Assembly (NCBI RefSeq): GCF_002165625.1
Contig: NZ_NGNS01000009.1
Location: 62,001-126,000 of the forward strand
Source of the DNA: Neiella marina
GTDB taxonomy: Bacteria > Pseudomonadota > Gammaproteobacteria > Enterobacterales > Neiellaceae
Reading direction: 5' to 3'
Length of the DNA: 64,000 bases
Below, piece after piece: positions 1-64,000 of the stretch. The notes below the pieces were generated by a model, which did no database searches, had not been told where the DNA came from, and was given only the letters and a program-made list of their open reading frames with translations. Both the position numbers and the translations under genes were made by a program. Within the stretch, counting starts at the first letter, position 1; every line of letters begins with the position of its first letter.

Positions 1-1
1 T

Positions 2-1033
2 GGAGATGGCTGCTATGCATTTTTTCTGGACTTAGACGACTATCTAGTTTTAGGGGAGAATACGATCAATGTGTATGCAGATAATATTTACGAGCTGGAT
101 TACCGAAATAACCGGGTCGAAGTGACCAATAACTTTAAACTCCCTAAATTTGATCCTTTTTTCCAACAGGGACTTACATTGCGTCGCACAAAGTTCGGTC
201 ATTTAGTTTTAAATGGTCTTGATCGTGGCGTTGATGAAGCGCTGCTTGAGTATGGTGAATGGGGCGTTGACGAAGTTGATGTATTCGGCGCGATTTTATC
301 CGAAGGCGATATTGCTCTTGATGTAGGGGCTAATTTAGGGGCTTCAGGCCTTCCTATGTCGAAAATTGTTGGTAACAGTGGCCAAGTTCATTGTTTCGAA
401 CCTCAACGTTATAACTTTTATAGGCTCTGTGCTCATATTTTGATGAATCAAGCAGAGAACATTACACCACATAATGTTGCGGTTGGCGCAGATAGTGGCT
501 CGAAAGTAAAAATACCTGCTATTGATTACAGTAAAATTCACTCAAGTGGCAGCGTTTCAGTAACACACGGTCGTAATGGCAACTATGAAGTTGATTGTAT
601 TTCGTTGTCTGATTTTTGTTTTGAGCACGATATTCAGCCCTCTTTAATAAAAGTTGATGTTGAAGGTTTTGAAGTAAATGTAATTAAAGGTGCTCAAAGA
701 CTTTGTGAAAGATACGCGCCTGCGGTTTATTTCGAGTGTCATGCTCATAGCGATTTTGAAAGCATTTACAATATGCTTAAATCTTGCAATTCGGATTATC
801 AGTTTTACTGGCATGTGGCTCGCATATTTTCAAATTCTAATTTCAACCGAAGTGAAAGGGATATTTATAATGGAGGCGGGCTTTCATTTAACGTTTTAGC
901 CTCTGTAAATCCCGTTGATGATATAAATCAACCAGGGTTTGTTCCTGTTGCTTCCGTTGCAGAATTTTGGCCGGAGGAACGCTTTCCTCTTTCGTTCAGA
1001 AATAAAATCAATATAGTTAAAGGTGAAGCCTGA
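2..1033 (+). CDS. FkbM-family SAM-dependent methyltransferase (5' end outside window)
   Basis: The frame is open from base 2, so the gene begins upstream. A GTG at 71 is possible, but the 23 upstream codons read through without a stop, so I treat the gene as cut by the window edge. The SAM-binding motif I is ALDVGANLGASG followed by the acidic-strand motif HCFEPQ. The FkbM signature LIKVDVEGFEVNVIKGA lies in the second half. FkbM proteins are O-methyltransferases that often act on polysaccharides or on secondary metabolites. Here the downstream neighbours are glycosyl-, pyruvyl- and sulfotransferases, so O-methylation of a surface glycan is the likely role (inference). The next gene starts 25 bp downstream on the same strand. 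Confidence 0.8.
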   Translation, partial: GDGCYAFFLDLDDYLVLGENTINVYADNIYELDYRNNRVEVTNNFKLPKFDPFFQQGLTLRRTKFGHLVLNGLDRGVDEALLEYGEWGVDEVDVFGAILSEGDIALDVGANLGASGLPMSKIVGNSGQVHCFEPQRYNFYRLCAHILMNQAENITPHNVAVGADSGSKVKIPAIDYSKIHSSGSVSVTHGRNGNYEVDCISLSDFCFEHDIQPSLIKVDVEGFEVNVIKGAQRLCERYAPAVYFECHAHSDFESIYNMLKSCNSDYQFYWHVARIFSNSNFNRSERDIYNGGGLSFNVLASVNPVDDINQPGFVPVASVAEFWPEERFPLSFRNKINIVKGEA

Positions 1034-1058
1034 TTTTTTGGGCTTTCAATATTTTTAG

Positions 1059-4000
1059 ATGATTCACAATTTAAAGAAATTACTTCATAAAGCAAAAGCT
1101 ATGAAGGTTTTGAATGGTTCTCATATTTTCGATCATGAGTACTACAATTTTTTCTCCAATAAGCCTCATTCTAAACAAGAAGCAGTTCGCCATTACTTGG
1201 ATATTGGCGTTAAGCAGGGGATTAACCCTTGTGAGATGTTTTCGACTAATTACTACTTATTGACTTACCCTGATGTTTTGGAATCGGGTAACAATCCACT
1301 CGTTCACTTCATACGCAGTGGCGCTCGCGAGGGGAGGCTCTGCCACCCAGACTTTAACTACGAACGAGCATTAGTTTTGCTGGCGCAGCATCAAGTACCT
1401 GGAGACAACTATCTCGAAGGTATTTTAAGCCTTATTAACTCAGGAAAAATCAAAAAGTCAGAAGTTTTCGATAGCAAAGAGCAGTTTATTAGCGAATCAG
1501 ATATATCAGCTATTGAGTCAAGTGGAGTATTTGACCGAGATTTTTATCTCAATGCATATCCTGATGTATTCGCCGCAAATATGGACCCTTTGCACCACTA
1601 TCTGCATTTTGGTTTTGCCGAGAAGCGAAACCCTTCATTGGCGTTCGATGGTGATTACTACCAGCGTAAACATATGCAAGCGGGTGATCATTTAAGTCCG
1701 CTTTTGCACTATATCCGTGATGAGCAACGTCAACCAGATATCCGGCCTTCTTATGGTTTAGATCTATCTCAAGATGAACACGTTACGTCAAATGCAAAGT
1801 TGGCAATACATATTCACCTTTTTTACCCTGATGTACTTGATGAGCTCGTTCCAAAGTTAAGGACGCTCGATCCGAGCATCAATCTGTTGGTCTCAACTTC
1901 CAGTAAAAACAAGAAAAAACAGATTGAGTCAAAAATTGCTAGGGCTTCTCTTGAAAATCACGTTGAACTGCGGGTTGTTGAAAACATAGGCCGGGACATT
2001 GCCCCCTGGTTTGTTGGTTTTGCTGACCTTTGGCCCCGATACGACTACGTATGCCATTTGCACTCAAAGAAAAGCCCTCACACTCACTTTGGCCGGCGTT
2101 GGCGTAGTTACTTGTTCGACCAACTAATAGGGTCTCAAGAGACAGTGAACTCTATCATTGCTCACTTTGAAACTAACTCAAATACAGGGTTCATGTACCC
2201 CGATAATTATCATGAAATAAAACCCTTTGTCGGCTGGAATGGGAATGAAGTCGAAGCCAAAGCGTTTCTTAATAGCATAGGGTTCTCAGATGTTGATTTC
2301 GACTCGTTACATTGTGAATTTGCTGCTGGCTCTATGTGTTGGGTTCGTACCTCTGCGTTTTCATCAATAAACAGTGGTGAGCTTAAGTTGGAGGATTTCG
2401 AATCCGAAAACAACCAAGAGGAAGGTACTCTTGCCCATGTGCTAGAGCGTTGTTTGCCTATTATTCCTCAACTCAACGGTTTTGAAGTTAAGAAATTTTA
2501 TGCACCAATTAATGATGTTGAGACATACCGCTTAGATTGGTCTAAGGGAGAAGACTTTCCTGCGAAAAATACTCAGGTAACTCAATCAAGGTGGTTACGT
2601 GATAACCCCGCTATTGCACTAAACGAGCGTGTAGCGCTAGCGCCGCAATATCCTTATTACAATGAAGACTCTCTTAACATTCACTGGGTGATCCCTGATT
2701 TTGGCATTGGTGCTGGCGGGCACATGACTATCTTCAGAATGATAAAATTTCTTGAAGAGTTCGGCCATAGGCAAACAATATGGATTCAGAATGCCCATAA
2801 TTACAAAACGCCAGCCGAGGCCAAGTTATGTATTCAGGATAATTATCAAGAAATTGGTGGAAATGTTATCGTTCAATTTCTTCCGGAAGATGTCGAGCGT
2901 ATTGCAGGCGACGTTATTATTGCTACAGATTGTTGGACAGTATTTCCCACCTTAGCAATGTCGCGTTTTAAAGAGCGCTTTTATTTTATACAAGACTGGG
3001 AGCCTATGTTTCACCCAGTTGGTGATGCGCATTTGATTGCTCAGCTAACTTATAAGCTCGGCTTCAATGCTTTGTGTGCTGGTAATTGGCTGCACCAGAA
3101 AGCTACCGAGGCTGGTTTGTGGGCCCGCAAATGGGACCTCGCGACAGATCAGCGGTTTTATTATCCTGATATTCAGTCAAAACCTCATAATGAAATTCTG
3201 CATATAGCGTTTTACGCTAGAGCCTACACTCCTAGACGTGCTGTTATGTTAGGTGTAACAGCATTGAAAGAATTACATCGCAGAGGTGTGGAATTTCATG
3301 TGTCCTTTTTTGGTCAAGATAATTTGAATTTCGACGTGGATTTCTCGCATGAGTACTTGGGGATCTTGTCACCAGAGGAACTAGGGAATCTATACCGTGA
3401 AGCCGATATAGGCATGGTTTTTTCTGCAACAAATTACTCATTGATTCCACTTGAAATGATGGCTTGTGCGCTGCCAGTCCTTGAGCTAGACGTAGAAAGT
3501 ACACGAGCAGTATTTGACGACTCTTTTATCGAAATGGCTTCTCCTGACCCTCTCGATATAGCAACTCGCCTTGAGCTTCTTGTAAATGACCGAGCATACG
3601 TTGAGAACAAAGCGAAGAAAGCCGAAGAGTTCAGTAAAACGCTGAGTTGGAAGAACAGTGCCCTTGCAATCGAGTCGGCTTTGAAGGAGAAGTTAGTTGA
3701 GAGTAATTATGTTCCTATAAACATTGATACTCTAGTGACTCCGCCAGAAAAGCCATATTTGCACAAGGCTGCAGTTATTATTCCTACCTATAATGCAGGA
3801 GAGGAATTTAAGCCTGTATTGGAGCAACTGCTAAGGCAACAGTGCGAGTTTAGCTATGAAATCGTAGTCGTCGATAGTGGTTCAACAGACCAAACGATTG
3901 AACTTATTAATAGTTATAACGATTCAAAAATTAAGCTAGTGACTATTCCAAACTCCGAATTCCAACACGGTAGGACCCGGAATTTTGCGATCTCACAAAC

Positions 4001-4670
4001 CGATGCTGAATTTGTAGCGGTTATTACCCAAGACGCAACACCGAAGGATAAACACTGGTTAACAAACCTAGTCAAGCCCTTTGATGATGAGCGTGTTGCT
4101 GGTGTGTTCGGTGCACACGAAGCGTACCCTAACCATTCAGCTTATGTTCAACGCGACATAAAGAGTGTTTTCGAGCGGTTTGACATGTTTGGCGACAAGT
4201 ACAAGTGGAGTACAGACTGTGTGGAGCCGGGCAGCATCGAGTGGCAGTTCCTTCTGCAATTCTACTCTGACAACAATTCCTGTATGCGCCGATCAGTTTG
4301 GGATGTAATGCCTTACCCAGAGATTGATTGGGGAGAAGACCAAGTATGGGCATGGATGATCGTCCAGTTAGGGTTTGTAAAGGCATATGCAGCTGAATCC
4401 ATCGTTTACCATTCCCATGATGATAGTTATCAAAAACGCTTTGATACTGCAAAGATTGAAGGGCGATTTTTCACTGAGTGCTTTGGGCTGAAACTATACA
4501 AGAGTGATGATGATATTGATGCCATTATCCGTGCTGCTCAGGATAATGACAGGCATTACGGGACAGAGCTTAAGTTAAACGATGAAGAGATTGATTCGCA
4601 AATGGCGTTGATCGAGGCTTCTCATCTTGGTCGCTTCAACGGTAACTTTATTAACGATAGAAACAGCTAA
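1059..4670 (+). CDS. Giant multidomain glycosyltransferase (RgpF-like + GT4/WsaF-like + GT2)
   Basis: This 1203-residue protein appears to carry three transferase modules. Residues about 24-225 hold four degenerate repeats of the form F-D-x-x-Y-Y-x-x-x-P-D-V ... P-L-x-H-Y-x-x-x-G. Residues about 247-500 look like the rhamnan-synthesis RgpF family (LAIHIHLFYPD, ENIGRDIAPW, HLHSKKSPH). Residues about 540-880 look like a GT4 transferase of the WsaF rhamnosyltransferase type (GIGAGGHMTIFRM, YFIQDWEPMF, SLIPLEMMACALPV). Residues about 902-1150 are a GT2 domain (AAVIIPTYNAG, VVVDSGSTDQT, FQHGRTRNFA). No signal peptide or membrane segment is visible, so it probably works at the cytoplasmic face. It probably adds several sugars, perhaps rhamnose, to one growing chain. 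Sugar specificity cannot be read from sequence. Confidence 0.85.
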   Translation: MIHNLKKLLHKAKAMKVLNGSHIFDHEYYNFFSNKPHSKQEAVRHYLDIGVKQGINPCEMFSTNYYLLTYPDVLESGNNPLVHFIRSGAREGRLCHPDFNYERALVLLAQHQVPGDNYLEGILSLINSGKIKKSEVFDSKEQFISESDISAIESSGVFDRDFYLNAYPDVFAANMDPLHHYLHFGFAEKRNPSLAFDGDYYQRKHMQAGDHLSPLLHYIRDEQRQPDIRPSYGLDLSQDEHVTSNAKLAIHIHLFYPDVLDELVPKLRTLDPSINLLVSTSSKNKKKQIESKIARASLENHVELRVVENIGRDIAPWFVGFADLWPRYDYVCHLHSKKSPHTHFGRRWRSYLFDQLIGSQETVNSIIAHFETNSNTGFMYPDNYHEIKPFVGWNGNEVEAKAFLNSIGFSDVDFDSLHCEFAAGSMCWVRTSAFSSINSGELKLEDFESENNQEEGTLAHVLERCLPIIPQLNGFEVKKFYAPINDVETYRLDWSKGEDFPAKNTQVTQSRWLRDNPAIALNERVALAPQYPYYNEDSLNIHWVIPDFGIGAGGHMTIFRMIKFLEEFGHRQTIWIQNAHNYKTPAEAKLCIQDNYQEIGGNVIVQFLPEDVERIAGDVIIATDCWTVFPTLAMSRFKERFYFIQDWEPMFHPVGDAHLIAQLTYKLGFNALCAGNWLHQKATEAGLWARKWDLATDQRFYYPDIQSKPHNEILHIAFYARAYTPRRAVMLGVTALKELHRRGVEFHVSFFGQDNLNFDVDFSHEYLGILSPEELGNLYREADIGMVFSATNYSLIPLEMMACALPVLELDVESTRAVFDDSFIEMASPDPLDIATRLELLVNDRAYVENKAKKAEEFSKTLSWKNSALAIESALKEKLVESNYVPINIDTLVTPPEKPYLHKAAVIIPTYNAGEEFKPVLEQLLRQQCEFSYEIVVVDSGSTDQTIELINSYNDSKIKLVTIPNSEFQHGRTRNFAISQTDAEFVAVITQDATPKDKHWLTNLVKPFDDERVAGVFGAHEAYPNHSAYVQRDIKSVFERFDMFGDKYKWSTDCVEPGSIEWQFLLQFYSDNNSCMRRSVWDVMPYPEIDWGEDQVWAWMIVQLGFVKAYAAESIVYHSHDDSYQKRFDTAKIEGRFFTECFGLKLYKSDDDIDAIIRAAQDNDRHYGTELKLNDEEIDSQMALIEASHLGRFNGNFINDRNS

Positions 4671-4718
4671 CTATAGCTTTGTAATCATACATATAAAATA
4701 TTAAATATTAGGCTGAAA

Positions 4719-5846
4719 ATGTTAACCAAACCATATTTAACCGGGATCGCTGGTGGTGTAAGGAATGTTGAAAAATACACCGTTTCAGAGCTATTTAAGC
4801 GAGCAGGAGCTAATACCGGGAACTTCCTATTTGTTTCTGCTTTGAGAAATATTTTAGGGCAAGAAAAGCATATTTATGATCACCAAGCTGATATTAAATA
4901 TGAACAAGAAAGCTTCGACTATATTGCGATGTCTGCAGCTAACTGGATTAACCCCGATGTTGACCTAACTCGAACTGTAGATTTCATTGAGTCAACAGAT
5001 TTACCTTGTTTACTTGTTGGCTTGGGTGCGCAGGTTAACTTTGGTGAAAAACCACCAAAATTGAAAAAAGGTACTGAACGTTTTTTAAAAGTAGTATCGG
5101 AAAGGTGTAAGCATATTTCTGTCCGGGGACCTCATACTCAAGAAGTTCTTGAGCATTATGGAGTCACTAATACTTGGGTCACTGGTTGTCCATCTATAGT
5201 CGGTGCTAATTTGGCATTCGATCCAAGTGTGATTAATGTTGACGTCAACATTCAACTTAAAGATGTAATTCTTCAAGGAACTCGGCATGATGATAACAAT
5301 AAAGTTTTTTCAGACAAGCTTGTAGATCAGATTAACCTTAGTATTTATAGGACCGCATTTAAACGGCGCTCGCCGTTGCTTCTTCAAAGTGAACTTCCAG
5401 ATATCTATCACGCATTAGGTCGATTAAATAATGAAAAACTAATCGAAAAGTCGAAAGGTTTTCTAGAAAAAGTCTATAACGCTCCATTAAATGAGGTATC
5501 TCCATACCTAAAGGAGTCGGCAATGATTTTCTGGGATGTCGATCTTTGGTTTAATGAACTTTCAAAGTTTAAATACTTAATTGGCAATCGAATCCATGGT
5601 GTTGTATCTGGCTTGTTGTCAGGTGTGCCATCTGTTTTGCTAGCGCACGATTATAGGACGTTAGAGCTTGCAGAAACAATGAATATTCCACATGTTGATT
5701 TGCGTGATTTGGATAAATTTGATGAGGCTACTATTTATTCAATCATAGATTCATCTGATTTTTCTAAGTTTAAGTCAGGATTCTCTGAATATAAAGATAA
5801 CTTCATCAAGTTCTTTGAAGCAAATGATTGTAAACATTATCTATAA
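4719..5846 (+). CDS. Polysaccharide pyruvyl transferase family protein
   Basis: This is a 375-residue protein of the polysaccharide pyruvyl transferase family, whose members move pyruvate from phosphoenolpyruvate to a sugar as a ketal and so give the polymer a negative charge. Matching features are the N-terminal GNFLFVSALRNILG segment, LLVGLGAQ, the ISVRGPHTQEVLEHYG-VTNTWVTGCPS block, and the C-terminal NRIHGVVSGLLSGVPSVLL segment with the Arg and His usual for this fold. The coding region is notably A+T-rich. The start ATG lies 48 bp after the previous stop in an A+T-rich spacer. Acceptor sugar unknown. Confidence 0.8.
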   Translation: MLTKPYLTGIAGGVRNVEKYTVSELFKRAGANTGNFLFVSALRNILGQEKHIYDHQADIKYEQESFDYIAMSAANWINPDVDLTRTVDFIESTDLPCLLVGLGAQVNFGEKPPKLKKGTERFLKVVSERCKHISVRGPHTQEVLEHYGVTNTWVTGCPSIVGANLAFDPSVINVDVNIQLKDVILQGTRHDDNNKVFSDKLVDQINLSIYRTAFKRRSPLLLQSELPDIYHALGRLNNEKLIEKSKGFLEKVYNAPLNEVSPYLKESAMIFWDVDLWFNELSKFKYLIGNRIHGVVSGLLSGVPSVLLAHDYRTLELAETMNIPHVDLRDLDKFDEATIYSIIDSSDFSKFKSGFSEYKDNFIKFFEANDCKHYL

Positions 5847-5866
5847 TTTAATTCCGGTATTTTATT

Positions 5867-7897
5867 TTGGATAATATCAATGCTCTAATTCATATTGGCT
5901 CTCCTAAGGCTGGCTCATCTGCGCTTCAGAAGTACTTAGTTACCAATGCAATTCAATTACGCCAGCAAGGTTTCTTTTATCCCAAGCATTCGCTCGATAA
6001 TAATGGAATAAGTTCGGGTAATGTTCTGTCTGTTTATGATCGTTTGGAAGATGGGAGCCTTGTTTTAAGTAGACGTAAAATCGCTAAGTTAATTGATGAT
6101 TTTAAAGGTTCGGGCTGTCATACTCTGCTATTGAGTTCGGAGGCATTTTTTCAAAGAGTAATCGAACTTAGCAGGGTGTTCACGGACTGCAAGTTTATTG
6201 CTTATGTTCGATCACCTCTAGATGTTTTCGAGTCAGGGTACAATCAGCTTATTAAAAGGCATGGGCAACATAAATTTATTGGTTTAAATAAAAAACTGTC
6301 AATTAATGGGATTGAGCTTTTAATCAGAAGTATTGAAGGTGTTGGAGCCGATAGGTTTGATTTGAGAGCATACGCTATAAACTGCTTTCAAGGCGGAAAT
6401 ATAATAAATGATTTTTTCAAGGCTACTGGGATTTCTGATTGTTCAGTTCAAGATGGAGCTTATGTTAACCGGTCTTACTGTTTAGAAGCATTGGAAGCTA
6501 AAAGGTGGCTAAACTCCTTGTTACTTCCTAAGAAAATTGATGATCAAATAGACTTACTTCTTCAGTCTTATAATGGGCCGACAAGAGAGTACTCATTACT
6601 CCCTTGTGATGTTTATGAAAGATTACGGCAGCAGGCTATCACTGCTTTGGAAAGGTTAAATAGTGTGACCGCTATTGAGTCATTTGATAGATTTATTGAG
6701 TCTGTTAAGACAACCCCTCAACGTAAATACATTTCTCAAGCTGAATCAAGACACTTTGCATTAAATGGGTTTGAATTTATTTTTAAAGAAAATCCGCGAT
6801 TGTATTTTTGTATTGCGGAGTATGTGTCGAAGGAAGTTGATGGTGCTTCTGATTTCTTTTCCGTCTCAAAACCAAATAGCTATTTAGAAAGGCTGTATTA
6901 TTTTTTTAAGGGCAGAAGATCTCCTAACCGTGATTTGCAGAGCTCCTTTTTGATTTTTTTGCACGTTCCTAAGACTGCTGGAACTAGCTTTAGGAGTGCT
7001 CTTTGTTCTTACTATGGAGCGCGTAAGGTTTGCACAGATTATCGCGGTGGCTCACAATTAGTTAGTAGTATTATTCGAAAGTATTTAATAGAAAAAAATG
7101 ATTTAGACGGTTTTAAGTCTGCGCTAGGTCGAAGTTCTTATAAAGCGTTAAGTGGTCACTTTAACGCTGAACGATACTCAGGAAGCTTTCGTCCCGATAT
7201 GTTTGTTTCATTTGTGCGAGAGCCAATATCTCGATTAGTCTCCCTATACCTACATAAAAAACGCCATAATAACTTGTCGTGCGGATTATTTGAGTTTGCT
7301 TTGGAACCCAAACTTCACAACGTTCAAACTAAATTATTTTCTGGCCTCCCTTGGCCTTGCTTTTCTTTTGTTGGGGTTACCGAGCGTTATACAGATTCTC
7401 TGACCTGTATTAACAATCAATTAAATACTAAATTCGTAGAGCTAGTAAAAAATACTGCGTCGAACGACATAAAGGATGAAGTAAGTATTTCCGACGAACA
7501 GCTCGAAGTTCTGAGAGCCAAAAACTTAGATGATATTGCGCTGGTTAACTCGGTTAATCAATACTTAGATTATCAGCTCGCTGCTCAGGTTGAAGGTTAC
7601 TCATTTATCAAGGGATGGTTTTCAATCAATGAGTCTGGTCAACTTGAGGGCTGGCTATTTCCTAAGGAACATATGTTGTCAGTCAGTATTGAGGTGTGCT
7701 CTAAAGATGAATCAATCAGCTACATTGATGCGGAAGTTAAACGAATCCGAGACTCTCAGTCGCCGCTGAATGGTATGCGGGCTGCTCGACTGCATATGCA
7801 ATTACCCGAAACCTGTATTGGCGAAAAGATTGAGCTCTATGTTCAAGATACAAAGCAGCCTATATTGAAGTTGAAAAAGGGATTTTCAGGCTGCTAG
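5867..7897 (+). CDS. Two-domain sulfotransferase (tandem PAPS-binding domains)
   Basis: This is a 676-residue protein with two separate sulfotransferase domains. Domain 1 has a PAPS 5'-phosphosulfate loop at residues 10-21 (IGSPKAGSSALQ) and a 3'-phosphate motif near residue 112 (YVRSPLDVFESGY). Domain 2 has its own loop near residue 365 (LHVPKTAGTSF) and 3'-phosphate motif near 447 (FVREPISRLVSLY), resembling eukaryotic-type carbohydrate 2-O-sulfotransferases. Residues about 585-676 form a tail with no recognised motif. The start is a TTG, since an in-frame stop at 5849 leaves no room for an upstream ATG and the loop begins 9 residues in. Cytoplasmic; presumably sulfates the glycan made by this locus. 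Neighbouring cysDNC could supply PAPS. Base composition is A+T-rich, as in the preceding gene. Confidence 0.82.
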   Translation: MDNINALIHIGSPKAGSSALQKYLVTNAIQLRQQGFFYPKHSLDNNGISSGNVLSVYDRLEDGSLVLSRRKIAKLIDDFKGSGCHTLLLSSEAFFQRVIELSRVFTDCKFIAYVRSPLDVFESGYNQLIKRHGQHKFIGLNKKLSINGIELLIRSIEGVGADRFDLRAYAINCFQGGNIINDFFKATGISDCSVQDGAYVNRSYCLEALEAKRWLNSLLLPKKIDDQIDLLLQSYNGPTREYSLLPCDVYERLRQQAITALERLNSVTAIESFDRFIESVKTTPQRKYISQAESRHFALNGFEFIFKENPRLYFCIAEYVSKEVDGASDFFSVSKPNSYLERLYYFFKGRRSPNRDLQSSFLIFLHVPKTAGTSFRSALCSYYGARKVCTDYRGGSQLVSSIIRKYLIEKNDLDGFKSALGRSSYKALSGHFNAERYSGSFRPDMFVSFVREPISRLVSLYLHKKRHNNLSCGLFEFALEPKLHNVQTKLFSGLPWPCFSFVGVTERYTDSLTCINNQLNTKFVELVKNTASNDIKDEVSISDEQLEVLRAKNLDDIALVNSVNQYLDYQLAAQVEGYSFIKGWFSINESGQLEGWLFPKEHMLSVSIEVCSKDESISYIDAEVKRIRDSQSPLNGMRAARLHMQLPETCIGEKIELYVQDTKQPILKLKKGFSGC

Positions 7898-7982
7898 TTT
7901 AGTGGGCCCTTACAACCTAACTTTTAATGCCTTTTAGTCTAAATTGTTCTGCTTGGCTCTATTGGTGATTGCTCACAATTTT

Positions 7983-9743
7983 ATGAAGAAGCCTCTTATT
8001 CGCCTGTTGAAAGGCGTAGTGAATACACTACCCAAAAGTGTTAAGCAACTTCTGGCCGATTTGTCTGGGTTAACAGCTTGGTATCGAAAAAACTTAAATC
8101 AACACTACTTTGAGTCTTATAACTTCGACTCAAGCGCTAGGACCTCAACTTATCAAGACTGGTGCCTCAAGCAGTCCGCTCATACAGAGCATAGCGATCC
8201 ACAAGTTGCTATTGCGTGCGTTATCAACGCCAGCACTGCTAATAGGTTAGAGAAACTTCCTGACTCTCTGAATTCAATCTCAAATGGCTCTATACAGCCA
8301 TCTTTGGTCCTAGTTAATGCAGATAGCGAGCTGAAGCCGCAAGTTTTAAACTTAGTGGGGCAGTGCCTGTGTCCCTCGATAACTTGGGCATTTGCTGATC
8401 AAACAGAAAATGTAGTCGAGCAGGCCCTTTATTGTTGCTTTATCAATGCTGGTGATCGATTAGCAGCCGATGCATTTGCACAGTTGCAATATGAGGTGAC
8501 TCAACACCCCAACAGCTCGGTTATCTATGCTGACCATGACTATTTGAATCAACATGGCGAACGTTATCTGCCCCAGTTTAAACCTGCATGGAATTTAGAT
8601 CTGCAACTGACTACTCACTACGTCTCCAATGCTGGGTTCTGGCTATTGGGTTGTGAGGAGCTAGAAGGGGTATTGTCGGCGACTGATAATTTGGACAATA
8701 TCTTATATAACTTAACTGTTGAGCGAGCATTGAATGGCAAAAGTGATATTAGCCATACCGCCAAAATGCTTTTCCATTTCGATGGAAACCCCACGTCTCA
8801 CAACCTTGAAGCACTAAATTTATCTTCGGCTAATCTCGCATCATTAGGTTTGTCTGCCGGTGCGGTGACATTTAGCAACGGTTGTTTCAATATAAGTTGG
8901 CCATTACCTGCTGATAAGCCACTTGTTAGCCTGATCATCCCTACAAAAAATGCGCTCAAGCTCGTCAAATCATGCATCAACTCCATTCTGGAAAAAACTG
9001 ACTACGACAACTTTGAAATATTGCTAGTCGATAACCAAAGTGATGAGCCAGCATCGCTAAAGTATTTTGAGCGGTTAAGCCATCATCCTAAGATTCGAGT
9101 TATCAAATATGATGCGCCGTTCAACTACTCTGCCATTAACAATTTTGCGGTTGAGCAAGCGAGCGGTGAGATTATCGCGCTGGTAAATAATGATATTGAA
9201 GTGATCGATGACAATTGGCTTTCAGAAATGGTGAGCCATGCATTGCGGCCAAGCGTCGGCTGTGTTGGTGCCAAGTTGTTTTATTCCGACAATACCATTC
9301 AGCATGCGGGGGTTATTATTGGCTACGGTGGTGTGGCGGGGCATGCCCACAAGCATTTTCCTATGCACCATTCGGGCTATATGAATCGATTACAGGCGGT
9401 GCAAAACTTCAGTGCCGTCACCGCAGCTTGTTTAGTAGTGAAGAAAGACATTTATCATCAAGTTGGCGGACTCAACGAGCAAGATTTAACGGTAGCCTTT
9501 AATGATGTCGATTTTTGTTTGAAAGTTCAGGCGGCTGGCTACCGCAATGTGTGGACGCCTTATGCGCGATTGTATCACCATGAGAGCGTTTCTCGAGGTA
9601 GCGATCAAAGTGGAGCCAAACTGAAGCGCTTTGAAGCAGAAATAGATTTCATGAAAAACACATGGAAAACAGACATTCAGCCAGATCCAGCATATAATCC
9701 CAACCTAACGCTTAAGCGGGAAGACTTCGGCTTGCCCGAATAG
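7983..9743 (+). CDS. Glycosyltransferase family 2 protein with a second, degenerate GT-A-like half
   Basis: I take the ATG at 7983 as start (586 residues). A TTG at 7944 would add 13 residues, but nothing supports it. The C-terminal half is a clear GT2 domain: VSLIIPTKN, ILLVDNQSDEPAS, FNYSAINNFAVEQASG, LVNNDIEV (acidic metal-binding position), and GGLNEQDLTVAFNDVDFCLK. The N-terminal half resembles the other copy found in two-headed O-antigen transferases (YADHDYLNQHGERYLPQFKP, WNLDLQLTTHYVSNAG). It lacks a clean nucleotide-sugar motif and may be a scaffold rather than a catalyst. The protein probably adds hexose or deoxyhexose residues to the polymer. It is followed after 51 bp by another GT2 gene. 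Confidence 0.82.
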   Translation: MKKPLIRLLKGVVNTLPKSVKQLLADLSGLTAWYRKNLNQHYFESYNFDSSARTSTYQDWCLKQSAHTEHSDPQVAIACVINASTANRLEKLPDSLNSISNGSIQPSLVLVNADSELKPQVLNLVGQCLCPSITWAFADQTENVVEQALYCCFINAGDRLAADAFAQLQYEVTQHPNSSVIYADHDYLNQHGERYLPQFKPAWNLDLQLTTHYVSNAGFWLLGCEELEGVLSATDNLDNILYNLTVERALNGKSDISHTAKMLFHFDGNPTSHNLEALNLSSANLASLGLSAGAVTFSNGCFNISWPLPADKPLVSLIIPTKNALKLVKSCINSILEKTDYDNFEILLVDNQSDEPASLKYFERLSHHPKIRVIKYDAPFNYSAINNFAVEQASGEIIALVNNDIEVIDDNWLSEMVSHALRPSVGCVGAKLFYSDNTIQHAGVIIGYGGVAGHAHKHFPMHHSGYMNRLQAVQNFSAVTAACLVVKKDIYHQVGGLNEQDLTVAFNDVDFCLKVQAAGYRNVWTPYARLYHHESVSRGSDQSGAKLKRFEAEIDFMKNTWKTDIQPDPAYNPNLTLKREDFGLPE

Positions 9744-9794
9744 AACTTGTTTCGGCCTCAAATTTACTGCACAAGGATGTGGAGTGTCACCTGA

Positions 9795-10754
9795 ATGGAA
9801 TTATCTATTGATAATGCGCAACTAAGGAATACCGTTAGCCCCATGCTGATGGAAACCAGAAAACAATCCGATTTTGTTATCTACTCACATTTCCACCTCG
9901 CTAACATCGAGGTTGAAAGTATTGTTGGTATGGCTGTTTATGCCGGGGATCGGGTAGATTGGGTCGCTCTGGCTATTGAAAGTGTACTTCGTCAAACTTA
10001 TCAAGATTTTTTGCTTTGTGTGGTTATTGATGGCCCCATAGCACCTGATATGCGTGACCTGCTAACGAAGTTGGACAAAGAGCAGCAGCGAATGGTGTTA
10101 ATTGAGTCCGAAACAAATCTTGGCTTGGCAGCTTGCATGAACGGTGTGATTGATTATGCCAATGAATTTTCGCCGAGCTTCTTCTTTCGGATGGATTCGG
10201 ATGATATCTGCTTCCGTGGTCGCCTAGCTCGACAAGTTAAGTTTTTCAGAGATAACCCTGGCGTGTCAGTCGTTGGTTCTTCACTAGTTGAGATTGATGA
10301 AAAAGGTAGCAGTGTTGGTCGGCGTAAAATGCCAAAGAAGCACCATGAAATTATGAGGTTCATGCCAAAGCGGTGCTCATTAAACCACCCGACTATCGCG
10401 ATACGATACGATGTACTGGAACAAGGATTTCGATACAACCCTCAATTACAGAATACGCAAGACTACTTTCTATGGGTTGACCTCGCAGTGGCTGGTTTTC
10501 AGTTTGCTAACATCAATAAACCGCTGCTTAAGTTTCGTCGCGCCAAAGGTTTTTTCAAGCGCCGCGGGTTGAGTAAATCATTTAACGAGTTTAGGGCTCG
10601 ACTCTATGCAATGAAAAAACTCGACCGAGTCAGTCCGGGCAATTTGTTTTATGCCTGCTCAGTTTTCGTTATCCGAATGATGCCACCTCCACTATTAAAA
10701 TTCGCATACAAGTTAGATCGGGTATTGCTCCATTTTCTGGTTCGCAATAAATGA
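9795..10754 (+). CDS. Glycosyltransferase family 2 protein
   Basis: This 319-residue protein has the GT2 fold: VGMAVYAGDRVDWVALAIES at the nucleotide-binding start, SVLRQTYQDF, a FFFRMDSDDICFRGRL metal-binding (DxD-type) region, and SLNHPTIAIR in the acceptor half. It resembles small transferases of O-antigen and capsule loci. About 35 residues precede the usual start of the domain, so an internal start is possible, but the ATG at 9795 is preceded by a GGAG at a workable distance. The stop codon overlaps the next start (ATGA), so the two are translationally coupled. Sugar specificity is unknown. Confidence 0.8.
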   Translation: MELSIDNAQLRNTVSPMLMETRKQSDFVIYSHFHLANIEVESIVGMAVYAGDRVDWVALAIESVLRQTYQDFLLCVVIDGPIAPDMRDLLTKLDKEQQRMVLIESETNLGLAACMNGVIDYANEFSPSFFFRMDSDDICFRGRLARQVKFFRDNPGVSVVGSSLVEIDEKGSSVGRRKMPKKHHEIMRFMPKRCSLNHPTIAIRYDVLEQGFRYNPQLQNTQDYFLWVDLAVAGFQFANINKPLLKFRRAKGFFKRRGLSKSFNEFRARLYAMKKLDRVSPGNLFYACSVFVIRMMPPPLLKFAYKLDRVLLHFLVRNK

Positions 10755-11623
10755 TCGCAGCCATTGTCGTCGCCTATTTTCCTGAGGCGGCTCAGCTTGT
10801 TAGCCTATTGTTAAAATTGTCCAAACAAGCGCAACATGTCGTTGTTGTTGACAATACGCCAGAACAGTTCGGTACTCCATCTTGGTTGGCTGATTTGGCC
10901 ACGAGTAACATTCAATGGATAGCTCAAGGTGCCAACGTTGGTATTGCCGAAGCACACAACATAGGAATCAAAGCCGCACAGCTCAGCGGCGCAGAGCAAG
11001 TCATCTTATTTGATCAAGACAGCCAAGTTGGTGATGATTTTATTTTGTTACTCTCTAGTGCGGCCTATAAGTTGCGGCAACAGGGGATAAAATTAGCTTG
11101 TATCGGTCCTCGGCCATTTTGCATCCATGCGAATCAGCAATCGCGGCCACGTGTCCAACGAGAGTTGCAGCGCTTGGCGGATGTGACGTTAGTTCGGCAG
11201 ATTATCGCATCGGGCATGCTTATTCGTGTAGCGGACTATAAAGATATTGGCCCAAAAGAAGCGGGGTTGTTTATCGATGGTGTTGATCATGAATGGTGTT
11301 GGCGTGCAGCTAGCAAAGGCTACACGGTTGCGATTTGTGAGTCGGTGATTATGCCCCACAAACTGGGTGATGACAGGGGGCGAATAATCGGTATCAGCTA
11401 CAAAGTTGGTAGTCCTATCCGCCTTTACTACCAGTTTCGCAATACCTGGGTATTAGCTCGCAGATCATATGTGCCAACCTATTGGAAGCTTAGAAACATT
11501 GTTGCTCAGCCCGTTCGTTTTGTTTTGATGGGGCTGTTTCAATCGCCTCGGCGGCTGCGCATCAGATATATGCTTAAAGGCGTTTTACATGGTCTGCTGA
11601 AGAAACAAGGTCCATACAAATAG
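10751..11623 (+). CDS. Glycosyltransferase family 2, rhamnosyltransferase-like
   Basis: The protein is 290 residues and resembles rhamnosyltransferases of the RfbF type: AAIVVAYFPEAAQLVSLL, VVVVDNTP, QGANVGIAEAHNIGIKAA, ILFDQDSQVG (the acidic DQDS motif), and FIDGVDHEWCWRAASKGY followed by a basic C-terminus (RRLRIRYMLKGVLHGLLKKQ) that may touch the membrane. It overlaps the preceding gene by 4 bp. It is the last gene of the glycan locus in this window. The next gene on the same strand is cysD after 261 bp. Confidence 0.8.
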   Translation: MIAAIVVAYFPEAAQLVSLLLKLSKQAQHVVVVDNTPEQFGTPSWLADLATSNIQWIAQGANVGIAEAHNIGIKAAQLSGAEQVILFDQDSQVGDDFILLLSSAAYKLRQQGIKLACIGPRPFCIHANQQSRPRVQRELQRLADVTLVRQIIASGMLIRVADYKDIGPKEAGLFIDGVDHEWCWRAASKGYTVAICESVIMPHKLGDDRGRIIGISYKVGSPIRLYYQFRNTWVLARRSYVPTYWKLRNIVAQPVRFVLMGLFQSPRRLRIRYMLKGVLHGLLKKQGPYK

Positions 11624-11884
11624 CTAGAAGTTGCTCTTGAAGGTTTACAGCTTTTAATTTGGTCTATATTTCTGTTCGCTATAAAAACCCATCTTTATAT
11701 AGCTATTCCAAACTTATCTTTTCCTTCAACCATAAAAGCTTTACTATTGGCTCCAACTCGAGGCCCAACAACAGAAAGCTGCCAGGCCAAGATTATAGAG
11801 TGAGATCTACCTCACGGTTTTCTGGTGGAATCAGATTTCATTCGTTAGACTCCTGATTAGTTTAGCTGGACGAAGATATCGCAT
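11624..11884 (+). promoter_or_regulatory. Intergenic region upstream of cysD, probable activator-dependent promoter
   Basis: These 261 bp separate the glycan locus from cysDN. The first half is A+T-rich (around 11690-11755) and the second half is mixed. A TATAGA at about 11794 could be a -10 box, but no good -35 lies 16-18 bp upstream, which would fit an activator-dependent promoter. In enteric bacteria cysDN needs CysB. I see no confident CysB site and no clear terminator for the upstream genes. The 65-codon reading frame here shows no protein-like features. Confidence 0.3.
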
Positions 11885-12793
11885 ATGGACGCTCATACCC
11901 TTACCCACCTCAAGGCGCTTGAAGCCGAAAGTATTCACATTATCCGCGAAGTAGCTGCCGAGTTTGATAACCCGGTGATGCTTTACTCTATTGGTAAAGA
12001 TTCTGCTGTGATGTTGCACCTTGCCCGCAAGGCGTTTGCGCCGGGGAATCTGCCATTTCCACTACTTCACGTCGATACTGACTGGAAATTCCGCGAAATG
12101 ATTGAGTTTCGCGACAATCTAGCCAAGAAGTATGGCTTTGAACTGTTGGTGCACAAAAACCCCGAAGGCATGGCAATGGGAATGAACCCATTTGACTTTG
12201 GTAGTGCTAAACACACCGACGTGATGAAAACCCAAGGCTTGAAACAAGCGCTGGATAAGTATCAGTTTGATGCTGCATTTGGTGGCGCTCGTCGTGACGA
12301 AGAGAAGTCGCGCGCGAAAGAACGAGTTTATTCATTCCGCGATAAAAACCACCGTTGGGATCCAAAAAACCAACGCCCGGAGTTGTGGAACATCTACAAC
12401 GGTAAAGTGAACAAAGGCGAAAGTATTCGCGTGTTCCCATTATCGAACTGGACTGAACTCGATATTTGGCAATACATCTACCTCGAAAACATTGAAATTG
12501 TGCCGCTATACAAGTCTGCGGTGCGTCCGGTGGTTGAGCGTGATGGTACATTAATCATGGTTGATGATGACCGTATGCCGCTGGAAGAAGGCGAAGTGCC
12601 GATGCAGAAGATGGTTCGCTTCCGTACCTTGGGTTGTTACCCATTGACCGGTGCCGTCGAATCTGAGGCGACAACCTTGCCAGAAATTATTCAGGAAATG
12701 CTGCTGACCAAGACGTCAGAGCGTCAGGGCCGAGTCATTGACCATGATCAGGCTGGCTCCATGGAGCAGAAGAAGAAGGAGGGCTACTTCTAA
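11885..12793 (+). CDS. cysD: Sulfate adenylyltransferase subunit 2
   Basis: CysD is the catalytic subunit of ATP sulfurylase and makes adenosine 5'-phosphosulfate (APS) from ATP and sulfate together with the GTPase CysN. At 302 residues it matches the E. coli length. The PP-loop [17 protein letters not shown] is present near residue 37, followed by [17 protein letters not shown] and [16 protein letters not shown], both family signatures. The stop and the cysN start share one base (TAATG), so the two subunits are translationally coupled. APS made here feeds CysC further along the same cluster. Confidence 0.97.
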
Positions 12794-14217
12794 TGAGTCA
12801 CGCATCTGATTTAATCGCCGAAGATATTCAGGCCTACCTGAAACAGCACGAACAAAAAGAACTGCTGCGCTTTTTAACCTGCGGCAGCGTCGATGACGGC
12901 AAAAGCACCCTGATTGGTCGTTTGCTGCACGATTCGAAAATGATCTATGAAGATCAACTGTCAGCGATCAAGAAAGACTCGCAGAAGTTCAACACTACCG
13001 ATGAAGAGTTTGACTTGGCGCTGCTAGTTGATGGCCTGCAGTCTGAACGCGAGCAAGGTATCACCATTGACGTGGCTTATCGCTACTTCTCTACCGACAA
13101 GCGTAAGTTCATTATTGCCGACACCCCAGGCCATGAGCAGTACACGCGTAACATGGCGACCGGTGCCTCAACCTGTGATTTGGCCATTTTGATGATTGAT
13201 GCCCGCCATGGCGTGCAAGTGCAAACCAAGCGTCACAGCTTTATTGTGTCGCTATTGGGCATTCGCCAAGTGGTTGTTGCGGTAAACAAAATGGACTTGA
13301 TGGACTTCTCTGAAGAGGTCTACAACAAGATCAAAGCCGATTACGAGAAGTTTGCTGAAAAGCTCAATATCCCAAACATTAAGTTTGTACCTATCTCAGC
13401 GCTGAAAGGCGACAACGTGGTTGAGCGCAGTGACCAAAGCCCTTGGTATCACGGTGAAACCTTGATGTCGATGCTGGAGAGTGCGGAAATTGCCGCCGCT
13501 CGCAACCTGTCTGACTTCCGTTTGCCAGTGCAGTACGTGAATCGTCCTAACCTTAACTTCCGTGGCTTCTGCGGCACTATTGCTGCCGGTATTGTTCGCG
13601 TCGGTGACGAAATTACGGCATTACCATCGGGTAAAAGCTCGAAGGTGAAGTCGATTGTTACCTTCGAGGGAGAGTTGCAAGAGGCCTATGCGCCAATGGC
13701 AATTACTTTGACGCTGGAAGATGAAATCGACATCAGCCGTGGTGACATGATTGTCCATAGTAACAATCAACCAGAAGTGGCTGGCGCGTTGGACGTCCAC
13801 ATTGTTTGGATGTCTGAAGATGCCTTGGTGGCAAACAAACAGTATGACTTCAAGTTGGCGACTAAGACTGCTAGCGGCTCAATCGCTGACATTCAGTACG
13901 CCATTGACGTTAATACCCTAGAGCATGACGATTCTGCGGTCCGTTTGAGCCTTAATGAAATTGGCCGTTGCCAGTTGCATCTGAATCAGCCCGTTGCTTT
14001 TGATGCCTATGACAAAATTCCGGGTACTGGTGCCTTTGTCATTATCGACCGCTTGACCAACGTCACTGTTGGCGCAGGTATGGTGATTGGTAAGGGCTCT
14101 GATGATAAGTCAGGTGCACAAGCAACTTACAGTGAATTTGAGTGGGAGCTCAATGCACTGATTCGCAAACACTTCCCGCACTGGGAAGCAAAAGATCTGC
14201 GCGAGTTATTGAAGTAA
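12793..14217 (+). CDS. cysN: Sulfate adenylyltransferase subunit 1 (GTPase)
   Basis: CysN is the regulatory GTPase subunit of ATP sulfurylase. GTP hydrolysis drives APS formation by CysD. The 474-residue protein has the elongation-factor-like G domain: P-loop [18 protein letters not shown], switch [19 protein letters not shown], and NKMD for guanine recognition, followed by beta-barrel domains. Unlike some bacterial NodQ/CysNC proteins it has no fused APS kinase, which is instead encoded separately by cysC downstream. It overlaps cysD by 1 bp and the transporter gene by 1 bp. Confidence 0.97.
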
Positions 14218-15944
14218 TGACAACGCAAAGCTGGCTGGTGGTGGCAATATTTATTGCTACCCTGGCCGGTTTAATTCGCTTTCAAAAGCGACCAGCAAAA
14301 GTGTTTGGCTGCACTTTGTTGGCGGTCTTTGGTTTTGGTTTGGTATCCACCGAGCAAATGCTATCTAGCTTGGTGAATCCGGGCCTCATCACTCTCATTC
14401 TACTGATCATCTGTTCGTTTGCCTTGGAGAAGACCCGTTTTCTGCGATTGATTGCATCAACGGTGATCAAACCTGGGTTTAAACTCACTTGGTTGCGCTT
14501 GTTTGGCTCGACCGTCGTTTCATCCGCCTTACTTAACAACACTGCAGTGGTTGCCACCCTGATCGCGCCGATTCGCAGCAACCCGCATCATCCGGCTGGC
14601 AAGCTGTTGCTGCCGTTATCCTATGCCGCAATATTGGGCGGCACGCTGACCCTGATTGGCACCTCTACCAACCTGATTGTCGATAGTATGCTGTATGAAA
14701 CCAGCAACGAGCGCTTAGACTTTTTCGCCTTTACTAGTGTCGGGGTGTTGTTGGTGATTGCTGGAGGCGTGACGTTGTTTTTGTCATCCCGCTGGTTGCC
14801 AGATACGCGCGTCACCCAGGGTGACAGCGCCGGCTATTTTCTTGACGCCCAAGTACAGCCCGACTCATCCATGATTGGTAAATCGGTTGAAGAGAATGGT
14901 TTGCGTCACCTTGAATCGTTGTTCTTAGTGGAGATTGCCCGCGCTGACCGGCTAATTTCTCCGGTAACACCCGCGGAGACCATTCTTCCTGGCGATCGTT
15001 TGGTGTTTTCAGGTGATATTTCCAAGGTGATGCAATTGAGCCAGTTTGATGGCTTAAAAACATTTGCTGATGAAAGCGGCATGCTCGCCTCAAACTTGAC
15101 TGAAGTGGTTGTTCGCCCCGACAGTTCACTGATTGGCTTATCGCTTAAAAATGCCGGTTTTCGGGCCCGCTTTGATGCCGCTGTCGTTGCCATGCGGCGT
15201 GACGGTCAACGTCTGTCTGGCAAGTTAGGTGAAGTGAAGATTCAAGCCGGCGACTTTTTGGTGTTAGCCGTTGGCCCAGACTTCTCATCTCGAAACAACT
15301 TAACCAAAAACTTCATTGTTATCTCCGGAGTGGAGCCAGAGACGCGGCTGTCTGGTCAACGAGAATGGATTGCCGGTTTAGGTTTTCTCGCTGTTGTGGC
15401 CCTTGCGGCTACTGGAACTTTGAGCTTACTCAAAGGTTTAATGCTATTTTTGGCTGTCCTCTACTTCACCGATTGCCTAAGCTTAAATGAAGTGCAGCGG
15501 CGCTTACCGCTCGATATTTGGTTGGTGGTGGCATCAGCACTAACGTTAGCCCATGCGCTAACAAACTCCGGCATGGTGGCAGAGTTTGCAAATTTATTTG
15601 CACAGTCATTTGATACCAGCCAGATTTATTTGGCCTTTGTTGGGGTCTATATCATGACGCTGGTGTTGACCGAGTTGGTTACCAATAATGCAGCAGCTGC
15701 GTTGGTGTTTCCGATGGCGTACGGCATGGCCCTCGGTTTTAATGTCGACCCAATGCCGTTTGTTATGGCCGTGGCGTTTGGCGCTAGCGCCAGTTTTGTT
15801 AGCCCTTATGGCTATCAAACTAACTTGATGGTGTATAACGCCGGTCAGTATCAATTAAAAGATTTTTTACGCGCCGGACTACCGGTGTCACTGGTGTACA
15901 GTGTGGTGGTGCTGCTCGCAGTACCTTACTTCTTCCCTTTTTAA
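14217..15944 (+). CDS. SLC13/DASS-type anion transporter with two RCK-C (TrkA-C) domains
   Basis: The correct start is the ATG at 14217, sharing a base with the cysN stop (TAATG). The longer frame from 14142 runs inside cysN. The 575-residue protein has N-terminal membrane segments (VVAIFIATLAGLIRF, LITLILLIICSFALE) with a conserved SSALLNNTAVVATL loop and GGTLTLIGTSTNLIVD, the family anion-binding signature. A cytosolic insert with two TrkA-C-like domains follows at about residues 205-385 (QPDSSMIGKSV; RPDSSLIGLSL), then a second membrane half with TELVTNNAAAALVFPMA. Its place between cysN and cysC points to sulfate uptake. That substrate is inferred from context. Confidence 0.88.
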   Translation: MTTQSWLVVAIFIATLAGLIRFQKRPAKVFGCTLLAVFGFGLVSTEQMLSSLVNPGLITLILLIICSFALEKTRFLRLIASTVIKPGFKLTWLRLFGSTVVSSALLNNTAVVATLIAPIRSNPHHPAGKLLLPLSYAAILGGTLTLIGTSTNLIVDSMLYETSNERLDFFAFTSVGVLLVIAGGVTLFLSSRWLPDTRVTQGDSAGYFLDAQVQPDSSMIGKSVEENGLRHLESLFLVEIARADRLISPVTPAETILPGDRLVFSGDISKVMQLSQFDGLKTFADESGMLASNLTEVVVRPDSSLIGLSLKNAGFRARFDAAVVAMRRDGQRLSGKLGEVKIQAGDFLVLAVGPDFSSRNNLTKNFIVISGVEPETRLSGQREWIAGLGFLAVVALAATGTLSLLKGLMLFLAVLYFTDCLSLNEVQRRLPLDIWLVVASALTLAHALTNSGMVAEFANLFAQSFDTSQIYLAFVGVYIMTLVLTELVTNNAAAALVFPMAYGMALGFNVDPMPFVMAVAFGASASFVSPYGYQTNLMVYNAGQYQLKDFLRAGLPVSLVYSVVVLLAVPYFFPF

Positions 15945-15959
15945 TGGTGGGACAAGAGC

Positions 15960-16562
15960 ATGGCTGAGAATATTGTTTGGCATGAGCACAAAATTACCCG
16001 TGAGCAACGTAATGAGCTTTGTGGACATAAATCTTGCGTACTGTGGTACACAGGTTTAAGCGGCTCCGGTAAATCAACCGTTGCCAACGCAGTAGATGAA
16101 TTACTGCACAAGCGAGGAGTTCACACTTACGTGCTCGATGGCGACAATGTTCGCCATGGTCTAAATGGTGACTTGGGATTTTCTGACAAAGAACGGGTGG
16201 AAAACATCCGCCGCGTTGGTGAGGTGTCTAAGTTGTTTGTGGACGCAGGCATCATCGTTACAACGGCCTTCATTTCACCATTTCGTGCCGATCGCAAATT
16301 GGCGCGAAAACTGTTTCCGGAAGGCGAATTTGTTGAAGTGTTTATCGATACGCCGCTGGATGTCTGTGAGAGCCGCGATCCAAAGGGTTTATACAAGAAG
16401 GCTCGCGCTGGCAAGATCCCGCACTTTACCGGTATTGATTCGGCTTACGAAGAGCCAGAAGCCGCTGAAGTTCGAGTCGAAACCGATGGCCGCAGTGTGA
16501 TTGATTGCGCGCATCAAATCGTTGCTTACTTGTCTGACAACGGCTATCTCGCCAGCGAGTAA
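15960..16562 (+). CDS. cysC: Adenylylsulfate (APS) kinase
   Basis: CysC phosphorylates APS at the 3' position to give PAPS, the sulfate donor for both reductive assimilation and sulfotransferases. The 200-residue protein has the P-loop [13 protein letters not shown], the APS-binding segment [20 protein letters not shown], and the lid [13 protein letters not shown]. It lies 15 bp after the transporter gene with GGGACAAGAG just before the ATG, so it belongs to the same transcript. No PAPS reductase or sulfite reductase gene is seen in this window. Confidence 0.97.
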
Positions 16563-16571
16563 CACATTAAG

Positions 16572-16593
16572 AAGGGCGGGTCGTTCCGCCTTT
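16572..16593 (+). terminator. Possible rho-independent terminator after cysC
   Basis: An inverted repeat GGCGG / CCGCC, with flanking A and T bases and a 6-base loop, starts 10 bp after the cysC stop. The T run after it is short (TTT then CC), so termination may be partial. Confidence 0.5.
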
Positions 16594-16697
16594 CCTGACA
16601 GTTTGGTGTGGTGATCTCGCCATACTTACCCTTAAACTAATATTGCTAGCAAACCGCTAGTCGCAATAATCTGCTATTACAAAACAAGGACGACTTG

Positions 16698-17474
16698 ATG
16701 TCTGAACTTATTAACCAAGGTTTGGTCGATGCCGTCATCGCAACGGCAAAGAAAGCCGGTGCGGAAATCATGGCAATCTACGACCGAGATTTTTCCATTT
16801 ACGAGAAAGATGACAAGAGTCCGTTGACTGAGGCTGACTTAGCGGCTCATAAAGTGATTGTCGCCGGTTTGCAGCAACTGCCAGTGTTCTATCCCATTCT
16901 TTCTGAAGAGAATGCCGATATTGATTGGGCTGAACGCCAACAATGGGATACTTACTGGTTGGTTGATCCGCTGGATGGCACCAAAGAATTCATCAAGAAA
17001 AATGGCGAGTTTACCGTCAATATTGCCCTAGTCAGCAATGGTGTGCCGGTGATGGGCGTGGTTTATGCACCTGCAATTGATACCTTGTACTGGGGCGCAG
17101 AAGGCCTTGGTGCTTACAAACAAGTCGCGGACGCAGCGGCCACAACAATCAAAGCCGCTGCAGCTGCAGCCGGTGAAACGGTCAAAGTGGTCGGCAGTCG
17201 TTCTCACCCAAGCCCAGATATGGCCGCTTACTTAGAGCAGTTCGACAGCCATGAAATGGTCGCCATGGGAAGTTCACTGAAACTATGCTTGGTGGCCGAA
17301 GGCGCGGCTCATGTGTATCCTCGCTTGGGGCCAACATCGGAATGGGACACTGGTGCTGCTCACGGTGTTGCTTTGCAAGCCGGGGCTCGTGTGGTGACTG
17401 TTGAAGGTGCGCCGCTGACATATAACCAAAAAGAGTCAGTACTCAACCCGTACTTTATTGTTGAGCCAGTGTGA
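16698..17474 (+). CDS. cysQ: 3'(2'),5'-bisphosphate nucleotidase (PAP phosphatase)
   Basis: CysQ hydrolyses 3'-phosphoadenosine 5'-phosphate (PAP), the by-product left when PAPS donates sulfate, to AMP. PAP inhibits sulfotransferases. The inositol-monophosphatase fold signatures are all present: LSEENA, WLVDPLDGTKEF (metal ligands), and SEWDTGAAHGV near the C-terminus. I choose the ATG at 16698 (258 residues) preceded by AAGGACG. The TTG one codon earlier is not needed. It sits 135 bp after cysC, past a weak terminator, and may have its own promoter. Confidence 0.95.
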   Translation: MSELINQGLVDAVIATAKKAGAEIMAIYDRDFSIYEKDDKSPLTEADLAAHKVIVAGLQQLPVFYPILSEENADIDWAERQQWDTYWLVDPLDGTKEFIKKNGEFTVNIALVSNGVPVMGVVYAPAIDTLYWGAEGLGAYKQVADAAATTIKAAAAAAGETVKVVGSRSHPSPDMAAYLEQFDSHEMVAMGSSLKLCLVAEGAAHVYPRLGPTSEWDTGAAHGVALQAGARVVTVEGAPLTYNQKESVLNPYFIVEPV

Positions 17475-17507
17475 TATCGAATACCTGTGTCGGATCATGA
17501 TTGACAG

Positions 17508-17538
17508 AAAGCTGGTAGCCTTTGGCGCCAGCTTTTTT
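17508..17538 (+). terminator. Rho-independent terminator after cysQ
   Basis: The stem AAAGCTGG / CCAGCTTT has a nested GCC-ttt-GGC at its tip and is followed by a run of six T bases. It starts 33 bp after the cysQ stop and ends the + strand sulfate cluster. Confidence 0.85.
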
Positions 17539-17596
17539 CGTTTTTGGCTCCAACCAATCAGCGCTAACATGAATTCATTTAATCCCAGAGGACAGC

Positions 17597-18511
17597 ATGA
17601 CCCAGCAACTAAGAATCGGGATTGATCTCGGCGGCACTAAAATCGAATGCATTGCTTTGTCTGCAAACACCGGCCAAGAGTTGTGGCGCCGCCGTGTTGC
17701 CACGCCGCGTGGCGATTATTCTGCCACACTTAAAGCCATTACTGACTTGGTCGCTGACGCCGAGTCGACGCTCGCCATCTGTGGTACGGTGGGTCTGGGC
17801 ATTCCAGGGACCATCTCGGGTCAAACCGGGCGCGTCAAAAATGCTAATTCGACATGGCTTAATGGCGAGGATTTGCAGACTGATCTGGAACAACGATTAA
17901 AGCGCCCTGTTCGCATCAGTAACGACGCCAACTGCTTTGCCGTGTCAGAAGCTGTCGACGGTGCCGGCGCTGGTTATGACGCGGTATTTGGCGTCATCCT
18001 GGGCACAGGGGTTGGAGCTGGCATTGCTATTCATCAGCAAGCTTGGGGAGGGCACAATGGTGTTGGTGGTGAGTGGGGCCACAACCCGTTGCCTTGGACC
18101 ACCGAGCAAGAACAGCGGCTGCAGCAAGATTGCTATTGTGGTCGCAGCGGCTGTATCGAAACTTGGCTGGCAGGACCGTCTTTTGCTCGGGTTTACCAAC
18201 AAATGGGTGGTGAGCCGCTGACTGCGCCGGAAGTGATGAAGCGGGTTACTCATCAAGAGCCTCTGGCCCAGCAAGCCTTTGAGGATTATTGTCAGCGATT
18301 AGCGCGATCGCTGGCACATGTGGTCAATGTGCTCGATCCCGGAATCATCGTGCTCGGCGGCGGTATGTCCAATGTCGATGCTATATATCCCAAAGTGAAC
18401 GAGCTATTGGCTGATTGGGTGTTTGGCCAAGAATGCGTCACGCCAGTTGTGAAGAATCAGCATGGCGACTCCAGCGGCGTTAGAGGTGCCGCTTGGTTGT
18501 GGAATACTTGA
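17597..18511 (+). CDS. mak: Fructokinase, ROK family
   Basis: This 304-residue ROK-family sugar kinase closely resembles E. coli Mak (302 residues), which phosphorylates fructose to fructose 6-phosphate. The ATP-binding DLGGTKIE is at residues 9-16. The sugar-binding and catalytic region follows (NANSTWLNG, SNDANCFAVSEAVDG), then the phosphate-binding stretch GTGVGAGIA. The ROK zinc site CYCGRSGCIETWLAG and the C-terminal HGDSSGVRGAAWLW are also present. AGAGGA precedes the ATG. It runs head-on into the CBS gene with no gap and no visible terminator. Confidence 0.9.
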   Translation: MTQQLRIGIDLGGTKIECIALSANTGQELWRRRVATPRGDYSATLKAITDLVADAESTLAICGTVGLGIPGTISGQTGRVKNANSTWLNGEDLQTDLEQRLKRPVRISNDANCFAVSEAVDGAGAGYDAVFGVILGTGVGAGIAIHQQAWGGHNGVGGEWGHNPLPWTTEQEQRLQQDCYCGRSGCIETWLAGPSFARVYQQMGGEPLTAPEVMKRVTHQEPLAQQAFEDYCQRLARSLAHVVNVLDPGIIVLGGGMSNVDAIYPKVNELLADWVFGQECVTPVVKNQHGDSSGVRGAAWLWNT

Positions 18512-19147
18512 CTAGCACCACAATGACAGTGGCGGATCTTTTGCCAAACAGGACAAAATATCGCGCTTGGTCACTATACCCAACACCCCACCATTGGGTT
18601 CAACGACCGGTAATGACGGCGTTTGTTGTTCGATAATGATTTGCGCTGCGCGACGAACATCGGTCACTGGCGCGGTTGAGATCACTTCTGGCTCCAGCAG
18701 CTCTGGCGTGTCATTGAGCGTCAGCTGGTGGAACTTAGGAGATGGTAGCTCTAATAGATAATCGGTGAATTTGTGACGCTGGATCAACGAGTGAAGCTGC
18801 TGGTTGGCATTGACCACAGGAAAGGCGCTGAATTGATATTGCTTAAATGCTTGGTATATCGACGATAGGCTGGCTGTAAGGTCCAACACTTTAACCGGCT
18901 TGGTCATCACCTGATACACGTGGTAGATCAATTCGCGTTGGTTTTTTTCCGGCAGAGTTGCCTTGTAACGAGCAATGGCGCTATGGCTTGGCTGTTGTGA
19001 TTCCTCGTCGCCTTGAGATAGGTGCACCGATGAATTGGAAAAGTCGGTATTCAGTGACGGCGTGGTTCGGTCGGTGTGATTAACCTGGTAGAGCTTTTCT
19101 AAGGGACCGCCAAACAACTTGCCGTTGGTGCTAAATACATAAAACAT
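18512..19147 (-). CDS. CBS-domain protein
   Basis: The 211-residue protein ends with a pair of CBS domains (about residues 84-131, QVMTKPVKVLDLTASLSSIY, and about 150-205, ending GVLGIVTKRDILSCLA). CBS pairs bind adenine nucleotides and often sense energy state. The first 80 residues (FYVFSTNGKLFGGPLEKLYQ, then a Ser/Gln-rich stretch) match nothing I recognise. No membrane segment is visible, so it is probably cytosolic. AGGAG lies 7 bases before the ATG. Its upstream region carries a 16-bp perfect palindrome at 19245. Confidence 0.75.
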   Translation of the reverse strand: MFYVFSTNGKLFGGPLEKLYQVNHTDRTTPSLNTDFSNSSVHLSQGDEESQQPSHSAIARYKATLPEKNQRELIYHVYQVMTKPVKVLDLTASLSSIYQAFKQYQFSAFPVVNANQQLHSLIQRHKFTDYLLELPSPKFHQLTLNDTPELLEPEVISTAPVTDVRRAAQIIIEQQTPSLPVVEPNGGVLGIVTKRDILSCLAKDPPLSLWC

Positions 19148-19244
19148 CCGCGTTCTCCTGTGGTTGCGAATATTGATGCCGCCTCAGCTAAGATGCGGAC
19201 TGGTTCTTGCTCTCCCGTATAATCATTGTTGTTCTTGGCAGTCT

Positions 19245-19260
19245 AATGATTGCAATCATT
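19245..19260. promoter_or_regulatory. Perfect 16-bp palindrome upstream of the CBS gene
   Basis: AATGATTGCAATCATT is a perfect inverted repeat about 100 bp upstream of the CBS-protein start. A related AATCATTG lies at 19231. On the minus strand a weak TTAGAC/TTATAC pair could be a promoter just downstream of the palindrome, so it could be an operator. It resembles a Fur box only superficially, since the half-site spacing is wrong. Confidence 0.35.
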
Positions 19261-19354
19261 TGAAAAATGCACTGTGCTTGTTCGGCTTACGAATCCAAGC
19301 TCGATCGGATCACTACCGTTGTTTTTGTTGTCACAGTAATCTGGTTTTTTGCGA

Positions 19355-19383
19355 CAAAAAAGCCAGTCACAAAGGACTGGCTT
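19355..19383 (-). terminator. Rho-independent terminator after lipA
   Basis: The perfect 9-bp stem AAGCCAGTC / GACTGGCTT has a 6-base loop. Read on the minus strand it is followed by a T run and begins 22 bp after the lipA stop. Confidence 0.85.
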
Positions 19384-19404
19384 GAAAATCAAGTTGGTCA
19401 GCGG

Positions 19405-20370
19405 TTACTTCACTTCTTCACCAGCTGCTTGCTTATCAGCGTGGTAGCTGGAACGAACCAACGGGCCGCAAGCTGCATGCTCAAAGCCCATCTCATAGGC
19501 TCGCTCACGGAACATGTCAAACTCGGTTGGATGGACGTAGCGAGTGACAGGTAAGTGATGCAAGCTTGGCTGCAAATACTGGCCAATGGTTAACATGGTG
19601 GCATTGTGAGCGCGTAAATCTTCCATCACTTCGAGGATTTGTTCGTTGGTTTCGCCTAAACCCACCATCAAACCTGACTTGGTTGGGATATCTGGGAACA
19701 TTTCACCAAAGCGACGAATCAATTCCAACGACCACTTGTAGTTGGCACCGGGGCGAGCCATTTTGTATAGCGCTGGTGCTGTTTCCAAGTTGTGGTTGAA
19801 GACATCTGGTGGATGCTTCGCCAGCGCTTCCAGTGCGACATCCATCCGGCCACGGAAATCCGGTACTAGAATTTCAATTTGAATATCAGGGCTGTGGCGT
19901 CGAATTGCTTCAACACAGGCTGCAAAGTGAGCTGCGCCGCCATCGCGCAAATCGTCACGGTCCACCGATGTGATGACCACATAACGCAAACCCATATCGG
20001 CGATAGTACGGCCTAACTTCTCTGGCTCATTCTCGTCGAGCGGTAACGGCTTACCATTGGCGACGTCGCAGAATGGACATTTACGAGTGCAAATGTCACC
20101 CATGATCATAAAGGTCGCTGTGCCTTTGTGGAAACATTCTGCGAGGTTAGGGCAGGATGCTTCTTCGCACACTGAGTGCAGGCCGTGTTTACGCATGCCA
20201 TCTTTAACGCGTTGAATATTGGCGTTATTGGCTGGCAGCTTTACTTTCATCCACTCGGGTTTGCGGAGCAATTGCTCCTTCTCACTGGGGATGACAGTAA
20301 TCGGAATATGTTGGACTTTATCGGCGTCGCGCTTTTTTACGCCTGCTTCATTTCTTACAGACTTAGTCAT
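19405..20370 (-). CDS. lipA: Lipoyl synthase
   Basis: LipA is a radical-SAM enzyme that inserts two sulfur atoms into protein-bound octanoyl groups to form lipoyl cofactors. At 321 residues it has the E. coli length. Both iron-sulfur motifs are present: [12 protein letters not shown] for the auxiliary cluster and CTRKCPFC for the SAM cluster. The C-terminal region has [10 protein letters not shown] with the serine that ligates the auxiliary cluster. It overlaps the end of lipB by 8 bp, so the two genes are coupled. Confidence 0.97.
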
Positions 20371-21019
20371 TAACTACACTCGGCAATTGGTCAGTATGTT
20401 GGGTTGCTGCGTATCCCAAGCGCTCAGCCAATAGTTTGGCGAGTTTGGGTGCGGCTTCGGAGGTGGTGTTGGGGCCGCCCAGAGCTGAACTCTGAGTCAT
20501 TGCCATGCCGGCGTAGCCGCATGGGTTTATTGTCAGAAATGGTGACAGATCCATGTCGACGTTTAATGCCAAACCATGGAAGGTACAGCCTTTGCGAACG
20601 CGGAGCCCTAGGGATGCAATTTTAGCATCATCAACATAGACCCCAGGAGCATCGCACTTGGCGTAAGCTTCGATACCATACTCGTTGAGCAAGCCGATAA
20701 TAGCCTGCTCCATGTGGGTCACTAGATCGCGAACGGAGATTTTCAAGCGCCGCAAATCCAGCAATAAGTAAATGATTTGCTGACCCGGGCCGTGATAAGT
20801 CACTTGACCACCACGATCGGCTTTAACGATAGGAATCTTAGTTTGGCTCAGAATGTGCTCTTCTTTGCCTGCCTGACCTAAAGTAAACACAGGATCGTGC
20901 TCGAGCAGCCACAGCTCATCGGCCGTGCTGCTATCACGGCTATTAGTAAAGTCTTGCATCCATTGCCAGCATTGCTGATACGGCTGCTGGCCAATGGTGC
21001 GAATAATGAGATTGCTCAA
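20363..21019 (-). CDS. lipB: Octanoyl-[ACP]:protein octanoyltransferase
   Basis: LipB transfers octanoate from acyl carrier protein to lipoyl domains, the step before LipA. The 218-residue protein has [12 protein letters not shown] (active-site surroundings), the catalytic lysine region [19 protein letters not shown], and NPCGYAGM with the acyl-accepting cysteine. The start appears to be TTG: aligned with E. coli LipB the domain begins within a few residues, and no ATG is available at the right place. It lies 11 bp after ybeD and overlaps lipA. Confidence 0.95.
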
Positions 21020-21030
21020 CGTCGTCAGTC

Positions 21031-21294
21031 TTACAGTACGTAACGGACCAAGTCGATGTCACCGAGCGCTTTGTAAAGCGTCTCAACATGTTCTTTACTG
21101 GTCACAGTGACGTCGATAGTGACGCTGTGGTAGTTACCTTTTGAGCTTGGCTTTACCTTAGGGGCGTAATCGCCGGGGGCATGCTGCTGAACGACGGCAA
21201 CAATTTTATCTGGCAATGACTCGTCAGCAACACCCAACACTTTGAAAGGGAAGTTGCAGGGAAAATCGAGTAATTCACCAAATTTGGTATCCAT
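21031..21294 (-). CDS. ybeD: UPF0250/DUF493 protein YbeD
   Basis: This 87-residue protein is exactly the length of E. coli YbeD and shares its core ([38 protein letters not shown]). I start at the ATG at 21294 ([13 protein letters not shown]), preceded by GGAGCAAC. The longer frame to 21354 adds 20 residues with no match. It is a small ACT-like alpha-beta protein whose function is unsettled; its constant neighbour is lipB-lipA, as here. Confidence 0.93.
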
Positions 21295-21423
21295 CTTGTT
21301 GCTCCAAAAGCTAGCGGTTAAACAGGTAAAGCGGATAAATGGGGATTCTATCACGATCTTTCAACAGTGGATTGCAGATCTTTGTCTGAGTTGTTCTCGC
21401 AGCATTCGATAGCTAGTGTATAA

Positions 21424-21457
21424 AAAACAAACCCCAGGCCTTTGGCGCTGGGGTTTT
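21424..21457. terminator. Bidirectional-looking terminator after the glyoxalase gene
   Basis: The stem AACCCCAG / CTGGGGTT has a nested GCC-ttt-GGC. It has T-rich flanks in both directions and follows the minus-strand glyoxalase-fold gene by about 15 bp. Confidence 0.8.
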
Positions 21458-21471
21458 GATAGTAACTAAGG

Positions 21472-21984
21472 TTAGTTATAGGCACCGCTAGAGTAATGTA
21501 ACTCATAGCTATGGCTGTAGATTTCTAGAATGTTGCCAAACGGGTCTTCCATGTAGATCATCCGGTATGGCTTCTCCCCTGGGTAGTAATAACGTGGCGC
21601 CTTCATGCGTTTTTTACCGCCAGCAGCAACAATTTTTTCTGCCAAACCTTCAACATCAGGGTCTTGAACACAGAAGTGGAAAACGCCGGTTTTCCAGTAT
21701 TCAAAGTTGTTTTCAGGGTTTTCCTGATTATCGAATTGGAACAATTCAACACCAATGCGATCGCCAGTCGACATGTGAGCGATGCGAAAGTGTTTCCACC
21801 CTGAGCCGAATACATCAGTACACATTTCACCAATGGCAGAGTCGTCTTCGTTGACGTCTGTTGGTGGCATGATGAGATACCAGCCTAGTACTTCGGTATA
21901 GAACTTTACTGCTGCTTCCAAGTCAGGCACCGAAATACCGATGTGGGAAAAGGTGCGAGGGTAAGTTGTGTGTTGTTCGGTCAT
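21472..21984 (-). CDS. VOC-superfamily (glyoxalase/dioxygenase fold) protein
   Basis: The ATG at 21984 (170 residues) is preceded by AGGTGAG. The GTG three codons upstream is less likely. The fold is shown by FSHIGISVPDLEAAVKFYTEVLGW at the start, TGVFHFCVQDPDVEGLAEKI in the middle and MIYMEDPFGNILEIYSHSYE at the end. The first His, the second-half His and the final Glu fit VOC metal ligands. It may be a lactoylglutathione-lyase-like enzyme or an extradiol-type dioxygenase; the substrate is unknown. It is divergent from a LysR regulator across a palindrome, so that regulator probably controls it. Confidence 0.8.
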   Translation of the reverse strand: MTEQHTTYPRTFSHIGISVPDLEAAVKFYTEVLGWYLIMPPTDVNEDDSAIGEMCTDVFGSGWKHFRIAHMSTGDRIGVELFQFDNQENPENNFEYWKTGVFHFCVQDPDVEGLAEKIVAAGGKKRMKAPRYYYPGEKPYRMIYMEDPFGNILEIYSHSYELHYSSGAYN

Positions 21985-22048
21985 GGGTCTCACCTGTTGT
22001 GGTCAATGTCAACTGGGATGAAGTTTAGTCGGACAACGATGAAATTTT

Positions 22049-22079
22049 AAATTATCATTAATCATCATTTTGATAATTT
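22049..22079. promoter_or_regulatory. Inverted repeat between VOC and LysR genes, likely LysR operator
   Basis: AAATTATCA (22049-22057) and TGATAATTT (22071-22079) form a perfect 9-bp inverted repeat with a 13-bp spacer in a very A+T-rich 111-bp divergent intergenic region. LysR regulators usually bind an interrupted palindrome with this T-Nx-A character next to their own promoter. Confidence 0.6.
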
Positions 22080-22095
22080 ATATTTATTATTATTC

Positions 22096-22968
22096 ATGTT
22101 GAATCCGCTTTATTTGCGTACGTTTTGTCAGTTGGTTGAGACCAAAAATTTTACTCGTACAGCAGAAGCTCTGTTTATGACCCAGCCAGGGGTGACACAG
22201 CACATCAAACGCCTCGAGGAGGCTGTCGGTCAACCCTTGCTAAACCGCTTTGGCAAGCAGTTTGAATTGACCATAGCCGGCGAACAGTTGCACCGCTACG
22301 CCTTGCAACAACGAGTTGCGGAGCAACAGCTCATGACAGCAATGCAACAAGATCGCGATGATGCCGGTGAGTGTCGCTTAGCTTGTTCTGGTGCCGTCGC
22401 TTTGCGCTTGTATCCGGCATTACTGGCGTTGCAGCAGCGGCGATCAGGGTTGAGCTTCTATCTGGAGGCTGCGCCATCAGGACGGATTATTGAGCGAATC
22501 AAACTTGGCGATATCGCGGTTGGCATTTGTTCTGAGCAGGTCAATGATGCCACATTGAGTCAACAGAGTTTTGCCACTGACGAGCTGTGCTTGGTGCTGC
22601 CGCATACCACTAAGCTCAGTTGGCAGGCATTGATTGAGTTGGGCTTTATCAATCATCCGGATGGTCATCACTTTGCCACGTCGGTATTGCAAGCAAATTT
22701 CGCCGAACAGTTTGCTGGCATGGCCGCTATTCCGGAACGAGGTTATGTCAACCAAATCGGTCAGATCTTAACGCCTGTTGCTCTCGGGTTGGGTTTCACT
22801 GTGTTGCCAAGGTCGGCAGTTGCAAGCGCGGCAGAGGGGCATCGACTGAAGGTCGCGGCATTGCAACAACCGGTGTATCAAACCTTGTATTGGACAGAAA
22901 AAAGACACAAACCACTGGCCAAGCGTTATGGCCGAGTGTTTGATACCGTCAAGCAGCTACTCAATTGA
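22096..22968 (+). CDS. LysR-family transcriptional regulator
   Basis: The 290-residue protein has the N-terminal winged helix-turn-helix (LRTFCQLVETKNFTRTAEAL, FMTQPGVTQHIKRLEEAVGQ) followed by a substrate-binding domain of periplasmic-binding type. It is divergent from the glyoxalase-fold gene and its probable operator lies 17 bp upstream of its own start, which fits autoregulation plus control of the neighbour. The effector cannot be deduced. Confidence 0.92.
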   Translation: MLNPLYLRTFCQLVETKNFTRTAEALFMTQPGVTQHIKRLEEAVGQPLLNRFGKQFELTIAGEQLHRYALQQRVAEQQLMTAMQQDRDDAGECRLACSGAVALRLYPALLALQQRRSGLSFYLEAAPSGRIIERIKLGDIAVGICSEQVNDATLSQQSFATDELCLVLPHTTKLSWQALIELGFINHPDGHHFATSVLQANFAEQFAGMAAIPERGYVNQIGQILTPVALGLGFTVLPRSAVASAAEGHRLKVAALQQPVYQTLYWTEKRHKPLAKRYGRVFDTVKQLLN

Positions 22969-22982
22969 GCAGCTGCGTGTTG

Positions 22983-24410
22983 TTAGTCGCCAAGCCAATC
23001 AATGAGTAGTTCGAAAATTCCGGCTTCGTTACCGGCAAAGACGCTATCTTGATTGTCCAGTGGATGTTCGTTGCTGTTAGGTAATGCGACCAGACCTGCT
23101 GAAATCCCCGCGGTAGTGATATAGCCCTCACTACTATCCGGCATATTGCTGGCGGCATACACACCGACAAAAACACTATCAACGAGTCGCTCGATGTCCT
23201 CGATGGGAAATTGAAGCTTTGATTGGCGCAGCACCTTCGGATCCATGCTCATAAACGCATAGGTTTGCGTGGCGCTGTCATCGAATATGATGCCAGAGAT
23301 GACTTTCGGCTTAGCCACGCCATTGTCACTCCAATCGATAGATATTGGATCCAGGCTGATATCTCCGATGTCAATTTGCTGAAGTTCGAAAGCTATTTCC
23401 TCCGAGCTGGCGGCGAATTCTCGATTGTGAAGAGCGGAAGACTCTGCTGACCAAACAAAGCGATCAAAGCCGATGGCATCAAATGCTGGCAGTAAGCCGG
23501 AAGTGATTGGCGCGGGCAATGACTCTGCTTCTTCCTCTTGCAACGGAGGGGTGTAAAGCCTAATGATGGTCTCCCAGTCTTGGTGCTTACCCGAGACGGT
23601 GTAGTAGTAATTGACCGGCACGCTTGAGGTCCAGGGTACCATCCGTGCTTCATGCTCGATGCGAAGCTCCAACACATCGTTGTCGTTGAGTTGCTGGTAG
23701 AATTCAAAGCCATAGCTAATGTCGCCATCAATGTCTTGAGTAACAACCATTAAGTAACTATCAGTGCCTTGAAGCGGGCATAGGCTAACGGAATCTATCC
23801 ACGCCTTTGCGCCCTCAACGATGTCGGCTTTGGTCTCTTGTCCGTTTAACAATAACCGCCTATTTGCTGCAGTGGTAAGGTCATCAATACGAACCGAAAC
23901 ATCTCGACAACCTGAATCAGTTGGTTGCGCTGGCGAATCGATGTCGCTGGAGTCAAACGTCATGTAATCGCCGGCCGGTACGCCGTAGAACAAATGTACT
24001 CGTTCTGAGCCATTGGCCTTGGTATTGATCACTCGAAAATATGCCAGTTCATTGTCTTGTAATTCGATGTGATAGCTACCATCGGCACTGACATCAACCG
24101 GTTCATATATGCCCAGAGGGGTTAGCTGTTCTACTTCGCCATTGGGACTAAGCGCAGAATCGGAACTATCACCAGAGAGAAAAGCATCGCGATAGATATG
24201 GGTAAGTCGAGCGTAACTCAAGGCTGGAGCCTGTTGCTTTGGGGATACGTCTGGCCCATTTGAAGGGAGCACTGCAGTGGTGGTTGGAATAGCAGATTTA
24301 GGCTGAGATGTGGAACTCGAACCGCCAGAGCCACCGCCGCAACCACTGAACACAACGGCAAAAATAACAACGAGAGAAAACCGAGCCAAGCGGCTTAGCT
24401 GCGTAAACAT
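22983..24410 (-). CDS. Large lipoprotein of unknown function
   Basis: This 475-residue protein starts with a lipoprotein signal ending in the lipobox FSGC (Cys24), followed by a Gly/Ser-rich linker and a Pro/Thr/Ser stretch. It has no Asp at +2, so outer-membrane sorting is expected. The rest is rich in Asp and Ser and looks like beta-sheet repeats. I see no catalytic motif and do not recognise the family. It sits alone between the LysR gene (convergent, 14-bp gap) and dacA, with AGGAT before its ATG. Confidence 0.7.
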   Translation of the reverse strand: MFTQLSRLARFSLVVIFAVVFSGCGGGSGGSSSTSQPKSAIPTTTAVLPSNGPDVSPKQQAPALSYARLTHIYRDAFLSGDSSDSALSPNGEVEQLTPLGIYEPVDVSADGSYHIELQDNELAYFRVINTKANGSERVHLFYGVPAGDYMTFDSSDIDSPAQPTDSGCRDVSVRIDDLTTAANRRLLLNGQETKADIVEGAKAWIDSVSLCPLQGTDSYLMVVTQDIDGDISYGFEFYQQLNDNDVLELRIEHEARMVPWTSSVPVNYYYTVSGKHQDWETIIRLYTPPLQEEEAESLPAPITSGLLPAFDAIGFDRFVWSAESSALHNREFAASSEEIAFELQQIDIGDISLDPISIDWSDNGVAKPKVISGIIFDDSATQTYAFMSMDPKVLRQSKLQFPIEDIERLVDSVFVGVYAASNMPDSSEGYITTAGISAGLVALPNSNEHPLDNQDSVFAGNEAGIFELLIDWLGD

Positions 24411-24500
24411 AATGGAATCCTTTCCAAACTAATTTTGGGGTTGTTGAATTGAGCCAAGCGCGACGCGCTGAGCATTTATTCAAGTTCGCCAAAAAGTATA

Positions 24501-24530
24501 AAAGAAAAAGCCGCCAGGCGGCGGCTTTTT
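24501..24530. terminator. Terminator after dacA
   Basis: The 6-bp G+C stem GCCGCC / GGCGGC is extended by A5/T5 around a 4-base loop. On the minus strand it follows the dacA stop by 5 bp and carries a T run. Confidence 0.85.
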
Positions 24531-24535
24531 GAGTA

Positions 24536-25720
24536 TTAGTTTGTCAAATTATGTATAAACAATAAGATATGGTCGATTAACTTGCTCATCCAACCGGCTT
24601 CTTCGACATCATGCAAAGCGACGAGCGGGTAGGTGGCAATGTCTTCACCGTCCAGAGTGACGTGAACAACACCGAATTGCTGCCCCTTGCTAATCGGCGC
24701 TTCTGGCCGCGAGGTCAGTTCAAAATCTGCTTTTAGGTTCTTCCGTTGACCTTTTGGCAGCGTGGTGGCGACCGTTTCCAAAACACCCAGCTCAATAGTT
24801 TCTTGGGTACCAAACCACACTCGCTCTTCAGCAAACACAGTGCCTGGATCATAAGGCACCACGGTTTCAAAGAAACGGAAGCCGTATTGCAGTAGCTTGC
24901 GGCTCTCGGCGTTACGAGCACGAGTACTGTCAGTGCCCATCACCACCGCGACCAAGCGCATGTCATCTTTTACTGCAGAAGATACCAAGCTATAACCGGC
25001 CTCATTGGTATGGCCGGTTTTAATGCCATCAGCACCTAGGTCTTTGTCCCACAGCAGCGCATTGCGGTTGAACTGCTCACGGCCATCCCAGGTGTAACTT
25101 TTATCAGCATAAATGGCATATTCTTCGGGCAAATCGCGGATCAGCGCAGAACCAAGAGTGGCCATGTCGCGAGCGGTAGTGTAGTGCTCAGGATGGTCGA
25201 GGCCATGGCTGTTCATAAAATGCGAACCGGACATACCAAGGTGATCGGCATAGGCATTCATCATATCGGCGAAAGCATCTTCAGTGCCGGCCAAATGTTC
25301 TGCCACCGCAATACAAGCGTCATTGCCCGATACCACGATAATCCCGCGATTCAATTCACCAAGCGGTACTTCGGTATCGACTTGAACAAACATTAGCGAG
25401 GAGCCACGTAACTCTGCATTGGTATAAAGCGAAGCGTTTGGGCCAATTTTGACCATGTCCTGTTCGGTGACATTGCCGTTCTTGATTTCCGTACCCAGCA
25501 CATAGCTGGTCATCATCTTAGTGAGGCTTGCAGGAGCTAAACGCTCATCGGCATTGTGCTGCACTAGGGTGCGGCCGGTTAGATGGTCGACGAGCACGTA
25601 TCCTTTGGCGTTAACCTTTGGTGGATCAGGCGTCACAACCGGCGCAGCAAAAGAGATACACGACGTTGCCAGAGCAACCAAACCTGCGGTAAGAGAACGT
25701 ATTGTTGTGTGCTGAAGCAT
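24536..25720 (-). CDS. dacA: D-alanyl-D-alanine carboxypeptidase (PBP5/6 family)
   Basis: This enzyme trims the terminal D-alanine from peptidoglycan stem peptides in the periplasm. The 394-residue protein has a signal peptide with an AxA-like site (SFAA), the active-site S65-L-T-K68, the SGN motif in VVSGNDACIAV, and KTG in GIKTGHTNEAGYS. The C-terminal part (WMSKLIDHILLFIHNL) is the amphipathic helix that anchors PBP5-type enzymes to the inner membrane. It is the last gene of the rod-shape run and ends at a strong terminator. Confidence 0.95.
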   Translation of the reverse strand: MLQHTTIRSLTAGLVALATSCISFAAPVVTPDPPKVNAKGYVLVDHLTGRTLVQHNADERLAPASLTKMMTSYVLGTEIKNGNVTEQDMVKIGPNASLYTNAELRGSSLMFVQVDTEVPLGELNRGIIVVSGNDACIAVAEHLAGTEDAFADMMNAYADHLGMSGSHFMNSHGLDHPEHYTTARDMATLGSALIRDLPEEYAIYADKSYTWDGREQFNRNALLWDKDLGADGIKTGHTNEAGYSLVSSAVKDDMRLVAVVMGTDSTRARNAESRKLLQYGFRFFETVVPYDPGTVFAEERVWFGTQETIELGVLETVATTLPKGQRKNLKADFELTSRPEAPISKGQQFGVVHVTLDGEDIATYPLVALHDVEEAGWMSKLIDHILLFIHNLTN

Positions 25721-25801
25721 AATTCGTTTTAGGAGTTGTATGGGTTAAGACTTGTGAGTGTGGCGCTAGCATAACACGCTTGCCGCCCGATGCTCACCGT
25801 T

Positions 25802-26695
25802 TCATTGATAGACCTTAAAGGCGGAAGAAAATTCACCTTTTTTTAATATTTCCAGCAATTTGTTTGCAGATTGCTCGTCAGCAAAAGGTCCAAGCTGGAT
25901 TTTGTGTAATTTTTGTTCAGAGACTGTTCTTCCTTGAGCATCAAATAACGATGCGAGTTGCTGAATCAGATGGTCTGCTCTGGCTTTATCTTGGGTGGCA
26001 GCAACTTGGACAAACCACGCGCGATCACTGGCTGGCGCCACGGTTGATTGGGAACTAGCAGCAACCTTAAGCGGCAGTTTAGGACCCTCAGCCTGCTGCT
26101 GTTGCACCAACGCCATAATAGGGTCGGGTTGCTGCCATGGCGGCGTGACGGTTATGGCTTCAATTTTCACCGCCGCCGTGCCGGTTTTTAGCATACCTAG
26201 TTTATGAGCTGCGGCGTAGGACAAGTCAATGATTCGGCCACGATGAAACGGGCCGCGATCATTGACTCGAACTACGACCTGCTGACCTGTGTCGAGCCGA
26301 GTCACTTTCACAAATGAGGGCAAGGGCAAATGTTTATGGGCTGCCGACATGGCATACATGTTGTAAATTTCGCCATTACTGGTTTTGTGGCCATGGAATT
26401 TATTGCCATACCAACTAGCATTGCCTGTTTCGCTGAATCCATCTGCTGAATTCATGACCTTATAGTGCTTGCCGCGAACCGTGTAGTGACGGTTGCCGCC
26501 GCGGGATTTGGCCTCGTATTTAGGAATAGCATCTGGAACTTTCGATACGTCAATCGGATCGGCTGGCGCTGAATCTTCACTTTGATGATATCGCTCGGCC
26601 TGATAGCGATCTGATTTGCTCATGCCAGAACTGGCGCAGCCCGACAGCAGCGCCACCAAAGTCAAAACCCCGGTTAGTTTGGCTTGATCGATCAT
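25802..26695 (-). CDS. rlpA: Septal-ring lytic transglycosylase RlpA (lipoprotein)
   Basis: RlpA cleaves peptidoglycan strands lacking stem peptides. I start at the ATG at 26695 (297 residues), which puts the lipobox LLSGC at Cys20. The TTG at 26728 would overlap mltB by 28 bp and spoil the signal. The double-psi barrel (GNASWYGNKFHGHKTSNGE, VRVNDRGPFHRGRIIDLSYA) has the expected catalytic Glu and Asp. A C-terminal SPOR domain (WFVQVAATQDKARADHLIQQ to the end) binds denuded glycan at the septum. It lies 5 bp after mltB. Confidence 0.95.
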   Translation of the reverse strand: MIDQAKLTGVLTLVALLSGCASSGMSKSDRYQAERYHQSEDSAPADPIDVSKVPDAIPKYEAKSRGGNRHYTVRGKHYKVMNSADGFSETGNASWYGNKFHGHKTSNGEIYNMYAMSAAHKHLPLPSFVKVTRLDTGQQVVVRVNDRGPFHRGRIIDLSYAAAHKLGMLKTGTAAVKIEAITVTPPWQQPDPIMALVQQQQAEGPKLPLKVAASSQSTVAPASDRAWFVQVAATQDKARADHLIQQLASLFDAQGRTVSEQKLHKIQLGPFADEQSANKLLEILKKGEFSSAFKVYQ

Positions 26696-26700
26696 GTTTG

Positions 26701-27723
26701 TTAGCTGGCTGACTGTTGTTCTCGCCAAGCCGCTTCAATTTGCTGACTCAAACGGTAAACCGCCATGGCATAGAGCCGGCTATGGTTGTATCGGGTGATA
26801 ACATAAAAGTTGTTACAACCTAAGTAGTGATGGGTCAACTGTTCACTTTCAGCCAATGGAAATACCATGACTTTGTCATCATCTGCGAGCTGTTGGCTGG
26901 TCTCAATGCCTGCATTTTTTGCGTCAGCCCACACATGTTTAATCTTGGTATTGGTCTGAACTAACGACTCCGCTGCGGGCGGCAATGTCACTTGCTCAAC
27001 CATACAGGTACCCGGAGTCCAGCCGTGTTCAGCAAAATAATTGGCGACGCTACCAATGGCATCTTGCGGAGAATTCAACAAGTCACGCTGGCCATCGCCA
27101 TTAAAGTCGACGGCGTAGGCGCGGTAACTTGAACTAATAAACTGTGGAAAACCCATCGCTCCGGCGTAGGAGCCATTGATGGCCGTCGGATCCCAACCTT
27201 GCTCATGGCTCAGGGCAAGAAAATGGCCTAGCTCTGAGCGAAAGAACTTCGCTCGTTTCGGGTAATGAAAGCCAAGGGTGTAGAGCGAATCAAGCACCCC
27301 TTTGTCACCTTTGAAGCGACCAAAATAGGTTTCAACACCAATGATAGCGACGATGAATTGCGCTGGCACGCCATATGTTTGCTCGGCGCGAGCGAGGGTA
27401 TCTTGATGGCTTTGCCAGAACTCGACTGCTTGCTCGACCCGCTCAGGCTTGAGGAATATGGTTTGATATTGATACCAAGGCTTGGCCTCCCAAGGGGTGG
27501 TGATGCGCTCGATAATATCTTGCTTAAAGGCCGCATGTTGAACTTGCGCGGCGACCCAACTTGGGTCGAGGTTATAACTGGATGAAACCTCATCAATAAA
27601 GGTTTGATCAATGGTATTGGTTGCTGACACTGCGGGTGTGGCGGATAGCGCGGCAACTGTCAGTGTTGCTGACATGCCGATGGCCTGCGCACATTGACGC
27701 AAACGGCCGAGGAAAAAATTCAT
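26701..27723 (-). CDS. mltB: Membrane-bound or periplasmic lytic transglycosylase B
   Basis: MltB cleaves glycan strands to 1,6-anhydro-muropeptides. The 340-residue protein has the catalytic GVETYFG (Glu131), followed by [16 protein letters not shown] and [19 protein letters not shown], all family signatures. Its signal peptide ends in a normal AxA-type site (PAVSA) with no lipobox cysteine, unlike E. coli MltB, so it may be soluble in the periplasm. The start overlaps the rodA stop by 4 bp (ATGA), so the hydrolase is made together with the elongation synthase. Confidence 0.95.
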
Positions 27724-28847
27724 ATAATCATCCGTCGGTGGGTATGAATGCCCATTAAGATGCCAAAGCCTGCCAACAATGTCACCATCGATGTGCCTCC
27801 ATAACTGACCAATGGCAGCGGCACCCCAACTACCGGCAGGATGCCCGACACCATGCCGATGTTGACAAAGACATAGACGAAGAAGGTCAAAGTAATGCTG
27901 CCTGCGAGCAGACTGCCAAAGGTTGTCTGGGCATTAGCAGCGATGTACAAGCCGCGAAACACGATCAGTAAGTAAAGCAAAAGCAGCAACAATACGCCGG
28001 TTAGGCCAAACTCTTCGCTAAATACAGCAAAAATAAAGTCGGTATGCCGCTCAGGTAGGAATTCCAATTGCGATTGGGTGCCCTGCAACCAGCCTTTGCC
28101 GCTGATTCCGCCTGAGCCGATAGCGATGGTCGATTGAATAATGTGGTAACCAGAGCCGAGCGGATCGCGCTCAGGGTCAAATAACGTTAATACCCGTTGG
28201 CGCTGATAGTCGCGCATTAGATAAAACCACAGCACTGGGATGAAGCCGGCAACGGCAACTGCACCAGCAGCGATGAGCTTCCAGCTAACGCCTGCGAGAA
28301 ATATTACGAACACCCCAGAAGCAGCAATCAATAGTGAGGTTCCCAGATCGGGCTGACGGGCAATAAGCAGGGTAGGAATTAGGATCAAGACAAAGGCAAT
28401 GATGACTTTACCAAAACGCGCGGGCAACGCATCGCTGGCGAGGAAGTGGGCGGCCGCGATGGGAACAATCAGCTTCATGATCTCAGAGGGCTGAAAGCGC
28501 ATAAAACCCAGGTCAATCCAGCGTTGAGCGCCTTTGCCGACCACTCCGACAACGAGGACTGCGACCAGCATCAATGTGCCGATGACGTATATTGGATACG
28601 CCCAACGGCGGTAGTTTTCAGGGTTGATTTGAGCCAGAGCGAGCATCACAAACACTGCCACACTGAGGCGGATGATCTGACGGGTGCCCAAGTCCATACT
28701 TTGACCGCCAGCGCTGTATATCACCATCAAGCCTACTGCCATCAATACCAATAGCAGCATCAACAAGTAAGCATCAATATGCAGCTTAAACCACACGCTT
28801 GGCTTGCGCATTTGCGCTTCGAGCCGCTCAACTGAGCCAAAAATCAT
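27720..28847 (-). CDS. rodA: Peptidoglycan glycosyltransferase RodA
   Basis: RodA is the SEDS-family glycosyltransferase that polymerises lipid II during rod elongation, working with PBP2. The 375-residue protein has about ten membrane segments and the SEDS signatures [46 protein letters not shown] and [12 protein letters not shown]. The start overlaps the mrdA stop (ATGA). E. coli RodA is 370 residues. Confidence 0.97.
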
Positions 28848-30739
28848 GGCGTAGGGATCCCGATTGGCAGAGTGGATTCAAAACCAGTGGTTTCAACATA
28901 ATGATCGATCACCGCTCTGGCAATAGGTGCAGCGTTTGATGAGCCGCCGCCTTGGTTTTCAATGGCCACGGCAACGACTATTTGCGGGTCATTGATTGGT
29001 GCAAAGGCGACGAACATTGCGTTGTCGTGTTTGCGTTTGTTGAGTTTTTCGGCGTCGTATTCTTCATCTTGCTTGAGACTGAATACTTGGGCGGTGCCAG
29101 ATTTGCCAGCAGACACGTAACTGGTATCGGCAAACGCTTTGCGCGCGGTGCCTTTTTCGGAGTGGTTGACTCGGCGCATGCCCTCGATGGCTTCATCCCA
29201 ATAAGTGTCTTTTTTCAGTACCACCGGGGGACGTTGATCAGGTGGCATTTGAATGCTGCCTGAGTCCGTCTGAATCGATTGCACCATCCTCGGGGTATAG
29301 TTTTTGCCGTGCCGCGCCATAATACCGATGGCGTGAGCCAGTTGCAGTGGCGTTGCGGTCCAATAGCCCTGACCAATGCCGATATTGACGGTATCGCCGA
29401 GATACCAAGGCTGGCCGTGGCGCGCTCGCTTCCAGGAGCGAGAAGGTTGCACCGCCGCACTCTCTTCGCGAATATCAATCCCTGTGTATTCACCAAAACC
29501 GAATTGACTGGCGAATTCATCAATCTTATCGATACCCAACTTGGTTGCCGCATCGAAGAAGTATATGTTGCACGATTGCTCAATGGCCGAATACAAATCG
29601 ACCCAGCCGTGGCCCCACTTCTTCCAATCGCGATACTTACGTTTAACGCCCTCGATACGGAACCAACCCGGATCCCAAATTCGGGTTTCGGGGGTGACAA
29701 TACCTTCATTTAGCGCCAGTAGTGCCAAGATAGGCTTCACCGTCGATGCGGGTGGATACTGGCCCTGCGTTGTCCGGTTGATCAGGGGCCGATCTTCGGA
29801 GTTGAGTAACGACCGATAGGCTTTGCCGCTAATGCCTTGAACGAAGGGGTTGGGGTCATAACTGGGGGCCGAAACCAACGCCAGTACGCTGCCGTCGCGC
29901 GGGTCGAGTGCCACCACAGCACCGCGCATACCGGTCAACAATTCCTGTGCTTTGAGTTGCAGCTGAATATCTAAACTAAGGCGCAAATCGCTGCCCGGTA
30001 CGGGCGGCTCAAAAGCAACGGTACGAGTAATACGGCCACGGTTATTGACCTCGACTTCTTGATAGCCAACAGTGCCATGCAATACATCTTCGTAATAGCG
30101 CTCAAGGCCTTGTTTGCCGATGTCACGGGTGGCCTTGTAGTTGGCTAGCTTACCGGCTTTGTCGAGATTTTCGACGTCACGCTTATTGATCTTGGCGACA
30201 TAGCCGACAGCATGAGTGAGGGCGTCGCCGAATGGATAATGGCGTTTCAGTCGGGCTTCGACATAGATGCCAGGATATTGATGCTGACTGACGCTGATCA
30301 ACGCCACTTCTTGCTCAGTCAGATTTTCTTTCAGAGGGAGCTTTTTGAAGCGCCGAGTGACTCGTGATTGGTCGAGAAATTTCTGCTGCTGCTCTTCTGG
30401 AATGGCCAGCATTTGCGACAAACTGGCAACCGTCGCAGGCAAATCATCGACCTCTTCGGGTACTAATTCTAATGAGTAGACCGGCCGATTATCGGCCAAC
30501 AAAATGCCGTTGCGGTCGTAGATTAAGCCGCGGTTCGGAGCGACTGGTAAGACTCGAATGCGGTTATCGTTTGAGCGGGTGTTAAAGTCTTCGTGGCGGG
30601 TAACTTGGAGTTTGTAGAGGTTCGATACCAGAAGCGCCAGCATGACAAACACGATCAACAAAGCGACCACAGCACGGCGATAAAAAAGTGCTGCTTCGGC
30701 TTGTCTATCACGAATGGTAATGCGTTGACGCGCTGCCAT
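28844..30739 (-). CDS. mrdA: Penicillin-binding protein 2
   Basis: PBP2 is the transpeptidase of the elongasome and the partner of RodA. The 631-residue protein (633 in E. coli) has an N-terminal membrane anchor ([16 protein letters not shown]), the pedestal domain, and the transpeptidase motifs: S-x-x-K in [12 protein letters not shown]-x-N in [11 protein letters not shown], and K-S/T-G in [11 protein letters not shown]. It lies 11 bp after rlmH. Confidence 0.97.
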
Positions 30740-30750
30740 CGAGCTACCCG

Positions 30751-31221
30751 CTACTCCCTGTGATACGGATGGTTATTTAACAGACTCCAAGCCCGATAAA
30801 GGCTTTCGGCTATGATCACTCGCACCATTGGGTGAGGCAGTGTCAGTGCTGACAACGACCAACGTTGATCTGCTGCGGCAATGCAATCAGGAGCTAGCCC
30901 TTCGGGGCCTCCGACCAACAAACTGACGTTGCGTCCGTCCATTTGCCAGTTGGCTAATTGTTTTGATAGTTGCGGCGTGTCCCAAGGTTTACCGGTGACT
31001 TCTAAAGTCACAATGCGATTGCCTTTGCCTACGGCACTGAGCATACGTTCGCCTTCTTGCGCCAGAATACGCGGAATATCAGCGTTTTTTCCACGTTTGC
31101 CAGCAGCGACCTCGACCAGCTCAAAGGCGCAGTCGCGAGGAAAGCGACCCTGATAGTCGTTAAATGCGGTGGTGACCCAGGCGGGCATACGTTGACCCAC
31201 CGCGATTAACTGTAAGCGCAC
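30751..31221 (-). CDS. rlmH: 23S rRNA (pseudouridine1915-N3)-methyltransferase
   Basis: RlmH is a SPOUT methyltransferase that modifies pseudouridine 1915 in helix 69 of 23S rRNA. The 156-residue protein (155 in E. coli) has the knot motifs [12 protein letters not shown] and [20 protein letters not shown]. The start codon is GTG, and the alignment of its first residues with E. coli supports it. It follows rsfS by 3 bp, the usual pairing. Confidence 0.97.
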
Positions 31222-31224
31222 GGC

Positions 31225-31542
31225 TTAACCCCAGAGTTTTTCCAGTTGATAGAACTCGCGCGCATTTTCTTGCATGACGTGTAGGATCACGTCACCGAGA
31301 TCAACCAAGACCCACTCGCCTTCATCTTGCCCTTCCAAGCCTAGCGCAGGTAAACCTGCATGTTTGGCTTCCGTTGCCACGTGTTCTGCGATGGACTGGA
31401 CATGACGCTTAGAGTTTCCTGAGCAAATAATCAGGGTATCTGTAATGGTGCTGCGCTCCGCTACATCCAAGGTCATGATGTCCCGACCTTTCATGTCGTC
31501 AATTTTGTCAACGATGAAATCAATCAGCTCTTTACCGTGCAA
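31225..31542 (-). CDS. rsfS: Ribosomal silencing factor RsfS
   Basis: RsfS binds L14 and blocks subunit joining under starvation. I place the start at a TTG (31542) preceded by AGGAGA at 5-base spacing, giving 105 residues (LHGKELIDFIVDKIDDMKG), the same length as E. coli RsfS. The frame extends to an ATG at 31578, but that would add 12 unmatched residues and leave the strong ribosome-binding site inside the gene. The core DTLIICSGNSKRHVQSIAEH and the end DLGDVILHVMQE fit the family. Confidence 0.95.
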   Translation of the reverse strand: MHGKELIDFIVDKIDDMKGRDIMTLDVAERSTITDTLIICSGNSKRHVQSIAEHVATEAKHAGLPALGLEGQDEGEWVLVDLGDVILHVMQENAREFYQLEKLWG

Positions 31543-31617
31543 CTTGTTCTCCTGCTCTCGGATAGGTTCAAAATACAACCGGGTAAGGTTATCAAATTTA
31601 GCTGGCTTGCGTCAGCG

Positions 31618-32256
31618 CTATTGCTGATAAAGTTGATGGTCGGCGACATATTGCGCAACCGTTGGCGGCAATAGTTGGCTCGCGCAAGCGCCGTGAAGCA
31701 ATTGCTGGCGGATTTCAGTCGATGAGATTGGCCACAATGGATTGTCTAAGCAAACAATGTGGCCTGCGATTGGTAAGTTAGACAACTCGCTGATACTCAG
31801 ACCAAACTGTTGCCAAAGCAGTGCTTCCGGGCCCTGTTCGGGGATTTGATCGCCGGGGCGTTGGCAAACCACTAGATGGCAATAGTTCAGCAAATCCTGC
31901 CATTGATACCAGCTACTGAGTTTGACGAAGGAGTCCATGCCCATGGTAAAGAATAAGCGGTCCTCTGGATGCTGCTGGCGCAATTGGCGCAAGGTATCAA
32001 CAGAATAAGATGGTTGTTGTCGACCCAATTCGATGGCGTTAACTTCAAGTCTTGGCTGGTCATTGACTGCCGCTTCGGTCATCGCCAAACGGTGTTTGGC
32101 GGTCACCAGAGGTTGCTCTTTGTGCGGTGGTAAATGGTTGGGCAAAAGCTGCATGACATCGAGCTGCAGTTGCTGGCGCACAAAGTTAGCCAGTTGCAGA
32201 TGACCATTATGAATTGGGTTAAATGTGCCGCCTAGTAAGCCGATGCGTTTAGTCAT
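31618..32256 (-). CDS. nadD: Nicotinate-nucleotide adenylyltransferase
   Basis: NadD joins nicotinate mononucleotide and ATP to give deamido-NAD. The 212-residue protein has the nucleotidyltransferase motif GGTFNPIHNGHL near the N-terminus and WPISSTEIRQQL near the C-terminus, both of the HxGH / ISSTxxR type. The E. coli protein is 213 residues. It sits between holA and rsfS as in E. coli, except that cobC is absent. Confidence 0.96.
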   Translation of the reverse strand: MTKRIGLLGGTFNPIHNGHLQLANFVRQQLQLDVMQLLPNHLPPHKEQPLVTAKHRLAMTEAAVNDQPRLEVNAIELGRQQPSYSVDTLRQLRQQHPEDRLFFTMGMDSFVKLSSWYQWQDLLNYCHLVVCQRPGDQIPEQGPEALLWQQFGLSISELSNLPIAGHIVCLDNPLWPISSTEIRQQLLHGACASQLLPPTVAQYVADHQLYQQ

Positions 32257-32278
32257 GGGGTTGTTTCGCTCTGACTCG

Positions 32279-33328
32279 CTAAACTTGTTCTGCGGCTAGC
32301 AACCAGTCAGCAGAAGCATTGGTATTCATCAGTAACTGACAGCATTGACTGATTAACGGCCAACTGGCTTGGGGATCGGCTTCGGCCCCTTTGACGTTGC
32401 GTTCTAATTTTGCCACCACCAGTAGTGCCTGCTGTAGTTGCTCGGCTGATAGTTGGTTGAGGGCTTGTTTCAGCACTGGCTGGCGCGATGGCCAGATGCG
32501 AAACTGCTTGAATAGCTGTGCTTGATTCGACGGGTGCTGCTTGAGTTGCAGCAGCTGACTGATTTCTCTGCTCAGCGCCCAACAAACCACCACGGGTTCC
32601 GCGCCCTCATCACGGAGTTGACTGAGCATGTGACTGAGCGCTTGCTGATTGCCAGCAAGCAAGGTGTCGGTCAGTTGAAAGACATCGAATCTCGATTGAT
32701 CGATTAATGACTGATGCAATTGTTGGACTGATATCGGTTGGTTGGGATAAAGCAGAGCTAACTTTTCCAACTCCTGGCTCAGCGCCATTAAATTGCCTTC
32801 ATGATGATCTTGCAGGTACTGCAATGCATCGAGCGGTAATTGGACGCCGTGTGTGCGGGCTCGTTGCTGTAGCCAGCGAGTCAAGCGGTCGCCGCTTGGT
32901 ACATTGATAGCCACGGTTACTGCCAACTTACCCAAGGCTTTAAACCATTTGGCGTTTTGCTGTGCCTTTTCCAACTTAGTACCGTGGCAAATCAGCAATA
33001 AATCTGGGCTTGGTTGCTCGGCGTAGTGCTCGAAAATTTGCCCCGCATCTTTGCCTATCTTGCCATTGCCAACATCCACCACGATAATTCGCCGACTGGC
33101 AAACAAACTCATACCTTGCAGTGCTTCGGCCAATTGCATAGCGTCATCTGTGGTGTCGAGATAGAGTCGTTCGGTCTCGTCAAAGCCCTGTGCTTTGCCA
33201 GCATCAACGATGGCACTGACTGACTCAAAGCGTTGCAGTGGTTCGTCGCCAAATACTAGATAAGCGGGTTGAACAGATTGCTGCAATGCCTGTGGCAGTT
33301 GGTTGGGATAAAGTCTGGCAGTGGCCAT
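32279..33328 (-). CDS. holA: DNA polymerase III delta subunit
   Basis: HolA is the clamp-opening subunit of the DNA polymerase III clamp loader. The 349-residue protein has the delta N-terminal pattern (QSVQPAYLVFGDEPLQRFES) with the degenerate nucleotide site typical of this non-ATPase subunit, then DRLTRWLQQRARTHG and a helical C-terminal collar domain. It follows lptE by 28 bp. Confidence 0.95.
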   Translation of the reverse strand: MATARLYPNQLPQALQQSVQPAYLVFGDEPLQRFESVSAIVDAGKAQGFDETERLYLDTTDDAMQLAEALQGMSLFASRRIIVVDVGNGKIGKDAGQIFEHYAEQPSPDLLLICHGTKLEKAQQNAKWFKALGKLAVTVAINVPSGDRLTRWLQQRARTHGVQLPLDALQYLQDHHEGNLMALSQELEKLALLYPNQPISVQQLHQSLIDQSRFDVFQLTDTLLAGNQQALSHMLSQLRDEGAEPVVVCWALSREISQLLQLKQHPSNQAQLFKQFRIWPSRQPVLKQALNQLSAEQLQQALLVVAKLERNVKGAEADPQASWPLISQCCQLLMNTNASADWLLAAEQV

Positions 33329-33356
33329 GGCTGGTGCTCAATAATGCCTGAGTGGT

Positions 33357-33836
33357 CTACAGCGATGACAGCTGAGCAAGCAGTTGAAACGAGATCTGCT
33401 CTCGCATTTCTTGCAGTAAGATTTCTCGCTCGCGGCGCTTAGCTAACGCTTGGCGAGGGTCATCGAGGTAATCGCGCTGCACTTGAAGGTCTAACTTCTT
33501 GGGCTTTTGGCCCGGTTGTATGACGTTAACATTGAGCCGATAGACCAAGCGGTATTCCGCTACCTGACCATCAGGGTAAACCGATAGATTAGTGCGCTCT
33601 AATCGGTCTTTGCCGAGAATCACTCGAGGTGCTTCGTCCGTTGCAACATCCAGCAATACGATGCCGCTGTCTTTAAAGCGTTTGCTCACCTCGCGGGAAA
33701 TCGCCGCGTATGGGTCTTGTACCTGCAAATGCAATTGTTGGAATTGGTCGGGAAGGGTGTAGCTACCACGAAGCTGGAAACCGCAAGCACTCAACAAGGT
33801 GCATAGCACGAGAGGGAAAAGCCAGCGTTTTAACAT
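33357..33836 (-). CDS. lptE: LPS assembly lipoprotein LptE
   Basis: LptE plugs the LptD barrel and helps insert lipopolysaccharide in the outer membrane. The 159-residue protein has a lipoprotein signal with lipobox LSAC (Cys18) and the family start CGFQLRGSY. It is shorter than the E. coli protein (193 residues), which is common outside the enterics. Its place between leuS and holA matches E. coli. Confidence 0.93.
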   Translation of the reverse strand: MLKRWLFPLVLCTLLSACGFQLRGSYTLPDQFQQLHLQVQDPYAAISREVSKRFKDSGIVLLDVATDEAPRVILGKDRLERTNLSVYPDGQVAEYRLVYRLNVNVIQPGQKPKKLDLQVQRDYLDDPRQALAKRREREILLQEMREQISFQLLAQLSSL

Positions 33837-33913
33837 TTATTGCTCCTGCAAATGCGGTCGCTACCAGTGTAATTGAAGCCGGCGGACAGCGCTATGACTG
33901 ACCGCCGAATGCG

Positions 33914-36490
33914 TTAGTTTGCAACGATATTCAGAAGTTTACCCGGTACGTAAATTATTTTACGAACGGTTTTGCCTTCGGTGAACTTGCTCACATTGGC
34001 ATCATTCAAACCAGCTTCTTCAACGACTTCTTTACTGGCATCGGCTGCAACGGTAATTTTGCCACGCACTTTGCCGTTCACTTGAACAACGATTAGCTTT
34101 TCGTCTTCTACCATGACGCTATCATCAGCTTGTGGCCAAGGGGCATCCTCGGCATTGCTGTTGCCAAGCGCGCGCCACAGTTCATCACAGACGTGAGGTG
34201 CAATTGGGTTGAGCATCAATACAATGGCTTCGGCCGCTTCGGCGAGAACGGCTTTGTCTTGGTCGCTTTCTGCCGATGCTTTGGTCAGGGTGTTCATCAA
34301 TTCCATTACCGCGGCAATGGCGGTGTTGAAGGTTTGACGACGGCCTAAATCATCAGACACTTTGGCGATGGTTTTGTGAACGGCACGACGTAAGTCTTTT
34401 TGGGCTTTGTTCAAGCTGGCCGCATCTAAAGCTGGTACCGACTCGAAAGCGGCTACGTCTTGGACGAACTTCCAAACACGCTTAACAAAACGGTGTGAAC
34501 CTTCAACGCCAGACTCTTGCCATTCCAGTGTTGCTTCTGGCGGTGCGGCAAACATCATGAACAAGCGCACGGTATCGGCACCGTACTTTTCAACCATGAG
34601 TTGTGGGTCGATGCCGTTATTTTTCGACTTCGACATCTTGCTCATACCGGCATAGTTCAATTCGGTGCCATCGGTGCTGGTGGCCTTGGTGATACGGCCT
34701 TTGTCATCTTTTTCCAGCTCGACGTCCGTTGGTGATACCCACACTTGACCACCTTTCTCGTCGGTGTGGTAAAACGCATCTGCCAACACCATGCCTTGGC
34801 ATAATAGCTTTTTGAATGGCTCGTCAGACTGAACTAGACCTGTGTCACGCAATAACTTATGGAAGAAACGTGAGTACAACAGGTGCATCACCGCGTGCTC
34901 GATACCACCGACATATTGATCCACTGGCAACCAATAGTTAGCAGCGTCTGAATCCAACATGCCTTCATCAAAGTTTGAACAGCAATAACGGGCGTAGTAC
35001 CAGCTTGATTCCATGAAGGTATCGAAGGTGTCCGTCTCGCGGGTCATAGGCTGACCATTGACTTCAACTTTGGCCCATTCGGGATCGGCTTTAATTGGGC
35101 TGGTGACGCCATCCATAACGACGTCTTCTGGCAGAATCACCGGTAATTGGTCTTCTGGTGCCGGTACCGTGTTGCCGTCGGCATCGGTCAACATTGGGAT
35201 TGGTGTACCCCAATAACGCTGGCGGCTAACGCCCCAATCGCGGAGACGATAGTTAACCTTGCGCTCGCCTTTGTTGTCGGCTTCCAGTTTACTGGCAATG
35301 GCATCAAAAGCTGCCTGGAATTCCAAACCGTCAAATTCGCCAGAGTTAAACAAAACACCTTTGTCGGTGTATGCCGCTTCGGAAATATCAACTTCGCCAT
35401 CGGCTGGTTTAATCACCGCCTCAATCGGTAAACCATAGGCTTGAGCAAACTCGTAGTCACGTTGGTCATGACCTGGCACTGACATTACTGCACCGGTGCC
35501 GTAATCCATCAGCACGAAGTTAGCGACCCAGATTGGTACTTGCTTGCCGGTCAGCGGGTGAACCGCAAACAGGCCAGTGGCAATACCTTTTTTCTCCATG
35601 GTTGCCATGTCGGCTTCGGCGACCTTGTTGTTTTTGCATTCGTCAACAAAGGCGGCTAGCTCGGCATTGCCTTCAGCGGCTTTGGCTGCCAATGGGTGAC
35701 CCGCTGCGATCGCCACGTAAGTGACACCCATAACGGTGTCGGGGCGAGTGGTATAAATGTGTAGAGGCTCATCTTGGCCAGCGACATCAAAGGCCATTTC
35801 AATGCCTTCAGAACGACCAATCCAGTTACGCTGCATGGTTTTAACCGTGTCTGGCCAACCTTCTAACTGGTCGATGTCGTTCAACAGCTCTTCGGCGTAA
35901 TCGGTGATCTTGATGAACCACTGGGGAATTTCTTTCTGCTCGACTAGAGCGCCTGAGCGCCAACCGCGGCCGTCCACTACTTGCTCGTTGGCCAGTACGG
36001 TTTGGTCCACTGGATCCCAGTTCACCGTGGCCATCTTCTTGTATACCAAGCCTTTGTCATAAAGCTTGGTGAAGAACCATTGCTCCCAGCGATAGTACTC
36101 TGGCGTACAAGTCGCCAGCTCGCGATCCCAATCGTAGCCAAAACCCAGCATTTTCAGCTGGTTCTTCATGTACTCAATATTTTCATAAGTCCAAGGCGCT
36201 GGCGCTGTTTTGTTTTTGATTGCGGCGTTTTCCGCAGGGAGGCCAAAGGCATCCCAACCAATTGGTTGCAATACGTTTTTGCCTTGCATTCGTTGGAAGC
36301 GAGCAATCACATCACCAAGCGTGTAATTCCGAACGTGACCCATGTGCAAGCGGCCGCTAGGGTATGGGAACATCGACAGGCAGTAGTATTTTTCTTTGTC
36401 GTTGTCTTCTTGAACAGAGAAGGTTTTTGCTTGCTGCCAAGCAGACTGAACTTGCGATTCAATCTCGCGGTGGTTGTATGGCACGTCCAT
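33914..36490 (-). CDS. leuS: Leucyl-tRNA synthetase
   Basis: LeuS charges tRNA-Leu. The 858-residue protein (860 in E. coli) has the class I signatures [16 protein letters not shown] (HIGH) and [14 protein letters not shown] (KMSKS). The editing domain lies between, with [15 protein letters not shown], followed by the C-terminal anticodon-binding part. It is the first gene of the minus-strand run leuS-lptE-holA-nadD and is divergent from ybeL. Confidence 0.98.
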
Positions 36491-36612
36491 TGATGGTTCC
36501 GTTAATTACACTGTGAGCGCCGAGCCGAAATGTCTGGTGCAACCAGAGTCCGACTGACTTTGAAAATTTAAGGCCGCATAGGATACCGCATCCGTGATCC
36601 AGCCAACAAGAC

Positions 36613-36627
36613 TAAACCGCCGGTTTA
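36613..36627. promoter_or_regulatory. Perfect palindrome between leuS and ybeL
   Basis: TAAACCG-c-CGGTTTA is a perfect inverted repeat with a single central base. The right arm overlaps a second small one (GTTTA-tc-TAAAC). It lies about 120 bp upstream of leuS and 55 bp upstream of ybeL. It may be an operator shared by the divergent pair. The protein that binds it is unknown. Confidence 0.35.
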
Positions 36628-36682
36628 TCTAAACTGATTGTATGGAATGCCGAAGTTCGACGTCGATCCAAAGGTGGACACC

Positions 36683-37180
36683 ATGAGTAATGAAAACAAC
36701 AAAGACTATGAAACGCTCATCGATAAAGTGTTGGAGCGACTAAAACACGAGCAACACTTAACCGCTGATGCCCTAGATCATTGGCTCGAGCGTGCTGCTG
36801 AGTATGTCGGGGCGGCAAGCGATTTAACCAAGGATGAGCTGACCTTGATGCGCGATTATCTGAAGCGTGACTTTCAGGCTTTTGCCGATTCGATGGATCC
36901 GGACTCTAAGACCCATCCACCATCCGTTTGGCTAACAGGGATCAGTCAAGGTATTTGGCATAACCTAATGGAAATTACCGATAAAACCCAATGTGAGTGG
37001 CGTGAATTGTCGGATGATTTGAAGCATGACGGGGTGTATCGCCGAGGGGAGTATGTTGGTTTTGGCGTACTCCGTTGTTGCAACTGTGATCATGTCTTAG
37101 AAGTTTATCACCCGACCCAATTGAGTAGCTGCGCCAATTGCGGCCACGATGAATTTGCCAGAGAGCCGTTTGAGCCTTGA
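36683..37180 (+). CDS. ybeL: Zinc-ribbon protein YbeL (DUF1451)
   Basis: The ATG at 36683, preceded by AAGGTGG, gives 165 residues. The start at 36638 adds 15 residues without family resemblance. The N-terminal part is helical and charged (DKVLERLKHEQHLTADALDH, LTKDELTLMRDYLKRDFQAF). A C-terminal zinc ribbon has CxxC pairs in VLRCCNCDHVLE and LSSCANCGHDEF. Divergent position next to leuS matches E. coli ybeL. Function is not known. Confidence 0.88.
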   Translation: MSNENNKDYETLIDKVLERLKHEQHLTADALDHWLERAAEYVGAASDLTKDELTLMRDYLKRDFQAFADSMDPDSKTHPPSVWLTGISQGIWHNLMEITDKTQCEWRELSDDLKHDGVYRRGEYVGFGVLRCCNCDHVLEVYHPTQLSSCANCGHDEFAREPFEP

Positions 37181-37205
37181 TTAATGGTTAAGCACTGCAG
37201 TTTCC

Positions 37206-37318
37206 GAAGAGCGGACCAAATGTTTCATCAACAAGCTTCTGCTGCAGGACGCAGCAGTAGAGCCATCAGGGAAGATTTTACGGCATCTTGTTGAGGGAAC
37301 CTTTGGTTCGGTCTTTTC
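37206..37318. repeat. Palindromic element type B, copy B1
   Basis: This is an imperfect palindrome of about 113 bp. The outer arms (37206-37235 and 37287-37318) are complementary over about 30 bp with a few mismatches. The core carries a 7-bp hairpin CTGCTGC / GCAGCAG (37239-37245 and 37251-37257), then the conserved AGTAGAGCC and TTTTACGGC words. The stretch 37202-37321 reappears at 37560-37678 with about five differences and one indel. It lies just after ybeL. A long reading frame across this region is an accident of the repeat. Confidence 0.85.
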
Positions 37319-37383
37319 CTCATACAAGCTTTCTTGAAGTAGTTGTTGTTCGGTGCTTACCAAGAATGCCTTCGGAGCATCAC

Positions 37384-37490
37384 GGAGGCAGGCAACAACA
37401 CGAACCGGTGACGCTCAAGTCCATCCATGGAACGCTCTGCACCCGGCATCCATGCCGGCTGAAGCACCTCTCGCGTTGCTTCCTACCTCC
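37384..37490. repeat. Palindromic element type C, copy C1
   Basis: The conserved 64-bp core (37407-37470) contains the perfect hairpin CCGGCAT-cc-ATGCCGG (37443-37458). It is flanked by arms unique to this copy but complementary to each other: the left arm starts GGAGGCAGGCAACAAC and the right arm ends GTTGCTTCCTACCTCC. It lies between the two B copies in the ybeL-lnt gap. Confidence 0.85.
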
Positions 37491-37563
37491 TTGGGAACCT
37501 CTGGTTGGCTGCTATCTGCTTAGGTGGAGATTTCGGGTCAAAAGGGAAATCGCTGGAGCTTCT

Positions 37564-37675
37564 GAAGAGCGGACCAAGTGTTTCATCAACAAGCTTCTGC
37601 TGCAGGACGCAGCAGTAGAGCCATCAGGGAAGATTTTACGGCGTCTTGTTGAGGGAATCTTTGGTTCGGTCTTTC
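37564..37675. repeat. Palindromic element type B, copy B2
   Basis: This near-identical direct copy of B1 lies 358 bp downstream, with the same 7-bp inner hairpin at 37597-37615 and the same outer arms. It ends about 60 bp before the lnt stop codon, so it lies in the 3' untranslated region of the minus-strand lnt transcript. It could act as a terminator-like structure. Confidence 0.85.
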
Positions 37676-37736
37676 CTCGCATCAGCTTTGGGCTCTGGCA
37701 AATCGCAGCCTGCCGATGGAACTTGCAGGGAAGTGA

Positions 37737-39281
37737 TTACTTGTACCGCCAGCGGCGCCAAGCCGCAATCAGAATAATCAAACCTGACAGCGCCAAAACT
37801 GGCCCGTGACCGGTGCGGGCGAACAGCGTTTGGCCGCGATATTGGGCTACTTCGGCAGTTAACACAGCTTCGGTGAACTGCGGCGCCTTGGCCATAATCG
37901 AACCATCGGCATCGATCACTGCGGTCACGCCATTATTGGTGGCGCGCAGTACCGGGCGAGCGAGCTCTTTGGCGCGCATTTGAGCGATTTGCAAATGCTG
38001 GTGTGGGCCAATAGAGTCGCCAAACCACGCATCATTACTCACAGTTAGAATAAAATCGGTATCTTGTTGAATGTTCTGGCGAACCTGCTCTGCAAACAGG
38101 ATTTCGTAGCAAATCGCCGAGGCCAGCTTCCAGCCATTGGCTTCCAAATTGTGCTGTACGTAACCGCCCCGACTAAACGAACTCATGGGTAAATTAAACA
38201 GTGGCGCTAATGGTCTAAGAATATCGCCAAACGGCACGAATTCGCCGATTGGTAACAGGTGGTGTTTGCTGTACCGGTTGTTGTGACCGTAGATATAACT
38301 GCTTTTATCAAGCTCCGGCGCTCGGCGCCCCAACACAATCAAGTTGTTGAAGAACACTTGGCTGTAGGGTTGATAATCGATGATACCGGTGATTAGAGCA
38401 CTACCTTTCCAGGCCAATGTTGCATCGATGTTTTGTAAGTAGCTTTGGGCTTGGATTTCGATCGCTGGAATTGCTGCTTCAGGCCAAATTAACAAGTCAT
38501 GGTCGTAGTATGGCCGGCTCATGTCCTGATATTTGCTCATGGTTGGCCATTGTTGGTCTGGCTCCCACTTTAGGCTTTGCTTAATATTACCCTGCACCAA
38601 AGCGACTTGAGCTGACTTGTCGGTCGGTTGGGTAATCTCTTGCTGGTTGAGCCAATAGGTTGTAGCAGCAATGACAGCAAAAGCAGGTACCAGCCAGTAC
38701 AAATTTTGCTTGTTAGTCAGGTAACTCACCATTACCGCCAAGCAAGCGACTAACCAGCCAATGCCCATGACCCCGATAAACGGAGCCCAGGCGAACAGCC
38801 AACTACTGGTCTGACTGTAGCCTAACGCCAACCAAGGAAAGCCCGTAAGTAGTTCGCCGCGAAGCACTTCACCGAGTAGCCACAATGACGGGAATAATAA
38901 TAAATTAAATGCTGGCGGAACTGTGTCTCGCAGACGGTACCAAAGCCAACCTGAAAAAGCGGGGAACAATGCCAGATAGCCACACAGCAAACACATCAAC
39001 AGTAGTGACACTGCGAGTGGTAGGCCGCCAAATGAATCAATAGAAACGTGAACCCAACTGATACCAACGGTAAATTGACCAAAACCAAAGGCAAACCCAA
39101 TTGCAGCGGACTGGCGCCATGACGCAGCCATTTTCAATAGATTGAATAGCCCGGCCATTGCCAAAATGGCAACGATGGCCTGCTCAAATGGCGCGTAGGC
39201 CAATGGATACGTGGTACCAAATAGGAACGCCGCCAGCATCAGTAGCCAACGGCGGTAGTTAGTTGCAGTTGCTTTGTTCAT
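37737..39281 (-). CDS. lnt: Apolipoprotein N-acyltransferase
   Basis: Lnt adds the third acyl chain to lipoproteins in the inner membrane. The 514-residue protein (512 in E. coli) has six or more N-terminal membrane segments, then a nitrilase-type domain. The catalytic triad positions are visible: Glu in LIWPEAAIPAIE, Lys in YSKHHLLPIGEFVPF, and Cys in ASAICYEILFAEQ. It follows corC by 42 bp, as in E. coli, and ends beside repeat copy B2. Confidence 0.96.
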   Translation of the reverse strand: MNKATATNYRRWLLMLAAFLFGTTYPLAYAPFEQAIVAILAMAGLFNLLKMAASWRQSAAIGFAFGFGQFTVGISWVHVSIDSFGGLPLAVSLLLMCLLCGYLALFPAFSGWLWYRLRDTVPPAFNLLLFPSLWLLGEVLRGELLTGFPWLALGYSQTSSWLFAWAPFIGVMGIGWLVACLAVMVSYLTNKQNLYWLVPAFAVIAATTYWLNQQEITQPTDKSAQVALVQGNIKQSLKWEPDQQWPTMSKYQDMSRPYYDHDLLIWPEAAIPAIEIQAQSYLQNIDATLAWKGSALITGIIDYQPYSQVFFNNLIVLGRRAPELDKSSYIYGHNNRYSKHHLLPIGEFVPFGDILRPLAPLFNLPMSSFSRGGYVQHNLEANGWKLASAICYEILFAEQVRQNIQQDTDFILTVSNDAWFGDSIGPHQHLQIAQMRAKELARPVLRATNNGVTAVIDADGSIMAKAPQFTEAVLTAEVAQYRGQTLFARTGHGPVLALSGLIILIAAWRRWRYK

Positions 39282-39323
39282 TGGTTAGTGGCAAACATCA
39301 ATGTTATGGCGCTTCGGGGCAGG

Positions 39324-40205
39324 CTATTCAGCAACAGTCTCTTCGGCCTGTTGTTTGAGCACCTTAACCTGCAATTGTGACACCCTGCGTTTGTCGGTCG
39401 CCATCACTTTAAATTGGAAACCACTCAACTTAATTGATTCGCCTCGTTCTGGCATATGACCAAATGCGTGGACCACCATGCCACCGACCGTATCAAACTC
39501 TTCGTCGCTAAAATCAGTGTCAAAATAATGATTAAACTGATCGATAGCGGTTAGTGCTTGAACCGAATAGAGGCGTTTGCTGACCTGACGAATTGGGTCG
39601 CCATCACTTTCGACATCATCAGTTTCGTCTTCAATCTCACCGACGATGACTTCCAAAATGTCTTCAATAGTGACCAGACCTGATACCCCGCCGTACTCGT
39701 CGATGACGATGGCCATGTGATAGCGATTGGCGCGGAATTCTCTGAGCATGACGTCTACTCGTTTGCTCTCAGGTACCACAACCGCTGGTCGTAGGACGTC
39801 TTCGAGGCTAAACGGGTTATCATTGCGGCCAAAGGCATACGGCAGTAGATCCTTCGCCAATAGCATGCCTTCGATATGGTCTTTGTCTTCTGAGATCACC
39901 GGGAAGCGAGAGTGAGCTGAATCCAGCACTGTCGGCATGAACTCATCAACGGTTTGAGTGAGCTCAACGGTGACCATTTGCGAACGCGGGATCATGATGT
40001 CCCGAACTCTCAGATCATCAACTTCCAACACGCCCTCAATCATTTGAGCAATGTCGGTATCAAATAGACCGTTGGATTGGGCGTCTTTGATAATTTCGAT
40101 AAGTTCTTGCTGATTTTTCGGCTCTGCATGGAATAATTGGCCCAGTTTTTCTAGCCAGCCTTTCGGCGCAGAGCCGCTGCTAGAGTGGGGGTTATCGTCG
40201 CTCAT
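39324..40205 (-). CDS. corC: CorC/YbeX (HlyC/CorC family) CBS-domain protein
   Basis: The start ATG at 40205 gives 293 residues (292 in E. coli), beginning MSDDNPHSSSG with AGGACA just upstream. The frame extends 18 residues further, but without resemblance. Two CBS domains follow VRDIMIPRSQMV and span IDEYGGVSGLVTIEDILEVI. A C-terminal CorC/HlyC domain (FDTVGGMVVHAFGHMPERGE) ends the protein. It has no membrane domain. It is linked to magnesium/cobalt efflux and to lipoprotein acylation by its usual pairing with lnt. Confidence 0.95.
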   Translation of the reverse strand: MSDDNPHSSSGSAPKGWLEKLGQLFHAEPKNQQELIEIIKDAQSNGLFDTDIAQMIEGVLEVDDLRVRDIMIPRSQMVTVELTQTVDEFMPTVLDSAHSRFPVISEDKDHIEGMLLAKDLLPYAFGRNDNPFSLEDVLRPAVVVPESKRVDVMLREFRANRYHMAIVIDEYGGVSGLVTIEDILEVIVGEIEDETDDVESDGDPIRQVSKRLYSVQALTAIDQFNHYFDTDFSDEEFDTVGGMVVHAFGHMPERGESIKLSGFQFKVMATDKRRVSQLQVKVLKQQAEETVAE

Positions 40206-40227
40206 GATGTCCTGTTTCGTTGTACTA

Positions 40228-40698
40228 TCAACGTTCGATGTAAGGATCTGGAATTGCAAGCTGCGCTAAAATCTCGCGCTCTTTTTGCTCCATTACCTCA
40301 GCCTCATCATCTTGTATATGATCATAGCCGAGTAAATGCAAGAGGCCATGGATGACCATGTGGGCCCAATGATGTTCTAGTGGCTTTTGCTGCTGTTGTG
40401 CCTCAATCGCGACAACTTCGGCGCAAATCACTAAATCACCGAGCAATGGCAAGACAATTCCTGGCGGTGCTTCAAACGGAAACGACAGCACATTGGTTGG
40501 TTTTTCTTTGCCGCGATAAGTGCTATTGAGTTCCTGACTTTCGTCGCTATCAACCACACGAATCGTGATTTCCTGCAGAGCAGCAGGCGCATGTGGTTGC
40601 ACCGCAACGAATGCAGTATCAAGCCATGTTTCAAACATGGCTTCGCTAGGAATAGCAGAGCACTCTGTTGCTCGCTGTAAATCAAGCTCAATGGCCAT
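40228..40698 (-). CDS. ybeY: Endoribonuclease YbeY
   Basis: YbeY is a zinc endoribonuclease that helps 16S rRNA 3' maturation and ribosome quality control. The 156-residue protein has the zinc signature [11 protein letters not shown] preceded by WAHMVI, and TNVLSFPFE earlier in the chain. It overlaps ybeZ by one base (TAATG) and lies 22 bp before corC. Confidence 0.97.
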
Positions 40699-41774
40699 TA
40701 AGCATTTGAATCCGTGGTTTTGGCAGCGGCTGCTTTTTCAGCATCGGCTGCACGTTTAGCCTCAGCCTTAATTTTAGCCTGCTTTTGGTCGTGGGCATCG
40801 TATGCCTGGACAATTCGCTGAACTACCGGGTGACGGACGACGTCTTCAGCCATAAACATATTGAAGCTAATACCATCCACTCCTTCGAGAACTTCAATGG
40901 CATGGCGCAAGCCAGATTTCTGGTTTTTCGGTAAGTCGATTTGGGTGATGTCACCGGTGATCACCGCTCTGGAATTAAAGCCAATTCGAGTCAAGAACAT
41001 CTTCATTTGCTCGACTGTGGTGTTCTGACTTTCGTCAAGAATGATAAAGGCGTCATTCAGAGTACGGCCGCGCATGTAGGCCAATGGTGCGACTTCAATG
41101 ACATTGCGTTCGATCAATCGCTCAACCTTCTCAAAGCCCATCATTTCAAATAGCGCATCGTAGAGCGGACGCAGATAAGGGTCGACCTTTTGACTCAAGT
41201 CGCCGGGCAAAAAGCCGAGCTTTTCGCCTGCTTCCACGGCTGGGCGAGTGAGCAGGATGCGACGGATTTCTTGCCGCTCCAACGCATCGACAGCCGCCGC
41301 TACCGCCAGATAGGTCTTGCCGGTGCCTGCTGGACCAATGCCATAGGCAATATCGTGGCTCAAAATGTTCGCTACATACTGAGCTTGATTTGGGCCACGA
41401 GGGCGGATCACGCCACGCTTGGTTTTGATGAAGGTTTCTTTGCCTTGCCACGCGTGCTCGGCGGCTTTGTCGCGCTGTTGCTCCAGCGCATTGCTCTCTT
41501 GTATTTCAAGATGAACTTGCTCAGGCTCGATATCGCTGTAGATGCCTTTTACCGGCGCCGTTTCTAAGTAAAGACGACGCAATACGTCAGCAGCGGCTTG
41601 GGCCGGAATGTCAGAGCCGATGGCTTTGAAGTTGTTGCCATTGTAGGCAATCTCAACGCCGAGGCGACGCTCGATTTGTTTGATGTTGTCATCAAACGGG
41701 CCACAGAGGGCAGAAAGCCGGCGACTTTCGGCCGGCTCGAGGGAAAACTCAACAGTAGTTAGTGTTTGGCTCAA
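40698..41774 (-). CDS. ybeZ: PhoH-like ATPase YbeZ
   Basis: The 358-residue PhoH-family ATPase has Walker [14 protein letters not shown], Walker [12 protein letters not shown], and the family segment [17 protein letters not shown]. It works with YbeY in rRNA metabolism. The C-terminus is Ala/Lys-rich. It lies 41 bp after miaB in the same orientation. Confidence 0.96.
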
Positions 41775-41815
41775 TGTGTTTTGCCTTGTCTCTCTTAGAG
41801 TTATGTCAATCGTAA

Positions 41816-43246
41816 TTAGGCGTTCGGGTCGAACATCACGGCGCCATTGCTTTCTTCAGCAACCTGACGACGGGCCAGAATTTCTGCCGGAGCCGTTTCG
41901 ACCCGTAAGCCCATCTCGTCTTCTGAGCGAATAAATTCGCCACGCAGTGAGTTGGGGAACACATCAACAATCTTGACGTCAGCAAATTTGCCGATTAAGC
42001 GATGGTCGCCTTCAAAATTCACCACCCGGTTGTTCTCGGTACGGCCGCGAAGCTCCATTGGATTTTTCTTCGAAGGTCCCTCAACCAAAATGCGCTGCTC
42101 GGTACCGTGCATGTCGCGAGCAATTTTCTGTGCCTGTTGGTTGATGCGTGCTTGCAAGATGTGCAAACGCTGTTTCTTTTCTTCTTCGGTGACATCATCT
42201 GGCAGATCCGCCGCCGGAGTGCCCGGACGGGCGCTGTAAATGAAACTAAAGCTAATGTCGTAATCCACCGCTTTAATCAGATTCATGGTGGCTTCAAAGT
42301 CTTCCGCTGTTTCACCTGGGTAGCCAACAATGAAGTCACTGCTCATGCAGATGTTCGGCCGAATTTTCTTCAATCGACGAATCTTGGATTTGTACTCAAT
42401 GGCGGTGTGGCCGCGCTTCATCAGGTTCAGAATCCGGTCAGAGCCTGATTGAACTGGCAAGTGCAGGTGATCGACCAACTCAGGCACATCGGCATACGCT
42501 TCAATGATGTCATCAGTGAATTCAACTGGATGAGAAGTGGTGTAACGAATGCGATCAATGCCATCGATGCTGGCGACTAAGCGCAGCAACTCTGAGAAAT
42601 GACAGATCTCGCCATCATGAGTTGCGCCACGATAGGCGTTCACGTTTTGACCGAGTAGGTTCACTTCACGAACACCTTGGTCGGCTAACTGAGCGATTTC
42701 ATACAGCACGTCATCAAGTGGCCGACTGACTTCTTCCCCGCGGGTATATGGCACCACGCAGAAGGTACAGTACTTAGAACAGCCTTCCATGATCGATACG
42801 AATGCAGTCGGTCCTTCAGCGCGAGGTTCTGGCAAACGGTCGAATTTCTCGATTTCAGGGAACGAGACATCGACCACTGGCTCACCGGCTTGCGCTGCGG
42901 CGATCATTTCCGGTAAACGGTGCAAGGTTTGCGGGCCGAAAATGACGTCAATAATTGGCGCGCGTTGGCGTAAATCAGCCCCTTCTTGCGAGGCAACACA
43001 GCCACCCACGCCAATGACTAAGTCAGGGTTACTTGCTTTTAACTCTTTCCAGCGGCCCAGTTGGTGAAACACTTTTTCCTGCGCTTTTTCACGGATCGAG
43101 CAGGTGTTAAGCAGCAACACATCGGCTTCTTCCGGCTCTTCAGTGTATTCATAACCGGAATTTGAATTGAGGAGATCGGCCATTTTTGATGAATCGTACT
43201 CGTTCATCTGGCAACCCCAAGTTTTGATATGAAGTTTTTTGCTCAT
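41816..43246 (-). CDS. miaB: tRNA-2-methylthio-N6-dimethylallyladenosine synthase
   Basis: MiaB is a radical-SAM methylthiotransferase that modifies A37 of tRNAs reading UNN codons. The 476-residue protein (474 in E. coli) has the three auxiliary-cluster cysteines (Cys12 in [11 protein letters not shown], Cys49 in [11 protein letters not shown], and [11 protein letters not shown]), the SAM cluster CSKYCTFC, and a C-terminal TRAM domain. It is divergent from ubiF. Confidence 0.97.
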
Positions 43247-43481
43247 TCGTGTTTTGGCCTTTAATACCGCTGGCTGAAAAATAAGGAGGCGTATTTTAGC
43301 GCCTGTTTTGGCTGCTGACCATAGTTGTGGTGAATGATTTTTATACAGTCAGCATCAGGGCCAAGCTTCTGTGCGTTTGCGGCAGGTGATTCAGTCGCTA
43401 AATCAGGACATAATGTCATGCCCAAGCGCGACAGCTACTGCTTTCAGATTACCCATCTTGCGCAGTGAGAGAAGGACAACG

Positions 43482-44681
43482 ATGAACGCCAGCAAACAAA
43501 CCCCAACAAGCCCAAAGTCTACTTCGGCCTCCCTAGATGTACTCATCGTTGGTGGCGGTATGGTTGGTTGCGCTGCGGCCTTGTTGCTCGCCGAGCAGGG
43601 CAAACGAGTGATGGTGCTGGAGCGATTTGAGCCAAAATCGATTGATGCCGCTTCGCCAATGGGGCTGCGAGTGTCTGCGCTAAACCTCGCCAGCGAGCAG
43701 TTACTTGCTGAAGTCGGCTGCTGGTCTGATATTGCTGCGGTTCGGGTTTGCCCCTATCGTCGTTTGGCTGTTTGGGAAGATCAATTGGAGCCGGTGGAGT
43801 TCCGAGCCAGCGATATTGAACAGTCCCATTTGGGGCATATTGTAGAAAATGAGTTGGTGCAGATGCTCTTGTGGCAACGATGCCAGCAGCACCCGTTGGT
43901 CGATTGCCGATTAATTCAAGCTGTTGAATCGCTGTCGCAGAGTGATGAATGGGCAACGTTAACGGTTGATGGACAGTTGTATCAGGCGCAACTCATTCTC
44001 GCCTGCGATGGTGGCTTGTCGCGTGTCCGTCAACTGGCCGGTATTGGCGTCGAAGGCTGGCAGTATCAGCAGCACGCGCTGGTGGTCGGTATTGATACTC
44101 AAACTGAGTCGCAAGATATTACTTGGCAACAGATGTCGGCTACGGGGCCCAAGGCCTTTTTGCCGCTGGCACAAGGCAAAGGCTCACTGGTGTGGTATCA
44201 CCAGGCCGACAAAGTCGCTCGATTAAAGCAGTTACCAACGGCTCAGCTCAAGAGTGAGCTGTTGCAAGCATTTCCTGCTGTGCTGGGCGATTTTACCATT
44301 GAGCAGGTGGCTTCCTTCCCGCTGACTCGTCAGCATGCGCAGACATATTCCAAGGGCAGAGTGGTGCTGGTTGGTGATTCTGCTCATTTGATTAACCCAC
44401 TGGCAGGACAGGGAGTTAACCTCGGCTTTAGAGATGTCAGAGCGTTAGCTGCAGTGATGGCTGACAACCAAGACTGGGCAAGTTCCGAAACACTGAAGCG
44501 CTATCAACAGCAGCGCAAGCGCGACAACCTCACCATGATGTCGGCGATGGACGCCATTTATGCGACTTTTAGCAATGATTTGCCGCCACTTAAACTCGCC
44601 CGTCAATTAGGACTTAGCTTGGTCAACAAGTTGCCAATCGCTAAGCGACTGGCAACTGAATACGCCTGTGGCTTGAAATAA
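43482..44681 (+). CDS. ubiF: 3-demethoxyubiquinol 3-hydroxylase
   Basis: UbiF is the FAD monooxygenase that hydroxylates C6 of the ubiquinone ring. I start at the ATG at 43482, preceded by GAAGGACAAC (399 residues; E. coli 391). The longer frame from 43371 has 37 unmatched residues. The FAD motif VLIVGGGMVGCAAAL, the PYRRLAVWE segment shared with E. coli UbiF rather than UbiH, and VVLVGDSAHLINPLAGQGVN are all present. Divergence from miaB is as in E. coli. It ends 4 bp from the convergent PhyH gene. Confidence 0.93.
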   Translation: MNASKQTPTSPKSTSASLDVLIVGGGMVGCAAALLLAEQGKRVMVLERFEPKSIDAASPMGLRVSALNLASEQLLAEVGCWSDIAAVRVCPYRRLAVWEDQLEPVEFRASDIEQSHLGHIVENELVQMLLWQRCQQHPLVDCRLIQAVESLSQSDEWATLTVDGQLYQAQLILACDGGLSRVRQLAGIGVEGWQYQQHALVVGIDTQTESQDITWQQMSATGPKAFLPLAQGKGSLVWYHQADKVARLKQLPTAQLKSELLQAFPAVLGDFTIEQVASFPLTRQHAQTYSKGRVVLVGDSAHLINPLAGQGVNLGFRDVRALAAVMADNQDWASSETLKRYQQQRKRDNLTMMSAMDAIYATFSNDLPPLKLARQLGLSLVNKLPIAKRLATEYACGLK

Positions 44682-44685
44682 GTTG

Positions 44686-45402
44686 TTAGGCGTTGGCGAG
44701 TCGATCTTCAATCACTTCGTTAGTTTTAAAGCTGTAACGCATATTGGGGTAGACGCATATGTCGGTCACGTCTTTCGGTACACCGGCCGGTATCGCGCGA
44801 CAGTTGGTAGAAATTCGATATTTGCCGATCACAGGCTCGACTCGGTGCCAAGCATGACCATGCAACAGTACTAGGGTGCCCTTACGAGGTTTAATCACCA
44901 CTTGGTCTTCATAGAAGGTGTCGTTTTCTTCGCTCGCTGGCAGTACACCTGCTTTATGACTTTTTGGCACTACCAAGGTGTAGCCACCGATGTCTTCAGT
45001 GACATCCATGGTGTAACTCAAACGGTTGATGTTAAACAGCTTGGGATCTTCCGGCGGGCAGTCTTGATGCCATGATTGACCTTTGGTACCGCTCTTGGAG
45101 AACATCACCATGCTATACAGCGCTTCCCAGCCTTCACCCAGAATTGCTTTGGTTAAGCCAACTAAGTGCTCATGGTTATCAAAGTAATCAAACTCTTTGA
45201 CTCCTTCCCATTGCGGAAACCAAGGGATCACCTCGGTTTTTGCTTTCTCTAGAAATTCTTCGTTGTGAAAAAACTCAGGGGATTCGCCAAAGTAGTCGAG
45301 GATCTGCTGATTAAATTGATCCATGATTTCATCTTCAAAGAAATTTTCGAAGATCAAATACCCTTGTTCCCAGAATTGCTTGGCTAACTGTTCGTAGTTC
45401 AT
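44686..45402 (-). CDS. Phytanoyl-CoA dioxygenase family protein
   Basis: The 238-residue protein belongs to the PhyH family of non-haem Fe(II)/2-oxoglutarate oxygenases. The metal ligands fit SWHQDCPPEDP (HxD) and LLHGHAWHRVEP (distal His), with a later Arg that would bind 2-oxoglutarate. The substrate is unknown: the family includes ectoine hydroxylases, halogenases and fatty-acyl hydroxylases. It lies between ubiF and the tRNA array and looks like a single-gene insertion into an otherwise conserved region. Confidence 0.82.
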   Translation of the reverse strand: MNYEQLAKQFWEQGYLIFENFFEDEIMDQFNQQILDYFGESPEFFHNEEFLEKAKTEVIPWFPQWEGVKEFDYFDNHEHLVGLTKAILGEGWEALYSMVMFSKSGTKGQSWHQDCPPEDPKLFNINRLSYTMDVTEDIGGYTLVVPKSHKAGVLPASEENDTFYEDQVVIKPRKGTLVLLHGHAWHRVEPVIGKYRISTNCRAIPAGVPKDVTDICVYPNMRYSFKTNEVIEDRLANA

Positions 45403-45560
45403 AGATTCGCTCCCACCACTTCGCTTTTTTTATTGAGTATCGTTTAGACGATGTTTTATTGGTTTCAGGCTAACCGGAGCGGCGATAAAGGTGGATTTCG
45501 TATTTTCAGATTCGAATTACTATTTTTGCCGGAACTGGATTCGGAGTGGTAGGCAACAAC

Positions 45561-45590
45561 AAAAAAAGCCCACTCAAATGAGTGGGCTTT
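45561..45590 (-). terminator. Terminator of the tRNA array
   Basis: The perfect 11-bp stem AAAGCCCACTC / GAGTGGGCTTT has a 4-base loop. On the minus strand it is followed by a run of seven T bases. It begins 9 bp after the last tRNA-Gln. Confidence 0.9.
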
Positions 45591-45598
45591 CTGAATAA

Positions 45599-45673
45599 TG
45601 GCTGGGGTACCTGGATTTGAACCAGGGAATGGCGGCATCAAAAGCCGCTGCCTTACCGCTTGGCGATACCCCA
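45599..45673 (-). tRNA. tRNA-Gln (anticodon TTG)
   Basis: This 75-base tRNA includes an encoded CCA. The acceptor stem starts TGGGGTATC and the anticodon loop reads CTTTTGAT. It is identical to the copies at 45796 and 52380. It is the last of four in the array, separated from the previous one by a 122-bp spacer with an imperfect terminator-like hairpin (45690-45716). Confidence 0.97.
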
Positions 45674-45795
45674 ACAAAACTGGGTCATTAAAAAAGCCTG
45701 CACAAGCAAGCTTTTTACGGCAACAACGCTAAGTGGCTAGCTTGTTACCAGAATCAAGATTGTTGCTAAACGCAATCATCTCAACTCAAGAATAA

Positions 45796-45870
45796 TGGCT
45801 GGGGTACCTGGATTTGAACCAGGGAATGGCGGCATCAAAAGCCGCTGCCTTACCGCTTGGCGATACCCCA
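45796..45870 (-). tRNA. tRNA-Gln (anticodon TTG)
   Basis: This 75-base tRNA with encoded CCA is identical to the next copy downstream. It lies 6 bp after the tRNA-Leu gene. Confidence 0.97.
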
Positions 45871-45876
45871 ACAAAA

Positions 45877-45961
45877 TGGTGCGGAAGGAGAGACTTGAAC
45901 TCTCACACCTTGCGGCGCCAGAACCTAAATCTGGTGCGTCTACCAATTCCGCCACTTCCGC
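45877..45961 (-). tRNA. tRNA-Leu (anticodon TAG)
   Basis: This 85-base class II tRNA has a long variable arm and encoded CCA. The acceptor stem is GCGGAAG / CTTCCGC and the anticodon loop reads TTTAGGT. It is the equivalent of E. coli leuW. Confidence 0.97.
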
Positions 45962-45974
45962 ACATAAGAAGACA

Positions 45975-46051
45975 TGGTGGCTATGGCGGGACTTGAACCT
46001 GCGACCCCAGCATTATGAGTGCTGTGCTCTAACCAGCTGAGCTACATAGCC
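45975..46051 (-). tRNA. tRNA-Met, elongator (anticodon CAT)
   Basis: This 77-base tRNA with encoded CCA is close to E. coli metT. The first acceptor pair is G-C, as in an elongator rather than an initiator. It is the first gene of the Met-Leu-Gln-Gln array, the same order as E. coli metT-leuW-glnU-glnW. Confidence 0.96.
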
Positions 46052-46102
46052 ATCTTCTTTTTACCTTCGGCTTGGGTGTTACCCTTGCCGTTGGTGGCGC
46101 GT

Positions 46103-46131
46103 ATTATGCGAATCGAAGGGGGTGTCGTCAA
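46103..46131 (-). promoter_or_regulatory. Strong sigma70 promoter of the tRNA array
   Basis: On the minus strand, TTGACG (46126-46131) and CATAAT (46103-46108) are separated by exactly 17 bp. They are followed by the G+C-rich discriminator ACGCGCC, the hallmark of stringently controlled stable-RNA promoters. The expected start site is about 45 bp upstream of tRNA-Met. Confidence 0.8.
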
Positions 46132-46267
46132 GCCCCTTTTTTAGCAATTTTTTCGCTTGCTCATGATTTGAACTATTTTCGTCGAAACTGGTGTTATTTT
46201 CGGCAAAAAAGCGAATTGCATGAGTGATTATCAGGCTTGCATGTGGGCGAACAGGTCGAGACCATGA

Positions 46268-47044
46268 CTATTTTGTGGTTTTTTGCGTCGCAAGCACATC
46301 CATTTGATTGGGGTGGCCGCGGCGGGGAAGTTTTAAGATAGCAGTACGATCAATTTTGCCTTGGTGCTCTAACTGCCTCAGTTGGCTTGTAATCAGCGGC
46401 ACTAATTGATGATGTTTTTTATGTAAGTAATGATAAAACATCAGATCGCGATCCAGCGATCTTAAAATCTTCAGTTTGTTGCCCTCGTTTTCACTGATGA
46501 GCTGCATCGCCTCACTTTCAGTTAAAAAGATGGCATCGACGCGGTCTTTGAGTAGCATATCGATTAACACATCATTCTGAGTGACCCGAACAACATTCAA
46601 TTGGTATTTATCCGCCATGTTTTCATGGTCGACGAATCCTAAGGTAATGCCGAGTCGATAGTCCCGCATTTGCTCAAATGATTGCGCTTTGACGCGTTGA
46701 TTCGCCACCATTACCGATTTCAATTGACACAGTGGTACAGGGATTTGCATTAAGTTTGGATATTGAATGTCGGTGCCGGCAACCCGCAGCATTTCACCAT
46801 CAGCCAAACCAGCATTGGCGATCGTGAGTGAACGTTTACTAGGTAACACCAAGTACTCAACGGCAATGTCCAATTGTTCATATGCTTTGGCGAGAGCCCG
46901 TTGCGCGCAAATGAAGTTTTCCCCCAAGCTGTTTCGGGTGATGGTGATGGTGGTATTGTCCGCGAGTGCTGAGTACGGCAGCGTAGTTATTGCAACTAAC
47001 AAGGTTGCAATGGCTGATTTGATAAGTCGTGTGATACTCGGCAT
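46268..47044 (-). CDS. Periplasmic solute-binding-like protein
   Basis: The start ATG at 47044, preceded by AGAGGAG, gives 258 residues with a signal peptide (SAIATLLVAITTLPYSALA). The rest resembles the type II periplasmic-binding fold of amino-acid-type binding proteins: ITLGFVDHENMADKYQLNVV, a lobe hinge, and DRVDAIFLTESEAMQLI. No transporter genes are nearby, so it may be an orphan binding protein or a remnant of one. The ligand is unknown. Confidence 0.72.
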   Translation of the reverse strand: MPSITRLIKSAIATLLVAITTLPYSALADNTTITITRNSLGENFICAQRALAKAYEQLDIAVEYLVLPSKRSLTIANAGLADGEMLRVAGTDIQYPNLMQIPVPLCQLKSVMVANQRVKAQSFEQMRDYRLGITLGFVDHENMADKYQLNVVRVTQNDVLIDMLLKDRVDAIFLTESEAMQLISENEGNKLKILRSLDRDLMFYHYLHKKHHQLVPLITSQLRQLEHQGKIDRTAILKLPRRGHPNQMDVLATQKTTK

Positions 47045-47222
47045 ATGGATATACTCCTCTTTCTCGCGGCCTTGGTCTGCGCAATTCATTGCTATCCCAC
47101 TGCGGCCTGAGCATTGCGATTGGCACTCTATCGCCTAGCTGCTCGTTCGATATCCATTCATGCAACGGCAAATTCGTTGGGTTTAACGTCCACTGTTTCA
47201 CAGTAGTCACAAATCTTACATC

Positions 47223-47237
47223 AAACATAGTATGTTT
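47223..47237. promoter_or_regulatory. Palindrome upstream of the periplasmic protein gene
   Basis: AAACATA-g-TATGTTT is a perfect inverted repeat about 180 bp upstream of the start at 47044. The surrounding 521-bp gap (47045-47565) otherwise holds only the terminator at its far end and no credible gene. The 65-codon frame at 47290-47487 has no family resemblance. Confidence 0.35.
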
Positions 47238-47509
47238 AACATCATCATAACTATAACTGTGATGCAAGTTGGTCTCTAAAGTGCAGCGGCTACTGCCGGT
47301 GACGCTCGTGAGTAGGTGGATCTAATCGGAAAACTCGAGAGGGGGTATGACGGTTGGATATCGAAGTGTTCTGTAGCAGGGGCTGCCGGATAGCTAAGCA
47401 GATCTGATTAAAAATGGCTCTGAAGCAGATAAGGTCGCTGGTCGTATCGGTTTTGATATTGAGTATGTCAGGGGCCGGCAAAAACAATAAGTTAGTTGCT
47501 GAGTAGATT

Positions 47510-47537
47510 AAAAAGGTTGCCAGTTGGCAACCTTTTT
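47510..47537. terminator. Rho-independent terminator after the 185-residue gene
   Basis: The perfect 12-bp stem AAAAAGGTTGCC / GGCAACCTTTTT has a 4-base loop. It lies 28 bp after the minus-strand stop at 47566. It is symmetrical and would also work from the other side. Confidence 0.88.
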
Positions 47538-47565
47538 ATTGCGGCACTTTGGCGCCAGTGCGGCA

Positions 47566-48123
47566 TTAAATTGCACCATGGGTTTCCTTTTTCGCACTGG
47601 TGGCATTGGCTATCATCTCTGCGAGAGGAATGAACGGGAATGATGGTTCATAGCACTTGAGCTCATCATAGGCGGTCGCAACCTTGTCTGCGGCAGACAG
47701 TCCTTTAAAGTCGCTTTTCTCCAATCGCAACTCTTCGGTCAGTTGTGCCCACACCATAGCTTCCCATGGCAGCAGGTAACCGCTGACACCAGCGATATCA
47801 ACTTTTGCTTCGGTATGAGCATTGGGAGCTAGCAAGAATATAGAAGCATCTGGCGCAAGATCAGTTGCATAGCGTTCGATGAAAAGCTGAATGTCAGCAA
47901 CTGCATCGAGACCTCCCACTACCATTTGCAACTTGTCGTTGTTGGCCAGTAGTACAACATCGCGTACCAAAGACGTGGGAGGTTTGCGACGGCCAGATGT
48001 GTCGGCTACTTCGCCTTCAACTAATACCAGCTCACCACGGTATGCTTGTACGCCATCACTGGTCATGGCCTTGAAGTTGGTATTGAAAAGCACACCTTGT
48101 TGTTCATATTGATCTAACAGCAT
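47566..48123 (-). CDS. Hypothetical protein, 185 residues
   Basis: I do not recognise this protein. It has no signal peptide or membrane segment. The middle holds beta-like stretches (LQMVVGGLDAVADIQLFIER, ASIFLLAPNA) and the C-terminal third is helical. GGAGCTGA lies in front of the ATG and a strong terminator follows, so it is very probably expressed as a single gene. It might be a small regulator or a metabolic-island leftover, but nothing in the sequence settles this. Confidence 0.65.
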   Translation of the reverse strand: MLLDQYEQQGVLFNTNFKAMTSDGVQAYRGELVLVEGEVADTSGRRKPPTSLVRDVVLLANNDKLQMVVGGLDAVADIQLFIERYATDLAPDASIFLLAPNAHTEAKVDIAGVSGYLLPWEAMVWAQLTEELRLEKSDFKGLSAADKVATAYDELKCYEPSFPFIPLAEMIANATSAKKETHGAI

Positions 48124-48422
48124 GTTCAGCTCCGGATAATCGTTTCATGTTTGGGTGTCATCTAGCGATCCAGAGTGCAAAATCTGCTCCGTTTAGGATG
48201 TGATAATAAATATATAAATAACAATTGGTTAGGATGATTAGATAATTAAGTGTATTGTTACAAGCATCACAGGGTGTCGCATTTAGCACCAAAAGCGAGG
48301 ACCACGACGGCTGTATTGTTTAAATGTTTGATTTGCCTCCTACCTAGTTTTGCTGCATCTTGTTAGTGTCATTGTTCAAGCAATAAGCCTCCTAGTTGCG
48401 GGCTGTTTTAGGAAGGGACGCA

Positions 48423-48662
48423 ATGAAGACTGTAACCGTTTTGTACTACACCAACTCAGATCTGAGATTATCTGATTCGATACTTGAGCTGGATGTGAGA
48501 ACAAATGGTCGGGTAGTGATCCCGGCAGATTTCAAGCAAGGAAAACAGATCATTGCTGTACTTGAAGGTGAGTGTAAACTGCTCAATCGTTTAGGTGAGC
48601 GGATTGTGCCTCAAGATGCAGAGGAAACAGCGAGCGAAGGAAGTCAGCTTTACTGGGATTAG
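48423..48662 (+). CDS. Small protein resembling DUF2375/TIGR02922
   Basis: The ATG at 48423 (79 residues) has GGAAGGGACG in front. The extra residues from 48396 are not needed. The pattern MKTVTVLYYTNSD ... GRVVIPADFKQGKQIIAVLE matches my memory of a short conserved family from Colwellia and Shewanella. Function is unknown. It stands alone in the 0.6-kb gap between the 185-residue gene and ychF. Confidence 0.65.
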   Translation: MKTVTVLYYTNSDLRLSDSILELDVRTNGRVVIPADFKQGKQIIAVLEGECKLLNRLGERIVPQDAEETASEGSQLYWD

Positions 48663-48680
48663 TACCGAGCTAAATGTGAC

Positions 48681-48709
48681 AAAAAAGGCTGCCGTAGGGC
48701 AGCCTTTTT
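48681..48709. terminator. Bidirectional terminator between the small gene and ychF
   Basis: The stem GGCTGCC / GGCAGCC has a 4-base loop and A/T runs on both sides. It serves the + strand small gene and the minus-strand ychF. Confidence 0.88.
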
Positions 48710-48733
48710 GTTAAACAACTGATAGCTCAGCCG

Positions 48734-49825
48734 TTAGACGTTGAAGCGGAAGTGAATCACGTCACCATCTTTAACGATGTATTCTTTACCTTCAAGACGC
48801 CACTTACCAGCATCTTTGGCACCACTTTCACCGTTGTTGTCAATGTAGTCATCAAAGCCAACGACTTCGGCGCGAATGAAGCCTTTTTCAAAATCGGTGT
48901 GAATCTTACCGGCAGCTTGTGGCGCAGTCGCGCCCACAGGTACCGTCCATGCACGTACTTCTTTAACACCCGCAGTAAAGTAAGTGTGTAGATGAAGCAA
49001 TTCATAGCCGCCGCGAATCACGCGGTTCAGACCTGGCTCTTCTAAGCCCATATCGGCCATGAATTCTTCCAGTTCTTCATCTTCTAGTTCGGCCAGCTCA
49101 GATTCGATTTCAGCACAAACCGGCACAACCACGGCATTCTCTTTCTCGGCAATCTCACGGACCACATCCAAGTACGGGTTGTTTTCAAAGCCATCATCAT
49201 TGACGTTGGCGATATACATGGTCGGCTTGATGGTGAGGAAGTTAAGGTAGTTGATGGCAGCCTTTTCTTCTTTGGTCAGCTCCAAGGTACGAATCATGTC
49301 GCCTTCTTCGAGCACCGCTTGAATACGCTCGAGAATTGGCAGTTCGAACTTGGCATCCTTATCGCCGCCTTTGGCTTTTTTCAGATTGCGCTGAATAGCA
49401 CGTTCGCAGGCTTCTAAGTCAGATAACGCCAGCTCAGTGTTGATCACTTCAATATCTGAGGCCGGATCAACCTTGCCATCAACGTGAACGATGTTTTCAT
49501 TTTCAAAGCAACGAACAACGTGGCCAATGGCATCCGTCTCGCGGATATTACCAAGGAATTTGTTACCCAAGCCTTCACCGGTAGATGCGCCTTTTACCAA
49601 ACCGGCAATATCGACGAACTCCATGGTCGTTGGCAGAATTTTTTGCGGGTTGACGATATCCGCCAATTGCTGCAAGCGTGGATCGGGAACCGGAACCACG
49701 CCCGTGTTTGGCTCAATGGTACAAAACGGGAAGTTAGCTGCTTCGATGCCAGCTTTAGTCAAGGCGTTGAACAGGGTTGATTTACCAACGTTTGGCAAAC
49801 CGACGATGCCACATTTAAATCCCAT
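48734..49825 (-). CDS. ychF: Ribosome-associated ATPase YchF (Obg family)
   Basis: The 363-residue protein has the E. coli length. The P-loop [14 protein letters not shown] and the switch [22 protein letters not shown] are present. The guanine-specific NKxD is replaced by an NVNDDG-type sequence, which fits the known preference of YchF for ATP. It follows pth by 60 bp, the standard pairing. Confidence 0.97.
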
Positions 49826-49885
49826 AACAGGTTCCTCAGATATTGATTGCCAACGTGCTAGTTGAGCTGGCCAGAAATCTTGTGG

Positions 49886-50473
49886 TTATGCTTTAAAGCT
49901 ATGAAGGCGGTTCATGGCCTTGGCCAAACCGTCTTTGCCGATAATATCGAAGCAGCGGGCAGCTTCGTCAATGGCGGCATCAATTGCTTGTTGCTCTGCT
50001 TGCGGTGCTTTACCTAAGACATAACCGCTCACGCGATTTTTGTCGCCAGGATGGTCAATGCCAATTCGCAAGCGAAGGAAATTCTTGTTGTTGCCCATTT
50101 TACTGATGATGTCACGCAGACCGTTATGACCACCGTGCCCGCCGCCACGTTTGAACTTAGCCACGCCCGGCGGCATGTCGAGTTCGTCGTGTGCCACTAA
50201 GATTTCTTCTGCTTCGATTTGGTAGAAGCGGGCAAGAGCGGCAACAGCCTGACCACTGCGATTCATGAAAGTGGTTGGTACCAGTAAGCGAAAGTCGGTG
50301 CCGTTTTGCTGGATGCGAGCGGTATAGCCATGAAACTTGGCTTCGGGTTTGAGCGTGACGTGGTGGATGCGGGCAAGCTCCTCCACAAACCAAACACCCG
50401 CGTTATGGCGGGTGTTGGTATATTCGGGGCCTGGATTTCCCAGGCCCACGACGAGTTTGATTGGATGGTCCAT
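49886..50473 (-). CDS. pth: Peptidyl-tRNA hydrolase
   Basis: Pth recycles peptidyl-tRNA released from ribosomes. The 195-residue protein (194 in E. coli) has the active-site His in [31 protein letters not shown], and the binding-site loop [13 protein letters not shown]. It follows rplY by 18 bp. Confidence 0.97.
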
Positions 50474-50491
50474 ATCAGGGGACTATCAATC

Positions 50492-51121
50492 TTACTCAGC
50501 GTCGCCTTCAGCGGCTTCGCCTTCTGCTTCTTCAGCAGCGCCACCTTTGGCAGCAGAGATGCTAACAACAGCCAAGTCGTGAGACTCACCTTTTGCTAGT
50601 TCTACAGACTCAACGCCTTCTGGCAGCTTGATTTCTGACAAGTGAATTGTTTGACCAATTTCAACGTCAGCCAAGTCAACTTCGATGAACTCAGGTAGGT
50701 TAGCTGGCAAGCAAGAGATAGCAATCTCGTTCGCCAAGTGGTTTACAATACCGCCGTTCTTAACTGCAGCAGCCGTTTCTTCGTTCAAGAAGTGAACTGG
50801 AACAGTAGTAACCAAAGCGTGAGTAGCGTCAACGCGCAAGAAGTCCAAGTGAGTAACTTTTGGCTTGAACGGGTGACGTTGCATATCTTTAACGATTGCT
50901 TGTACCGCAGTACCGTCGATGTTCAAGTTGATTACAGAGCTGTAGAAAGACTCAGCTTCTTGAGCTTTCAATACTTTGCTGTGTTCCAGAGTCAAAGCTG
51001 TAGGCTCTTGCTCGGCACCGTAAAGGATCGCAGGAACTTTGTCGGCGTGACGTAGGCGGCGGCTCGCACCTTTCCCCAGGTCAGTACGGACTACTGCATC
51101 CAGAGTAATTTGATCAGACAT
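50492..51121 (-). CDS. rplY: Ribosomal protein L25, general stress protein CTC form
   Basis: L25 binds 5S rRNA loop E. This 209-residue version has the N-terminal L25 domain ([37 protein letters not shown]) plus the CTC C-terminal domain and an acidic tail. It is longer than E. coli L25 (94 residues). The ATG has GGAGACG upstream, and a structured leader (51148-51198) may allow autoregulation. Confidence 0.96.
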
Positions 51122-51147
51122 TTGTCGTCTCCAATAGAGTTAAAGAT

Positions 51148-51198
51148 GTTGGTTTTTGCGACCAAAACCAACGTTAATAAAACACCCTGATGTCAGGG
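51148..51198 (-). promoter_or_regulatory. Structured 5' leader of rplY, candidate L25 autoregulatory element
   Basis: Two hairpins lie in the roughly 80-base leader: CCCTGA-tg-TCAGGG (51185-51198) near the expected transcript start, and GTTGGTTTT / AAAACCAAC (51148-51172) nearer the gene. L25 is known to bind structured RNA, and leaders upstream of L25 genes have been proposed in gammaproteobacteria. Whether this matches them is untested. Confidence 0.4.
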
Positions 51199-51205
51199 GC
51201 GCGGT

Positions 51206-51234
51206 ATTCTATCCCGCAGACGGTAGCGCTGCAA
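51206..51234 (-). promoter_or_regulatory. Sigma70 promoter for rplY
   Basis: On the minus strand, TTGCAG (51229-51234) and TAGAAT (51206-51211) are spaced by exactly 17 bp, followed by a G+C-rich discriminator. The start would fall about 80 bp upstream of rplY. It lies downstream of the prs terminator. Confidence 0.75.
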
Positions 51235-51288
51235 GCTGTTTGTTAGGGGATAAATTGCCAGCTAACTGGTGGCAACCGCTGTGGCAAT

Positions 51289-51318
51289 AAAAAAGCGAGC
51301 TAACAAGCTCGCTTTTTT
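51289..51318 (-). terminator. Terminator between prs and rplY
   Basis: The stem AAAAAAGCGAGC / GCTCGCTTTTTT has a 6-base loop. It lies 74 bp after the prs stop on the minus strand, so prs and rplY are mostly separate transcripts. Confidence 0.88.
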
Positions 51319-51391
51319 ATGGTTGCGCAATTGGCAACTGCCACTTTGAACGGATGTTTTCTTAACGCAACGATCTTTACCGGTACTATTT

Positions 51392-52336
51392 TTACCGGAA
51401 CATTGCCGAAATCGATTCTTCGTTGCTAACCCGGCGAATGGCTTCTGCCAACAAACCAGACATGGTCAGCTGACTAACTACTGGTAGGGCGGCCATTTCT
51501 GGATGGAGTGGAATGGTATCAGTGATTACCACTTCATCCAGCACTGAGTTCTTAATATTCTCAATGGCATTGCCAGAGAAAACAGGGTGAGTGGCGTAAG
51601 CAAATACTCGCTTCGCGCCTTGCTCTTTCAGGGCTTTTGCCGCTTGGCATAGAGTACCGCCAGTATCGATCATGTCATCGACCAAAATACAGTCACGGTC
51701 TTTAACATCACCGATGATGTTCATCACCTGAGAGATGTTGGCGCGAGGACGGCGCTTATCGATAATGGCCAGATCGCAATCGTTCATCATCTTGGCTACA
51801 GCGCGAGCACGCACTACACCACCAATGTCTGGTGACACAATCACTGGATCATTGAAGTCTTTTGACAACATGTCTTCGAGCAGGATTGGTGAGCCGAAAC
51901 AGTTGTCCACCGGCACATCAAAGAAGCCCTGGATTTGCTCAGCATGCAAATCAACAGTCAATACGCGGTCAACGCCAACGCTTGATAAGAAGTCAGCCAC
52001 CACTTTAGCGGTAATTGGTACCCGAGCAGAACGTACACGACGGTCCTGACGAGAATAGCCAAAGTAAGGAATCACTGCGGTGATACGGCCCGCTGAGGCG
52101 CGACGCATTGCATCAACCATCACAATCAATTCCATTAGGTTGTCGTTGGTTGGTGCACAAGTACTTTGGATGATAAAGACATCCAAACCACGCACATTTT
52201 CTTTAATTTCAACGGCAATTTCGCCATCGCTAAAACGGCCTACTGATGCTTGGCCAAGGCGGACGTACAAACGGTCTGCAATTTTTTGAGCGAGTTCTGG
52301 CGTTGCGTTGCCAGCGAAGAGCTTCATATCGGGCAC
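51392..52336 (-). CDS. prs: Ribose-phosphate pyrophosphokinase
   Basis: Prs makes PRPP for purine, pyrimidine, NAD, His and Trp synthesis. The 314-residue protein has the ATP loop [29 protein letters not shown], and the PRPP loop [13 protein letters not shown]. The start is GTG, as in E. coli, before CCC GAT ATG AAG. It follows tRNA-Gln by 43 bp. Confidence 0.98.
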
Positions 52337-52379
52337 GGTGTTAACCTCGTCGGGGTCGTGGCTGCCTGTGTATTGATGA

Positions 52380-52454
52380 TGGCTGGGGTACCTGGATTTG
52401 AACCAGGGAATGGCGGCATCAAAAGCCGCTGCCTTACCGCTTGGCGATACCCCA
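52380..52454 (-). tRNA. tRNA-Gln (anticodon TTG), between ispE and prs
   Basis: This 75-base tRNA with encoded CCA is identical to the two copies in the 45.6-45.9 kb array. It begins 4 bp after the ispE stop and precedes prs by 43 bp, so it is probably cut out of a shared mRNA. The arrangement is also known from Pseudomonas. Confidence 0.97.
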
Positions 52455-52458
52455 ATCG

Positions 52459-53307
52459 TTATTGTTGCTGCTGCAATGCCGTGTGCAAAGGCGAAGTGTT
52501 ACAGCCTTTGGCGACAAATCCTGTCATTGGCTCCGGTAAGTCTAGCAGCGCCTGATGAGCTTGCTGTTGGGTTTGAAATGGAGCAAACACACAACTGCCT
52601 GTACCCGTCAGTTTGGACGGCGCGTATTCTAGCAACCAGCGCAAGGCTTTTTCAACTTGCGGATAGGTTTTAGCCACTAATTGTTGACAATCGTTACCGA
52701 GTTCATTTGGCTTGATGTCAGTGCTTACTAACTTGGCAGTTGAACGGGGTAAGTCGGGGTGATTGAATATGGTGCCAGTGTTAACGTGAACACTTGGATA
52801 AACGATTAAATACCAAGGTTGTTCTGGATCAACGTCGGTAAACTTTTCGCCCACCCCTTCGGCAAATGTGGCTTTGCCGTGAACAAATACGGGGACGTCG
52901 GCGCCGAGTTGCAGTCCCAATTGAGCGAGCTCTTCGAGTGGCAACTTGGTGTTCCAAATGTAATTACAGGCTAACAGCACCGTTGCGGCATTTGAGCTGC
53001 CGCCGCCAATACCGCCGCCCATCGGTAATATCTTATCGATGCTGATCTGTATGCCTTGCTGACAGCCGGTATGTTGCTGCAGCAGACGAGCAGCTCGGAC
53101 AATCAGGTTGTCATCATGAGCAACGCCGTCGAACTCGGTGATCAATATAACCTCGCCGTCGTCGCGTGGCTCAAAGGTCATGGTGTCGCCGTAGTCTACA
53201 AACTGAAATACGGTTTGCAGCTCGTGGTAACCGTTTGGCAATCGACCATTAATGTGAAGAAACAGATTGAGCTTTGCCGGTGACGGCAGTGTTAATGGAA
53301 ATTTCAT
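52459..53307 (-). CDS. ispE: 4-diphosphocytidyl-2-C-methylerythritol kinase
   Basis: IspE is a GHMP kinase of the MEP isoprenoid pathway. I start at the ATG at 53307, which overlaps the lolB stop (ATGA), giving 282 residues (283 in E. coli). Motifs are [20 protein letters not shown] and the GHMP loop [16 protein letters not shown]. The TTG four codons upstream is less likely. Confidence 0.96.
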
Positions 53308-53933
53308 TGTGATTGCCAACGGCTAATAGCTAACTTAAGTGTCAGATTTGGGTGCTTAAGGGTGATTTGAGATGGCAAAGCCGGTTGTTCATCAGTCGCC
53401 GGATAGTAGCCATTGTATTCAACACGCCACATGCCCCAGCTTGGTAAATACTGAGAAAAGCCAAGTAAATAGCCATTACTATCGAGTGACACATCATTGA
53501 TGGTTTTCAGATCAGCATAGCCTGTCAGCCAACGGTTCATGGCATCAAAGGGGGCTCGATAACCACTGAGTTGGGCAATCAAATCTGCTAGTGATTGGCC
53601 CTGATAGTGCTCGCCGTCGACTGTCATGCTGGCACCATCTACATTTTGACTGGCTTCCAGTAAGGTGACGCCTAGGGTGTTGGTCAGCAATATGTGGGTT
53701 TCGGCTGCTGAATGCCGCCAGTTGACGCGGCTACTTTGGCGCTGCTCTGGGCTGATAAAGGCTAATTTACCGCTTGCTCGCCAGTTGTCGAATTGACCCA
53801 ACTGTTCGCTGTGAGCCTCATAGGCTTGCAGCAGTTCTGGTGTTAAATCAGCATGTTGAGAGTCTGGCGGTAAGGTGGCACAGCCACTAAGCCAAATCAC
53901 AAGTAGTAAGCCAATCCAGTTTTTCACTGCCAA
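53304..53933 (-). CDS. lolB: Outer-membrane lipoprotein receptor LolB
   Basis: LolB receives lipoproteins from LolA and inserts them in the outer membrane. The 209-residue protein has a lipobox LSGC (Cys18) and the family segments FDNWRASGKLAF and LGVTLLEASQN. In most relatives lolB is directly divergent from hemA. Here about 2 kb of repeats and a HAD gene separate them. Confidence 0.95.
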   Translation of the reverse strand: MAVKNWIGLLLVIWLSGCATLPPDSQHADLTPELLQAYEAHSEQLGQFDNWRASGKLAFISPEQRQSSRVNWRHSAAETHILLTNTLGVTLLEASQNVDGASMTVDGEHYQGQSLADLIAQLSGYRAPFDAMNRWLTGYADLKTINDVSLDSNGYLLGFSQYLPSWGMWRVEYNGYYPATDEQPALPSQITLKHPNLTLKLAISRWQSQ

Positions 53934-54058
53934 ACGTCCTGTTGCTCCAATCTAGGAGCGTCAGTATATCAGCGAGTGGTTTGAATGTTCAGTTGTGTTT
54001 CGCAAGTCGATTTGGCTGAGGCGGCTGCTTTGTTGCATGACAAACTCTGCGCCCCCTC

Positions 54059-54168
54059 AGAGCAGGTTATCGATTGCTGACGAAGACCTTCCGCAGCAGG
54101 GATGCTGCGGTAGAGGCTATAGGGACATATTTACGCCGTGTCTGAGTTAGGAATCGATAACTTGCTCT
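54059..54168. repeat. Palindromic element type B, copy B3
   Basis: The outer arms (54059-54075 and 54152-54168) are complementary at 16 of 17 positions and have a sequence unrelated to those of B1/B2. The inner hairpin is CCGCAGCA / TGCTGCGG (54091-54110), 8 bp and perfect but different from that of B1. After it the conserved GTAGAG ... TATTTACG words recur. The first 120 bp after lolB (53934-54058) hold nothing else I recognise. Confidence 0.82.
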
Positions 54169-54312
54169 TTAGCACCAAAGTCTGAGCATTGAATCGGCTG
54201 CCAGCAATACCTTTCGGTGACGCTCAAGTCCATCCATGGATCGCTCTACACCCGGCATCCATGCCGGCTGAAGCACCTCAATGCATTGCTAGCAGCCGCT
54301 TTCGGATTCAGC
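54131..54312 (+). repeat. First unit of a 182-bp near-tandem duplication
   Basis: The 182 bp here recur at 54365-54546 with a constant 234-bp offset and no indel, differing at scattered positions. The unit contains the right half of element B3 and the whole of element C2. Confidence 0.9.
54191..54309. repeat. Palindromic element type C, copy C2
   Basis: The 64-bp core (54216-54279) contains CCGGCAT-cc-ATGCCGG. The arms are unlike those of C1 but complementary to each other: GGCTGCCAGCAATAC (54196-54210) pairs with GCATTGCTAGCAGCC (54283-54297) with two mismatches, and the outermost GAATC pairs with GATTC. Confidence 0.85.
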
Positions 54313-54364
54313 TGCGAAGCTCACGCGGATCTGTTGATTCGGCAGTGAGGCCATAGGCACGTAT

Positions 54365-54546
54365 TCACGCCGTGTCTGAGTTAGGAGTCGATAACTTGCT
54401 CTTTAGCACTAATGTCTGAGCAGCGGACCGGCTGCCAGCAATACCTTTCGGTGACGCTCAAGTCCATCCTTGGATCGCTCTACACCCGGCATCCATGCCG
54501 GCTGAAGCACCTCAATGCATTGCTAGCAGCCGCTTTCGGATTCAGC
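54365..54546 (+). repeat. Second unit of the 182-bp duplication, including C copy C3
   Basis: This is the second copy of the 182-bp unit. It contains a further type C element (54425-54543, core 54450-54513) with the same arms as C2. Its upstream B half has lost the clean inner hairpin, so this B element looks decayed. Confidence 0.88.
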
Positions 54547-54568
54547 AGCGCACGGGCGGTTTGGGAGT

Positions 54569-54666
54569 AGCTTGGGAGTTGGATAGTCGAGCTTCTGCCG
54601 CAAGGAGGCGGCAGTAGAGCCTACATGGAAGTATTCACGGCGTCTCGACTAGGCAATTCGCAAGCT
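54569..54666. repeat. Palindromic element type B, copy B4
   Basis: The outer arms (54569-54591 and 54644-54666) start AGCTTGGGAGTTGG and end CCAATTCGCAAGCT-like, complementary with a few mismatches. The inner hairpin is CTGCCGC / GCGGCAG (54595-54614), changed from B1 at one pair in a compensated way (T-A to C-G). The whole tract 54544-54676 recurs inverted at 61807-61935. Confidence 0.87.
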
Positions 54667-54701
54667 GCGAAGCTCACTCTGAGCTGGCTAATCGGCAATG
54701 A

Positions 54702-54811
54702 GGGCGATAGCAAATCTCCCCCCATGCTGACGCTCAAGCACATCCTTGTGTCGCTCTACATGCGGCATCCATGCCGCCTGAAGCAGCAAGTTGCGAGTTT
54801 TACTATCGCCC
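54702..54811. repeat. Palindromic element type C, copy C4
   Basis: The core (54726-54789) has diverged more than the others, and its hairpin is GCGGCAT-cc-ATGCCGC, a compensated C-G to G-C change relative to the others. The base of the stem has GCTG/CAGC in place of GGTG/CACC. The arms GGGCGATAG (54702-54710) and CTATCGCCC (54803-54811) are perfectly complementary and unique to this copy. It precedes the HAD gene by about 130 bp. Confidence 0.87.
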
Positions 54812-54939
54812 AAGAGGCTCCGGTGCGCTGCCGGCAGCCGCCTTTGGCGGACACCGACTCAAATTGTTCGTGCTATTATTTACCATCATTTTCCAGCAGC
54901 ACCTAGCCCCCACATTTGGCAGTAACTGGAGCTATCAAC

Positions 54940-55737
54940 ATGATCAAAGCCGTCGTTTCCGATTTAGATGGAACCTTACTCAATGCCGACCATACCGTTG
55001 GTGAGTACACCCAACGAGTGCTGAAAGAACTCACTCAGCAAGGTATGAAGTTGATTCTGGCATCGGGTCGGCCTTGGGCTGATGTTGAAGTGATCCGGCA
55101 AAAACTCGCGATGGAGATTTTTTTGATTACCTGCAATGGGGCTCGTGTTCATGATCGCCAAGGTCACTGCATTTATCGTCATGATATCCCTGAGAACTTA
55201 GTCACCGAGTTGTTGGTATTTGGGTCGCCTGCGGGAGCCAAAATCAATGTCTATCAAGATGATTTATGGTGGGTTGCTGAGGAGAATCCGTCACTTCTAA
55301 AGTTTCATGCTGACTCTGGCTTTAGCTATAAAGTAACGCCCCATGAGCAATTACCCACTGAGCATATCGCTAAGGTGTTTTGGATCGGCGACAACGAAGC
55401 TCTTAAGGTGTTGGAACAACAATTAAACGATCACTTTGGTGACTCCTTGAGCATTGCCTTCTCGTTGCCCATTTGTCTTGAGGTGATGGCTGGCGGGGTG
55501 TCCAAAGCGCAAGCACTTGATGTCGTGCTGCAAGCAAAAGGATTAGCATTTGACCAAGTGATTGGGTTCGGCGATGGCCTTAACGACCGGCTCATGTTGT
55601 CGGCGGTGGGGCAAGCGGCAATCATGGCCAACGGTGCCGACGAGTTGAAACGAGCACTGCCTGATTTGCCGGTGATTGGCTCAAACACTGAAGAGGCCGT
55701 CGCCAAGTATCTTGATCAACTATTTTTGCAGTCATAA
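54940..55737 (+). CDS. HAD-superfamily (Cof-type) phosphatase
   Basis: The ATG at 54940, preceded by GGAG, gives 265 residues. The TTG at 54916 is less likely. The Cof/YidA type is shown by motif I SDLDGTLLNADH, motif II LILASGRPW, the cap domain with ICLEVMAGGVSKAQAL, and motif IV GFGDGLNDRLML. Such enzymes dephosphorylate sugar phosphates, nucleotides or pyridoxal phosphate; the substrate cannot be told here. It sits between the repeat patch and hemA and looks like an insertion between lolB and hemA. Confidence 0.9.
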   Translation: MIKAVVSDLDGTLLNADHTVGEYTQRVLKELTQQGMKLILASGRPWADVEVIRQKLAMEIFLITCNGARVHDRQGHCIYRHDIPENLVTELLVFGSPAGAKINVYQDDLWWVAEENPSLLKFHADSGFSYKVTPHEQLPTEHIAKVFWIGDNEALKVLEQQLNDHFGDSLSIAFSLPICLEVMAGGVSKAQALDVVLQAKGLAFDQVIGFGDGLNDRLMLSAVGQAAIMANGADELKRALPDLPVIGSNTEEAVAKYLDQLFLQS

Positions 55738-55815
55738 TGCGGTGAGCCCCAGGGTCCAACATATGCCTTTTTTGCCGCCATGCTGCAACGCAATGAGTTT
55801 TAACTGTCGGTGACG

Positions 55816-55844
55816 TTTTAACAGGCTGCGATTTGGCGTAGAAT
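55816..55844 (+). promoter_or_regulatory. Candidate promoter of hemA
   Basis: TTTTAA (55816-55821) and TAGAAT (55839-55844) are spaced by 17 bp, about 100 bp upstream of hemA. The -35 is weak. A hairpin CCAGCCA / TGGCTGG (55847-55877) follows at the likely transcript start. Confidence 0.45.
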
Positions 55845-55943
55845 AGCCAGCCAAAATATAATTAATTACGTGGCTGGAACAGCGCTAACCGCTGATTCCA
55901 AGCTTCAGCCAGCTGGATAAGACCGCTCAGTTATTCGAAGACG

Positions 55944-57209
55944 ATGGCGTTAATCGCATTAGGAATTAACCACCAGACCGCGCCGGTGGCACTGCGTGAA
56001 CGGGTTGCATTTGACCCCGAGACCTTGCCGCAAGCACTGCAACAACTGCACAATCGTGAAGGGTGCAGGGGCGCGGTGATCCTGTCGACTTGCAACCGTA
56101 CTGAAGTTTATGTTCAGGATGAAGCGGAGCCTCAAGCGTTGCTGCAATGGCTGGCTGACTTCCATCAAGTCGCGCTCAACGACCTAACTGAGCATACCTA
56201 CCAGCTCAATCAACTCGAAACTATTGCCCATCTGATGCGAGTGTCTAGTGGTCTTGACTCCTTGATATTGGGTGAACCGCAGATCCTTGGACAAGTAAAA
56301 CAAGCTTATGCTCAGGCCAAAGCTGTTGGTACATTGAGCTACCGTTTGGAGCGCTTGTTTGACCGCGCTTTCTCGGTCGCCAAGCAAGTACGTACTCACA
56401 CTGACATCGGTGCCAGTGCCGTATCAGTGGCATATGCGGCTGTAAATTTAGCCAAACACATTTTCGGTGAACTCGGTAAAGCCAAAGTCTTACTGGTTGG
56501 AGCCGGTGAAACCATTGAGCTGGTCGCCAAGCATATGCGTGACCAAGGCGTTGAAGCCCCTGTGGTGGCGAACCGAACGCTCAATCGCGCTGAACTGCTG
56601 GCCAATGAATTTGGTGGCCGCCCGATTACCTTGCATCAATTGGGTGATGCTCTAGGCCACGCTGATATCGTCATTTGTTCAACTGCCAGCCCAATGCCGA
56701 TTGTTGGCGCTGGTGCTGTTAGTCGAGCATTGAAAGCACGCCGTCACCGGCCAATGTTGTTAGTGGATTTGGCCGTGCCACGCGATGTCGAGCCGGAAGT
56801 CGGTGATTTACGTGACGCTTACTTGTATACCGTTGATGATCTGCAAAACATCATCGCCGACAACATGAGCTCGCGCGAGAAAGCCGCGCAACAAGCCGAA
56901 GGCATGATTGCTGAGCATGCTGAATTGTTTAGCCAATGGCTGCAATCTCAACAGTCCGTGTCAGCGATTAAACAGTATCGCCAGCAAGGTGCTGAAGTGC
57001 GTGATGAGTTGGTCGAGAAGGCTTTGCAGTCTTTGGACAACGGCTTGCCAGCAGAGCAAGTGGTTCGCGAACTAGCCTATAAGCTGACCAATACACTGTT
57101 ACACCCGACCACGAAAGCGTTGCAACAAGCTGGTTCTGAGCAGCAGTCGCAACGCCTCTCGAATTTAGCCGACAGCCTCGGCCTTGCCCTTAAAAACGAC
57201 GAGCGTTAG
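55944..57209 (+). CDS. hemA: Glutamyl-tRNA reductase
   Basis: HemA reduces glutamyl-tRNA to glutamate-1-semialdehyde, the first step of tetrapyrrole synthesis. The 421-residue protein (418 in E. coli) has the catalytic Cys50 in STCNRTEVY, SGLDSLILGEPQILGQVK, the NADPH-binding LLVGAGETIELV, and the C-terminal dimerisation region. It begins the + strand block hemA-prfA-prmC. Confidence 0.97.
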   Translation: MALIALGINHQTAPVALRERVAFDPETLPQALQQLHNREGCRGAVILSTCNRTEVYVQDEAEPQALLQWLADFHQVALNDLTEHTYQLNQLETIAHLMRVSSGLDSLILGEPQILGQVKQAYAQAKAVGTLSYRLERLFDRAFSVAKQVRTHTDIGASAVSVAYAAVNLAKHIFGELGKAKVLLVGAGETIELVAKHMRDQGVEAPVVANRTLNRAELLANEFGGRPITLHQLGDALGHADIVICSTASPMPIVGAGAVSRALKARRHRPMLLVDLAVPRDVEPEVGDLRDAYLYTVDDLQNIIADNMSSREKAAQQAEGMIAEHAELFSQWLQSQQSVSAIKQYRQQGAEVRDELVEKALQSLDNGLPAEQVVRELAYKLTNTLLHPTTKALQQAGSEQQSQRLSNLADSLGLALKNDER

Positions 57210-57236
57210 CGCGCTCGCAGACACATATTTGGATCT

Positions 57237-58328
57237 ATGAAACCGTCGATTATTGCCAAACTTGAAAGTTTGATTGAACGCTATGAAGAGCTGCAGGCGC
57301 TGCTCGGTGATGCTGAAACCATTGCCGATCAAGAAAAATTTCGCGCTTTGTCAAAAGAATACTCGCAGCTTGAGAGTGTGGTGAGCTGCTACCAGTCATT
57401 GCAGCAGGCGCAAGAAGATCTGGCGTCAGCAAAGGAAATGCTGGCTGAAGATGATGAAGATATGCGGGAAATGGCAGCAGAGGAAATTGCTGAAGCCAAT
57501 GAACGCATTGAAACCTTGGATCGTGAATTAGAGATCTTACTACTGCCAAAAGATCCCAACGACGATAACAACTGCTACGTTGAGATCCGTGCCGGTGCCG
57601 GCGGCGATGAAGCCGCGATTTTTGCCGGTAATCTATTCCGCATGTACAGTCGCTACGCCGAAACTCGTGGCTGGAAAGTTTCAGTAGTGAACGCCAACGA
57701 GAGCGAACAGGGCGGTTTCAAAGAAGTGATTGCTTACGTCGTTGGTGACGGTGCTTACGGCGTCATGAAGTTTGAGTCCGGTGGTCATCGGGTGCAACGG
57801 GTTCCTGAAACAGAAAGCCAAGGCCGCATTCACACCTCAGCCTGTACTGTGGTGGTGATGCCGGAAGTACCTGAAGCCGAAGCGATTGAAATAAACCCAG
57901 CCGATCTTAAGGTTGATACCTTCCGCGCCTCAGGTGCTGGTGGTCAGCACGTTAACAAAACCGATTCAGCCATTCGGATCACTCACTTGCCTACGGGTAC
58001 CGTGGTGGAATGTCAGGATGAGCGTTCGCAGCATAAGAACCGTGCCAAAGCGATGGCGGTGTTGAGTGCCCGCTTGCAGGCCGCTGAAGATGAAAAACGT
58101 CGTTCAGAAGAAACTAGCATGCGCCGTTCACTAGTGGCATCGGGCGACCGCTCCGAGCGAATCCGCACCTATAACTATCCGCAAGGACGAGTGAGCGAGC
58201 ATCGTATTAACCTGACTTTGTACCGTTTGGATGAGATCATCAATGGTGATTTGGATGCGGTACTAACTCCGTTGATGCAAGAGCATCAGGCTGACTTGTT
58301 GGCGGCATTGGCTGAGGGTAGCGCCTAA
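57237..58328 (+). CDS. prfA: Peptide chain release factor 1
   Basis: RF1 reads UAA and UAG. The 363-residue protein has the GGQ loop in [13 protein letters not shown] near residue 235 and the stop-codon-reading PxT motif as PET in [14 protein letters not shown], a normal variant. The first residues ([20 protein letters not shown]) are typical. It follows hemA by 27 bp. Confidence 0.98.
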
Positions 58329-58330
58329 TC

Positions 58331-59242
58331 ATGCGCATCGATGAGGCGCAGCGTTGGGCAACTGAGCAGTTACATCAGCAAGAAGGCGCGACCGATGCGG
58401 TGGCGCTGCTCACTCATGTATTGCAAAAGCCCCGCAGTTTTCTCTACACCTGGCCAGAACAAATTCTATCTGCCGAGCAGGAAGTTAAATTCCGCCAGTT
58501 GGTGACTCAGCGCCGCGATGGCCTGCCAGTTGCTCATTTGACCGGTGAAAAAGAGTTTTGGTCATTACCGCTGCAAGTGAACTCAAGTACCTTAATTCCC
58601 CGGCCCGATACCGAGTGTTTGGTGGAATGGGCACTAGAGTTGCAATTGCCTGAACCTCGATTGCATGCCAGCCAACCGCTACCTCAACATCGCGTGTTGG
58701 ATCTTGGTACGGGAACCGGCGCTATTGCATTGGCGTTAGCAAACGAACAGCCAGAGTGGTTGTTATTGGCCGTCGATCAACAGGCGCAGGCGGTTGCGCT
58801 GGCCAGAGCCAATGCCAGAAGTTTAGAACTGGCCAACGTCTCTGTGTTGCAGAGTGATTGGTTTAGCGCAGTGCCTGATGACTTTGGTTTTGATCTCATT
58901 GTCAGCAATCCACCCTATATAGCAGAAGATGACGAGCACCTATCCCAAGGGGATGTTCGTTTCGAACCGAATTCGGCGCTTACCTCTGGCATTGATGGAC
59001 TCGACGATATTCGGCTAATCATTGACCAAGCCCCACAATATCTGAATGATGGTGGCTGGCTGTTGCTCGAACATGGTTACGATCAGGCTCAAGCCGTATG
59101 CGATTTGCTGAGTCAACGCGGCTTTTCATTGGTGAGCTGGCGCAGTGATTTGGCTGGCCAGCCGAGAGTTAGTGGCGGCCAGTGGCTTGAACAATCGCAA
59201 CCAATAACGATAGAAACCATTGCATCAAACAAGGAAGCATAA
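58331..59242 (+). CDS. prmC: Release factor glutamine methyltransferase
   Basis: PrmC methylates the glutamine of the GGQ motif in RF1 and RF2. The 303-residue protein has the SAM motif VLDLGTGTGAIALALA and the catalytic NPPY in IVSNPPYIAEDD. It is somewhat longer than E. coli PrmC (277), with an insert before the SAM domain (about residues 100-125). It starts 2 bp after prfA. Confidence 0.96.
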   Translation: MRIDEAQRWATEQLHQQEGATDAVALLTHVLQKPRSFLYTWPEQILSAEQEVKFRQLVTQRRDGLPVAHLTGEKEFWSLPLQVNSSTLIPRPDTECLVEWALELQLPEPRLHASQPLPQHRVLDLGTGTGAIALALANEQPEWLLLAVDQQAQAVALARANARSLELANVSVLQSDWFSAVPDDFGFDLIVSNPPYIAEDDEHLSQGDVRFEPNSALTSGIDGLDDIRLIIDQAPQYLNDGGWLLLEHGYDQAQAVCDLLSQRGFSLVSWRSDLAGQPRVSGGQWLEQSQPITIETIASNKEA

Positions 59243-59244
59243 TC

Positions 59245-59616
59245 ATGTATACCGGAATAAAACACCTGCACGTTTTGCTGGCCGTTCTCTCTGTGGTTTT
59301 CCTCATCACCCGTGCTATTTGGTTGCTCCGTGGCAGTGACCTACTGCAACGTAAGTGGGTCAAGATCGTTCCCCATGTCATTGATACGTTACTGCTGATT
59401 GCTGCCATCACCATGGTGAGTATGGTGCCTTGGCTGGGACAACCTTGGCTATGGGAAAAGCTGGTGATGGTGGTGTTGTACATTGGCTTTGGTTTCTACA
59501 TCTTCAAATTTGCTCAATCGGCGGCGACTCGAGTTGCCGGTTTAGTTGGCGCAGTCGGCTGTATTGCGCTTATCGCTCACCTGGCACTGAGTAAAGTGCC
59601 GTTTGTTCTTAGTTAA
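59245..59616 (+). CDS. SirB2-family membrane protein
   Basis: The 123-residue protein has four predicted membrane helices (HVLLAVLSVVFLITRAIWLL, VIDTLLLIAAITMVSMV, VMVVLYIGFGFYIF, LVGAVGCIALIAHLAL). It matches the SirB2/YchQ family, which lies between prmC and kdsA in most gammaproteobacteria. Biochemical function is unknown. It starts 2 bp after prmC. Confidence 0.85.
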   Translation: MYTGIKHLHVLLAVLSVVFLITRAIWLLRGSDLLQRKWVKIVPHVIDTLLLIAAITMVSMVPWLGQPWLWEKLVMVVLYIGFGFYIFKFAQSAATRVAGLVGAVGCIALIAHLALSKVPFVLS

Positions 59617-59632
59617 ACCTTAGGAGTTGTTA

Positions 59633-60889
59633 ATGTCGCACGATATGCACCAAGCATTAATCACTAACGATGCCGTAGTGCTTGGGCTACTTGCCATTAT
59701 TCTGGGGGCAATTTTTGTAACCCACGCCAGTCCACACCCGTTCTGGCGTAAGTTCTATACCGTTATTCCTGCGGTATTGCTGTGCTACTTCTTGCCATCT
59801 TTGCTGAATACCTTTGGGATTGTCGATGGTCATGGTTCGAGCATGTATCACGTCTCAACCCGCTATCTATTGCCAGCTTGCTTAGTGTTGTTGACCATTA
59901 GCATTGATCTGAAGGCAATCATCGCCCTGGGGCCAAAAGCTTTGATCATGTTTCTCACCGGTACCTTTGGTATTGTCATTGGTGGCCCAATTGCCATCTT
60001 GTTGATGTCAATGGTCTATCCTGACGCTGTCGGTGGCGCCGGCCCAGATGCCGTTTGGCGCGGCATGACCACTGTTGCTGGTAGTTGGATTGGTGGTGGT
60101 GCCAACCAAGCGGCGATGAAAGAAGTGTACGAAGTTGGCGATAAGATCTTTTCATCCATGGTCACGGTTGATGTCATTGTCGCCAACATCTGGATGGCTT
60201 GTTTGCTGATGATGGCGGGCCGAGCGAAAGAAATTGATGCCAAAGTGGGAGCAGACAGCTCTGCGATTGAAGATCTGAAAAATAAGGTTGAAGCCTACCA
60301 CGCTGAGCATGCTCGCATTCCAAGCGGCACCGATTTGATGAAGATCGTCGCTTGGGGCTTTGGTATCACCGGCTTAGCACACTTTGGTGCCGACTTCCTC
60401 GGTCCTTGGTTCGCCGAAAACTATCCCGCACTGAAGCCTTACAGCGTCCATAGCAAGTTCTTCTGGCTGGTGGTGATCGCCACCACTGTGGGCTTGTCGC
60501 TATCGTTTACCCGTGTCCGTCATATCGAAGCGGCCGGTGCGTCGAAAGTCGCATCAGTGATGATTTACATTCTGGTGGCGTCTATTGGTTTGCACATGGA
60601 CATTACAGCCATTGCTGAGTCGCCACAGTACTTTGTGGTGGGCATGATTTGGATGAGCATTCATGCCAGCTTGATGTTGATTGTCGCTCGGGTCATCAAA
60701 GCGCCACTATTCTTTATGGCAGTGGGCAGTCAGGCCAACGTCGGCGGTGCTGCATCAGCCCCGGTGGTCGCTTCAGCATTCCATCCGTCGCTGGCCCCAG
60801 TTGGGGTATTGCTGGCCGTATTAGGCTACGCGCTCGGCACTTATGCCGCTTGGCTCTGTGGTCAATTAATGCAAATCGTGGCGCCTTAA
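59633..60889 (+). CDS. DUF819-like integral membrane protein
   Basis: The ATG at 59633 with TAGGAG in front gives 418 residues. The TTG two codons earlier is not needed. About ten to twelve membrane segments are visible, with a Gly-rich GSWIGGGANQAAMKEVYEV segment and a soluble loop at about residues 200-230. This resembles the DUF819 (YjcL) family of predicted transporters. SirB1 usually sits here, between sirB2 and kdsA, so this gene has taken its place. Substrate unknown. Confidence 0.75.
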   Translation: MSHDMHQALITNDAVVLGLLAIILGAIFVTHASPHPFWRKFYTVIPAVLLCYFLPSLLNTFGIVDGHGSSMYHVSTRYLLPACLVLLTISIDLKAIIALGPKALIMFLTGTFGIVIGGPIAILLMSMVYPDAVGGAGPDAVWRGMTTVAGSWIGGGANQAAMKEVYEVGDKIFSSMVTVDVIVANIWMACLLMMAGRAKEIDAKVGADSSAIEDLKNKVEAYHAEHARIPSGTDLMKIVAWGFGITGLAHFGADFLGPWFAENYPALKPYSVHSKFFWLVVIATTVGLSLSFTRVRHIEAAGASKVASVMIYILVASIGLHMDITAIAESPQYFVVGMIWMSIHASLMLIVARVIKAPLFFMAVGSQANVGGAASAPVVASAFHPSLAPVGVLLAVLGYALGTYAAWLCGQLMQIVAP

Positions 60890-60917
60890 TTGCGGCGTCA
60901 CGAACAATAAAAATTAG

Positions 60918-61784
<867 letters not shown>

Positions 61785-61815
61785 CAACTGGCTTTTACTC
61801 TGGAGCGAGCGTCGC

Positions 61816-61912
61816 AGCTTGCGATTGTCTATTCGAGACGCCGTAAATACTTCCATGTAGGCTCTACTGCCGCTTCCCTGCGGCAGAAGCTCGACTATCC
61901 AACTCCCAAGCT
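61816..61912. repeat. Palindromic element type B, copy B5 (inverted orientation)
   Basis: This copy lies in the opposite direction to B4. The full homologous tract is 61807-61935, about 130 bp at high identity. The outer arms are 61816-61837 and 61890-61912. The inner hairpin is CTGCCGC / GCGGCAG (61867-61886). The rest of the 311-bp kdsA-to-PHP gap also has a 9-bp inverted repeat CTCCGAAGC / GCTTCGGAG (61951 and 62001) and no gene. Confidence 0.87.
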
Positions 61913-62095
61913 ACTCCCAAACCGATTGTGCGCTGACCGAAACCGTCGAACTCCGAAGCGGCTAGCCACTTACTTCGAATTGTTCAATGCCCGGGAGCAA
62001 GCTTCGGAGCGTGATATTGAGGCTCGCTCGAACATTGGAAAAAGGTTATTCTCGAACATCATTTGGTCAGGGATTGAACCGCGAGCGTGTCGTCA

Positions 62096-64000
62096 ATGAA
62101 AAGCATACTGCGCAAATTACTTGTAATAGGAATAACCGGTGTGGTTTTGACCGGCGTGTTTGTTTTTGCATTGCTCAGTAGCGAACCGGTTGTTGCACCC
62201 ACTAAGTCACTGTCTCCCCGTGATGTTCAAGCTGCCAAAAACAAAGTCAAAGCCATTCGCCAGCAGCTGATTGCTCGACGCAGTCAGGTGGAGCTTAAGC
62301 TCAGCCAACAAGATATTGACGCCATCATGGCGGTGGCTAGTTACTCCATTCCCAACATGCAATTTGCTGGTTCTGTAACCCCATATGGTATGGCTGTGGC
62401 GGGCTCTGCTAGTGTTCCGATTGCTGGCTCAAGATACCTCAATGTGTCCTGCATGTTGCTGCCCGACTTTGATGCCAGCGGCTTACAAGACTGTCGTATC
62501 GGTAGTATTCCGCTTCCTTCTGGTCTGATCCAAGCGGTAGCGGTGACAGGCTTTGGTTGGGTATTTGGTGATGATGCCAAGCGCACGTTAGATCAACTTA
62601 TTTCCGGGGCGCAATTTCAGAACGGTCAACTGGCTCTAGTAGCTGACAAACCGGTTGATTTTCGTGAACAAATCAAAGGGGGCATTCAGGGGCTTGCGAA
62701 TACTGCCAAGTCAATTCATCGTCAGGATGAAATCGATATTGCCACCATTGATGTTTATTTGACCACGCTACGGACTATGGATAACTCGCCCGAATCGTTG
62801 GCTCCATATGTTGTTGAAGTGATGCGCACCGCCATGGCTCGGACATCGGCAGGGGCGGACCCGGCGACAGAAAACACCGCTGCGCTCTGGGCGTTAGCGA
62901 TCAAGTTTGGCACCTATCGCTTTGCGTCGTTGGCCGGCTATGAGGGCAAACCCAAGGTTGGTAAGCGCAGGGCGGCATCATTGCAAGGTCGCAAAGACTT
63001 AGCGTTGCACTTTTTGTATTCCGCCATCCTTGAACAATTGGGCCGAGCACAACTGGCCTTCAGTATTGGTGAGATTAAAGAATTACTTGATGCCAACCAA
63101 GGTGGCTCGGGTTACAGCTTTGCTGACCTTGCAGCGGATAAGGCTGGGTTGAAGTTTTCCGAGTGGATTGGCGATGATGATCATGCCAAAGCGGCGCAGG
63201 ATCTACTCGCTTTCGAAGGCAGCGAGAAAGCCTTTTTCCCGCTCGTGCACGACTTACCTGAAGGTTTGCGAGAACAAGAGTTTAAGCGCATTTTTGGTAG
63301 TGTCGGCTCCGATAAATATCGTGCTTTGGCCAGCAAGATCGACCAACGTATCGAGCAATTGCCGTTGTACTCTGGCAATGATAGCGCGGTGCGCTCGCGG
63401 TCATATCAGACGCCGATTGATGCCATCGATAATGGTCAGTGGTTTGTCGTAGATACTCACATCCACACCAAATTCTCTGATGGCTCCCATACCGTCGCCG
63501 AGGTTGCCGATAAAGCAGCGTCATTTGGGTGTGATGCCATTGCCATTGCCGATCATGGCGATCGCAATTTGAAGAAGGTTGCCAGCAAGTCCTATGTCGA
63601 TGCGATTCGTAATGCCGACTATGCCCATCCCAATATGTCTATTTTGACTGGCCTCGAATGGAATATTGCGCCGTTTATGGGGCGCGAGCATGCCACCGTG
63701 CTGTTTCCTCAGTCGGATGATCTATTAGGGCAAATTTCGACCTTTAGAAACCGCTACGACAGCTATAAAAAGCGCTCAGAGGACATGCTGTCCGCTGAGC
63801 CAGGGTTGAAGTATCTGGCCGATATCAATGTTTACGGCACCCAGCCTGTGGTGTTTTACAATCATCCGAGCCGCAAATCATTCTACTTGAGCGAAGTGGG
63901 TCATGACATGGCAACTTGGATGGCCGCCAGCGATCTGGTTGTTGGGATGTCAGGAGCACCGGGACATCAGAAGAAAAAAGGCAAAAACAATGGCTCCTAC
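62096..64000 (+). CDS. Membrane-anchored PHP-domain protein (3' end outside window)
   Basis: This gene runs off the window (635 codons seen). It starts with a membrane helix (LLVIGITGVVLTGVFVFALL). A middle domain of unknown family follows (SYSIPNMQFAGSVTPYGMAV; QGRKDLALHFLYSAILEQ; GGSGYSFADLAADKAG). A PHP domain begins near residue 450 with the metal motif DTHIHTKFSDGSH, IAIADHGDRN and YNHPSRKSF. PHP domains are metal-dependent phosphoesterases. With the anchor, the catalytic part may face the periplasm. The 311-bp gap upstream holds repeat B5. Confidence 0.78.
   Translation, partial: MKSILRKLLVIGITGVVLTGVFVFALLSSEPVVAPTKSLSPRDVQAAKNKVKAIRQQLIARRSQVELKLSQQDIDAIMAVASYSIPNMQFAGSVTPYGMAVAGSASVPIAGSRYLNVSCMLLPDFDASGLQDCRIGSIPLPSGLIQAVAVTGFGWVFGDDAKRTLDQLISGAQFQNGQLALVADKPVDFREQIKGGIQGLANTAKSIHRQDEIDIATIDVYLTTLRTMDNSPESLAPYVVEVMRTAMARTSAGADPATENTAALWALAIKFGTYRFASLAGYEGKPKVGKRRAASLQGRKDLALHFLYSAILEQLGRAQLAFSIGEIKELLDANQGGSGYSFADLAADKAGLKFSEWIGDDDHAKAAQDLLAFEGSEKAFFPLVHDLPEGLREQEFKRIFGSVGSDKYRALASKIDQRIEQLPLYSGNDSAVRSRSYQTPIDAIDNGQWFVVDTHIHTKFSDGSHTVAEVADKAASFGCDAIAIADHGDRNLKKVASKSYVDAIRNADYAHPNMSILTGLEWNIAPFMGREHATVLFPQSDDLLGQISTFRNRYDSYKKRSEDMLSAEPGLKYLADINVYGTQPVVFYNHPSRKSFYLSEVGHDMATWMAASDLVVGMSGAPGHQKKKGKNNGSY

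Follow-up and report, generated by a model that had tools for sequence, protein, structure and literature searches.

The question raised by this locus is whether one gene of Neiella marina encodes two working sulfotransferases in a single polypeptide and, if so, how the two came together and what they may sulfate. The window, that is, the whole stretch of 64,000 nucleotides analysed here, contains on the plus strand an open reading frame (5867 to 7897) of 676 amino acids without an internal stop, which an earlier reading made from the sequence alone had described as a tandem fusion of two unlike sulfotransferase domains. Our analysis bears this description out. The frame comprises a first sulfotransferase domain, here ST1 (5867 to 6844, about residues 1 to 326), a linker of low model confidence (6845 to 6931, about residues 327 to 355) with a run of seven T at 6901, a second sulfotransferase domain, ST2 (6932 to 7594, about residues 356 to 576), and a C-terminal all-beta domain (7610 to 7870, about residues 582 to 668), which is made of strands in the model, can be aligned in most of the 23 ST2 rows and gave no Pfam match over the cut-off. 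The two sulfotransferase domains are indeed unlike, since their kinship is only distant (hhalign probability of 50%, E value of 1.6e-4). Because ST2 rows fell on ST1 when the full protein was aligned jointly with both families, the two domains were modelled separately; the structure prediction, which the sequence-only reading had proposed as a check, was confident for both and returned a sulfotransferase fold in each case (pLDDT of 90.3 and pTM of 0.87 for ST1, pLDDT of 89.4 and pTM of 0.88 for ST2).

As judged from its relatives, its predicted fold and the motif residues K14, R115 and S123, ST1 is a PAPS-dependent sulfotransferase fold. The 5'-phosphosulfate-binding (PSB) loop GSPKAGSS lies at residues 11 to 18 (5897 to 5920), with K14 present in 34/34 ST1 rows, and the 3'-phosphate site, YVRSPLDVFESGYNQ, at residues 113 to 127 (6203 to 6247), with R115 in 34/34 and S123 in 33/34 rows. 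The solved folds nearest to the model are those of NDST1 (Z score of 13.2) and of the heparan sulfate (HS) 3-O-sulfotransferase 3-OST-3 (Z score of 12.7), at about 10 to 14% identity to the NDST N-sulfotransferase domain and the HS 3-O-sulfotransferases, an assignment which rests, as does that of ST2, on VIA-align together with the motifs, the global Foldseek scores being weak (best E value of 5e-5 and TM of 0.30 for ST1). ST1 of the window gave no match in Pfam or NCBIfam, and the cut-offs of PF00685, PF03567 and PF13469 were not reached; PF13469 matched four of the seven ST1 or ST1-like proteins scanned, all under the cut-off (18.9 to 23.5 versus 27). Like the fused enzyme, NDST joins two activities in one polypeptide, but its partner domain is a deacetylase and not a second sulfotransferase; in the Pfam and NCBIfam scans the N-deacetylase domain was absent from our reading frame, where the partner domain is ST2. 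Conserved candidates for the catalytic base of ST1 are H41, D44 (28/34 rows) and E92, the last being invariant (34/34). We do not assign this role to a glutamate by analogy with NDST, as E92 lies 78 residues past the PSB lysine, compared to 27 in NDST (Lys614 to Glu641). As regards NDST itself, His716 is discussed as the base in the accessible portion of one study (PMC3733922), and a glutamate is named for NST1 in the accessible portion of a review (PMC11625862).

ST2 had been described as carrying a loop of the eukaryotic carbohydrate type, and this agrees with what we found for the domain. It matches Sulfotransfer_2 (PF03567) with 40.9 bits against a cut-off of 22, and its model is nearest to HS 2-OST (Z score of 16.6) and HS 6-OST (Z score of 15.0), with the next solved sulfotransferases at 10.8 and less, and with weak global Foldseek scores (best E value of 1e-4, TM of 0.36). 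The residues characteristic of the HS 2-OST/6-OST class are all present: the lysine of the PSB loop VPKTAGTS (residues 367 to 374, 6965 to 6988; K369, or K19 in ST2 numbering), a histidine (codon at 7157 to 7159; H431, or H81), and the arginine and serine of the 3'-phosphate site FVREPISRLVS (residues 449 to 459, 7211 to 7243; R451 and S459, or R101 and S109), each conserved in 23/23 ST2 rows. In particular, the residue of chicken HS2ST that aligns with H431 is the second histidine of its HGH motif, the spacing from the loop lysine being 62 residues in the window versus 59 in chicken. If the chicken loop lysine is Lys83, as we take it to be, the aligned histidine is His142, so that H431 would probably be the equivalent of the catalytic base of HS2ST. 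Replacement of this histidine (H142A) leaves less than 1% of the activity of HS2ST, according to the accessible part of PMC6094399. The HS 2-O- and 6-O-sulfotransferases (4ndz, 3f5f, 5t05) thus share with ST2 the fold, the PSB loop and the histidine; different from ST2, they are eukaryotic and are only about 17 to 18% identical to it, and ST2 has the C-terminal beta-domain in addition.

The genes around the fusion are all on the plus strand and make the locus look like a sulfated-capsule cluster. Upstream of the reading frame we identified an FkbM methyltransferase (71 to 1033; Pfam/NCBIfam), a multidomain glycosyltransferase with RgpF, WsaF C-terminal and GT2 domains (1059 to 4670; domain scan) and a polysaccharide pyruvyl transferase (4719 to 5846; PF04230). 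Downstream follow a GT2 glycosyltransferase (7944 to 9743; hereafter GT 7944), a further GT2 enzyme (9795 to 10754), a rhamnosyltransferase-like GT2 protein (10751 to 11623; TIGR01556, 170.4 bits, under the cut-off of 200.55), cysD and cysN for the small and large subunits of ATP sulfurylase (11885 to 12793 and 12793 to 14217), a permease of the CitMHS or Na-sulfate symporter type (14142 to 15944), cysC for the APS kinase that makes PAPS (15960 to 16562) and cysQ for 3'(2'),5'-bisphosphate nucleotidase (16695 to 17474). Upstream of the window itself (locus L006) there are genes for a polysaccharide export protein, an ABC transporter, an AlgX-like acetyltransferase and an NKWYS-family protein, in addition to rmlA, rmlB and gmd, and to rmlC and rmlD, which were assigned by eye from the translations; the presence of Poly_export, ABC2_membrane and ABC_tran domains is that of an ABC-dependent (group 2/3 type) capsule locus. 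The fused enzyme probably decorates a sulfated sugar coat. The NKWYS-family capsule protein (PF10364; L006, 15794 to 16753) shows sulfotransferase-like motifs by eye and could be a third sulfotransferase of the locus.

The sequence-only reading had also seen a foreign look in the A+T-rich codons and the TTG start of the gene. The former cannot be held as a mark of the fused gene alone, since the low GC content spans the whole capsule region (0.37 to 0.44 for the genes from 71 to 9743, with cysD and cysN at about 0.49). Within the frame no start codon precedes this TTG, and ST1 relatives start at about the same place; we draw no inference from it, as the frame at 7944 also begins mechanically at TTG, though with an ATG 13 codons later. 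A plasmid- or phage-borne gene was rejected, since tblastn gave no match in phages (E values up to 1e-4) and the plasmid search matched 16 of 72,556 records, all of them less than 60% identical and short of 80% coverage of the query. The ST2 profile matched 20 loci in viral contigs.

How the two domains may have come to share one reading frame is suggested by the sister species. In N. holothuriorum (L029) and N. litorisoli (L030), the same two families occur in the same order, ST1 then ST2, and in the same place before a homologue of GT 7944 (66% and 50% identity, respectively), but as two separate adjacent genes, 32 and 17 bp apart. In N. holothuriorum the genes after this homologue also follow the order of the window, with two glycosyltransferases (80% and 63% identity), cysD (96%) and cysN (94.5%). 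By comparison, window ST1 and ST2 are each 39% identical to their counterparts in N. holothuriorum (34% and 26% in N. litorisoli), and, given the far higher identity of the neighbouring genes, the sulfotransferase genes seem to be either fast-evolving or exchanged. Between fixed anchors, the window has 234 nucleotides versus 380 and 350 in the sisters, that is, 116 to 146 fewer, which fits a fusion via deletion; from this comparison we infer that the tail of ST1, the spacer and the start of ST2 may have been lost. The phylogenies (86 ST1 and 27 ST2 sequences, reduced to 78 and 23 after removing duplicates) are less uniform. In the ST2 tree the window pairs with N. holothuriorum (99/97), both on long branches, and the program warned that the join may be false. 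In the ST1 tree the nearest row to the window is Paraglaciecola arctica (SH-aLRT of 93) and not N. holothuriorum, and constraining the two Neiella ST1 sequences together was neither favoured nor rejected (AU p of 0.5). Since the ST1 tree leaves them unpaired, the two halves of the fusion may differ in their history.

ST2 profile matches with E values up to 1e-10 were found in 21/394 genomes of the order, 15/369 of the class and 18/398 of the phylum, these sets being overlapping, and ST1 profile matches under the same threshold in 31/394 genomes of the order, the search having scored the first few candidates of each genome. No other fusion with ST1 in front of ST2 occurs among the ST2-profile matches listed or in 80 named ST1 loci. 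The remaining frames of more than 500 amino acids among the matches listed are a GT2-ST2 protein in two genomes, a fusion in the reverse order (G092) and a nonribosomal peptide synthetase (NRPS; G315). A scan of genome contigs with the whole protein returned no relative, while the scan with the ST1 profile did find relatives. Unfused, the two families recur side by side: adjacent ST2-ST1 pairs are present in G019 and G075, and in G212 a divergent ST1-like gene overlaps ST2. Strong ST1 and strong ST2 matches, under thresholds chosen after the tables had been seen, occur together in 7 of the 394 genomes of the order versus 0.76 expected (hypergeometric p of 1.4e-6; p of 3e-4 by genus), and in two of these seven (G036 and G182) the genes are non-adjacent, about 29 and 39 kb apart. 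In searches of CC-licensed PMC text for fused or tandem sulfotransferases, glycosyltransferase fusions, pseudo-sulfotransferases and paired genes, no title among the matches listed concerned a fusion of two sulfotransferases.

Nine loci of the Alteromonadaceae type (L045, L097, L100, L102, L103, L104, L106, L111 and L112; for example, L045, 8832 to 10466, and L106, 5416 to 7059) encode proteins of 544 to 590 amino acids which, like the window protein, join an ST2-related part and ST1 in one polypeptide, but in the opposite order, with an intact ST1 in second place. The ST2-derived part is homologous to ST2 (hhalign probability of 99.2%, E value of 3e-19); different from the window, its loop lysine is missing in 9/9 cases, as is its GH motif, and it keeps the 3'-site arginine in 1/9. 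These fusions form one clade of the ST1 tree (SH-aLRT of 100), apart from the window, and therefore seem to stem from a single event of their own. The unfused pair of G075, which shares its family code with G092, the one coded reverse fusion, is likewise in the order ST2-ST1.

A further element common to the two families is their glycosyltransferase neighbour. Homologues of GT 7944 (blastp E values up to 1e-40), counted on the same strand and within 150 bp, and leaving out duplicates and frames outside the non-overlapping gene list, lie directly beside 39 of 98 sulfotransferase genes, namely, 24/75 ST1 genes, 14/22 ST2 genes and the window gene. Random placement within the loci gave a mean of 13.7 and a maximum of 23 in 2,000 draws; as the rows share ancestry, the comparison is to be taken as descriptive. 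The nine reverse fusions all lack such a neighbour. The pattern points to ST1 and ST2 as alternative or joint partners of a single glycosyltransferase family in part of their range.

The reading we prefer, with a probability of about 0.62, is that of a real gene fusion with two working sites, acting in concert with GT 7944 and adding two sulfates to each capsule repeat. Two neighbouring genes, ST1 then ST2, would have fused in the capsule locus of this Neiella species to give a protein with two PAPS-dependent active sites, for which the adjacent cysD, cysN and cysC would supply PAPS while CysQ would remove the by-product PAP. The capsule repeat, for which pyruvylation and rhamnose residues are predicted, would receive sulfate from both domains in the cytoplasm and before ABC export, and the concert of these domains with GT 7944 would result in two sulfates per repeat at a fixed stoichiometry. 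In this scheme we infer the activity of both domains, the cytoplasmic action before export, the shared acceptor and the placing of the sulfates. According to the sequence-only reading, one polypeptide could sulfate two positions of the same sugar; gene order suggests at most that ST1 and ST2 share a repeat unit. Chemically, a sugar with two sulfates is not without precedent: in the O-polysaccharide of Cobetia pacifica, as reported in the accessible part of PMC6801904, a 2,3-di-sulfated galactose stands beside a pyruvylated one.

Other explanations have to be weighed against this one. The fusion would be unreal or inconstant if an indel in the run of seven T at 6901, due to an assembly error, to slipped-strand variation or to slippage during expression, merged two genes. 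This run corresponds to codons 345 to 347, at the end of ST1, and, as read from the sequence, one extra T would bring an immediate TAA stop; A or T runs of at least seven are only three in positions 1 to 12000 of the window (6901, 6954 and 7092), all inside the fused frame, those at 6901 and 6954 lie on either side of the ST1-ST2 junction, both sister species have two genes, and the window species is represented by one genome. Nevertheless, ST2 as a gene of its own would lack an ATG or GTG start near the junction, its possible in-frame starts being TTG at 6935, 6950 and 6959 and CTG at 6893, none of them preceded by a clear ribosome site. Moreover, the spacer of both sisters is missing in the window, and a run of seven bases is short and hardly uncommon where A+T content is high, so that we consider a merger of this kind improbable. 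No more credit can be given to a protein with a single activity, one domain of which would be only structural or regulatory. Such a fate seems to have befallen the ST2-derived part of the reverse-order fusions, but the loss of catalytic residues in one domain, which the sequence-only reading had named as the outcome that would speak against its own interpretation, is absent in the window: the 3'-phosphate site is kept in both domains, as had been noted, and so are all the other motif residues checked.

A more serious competitor, though still the less likely one, is that the two domains, both of them active, modify different sugars of the repeat, or that one serves the capsule and the other a different glycan, the fusion fixing only their ratio. 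In many loci a GT 7944 homologue adjoins just one of the two, ST1 or ST2, from which it follows that each domain can work by itself, and the nearest folds of the two are enzymes of different positional specificity. On the other hand, the fusion and the repeated adjacency suggest a common substrate, and, for the case of different sugars, the distance from the preferred reading of a doubly sulfated repeat reduces to the placing of the sulfates. Beyond that preferred reading, it is possible to hypothesize, tentatively and with more doubt than belief, a dedicated two-site sulfation complex of ST1 and ST2 that is tied to one glycosyltransferase family and has undergone fusion at least twice, with opposite domain orders. 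Both sites would be functional in Neiella, where one polypeptide would yield a doubly sulfated residue, whereas in the Alteromonas-type lineage ST2 would have degenerated into a pseudo-sulfotransferase that is retained as a partner of ST1.

The polysaccharide sulfotransferases of bacteria have received little characterisation, and their sequences rarely reveal which acceptor they use. Among described clusters, those of Vibrio sp. KMM 8419 (PMC11641403) and Cobetia marina KMM 1449 (PMC11766843) resemble the window locus, in the accessible portions of both reports, by ABC export, rhamnose, PAPS genes and sulfotransferases; the sulfotransferases of the Vibrio cluster are listed as three separate reading frames, and the published repeats carry one sulfate each (Rha 3S and Rha 2S, respectively). 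The synechan cluster of Synechocystis likewise contains two sulfotransferases of distinct subfamilies, xssA and xssE, in one polysaccharide cluster, but as separate genes, with Wzx/Wzy export and in a cyanobacterium, and the sulfate-to-sugar ratio of synechan is about 2 to 8 (PMC8205485, accessible portion). Two classes of sulfotransferase naturally joined next to one glycosyltransferase, together with the unfused sister pairs and the decayed counterpart, provide a ready comparison set, and, if both domains do act on one repeat unit, the protein would offer a means of producing a doubly sulfated glycan with a single polypeptide.

The loci examined contain further fusions of sulfotransferase domains with other partners. 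GT2-ST2 proteins are encoded in L041 (7710 to 9791) and L042 (7604 to 9685), an ST1-GT61 protein in L040 (7926 to 10244) and a protein of 966 amino acids in which ST1 is fused to a glycosyltransferase of the 7944 type in L061 (5992 to 8892). In L206 (1 to 9567), the ST2 profile detected a very long NRPS frame with a PF06990 sulfotransferase near its end, and the 1,850-amino-acid protein of L208 (1125 to 6677) combines WbsX, GT2 and GT4 domains with a C-terminal ST1-like domain.
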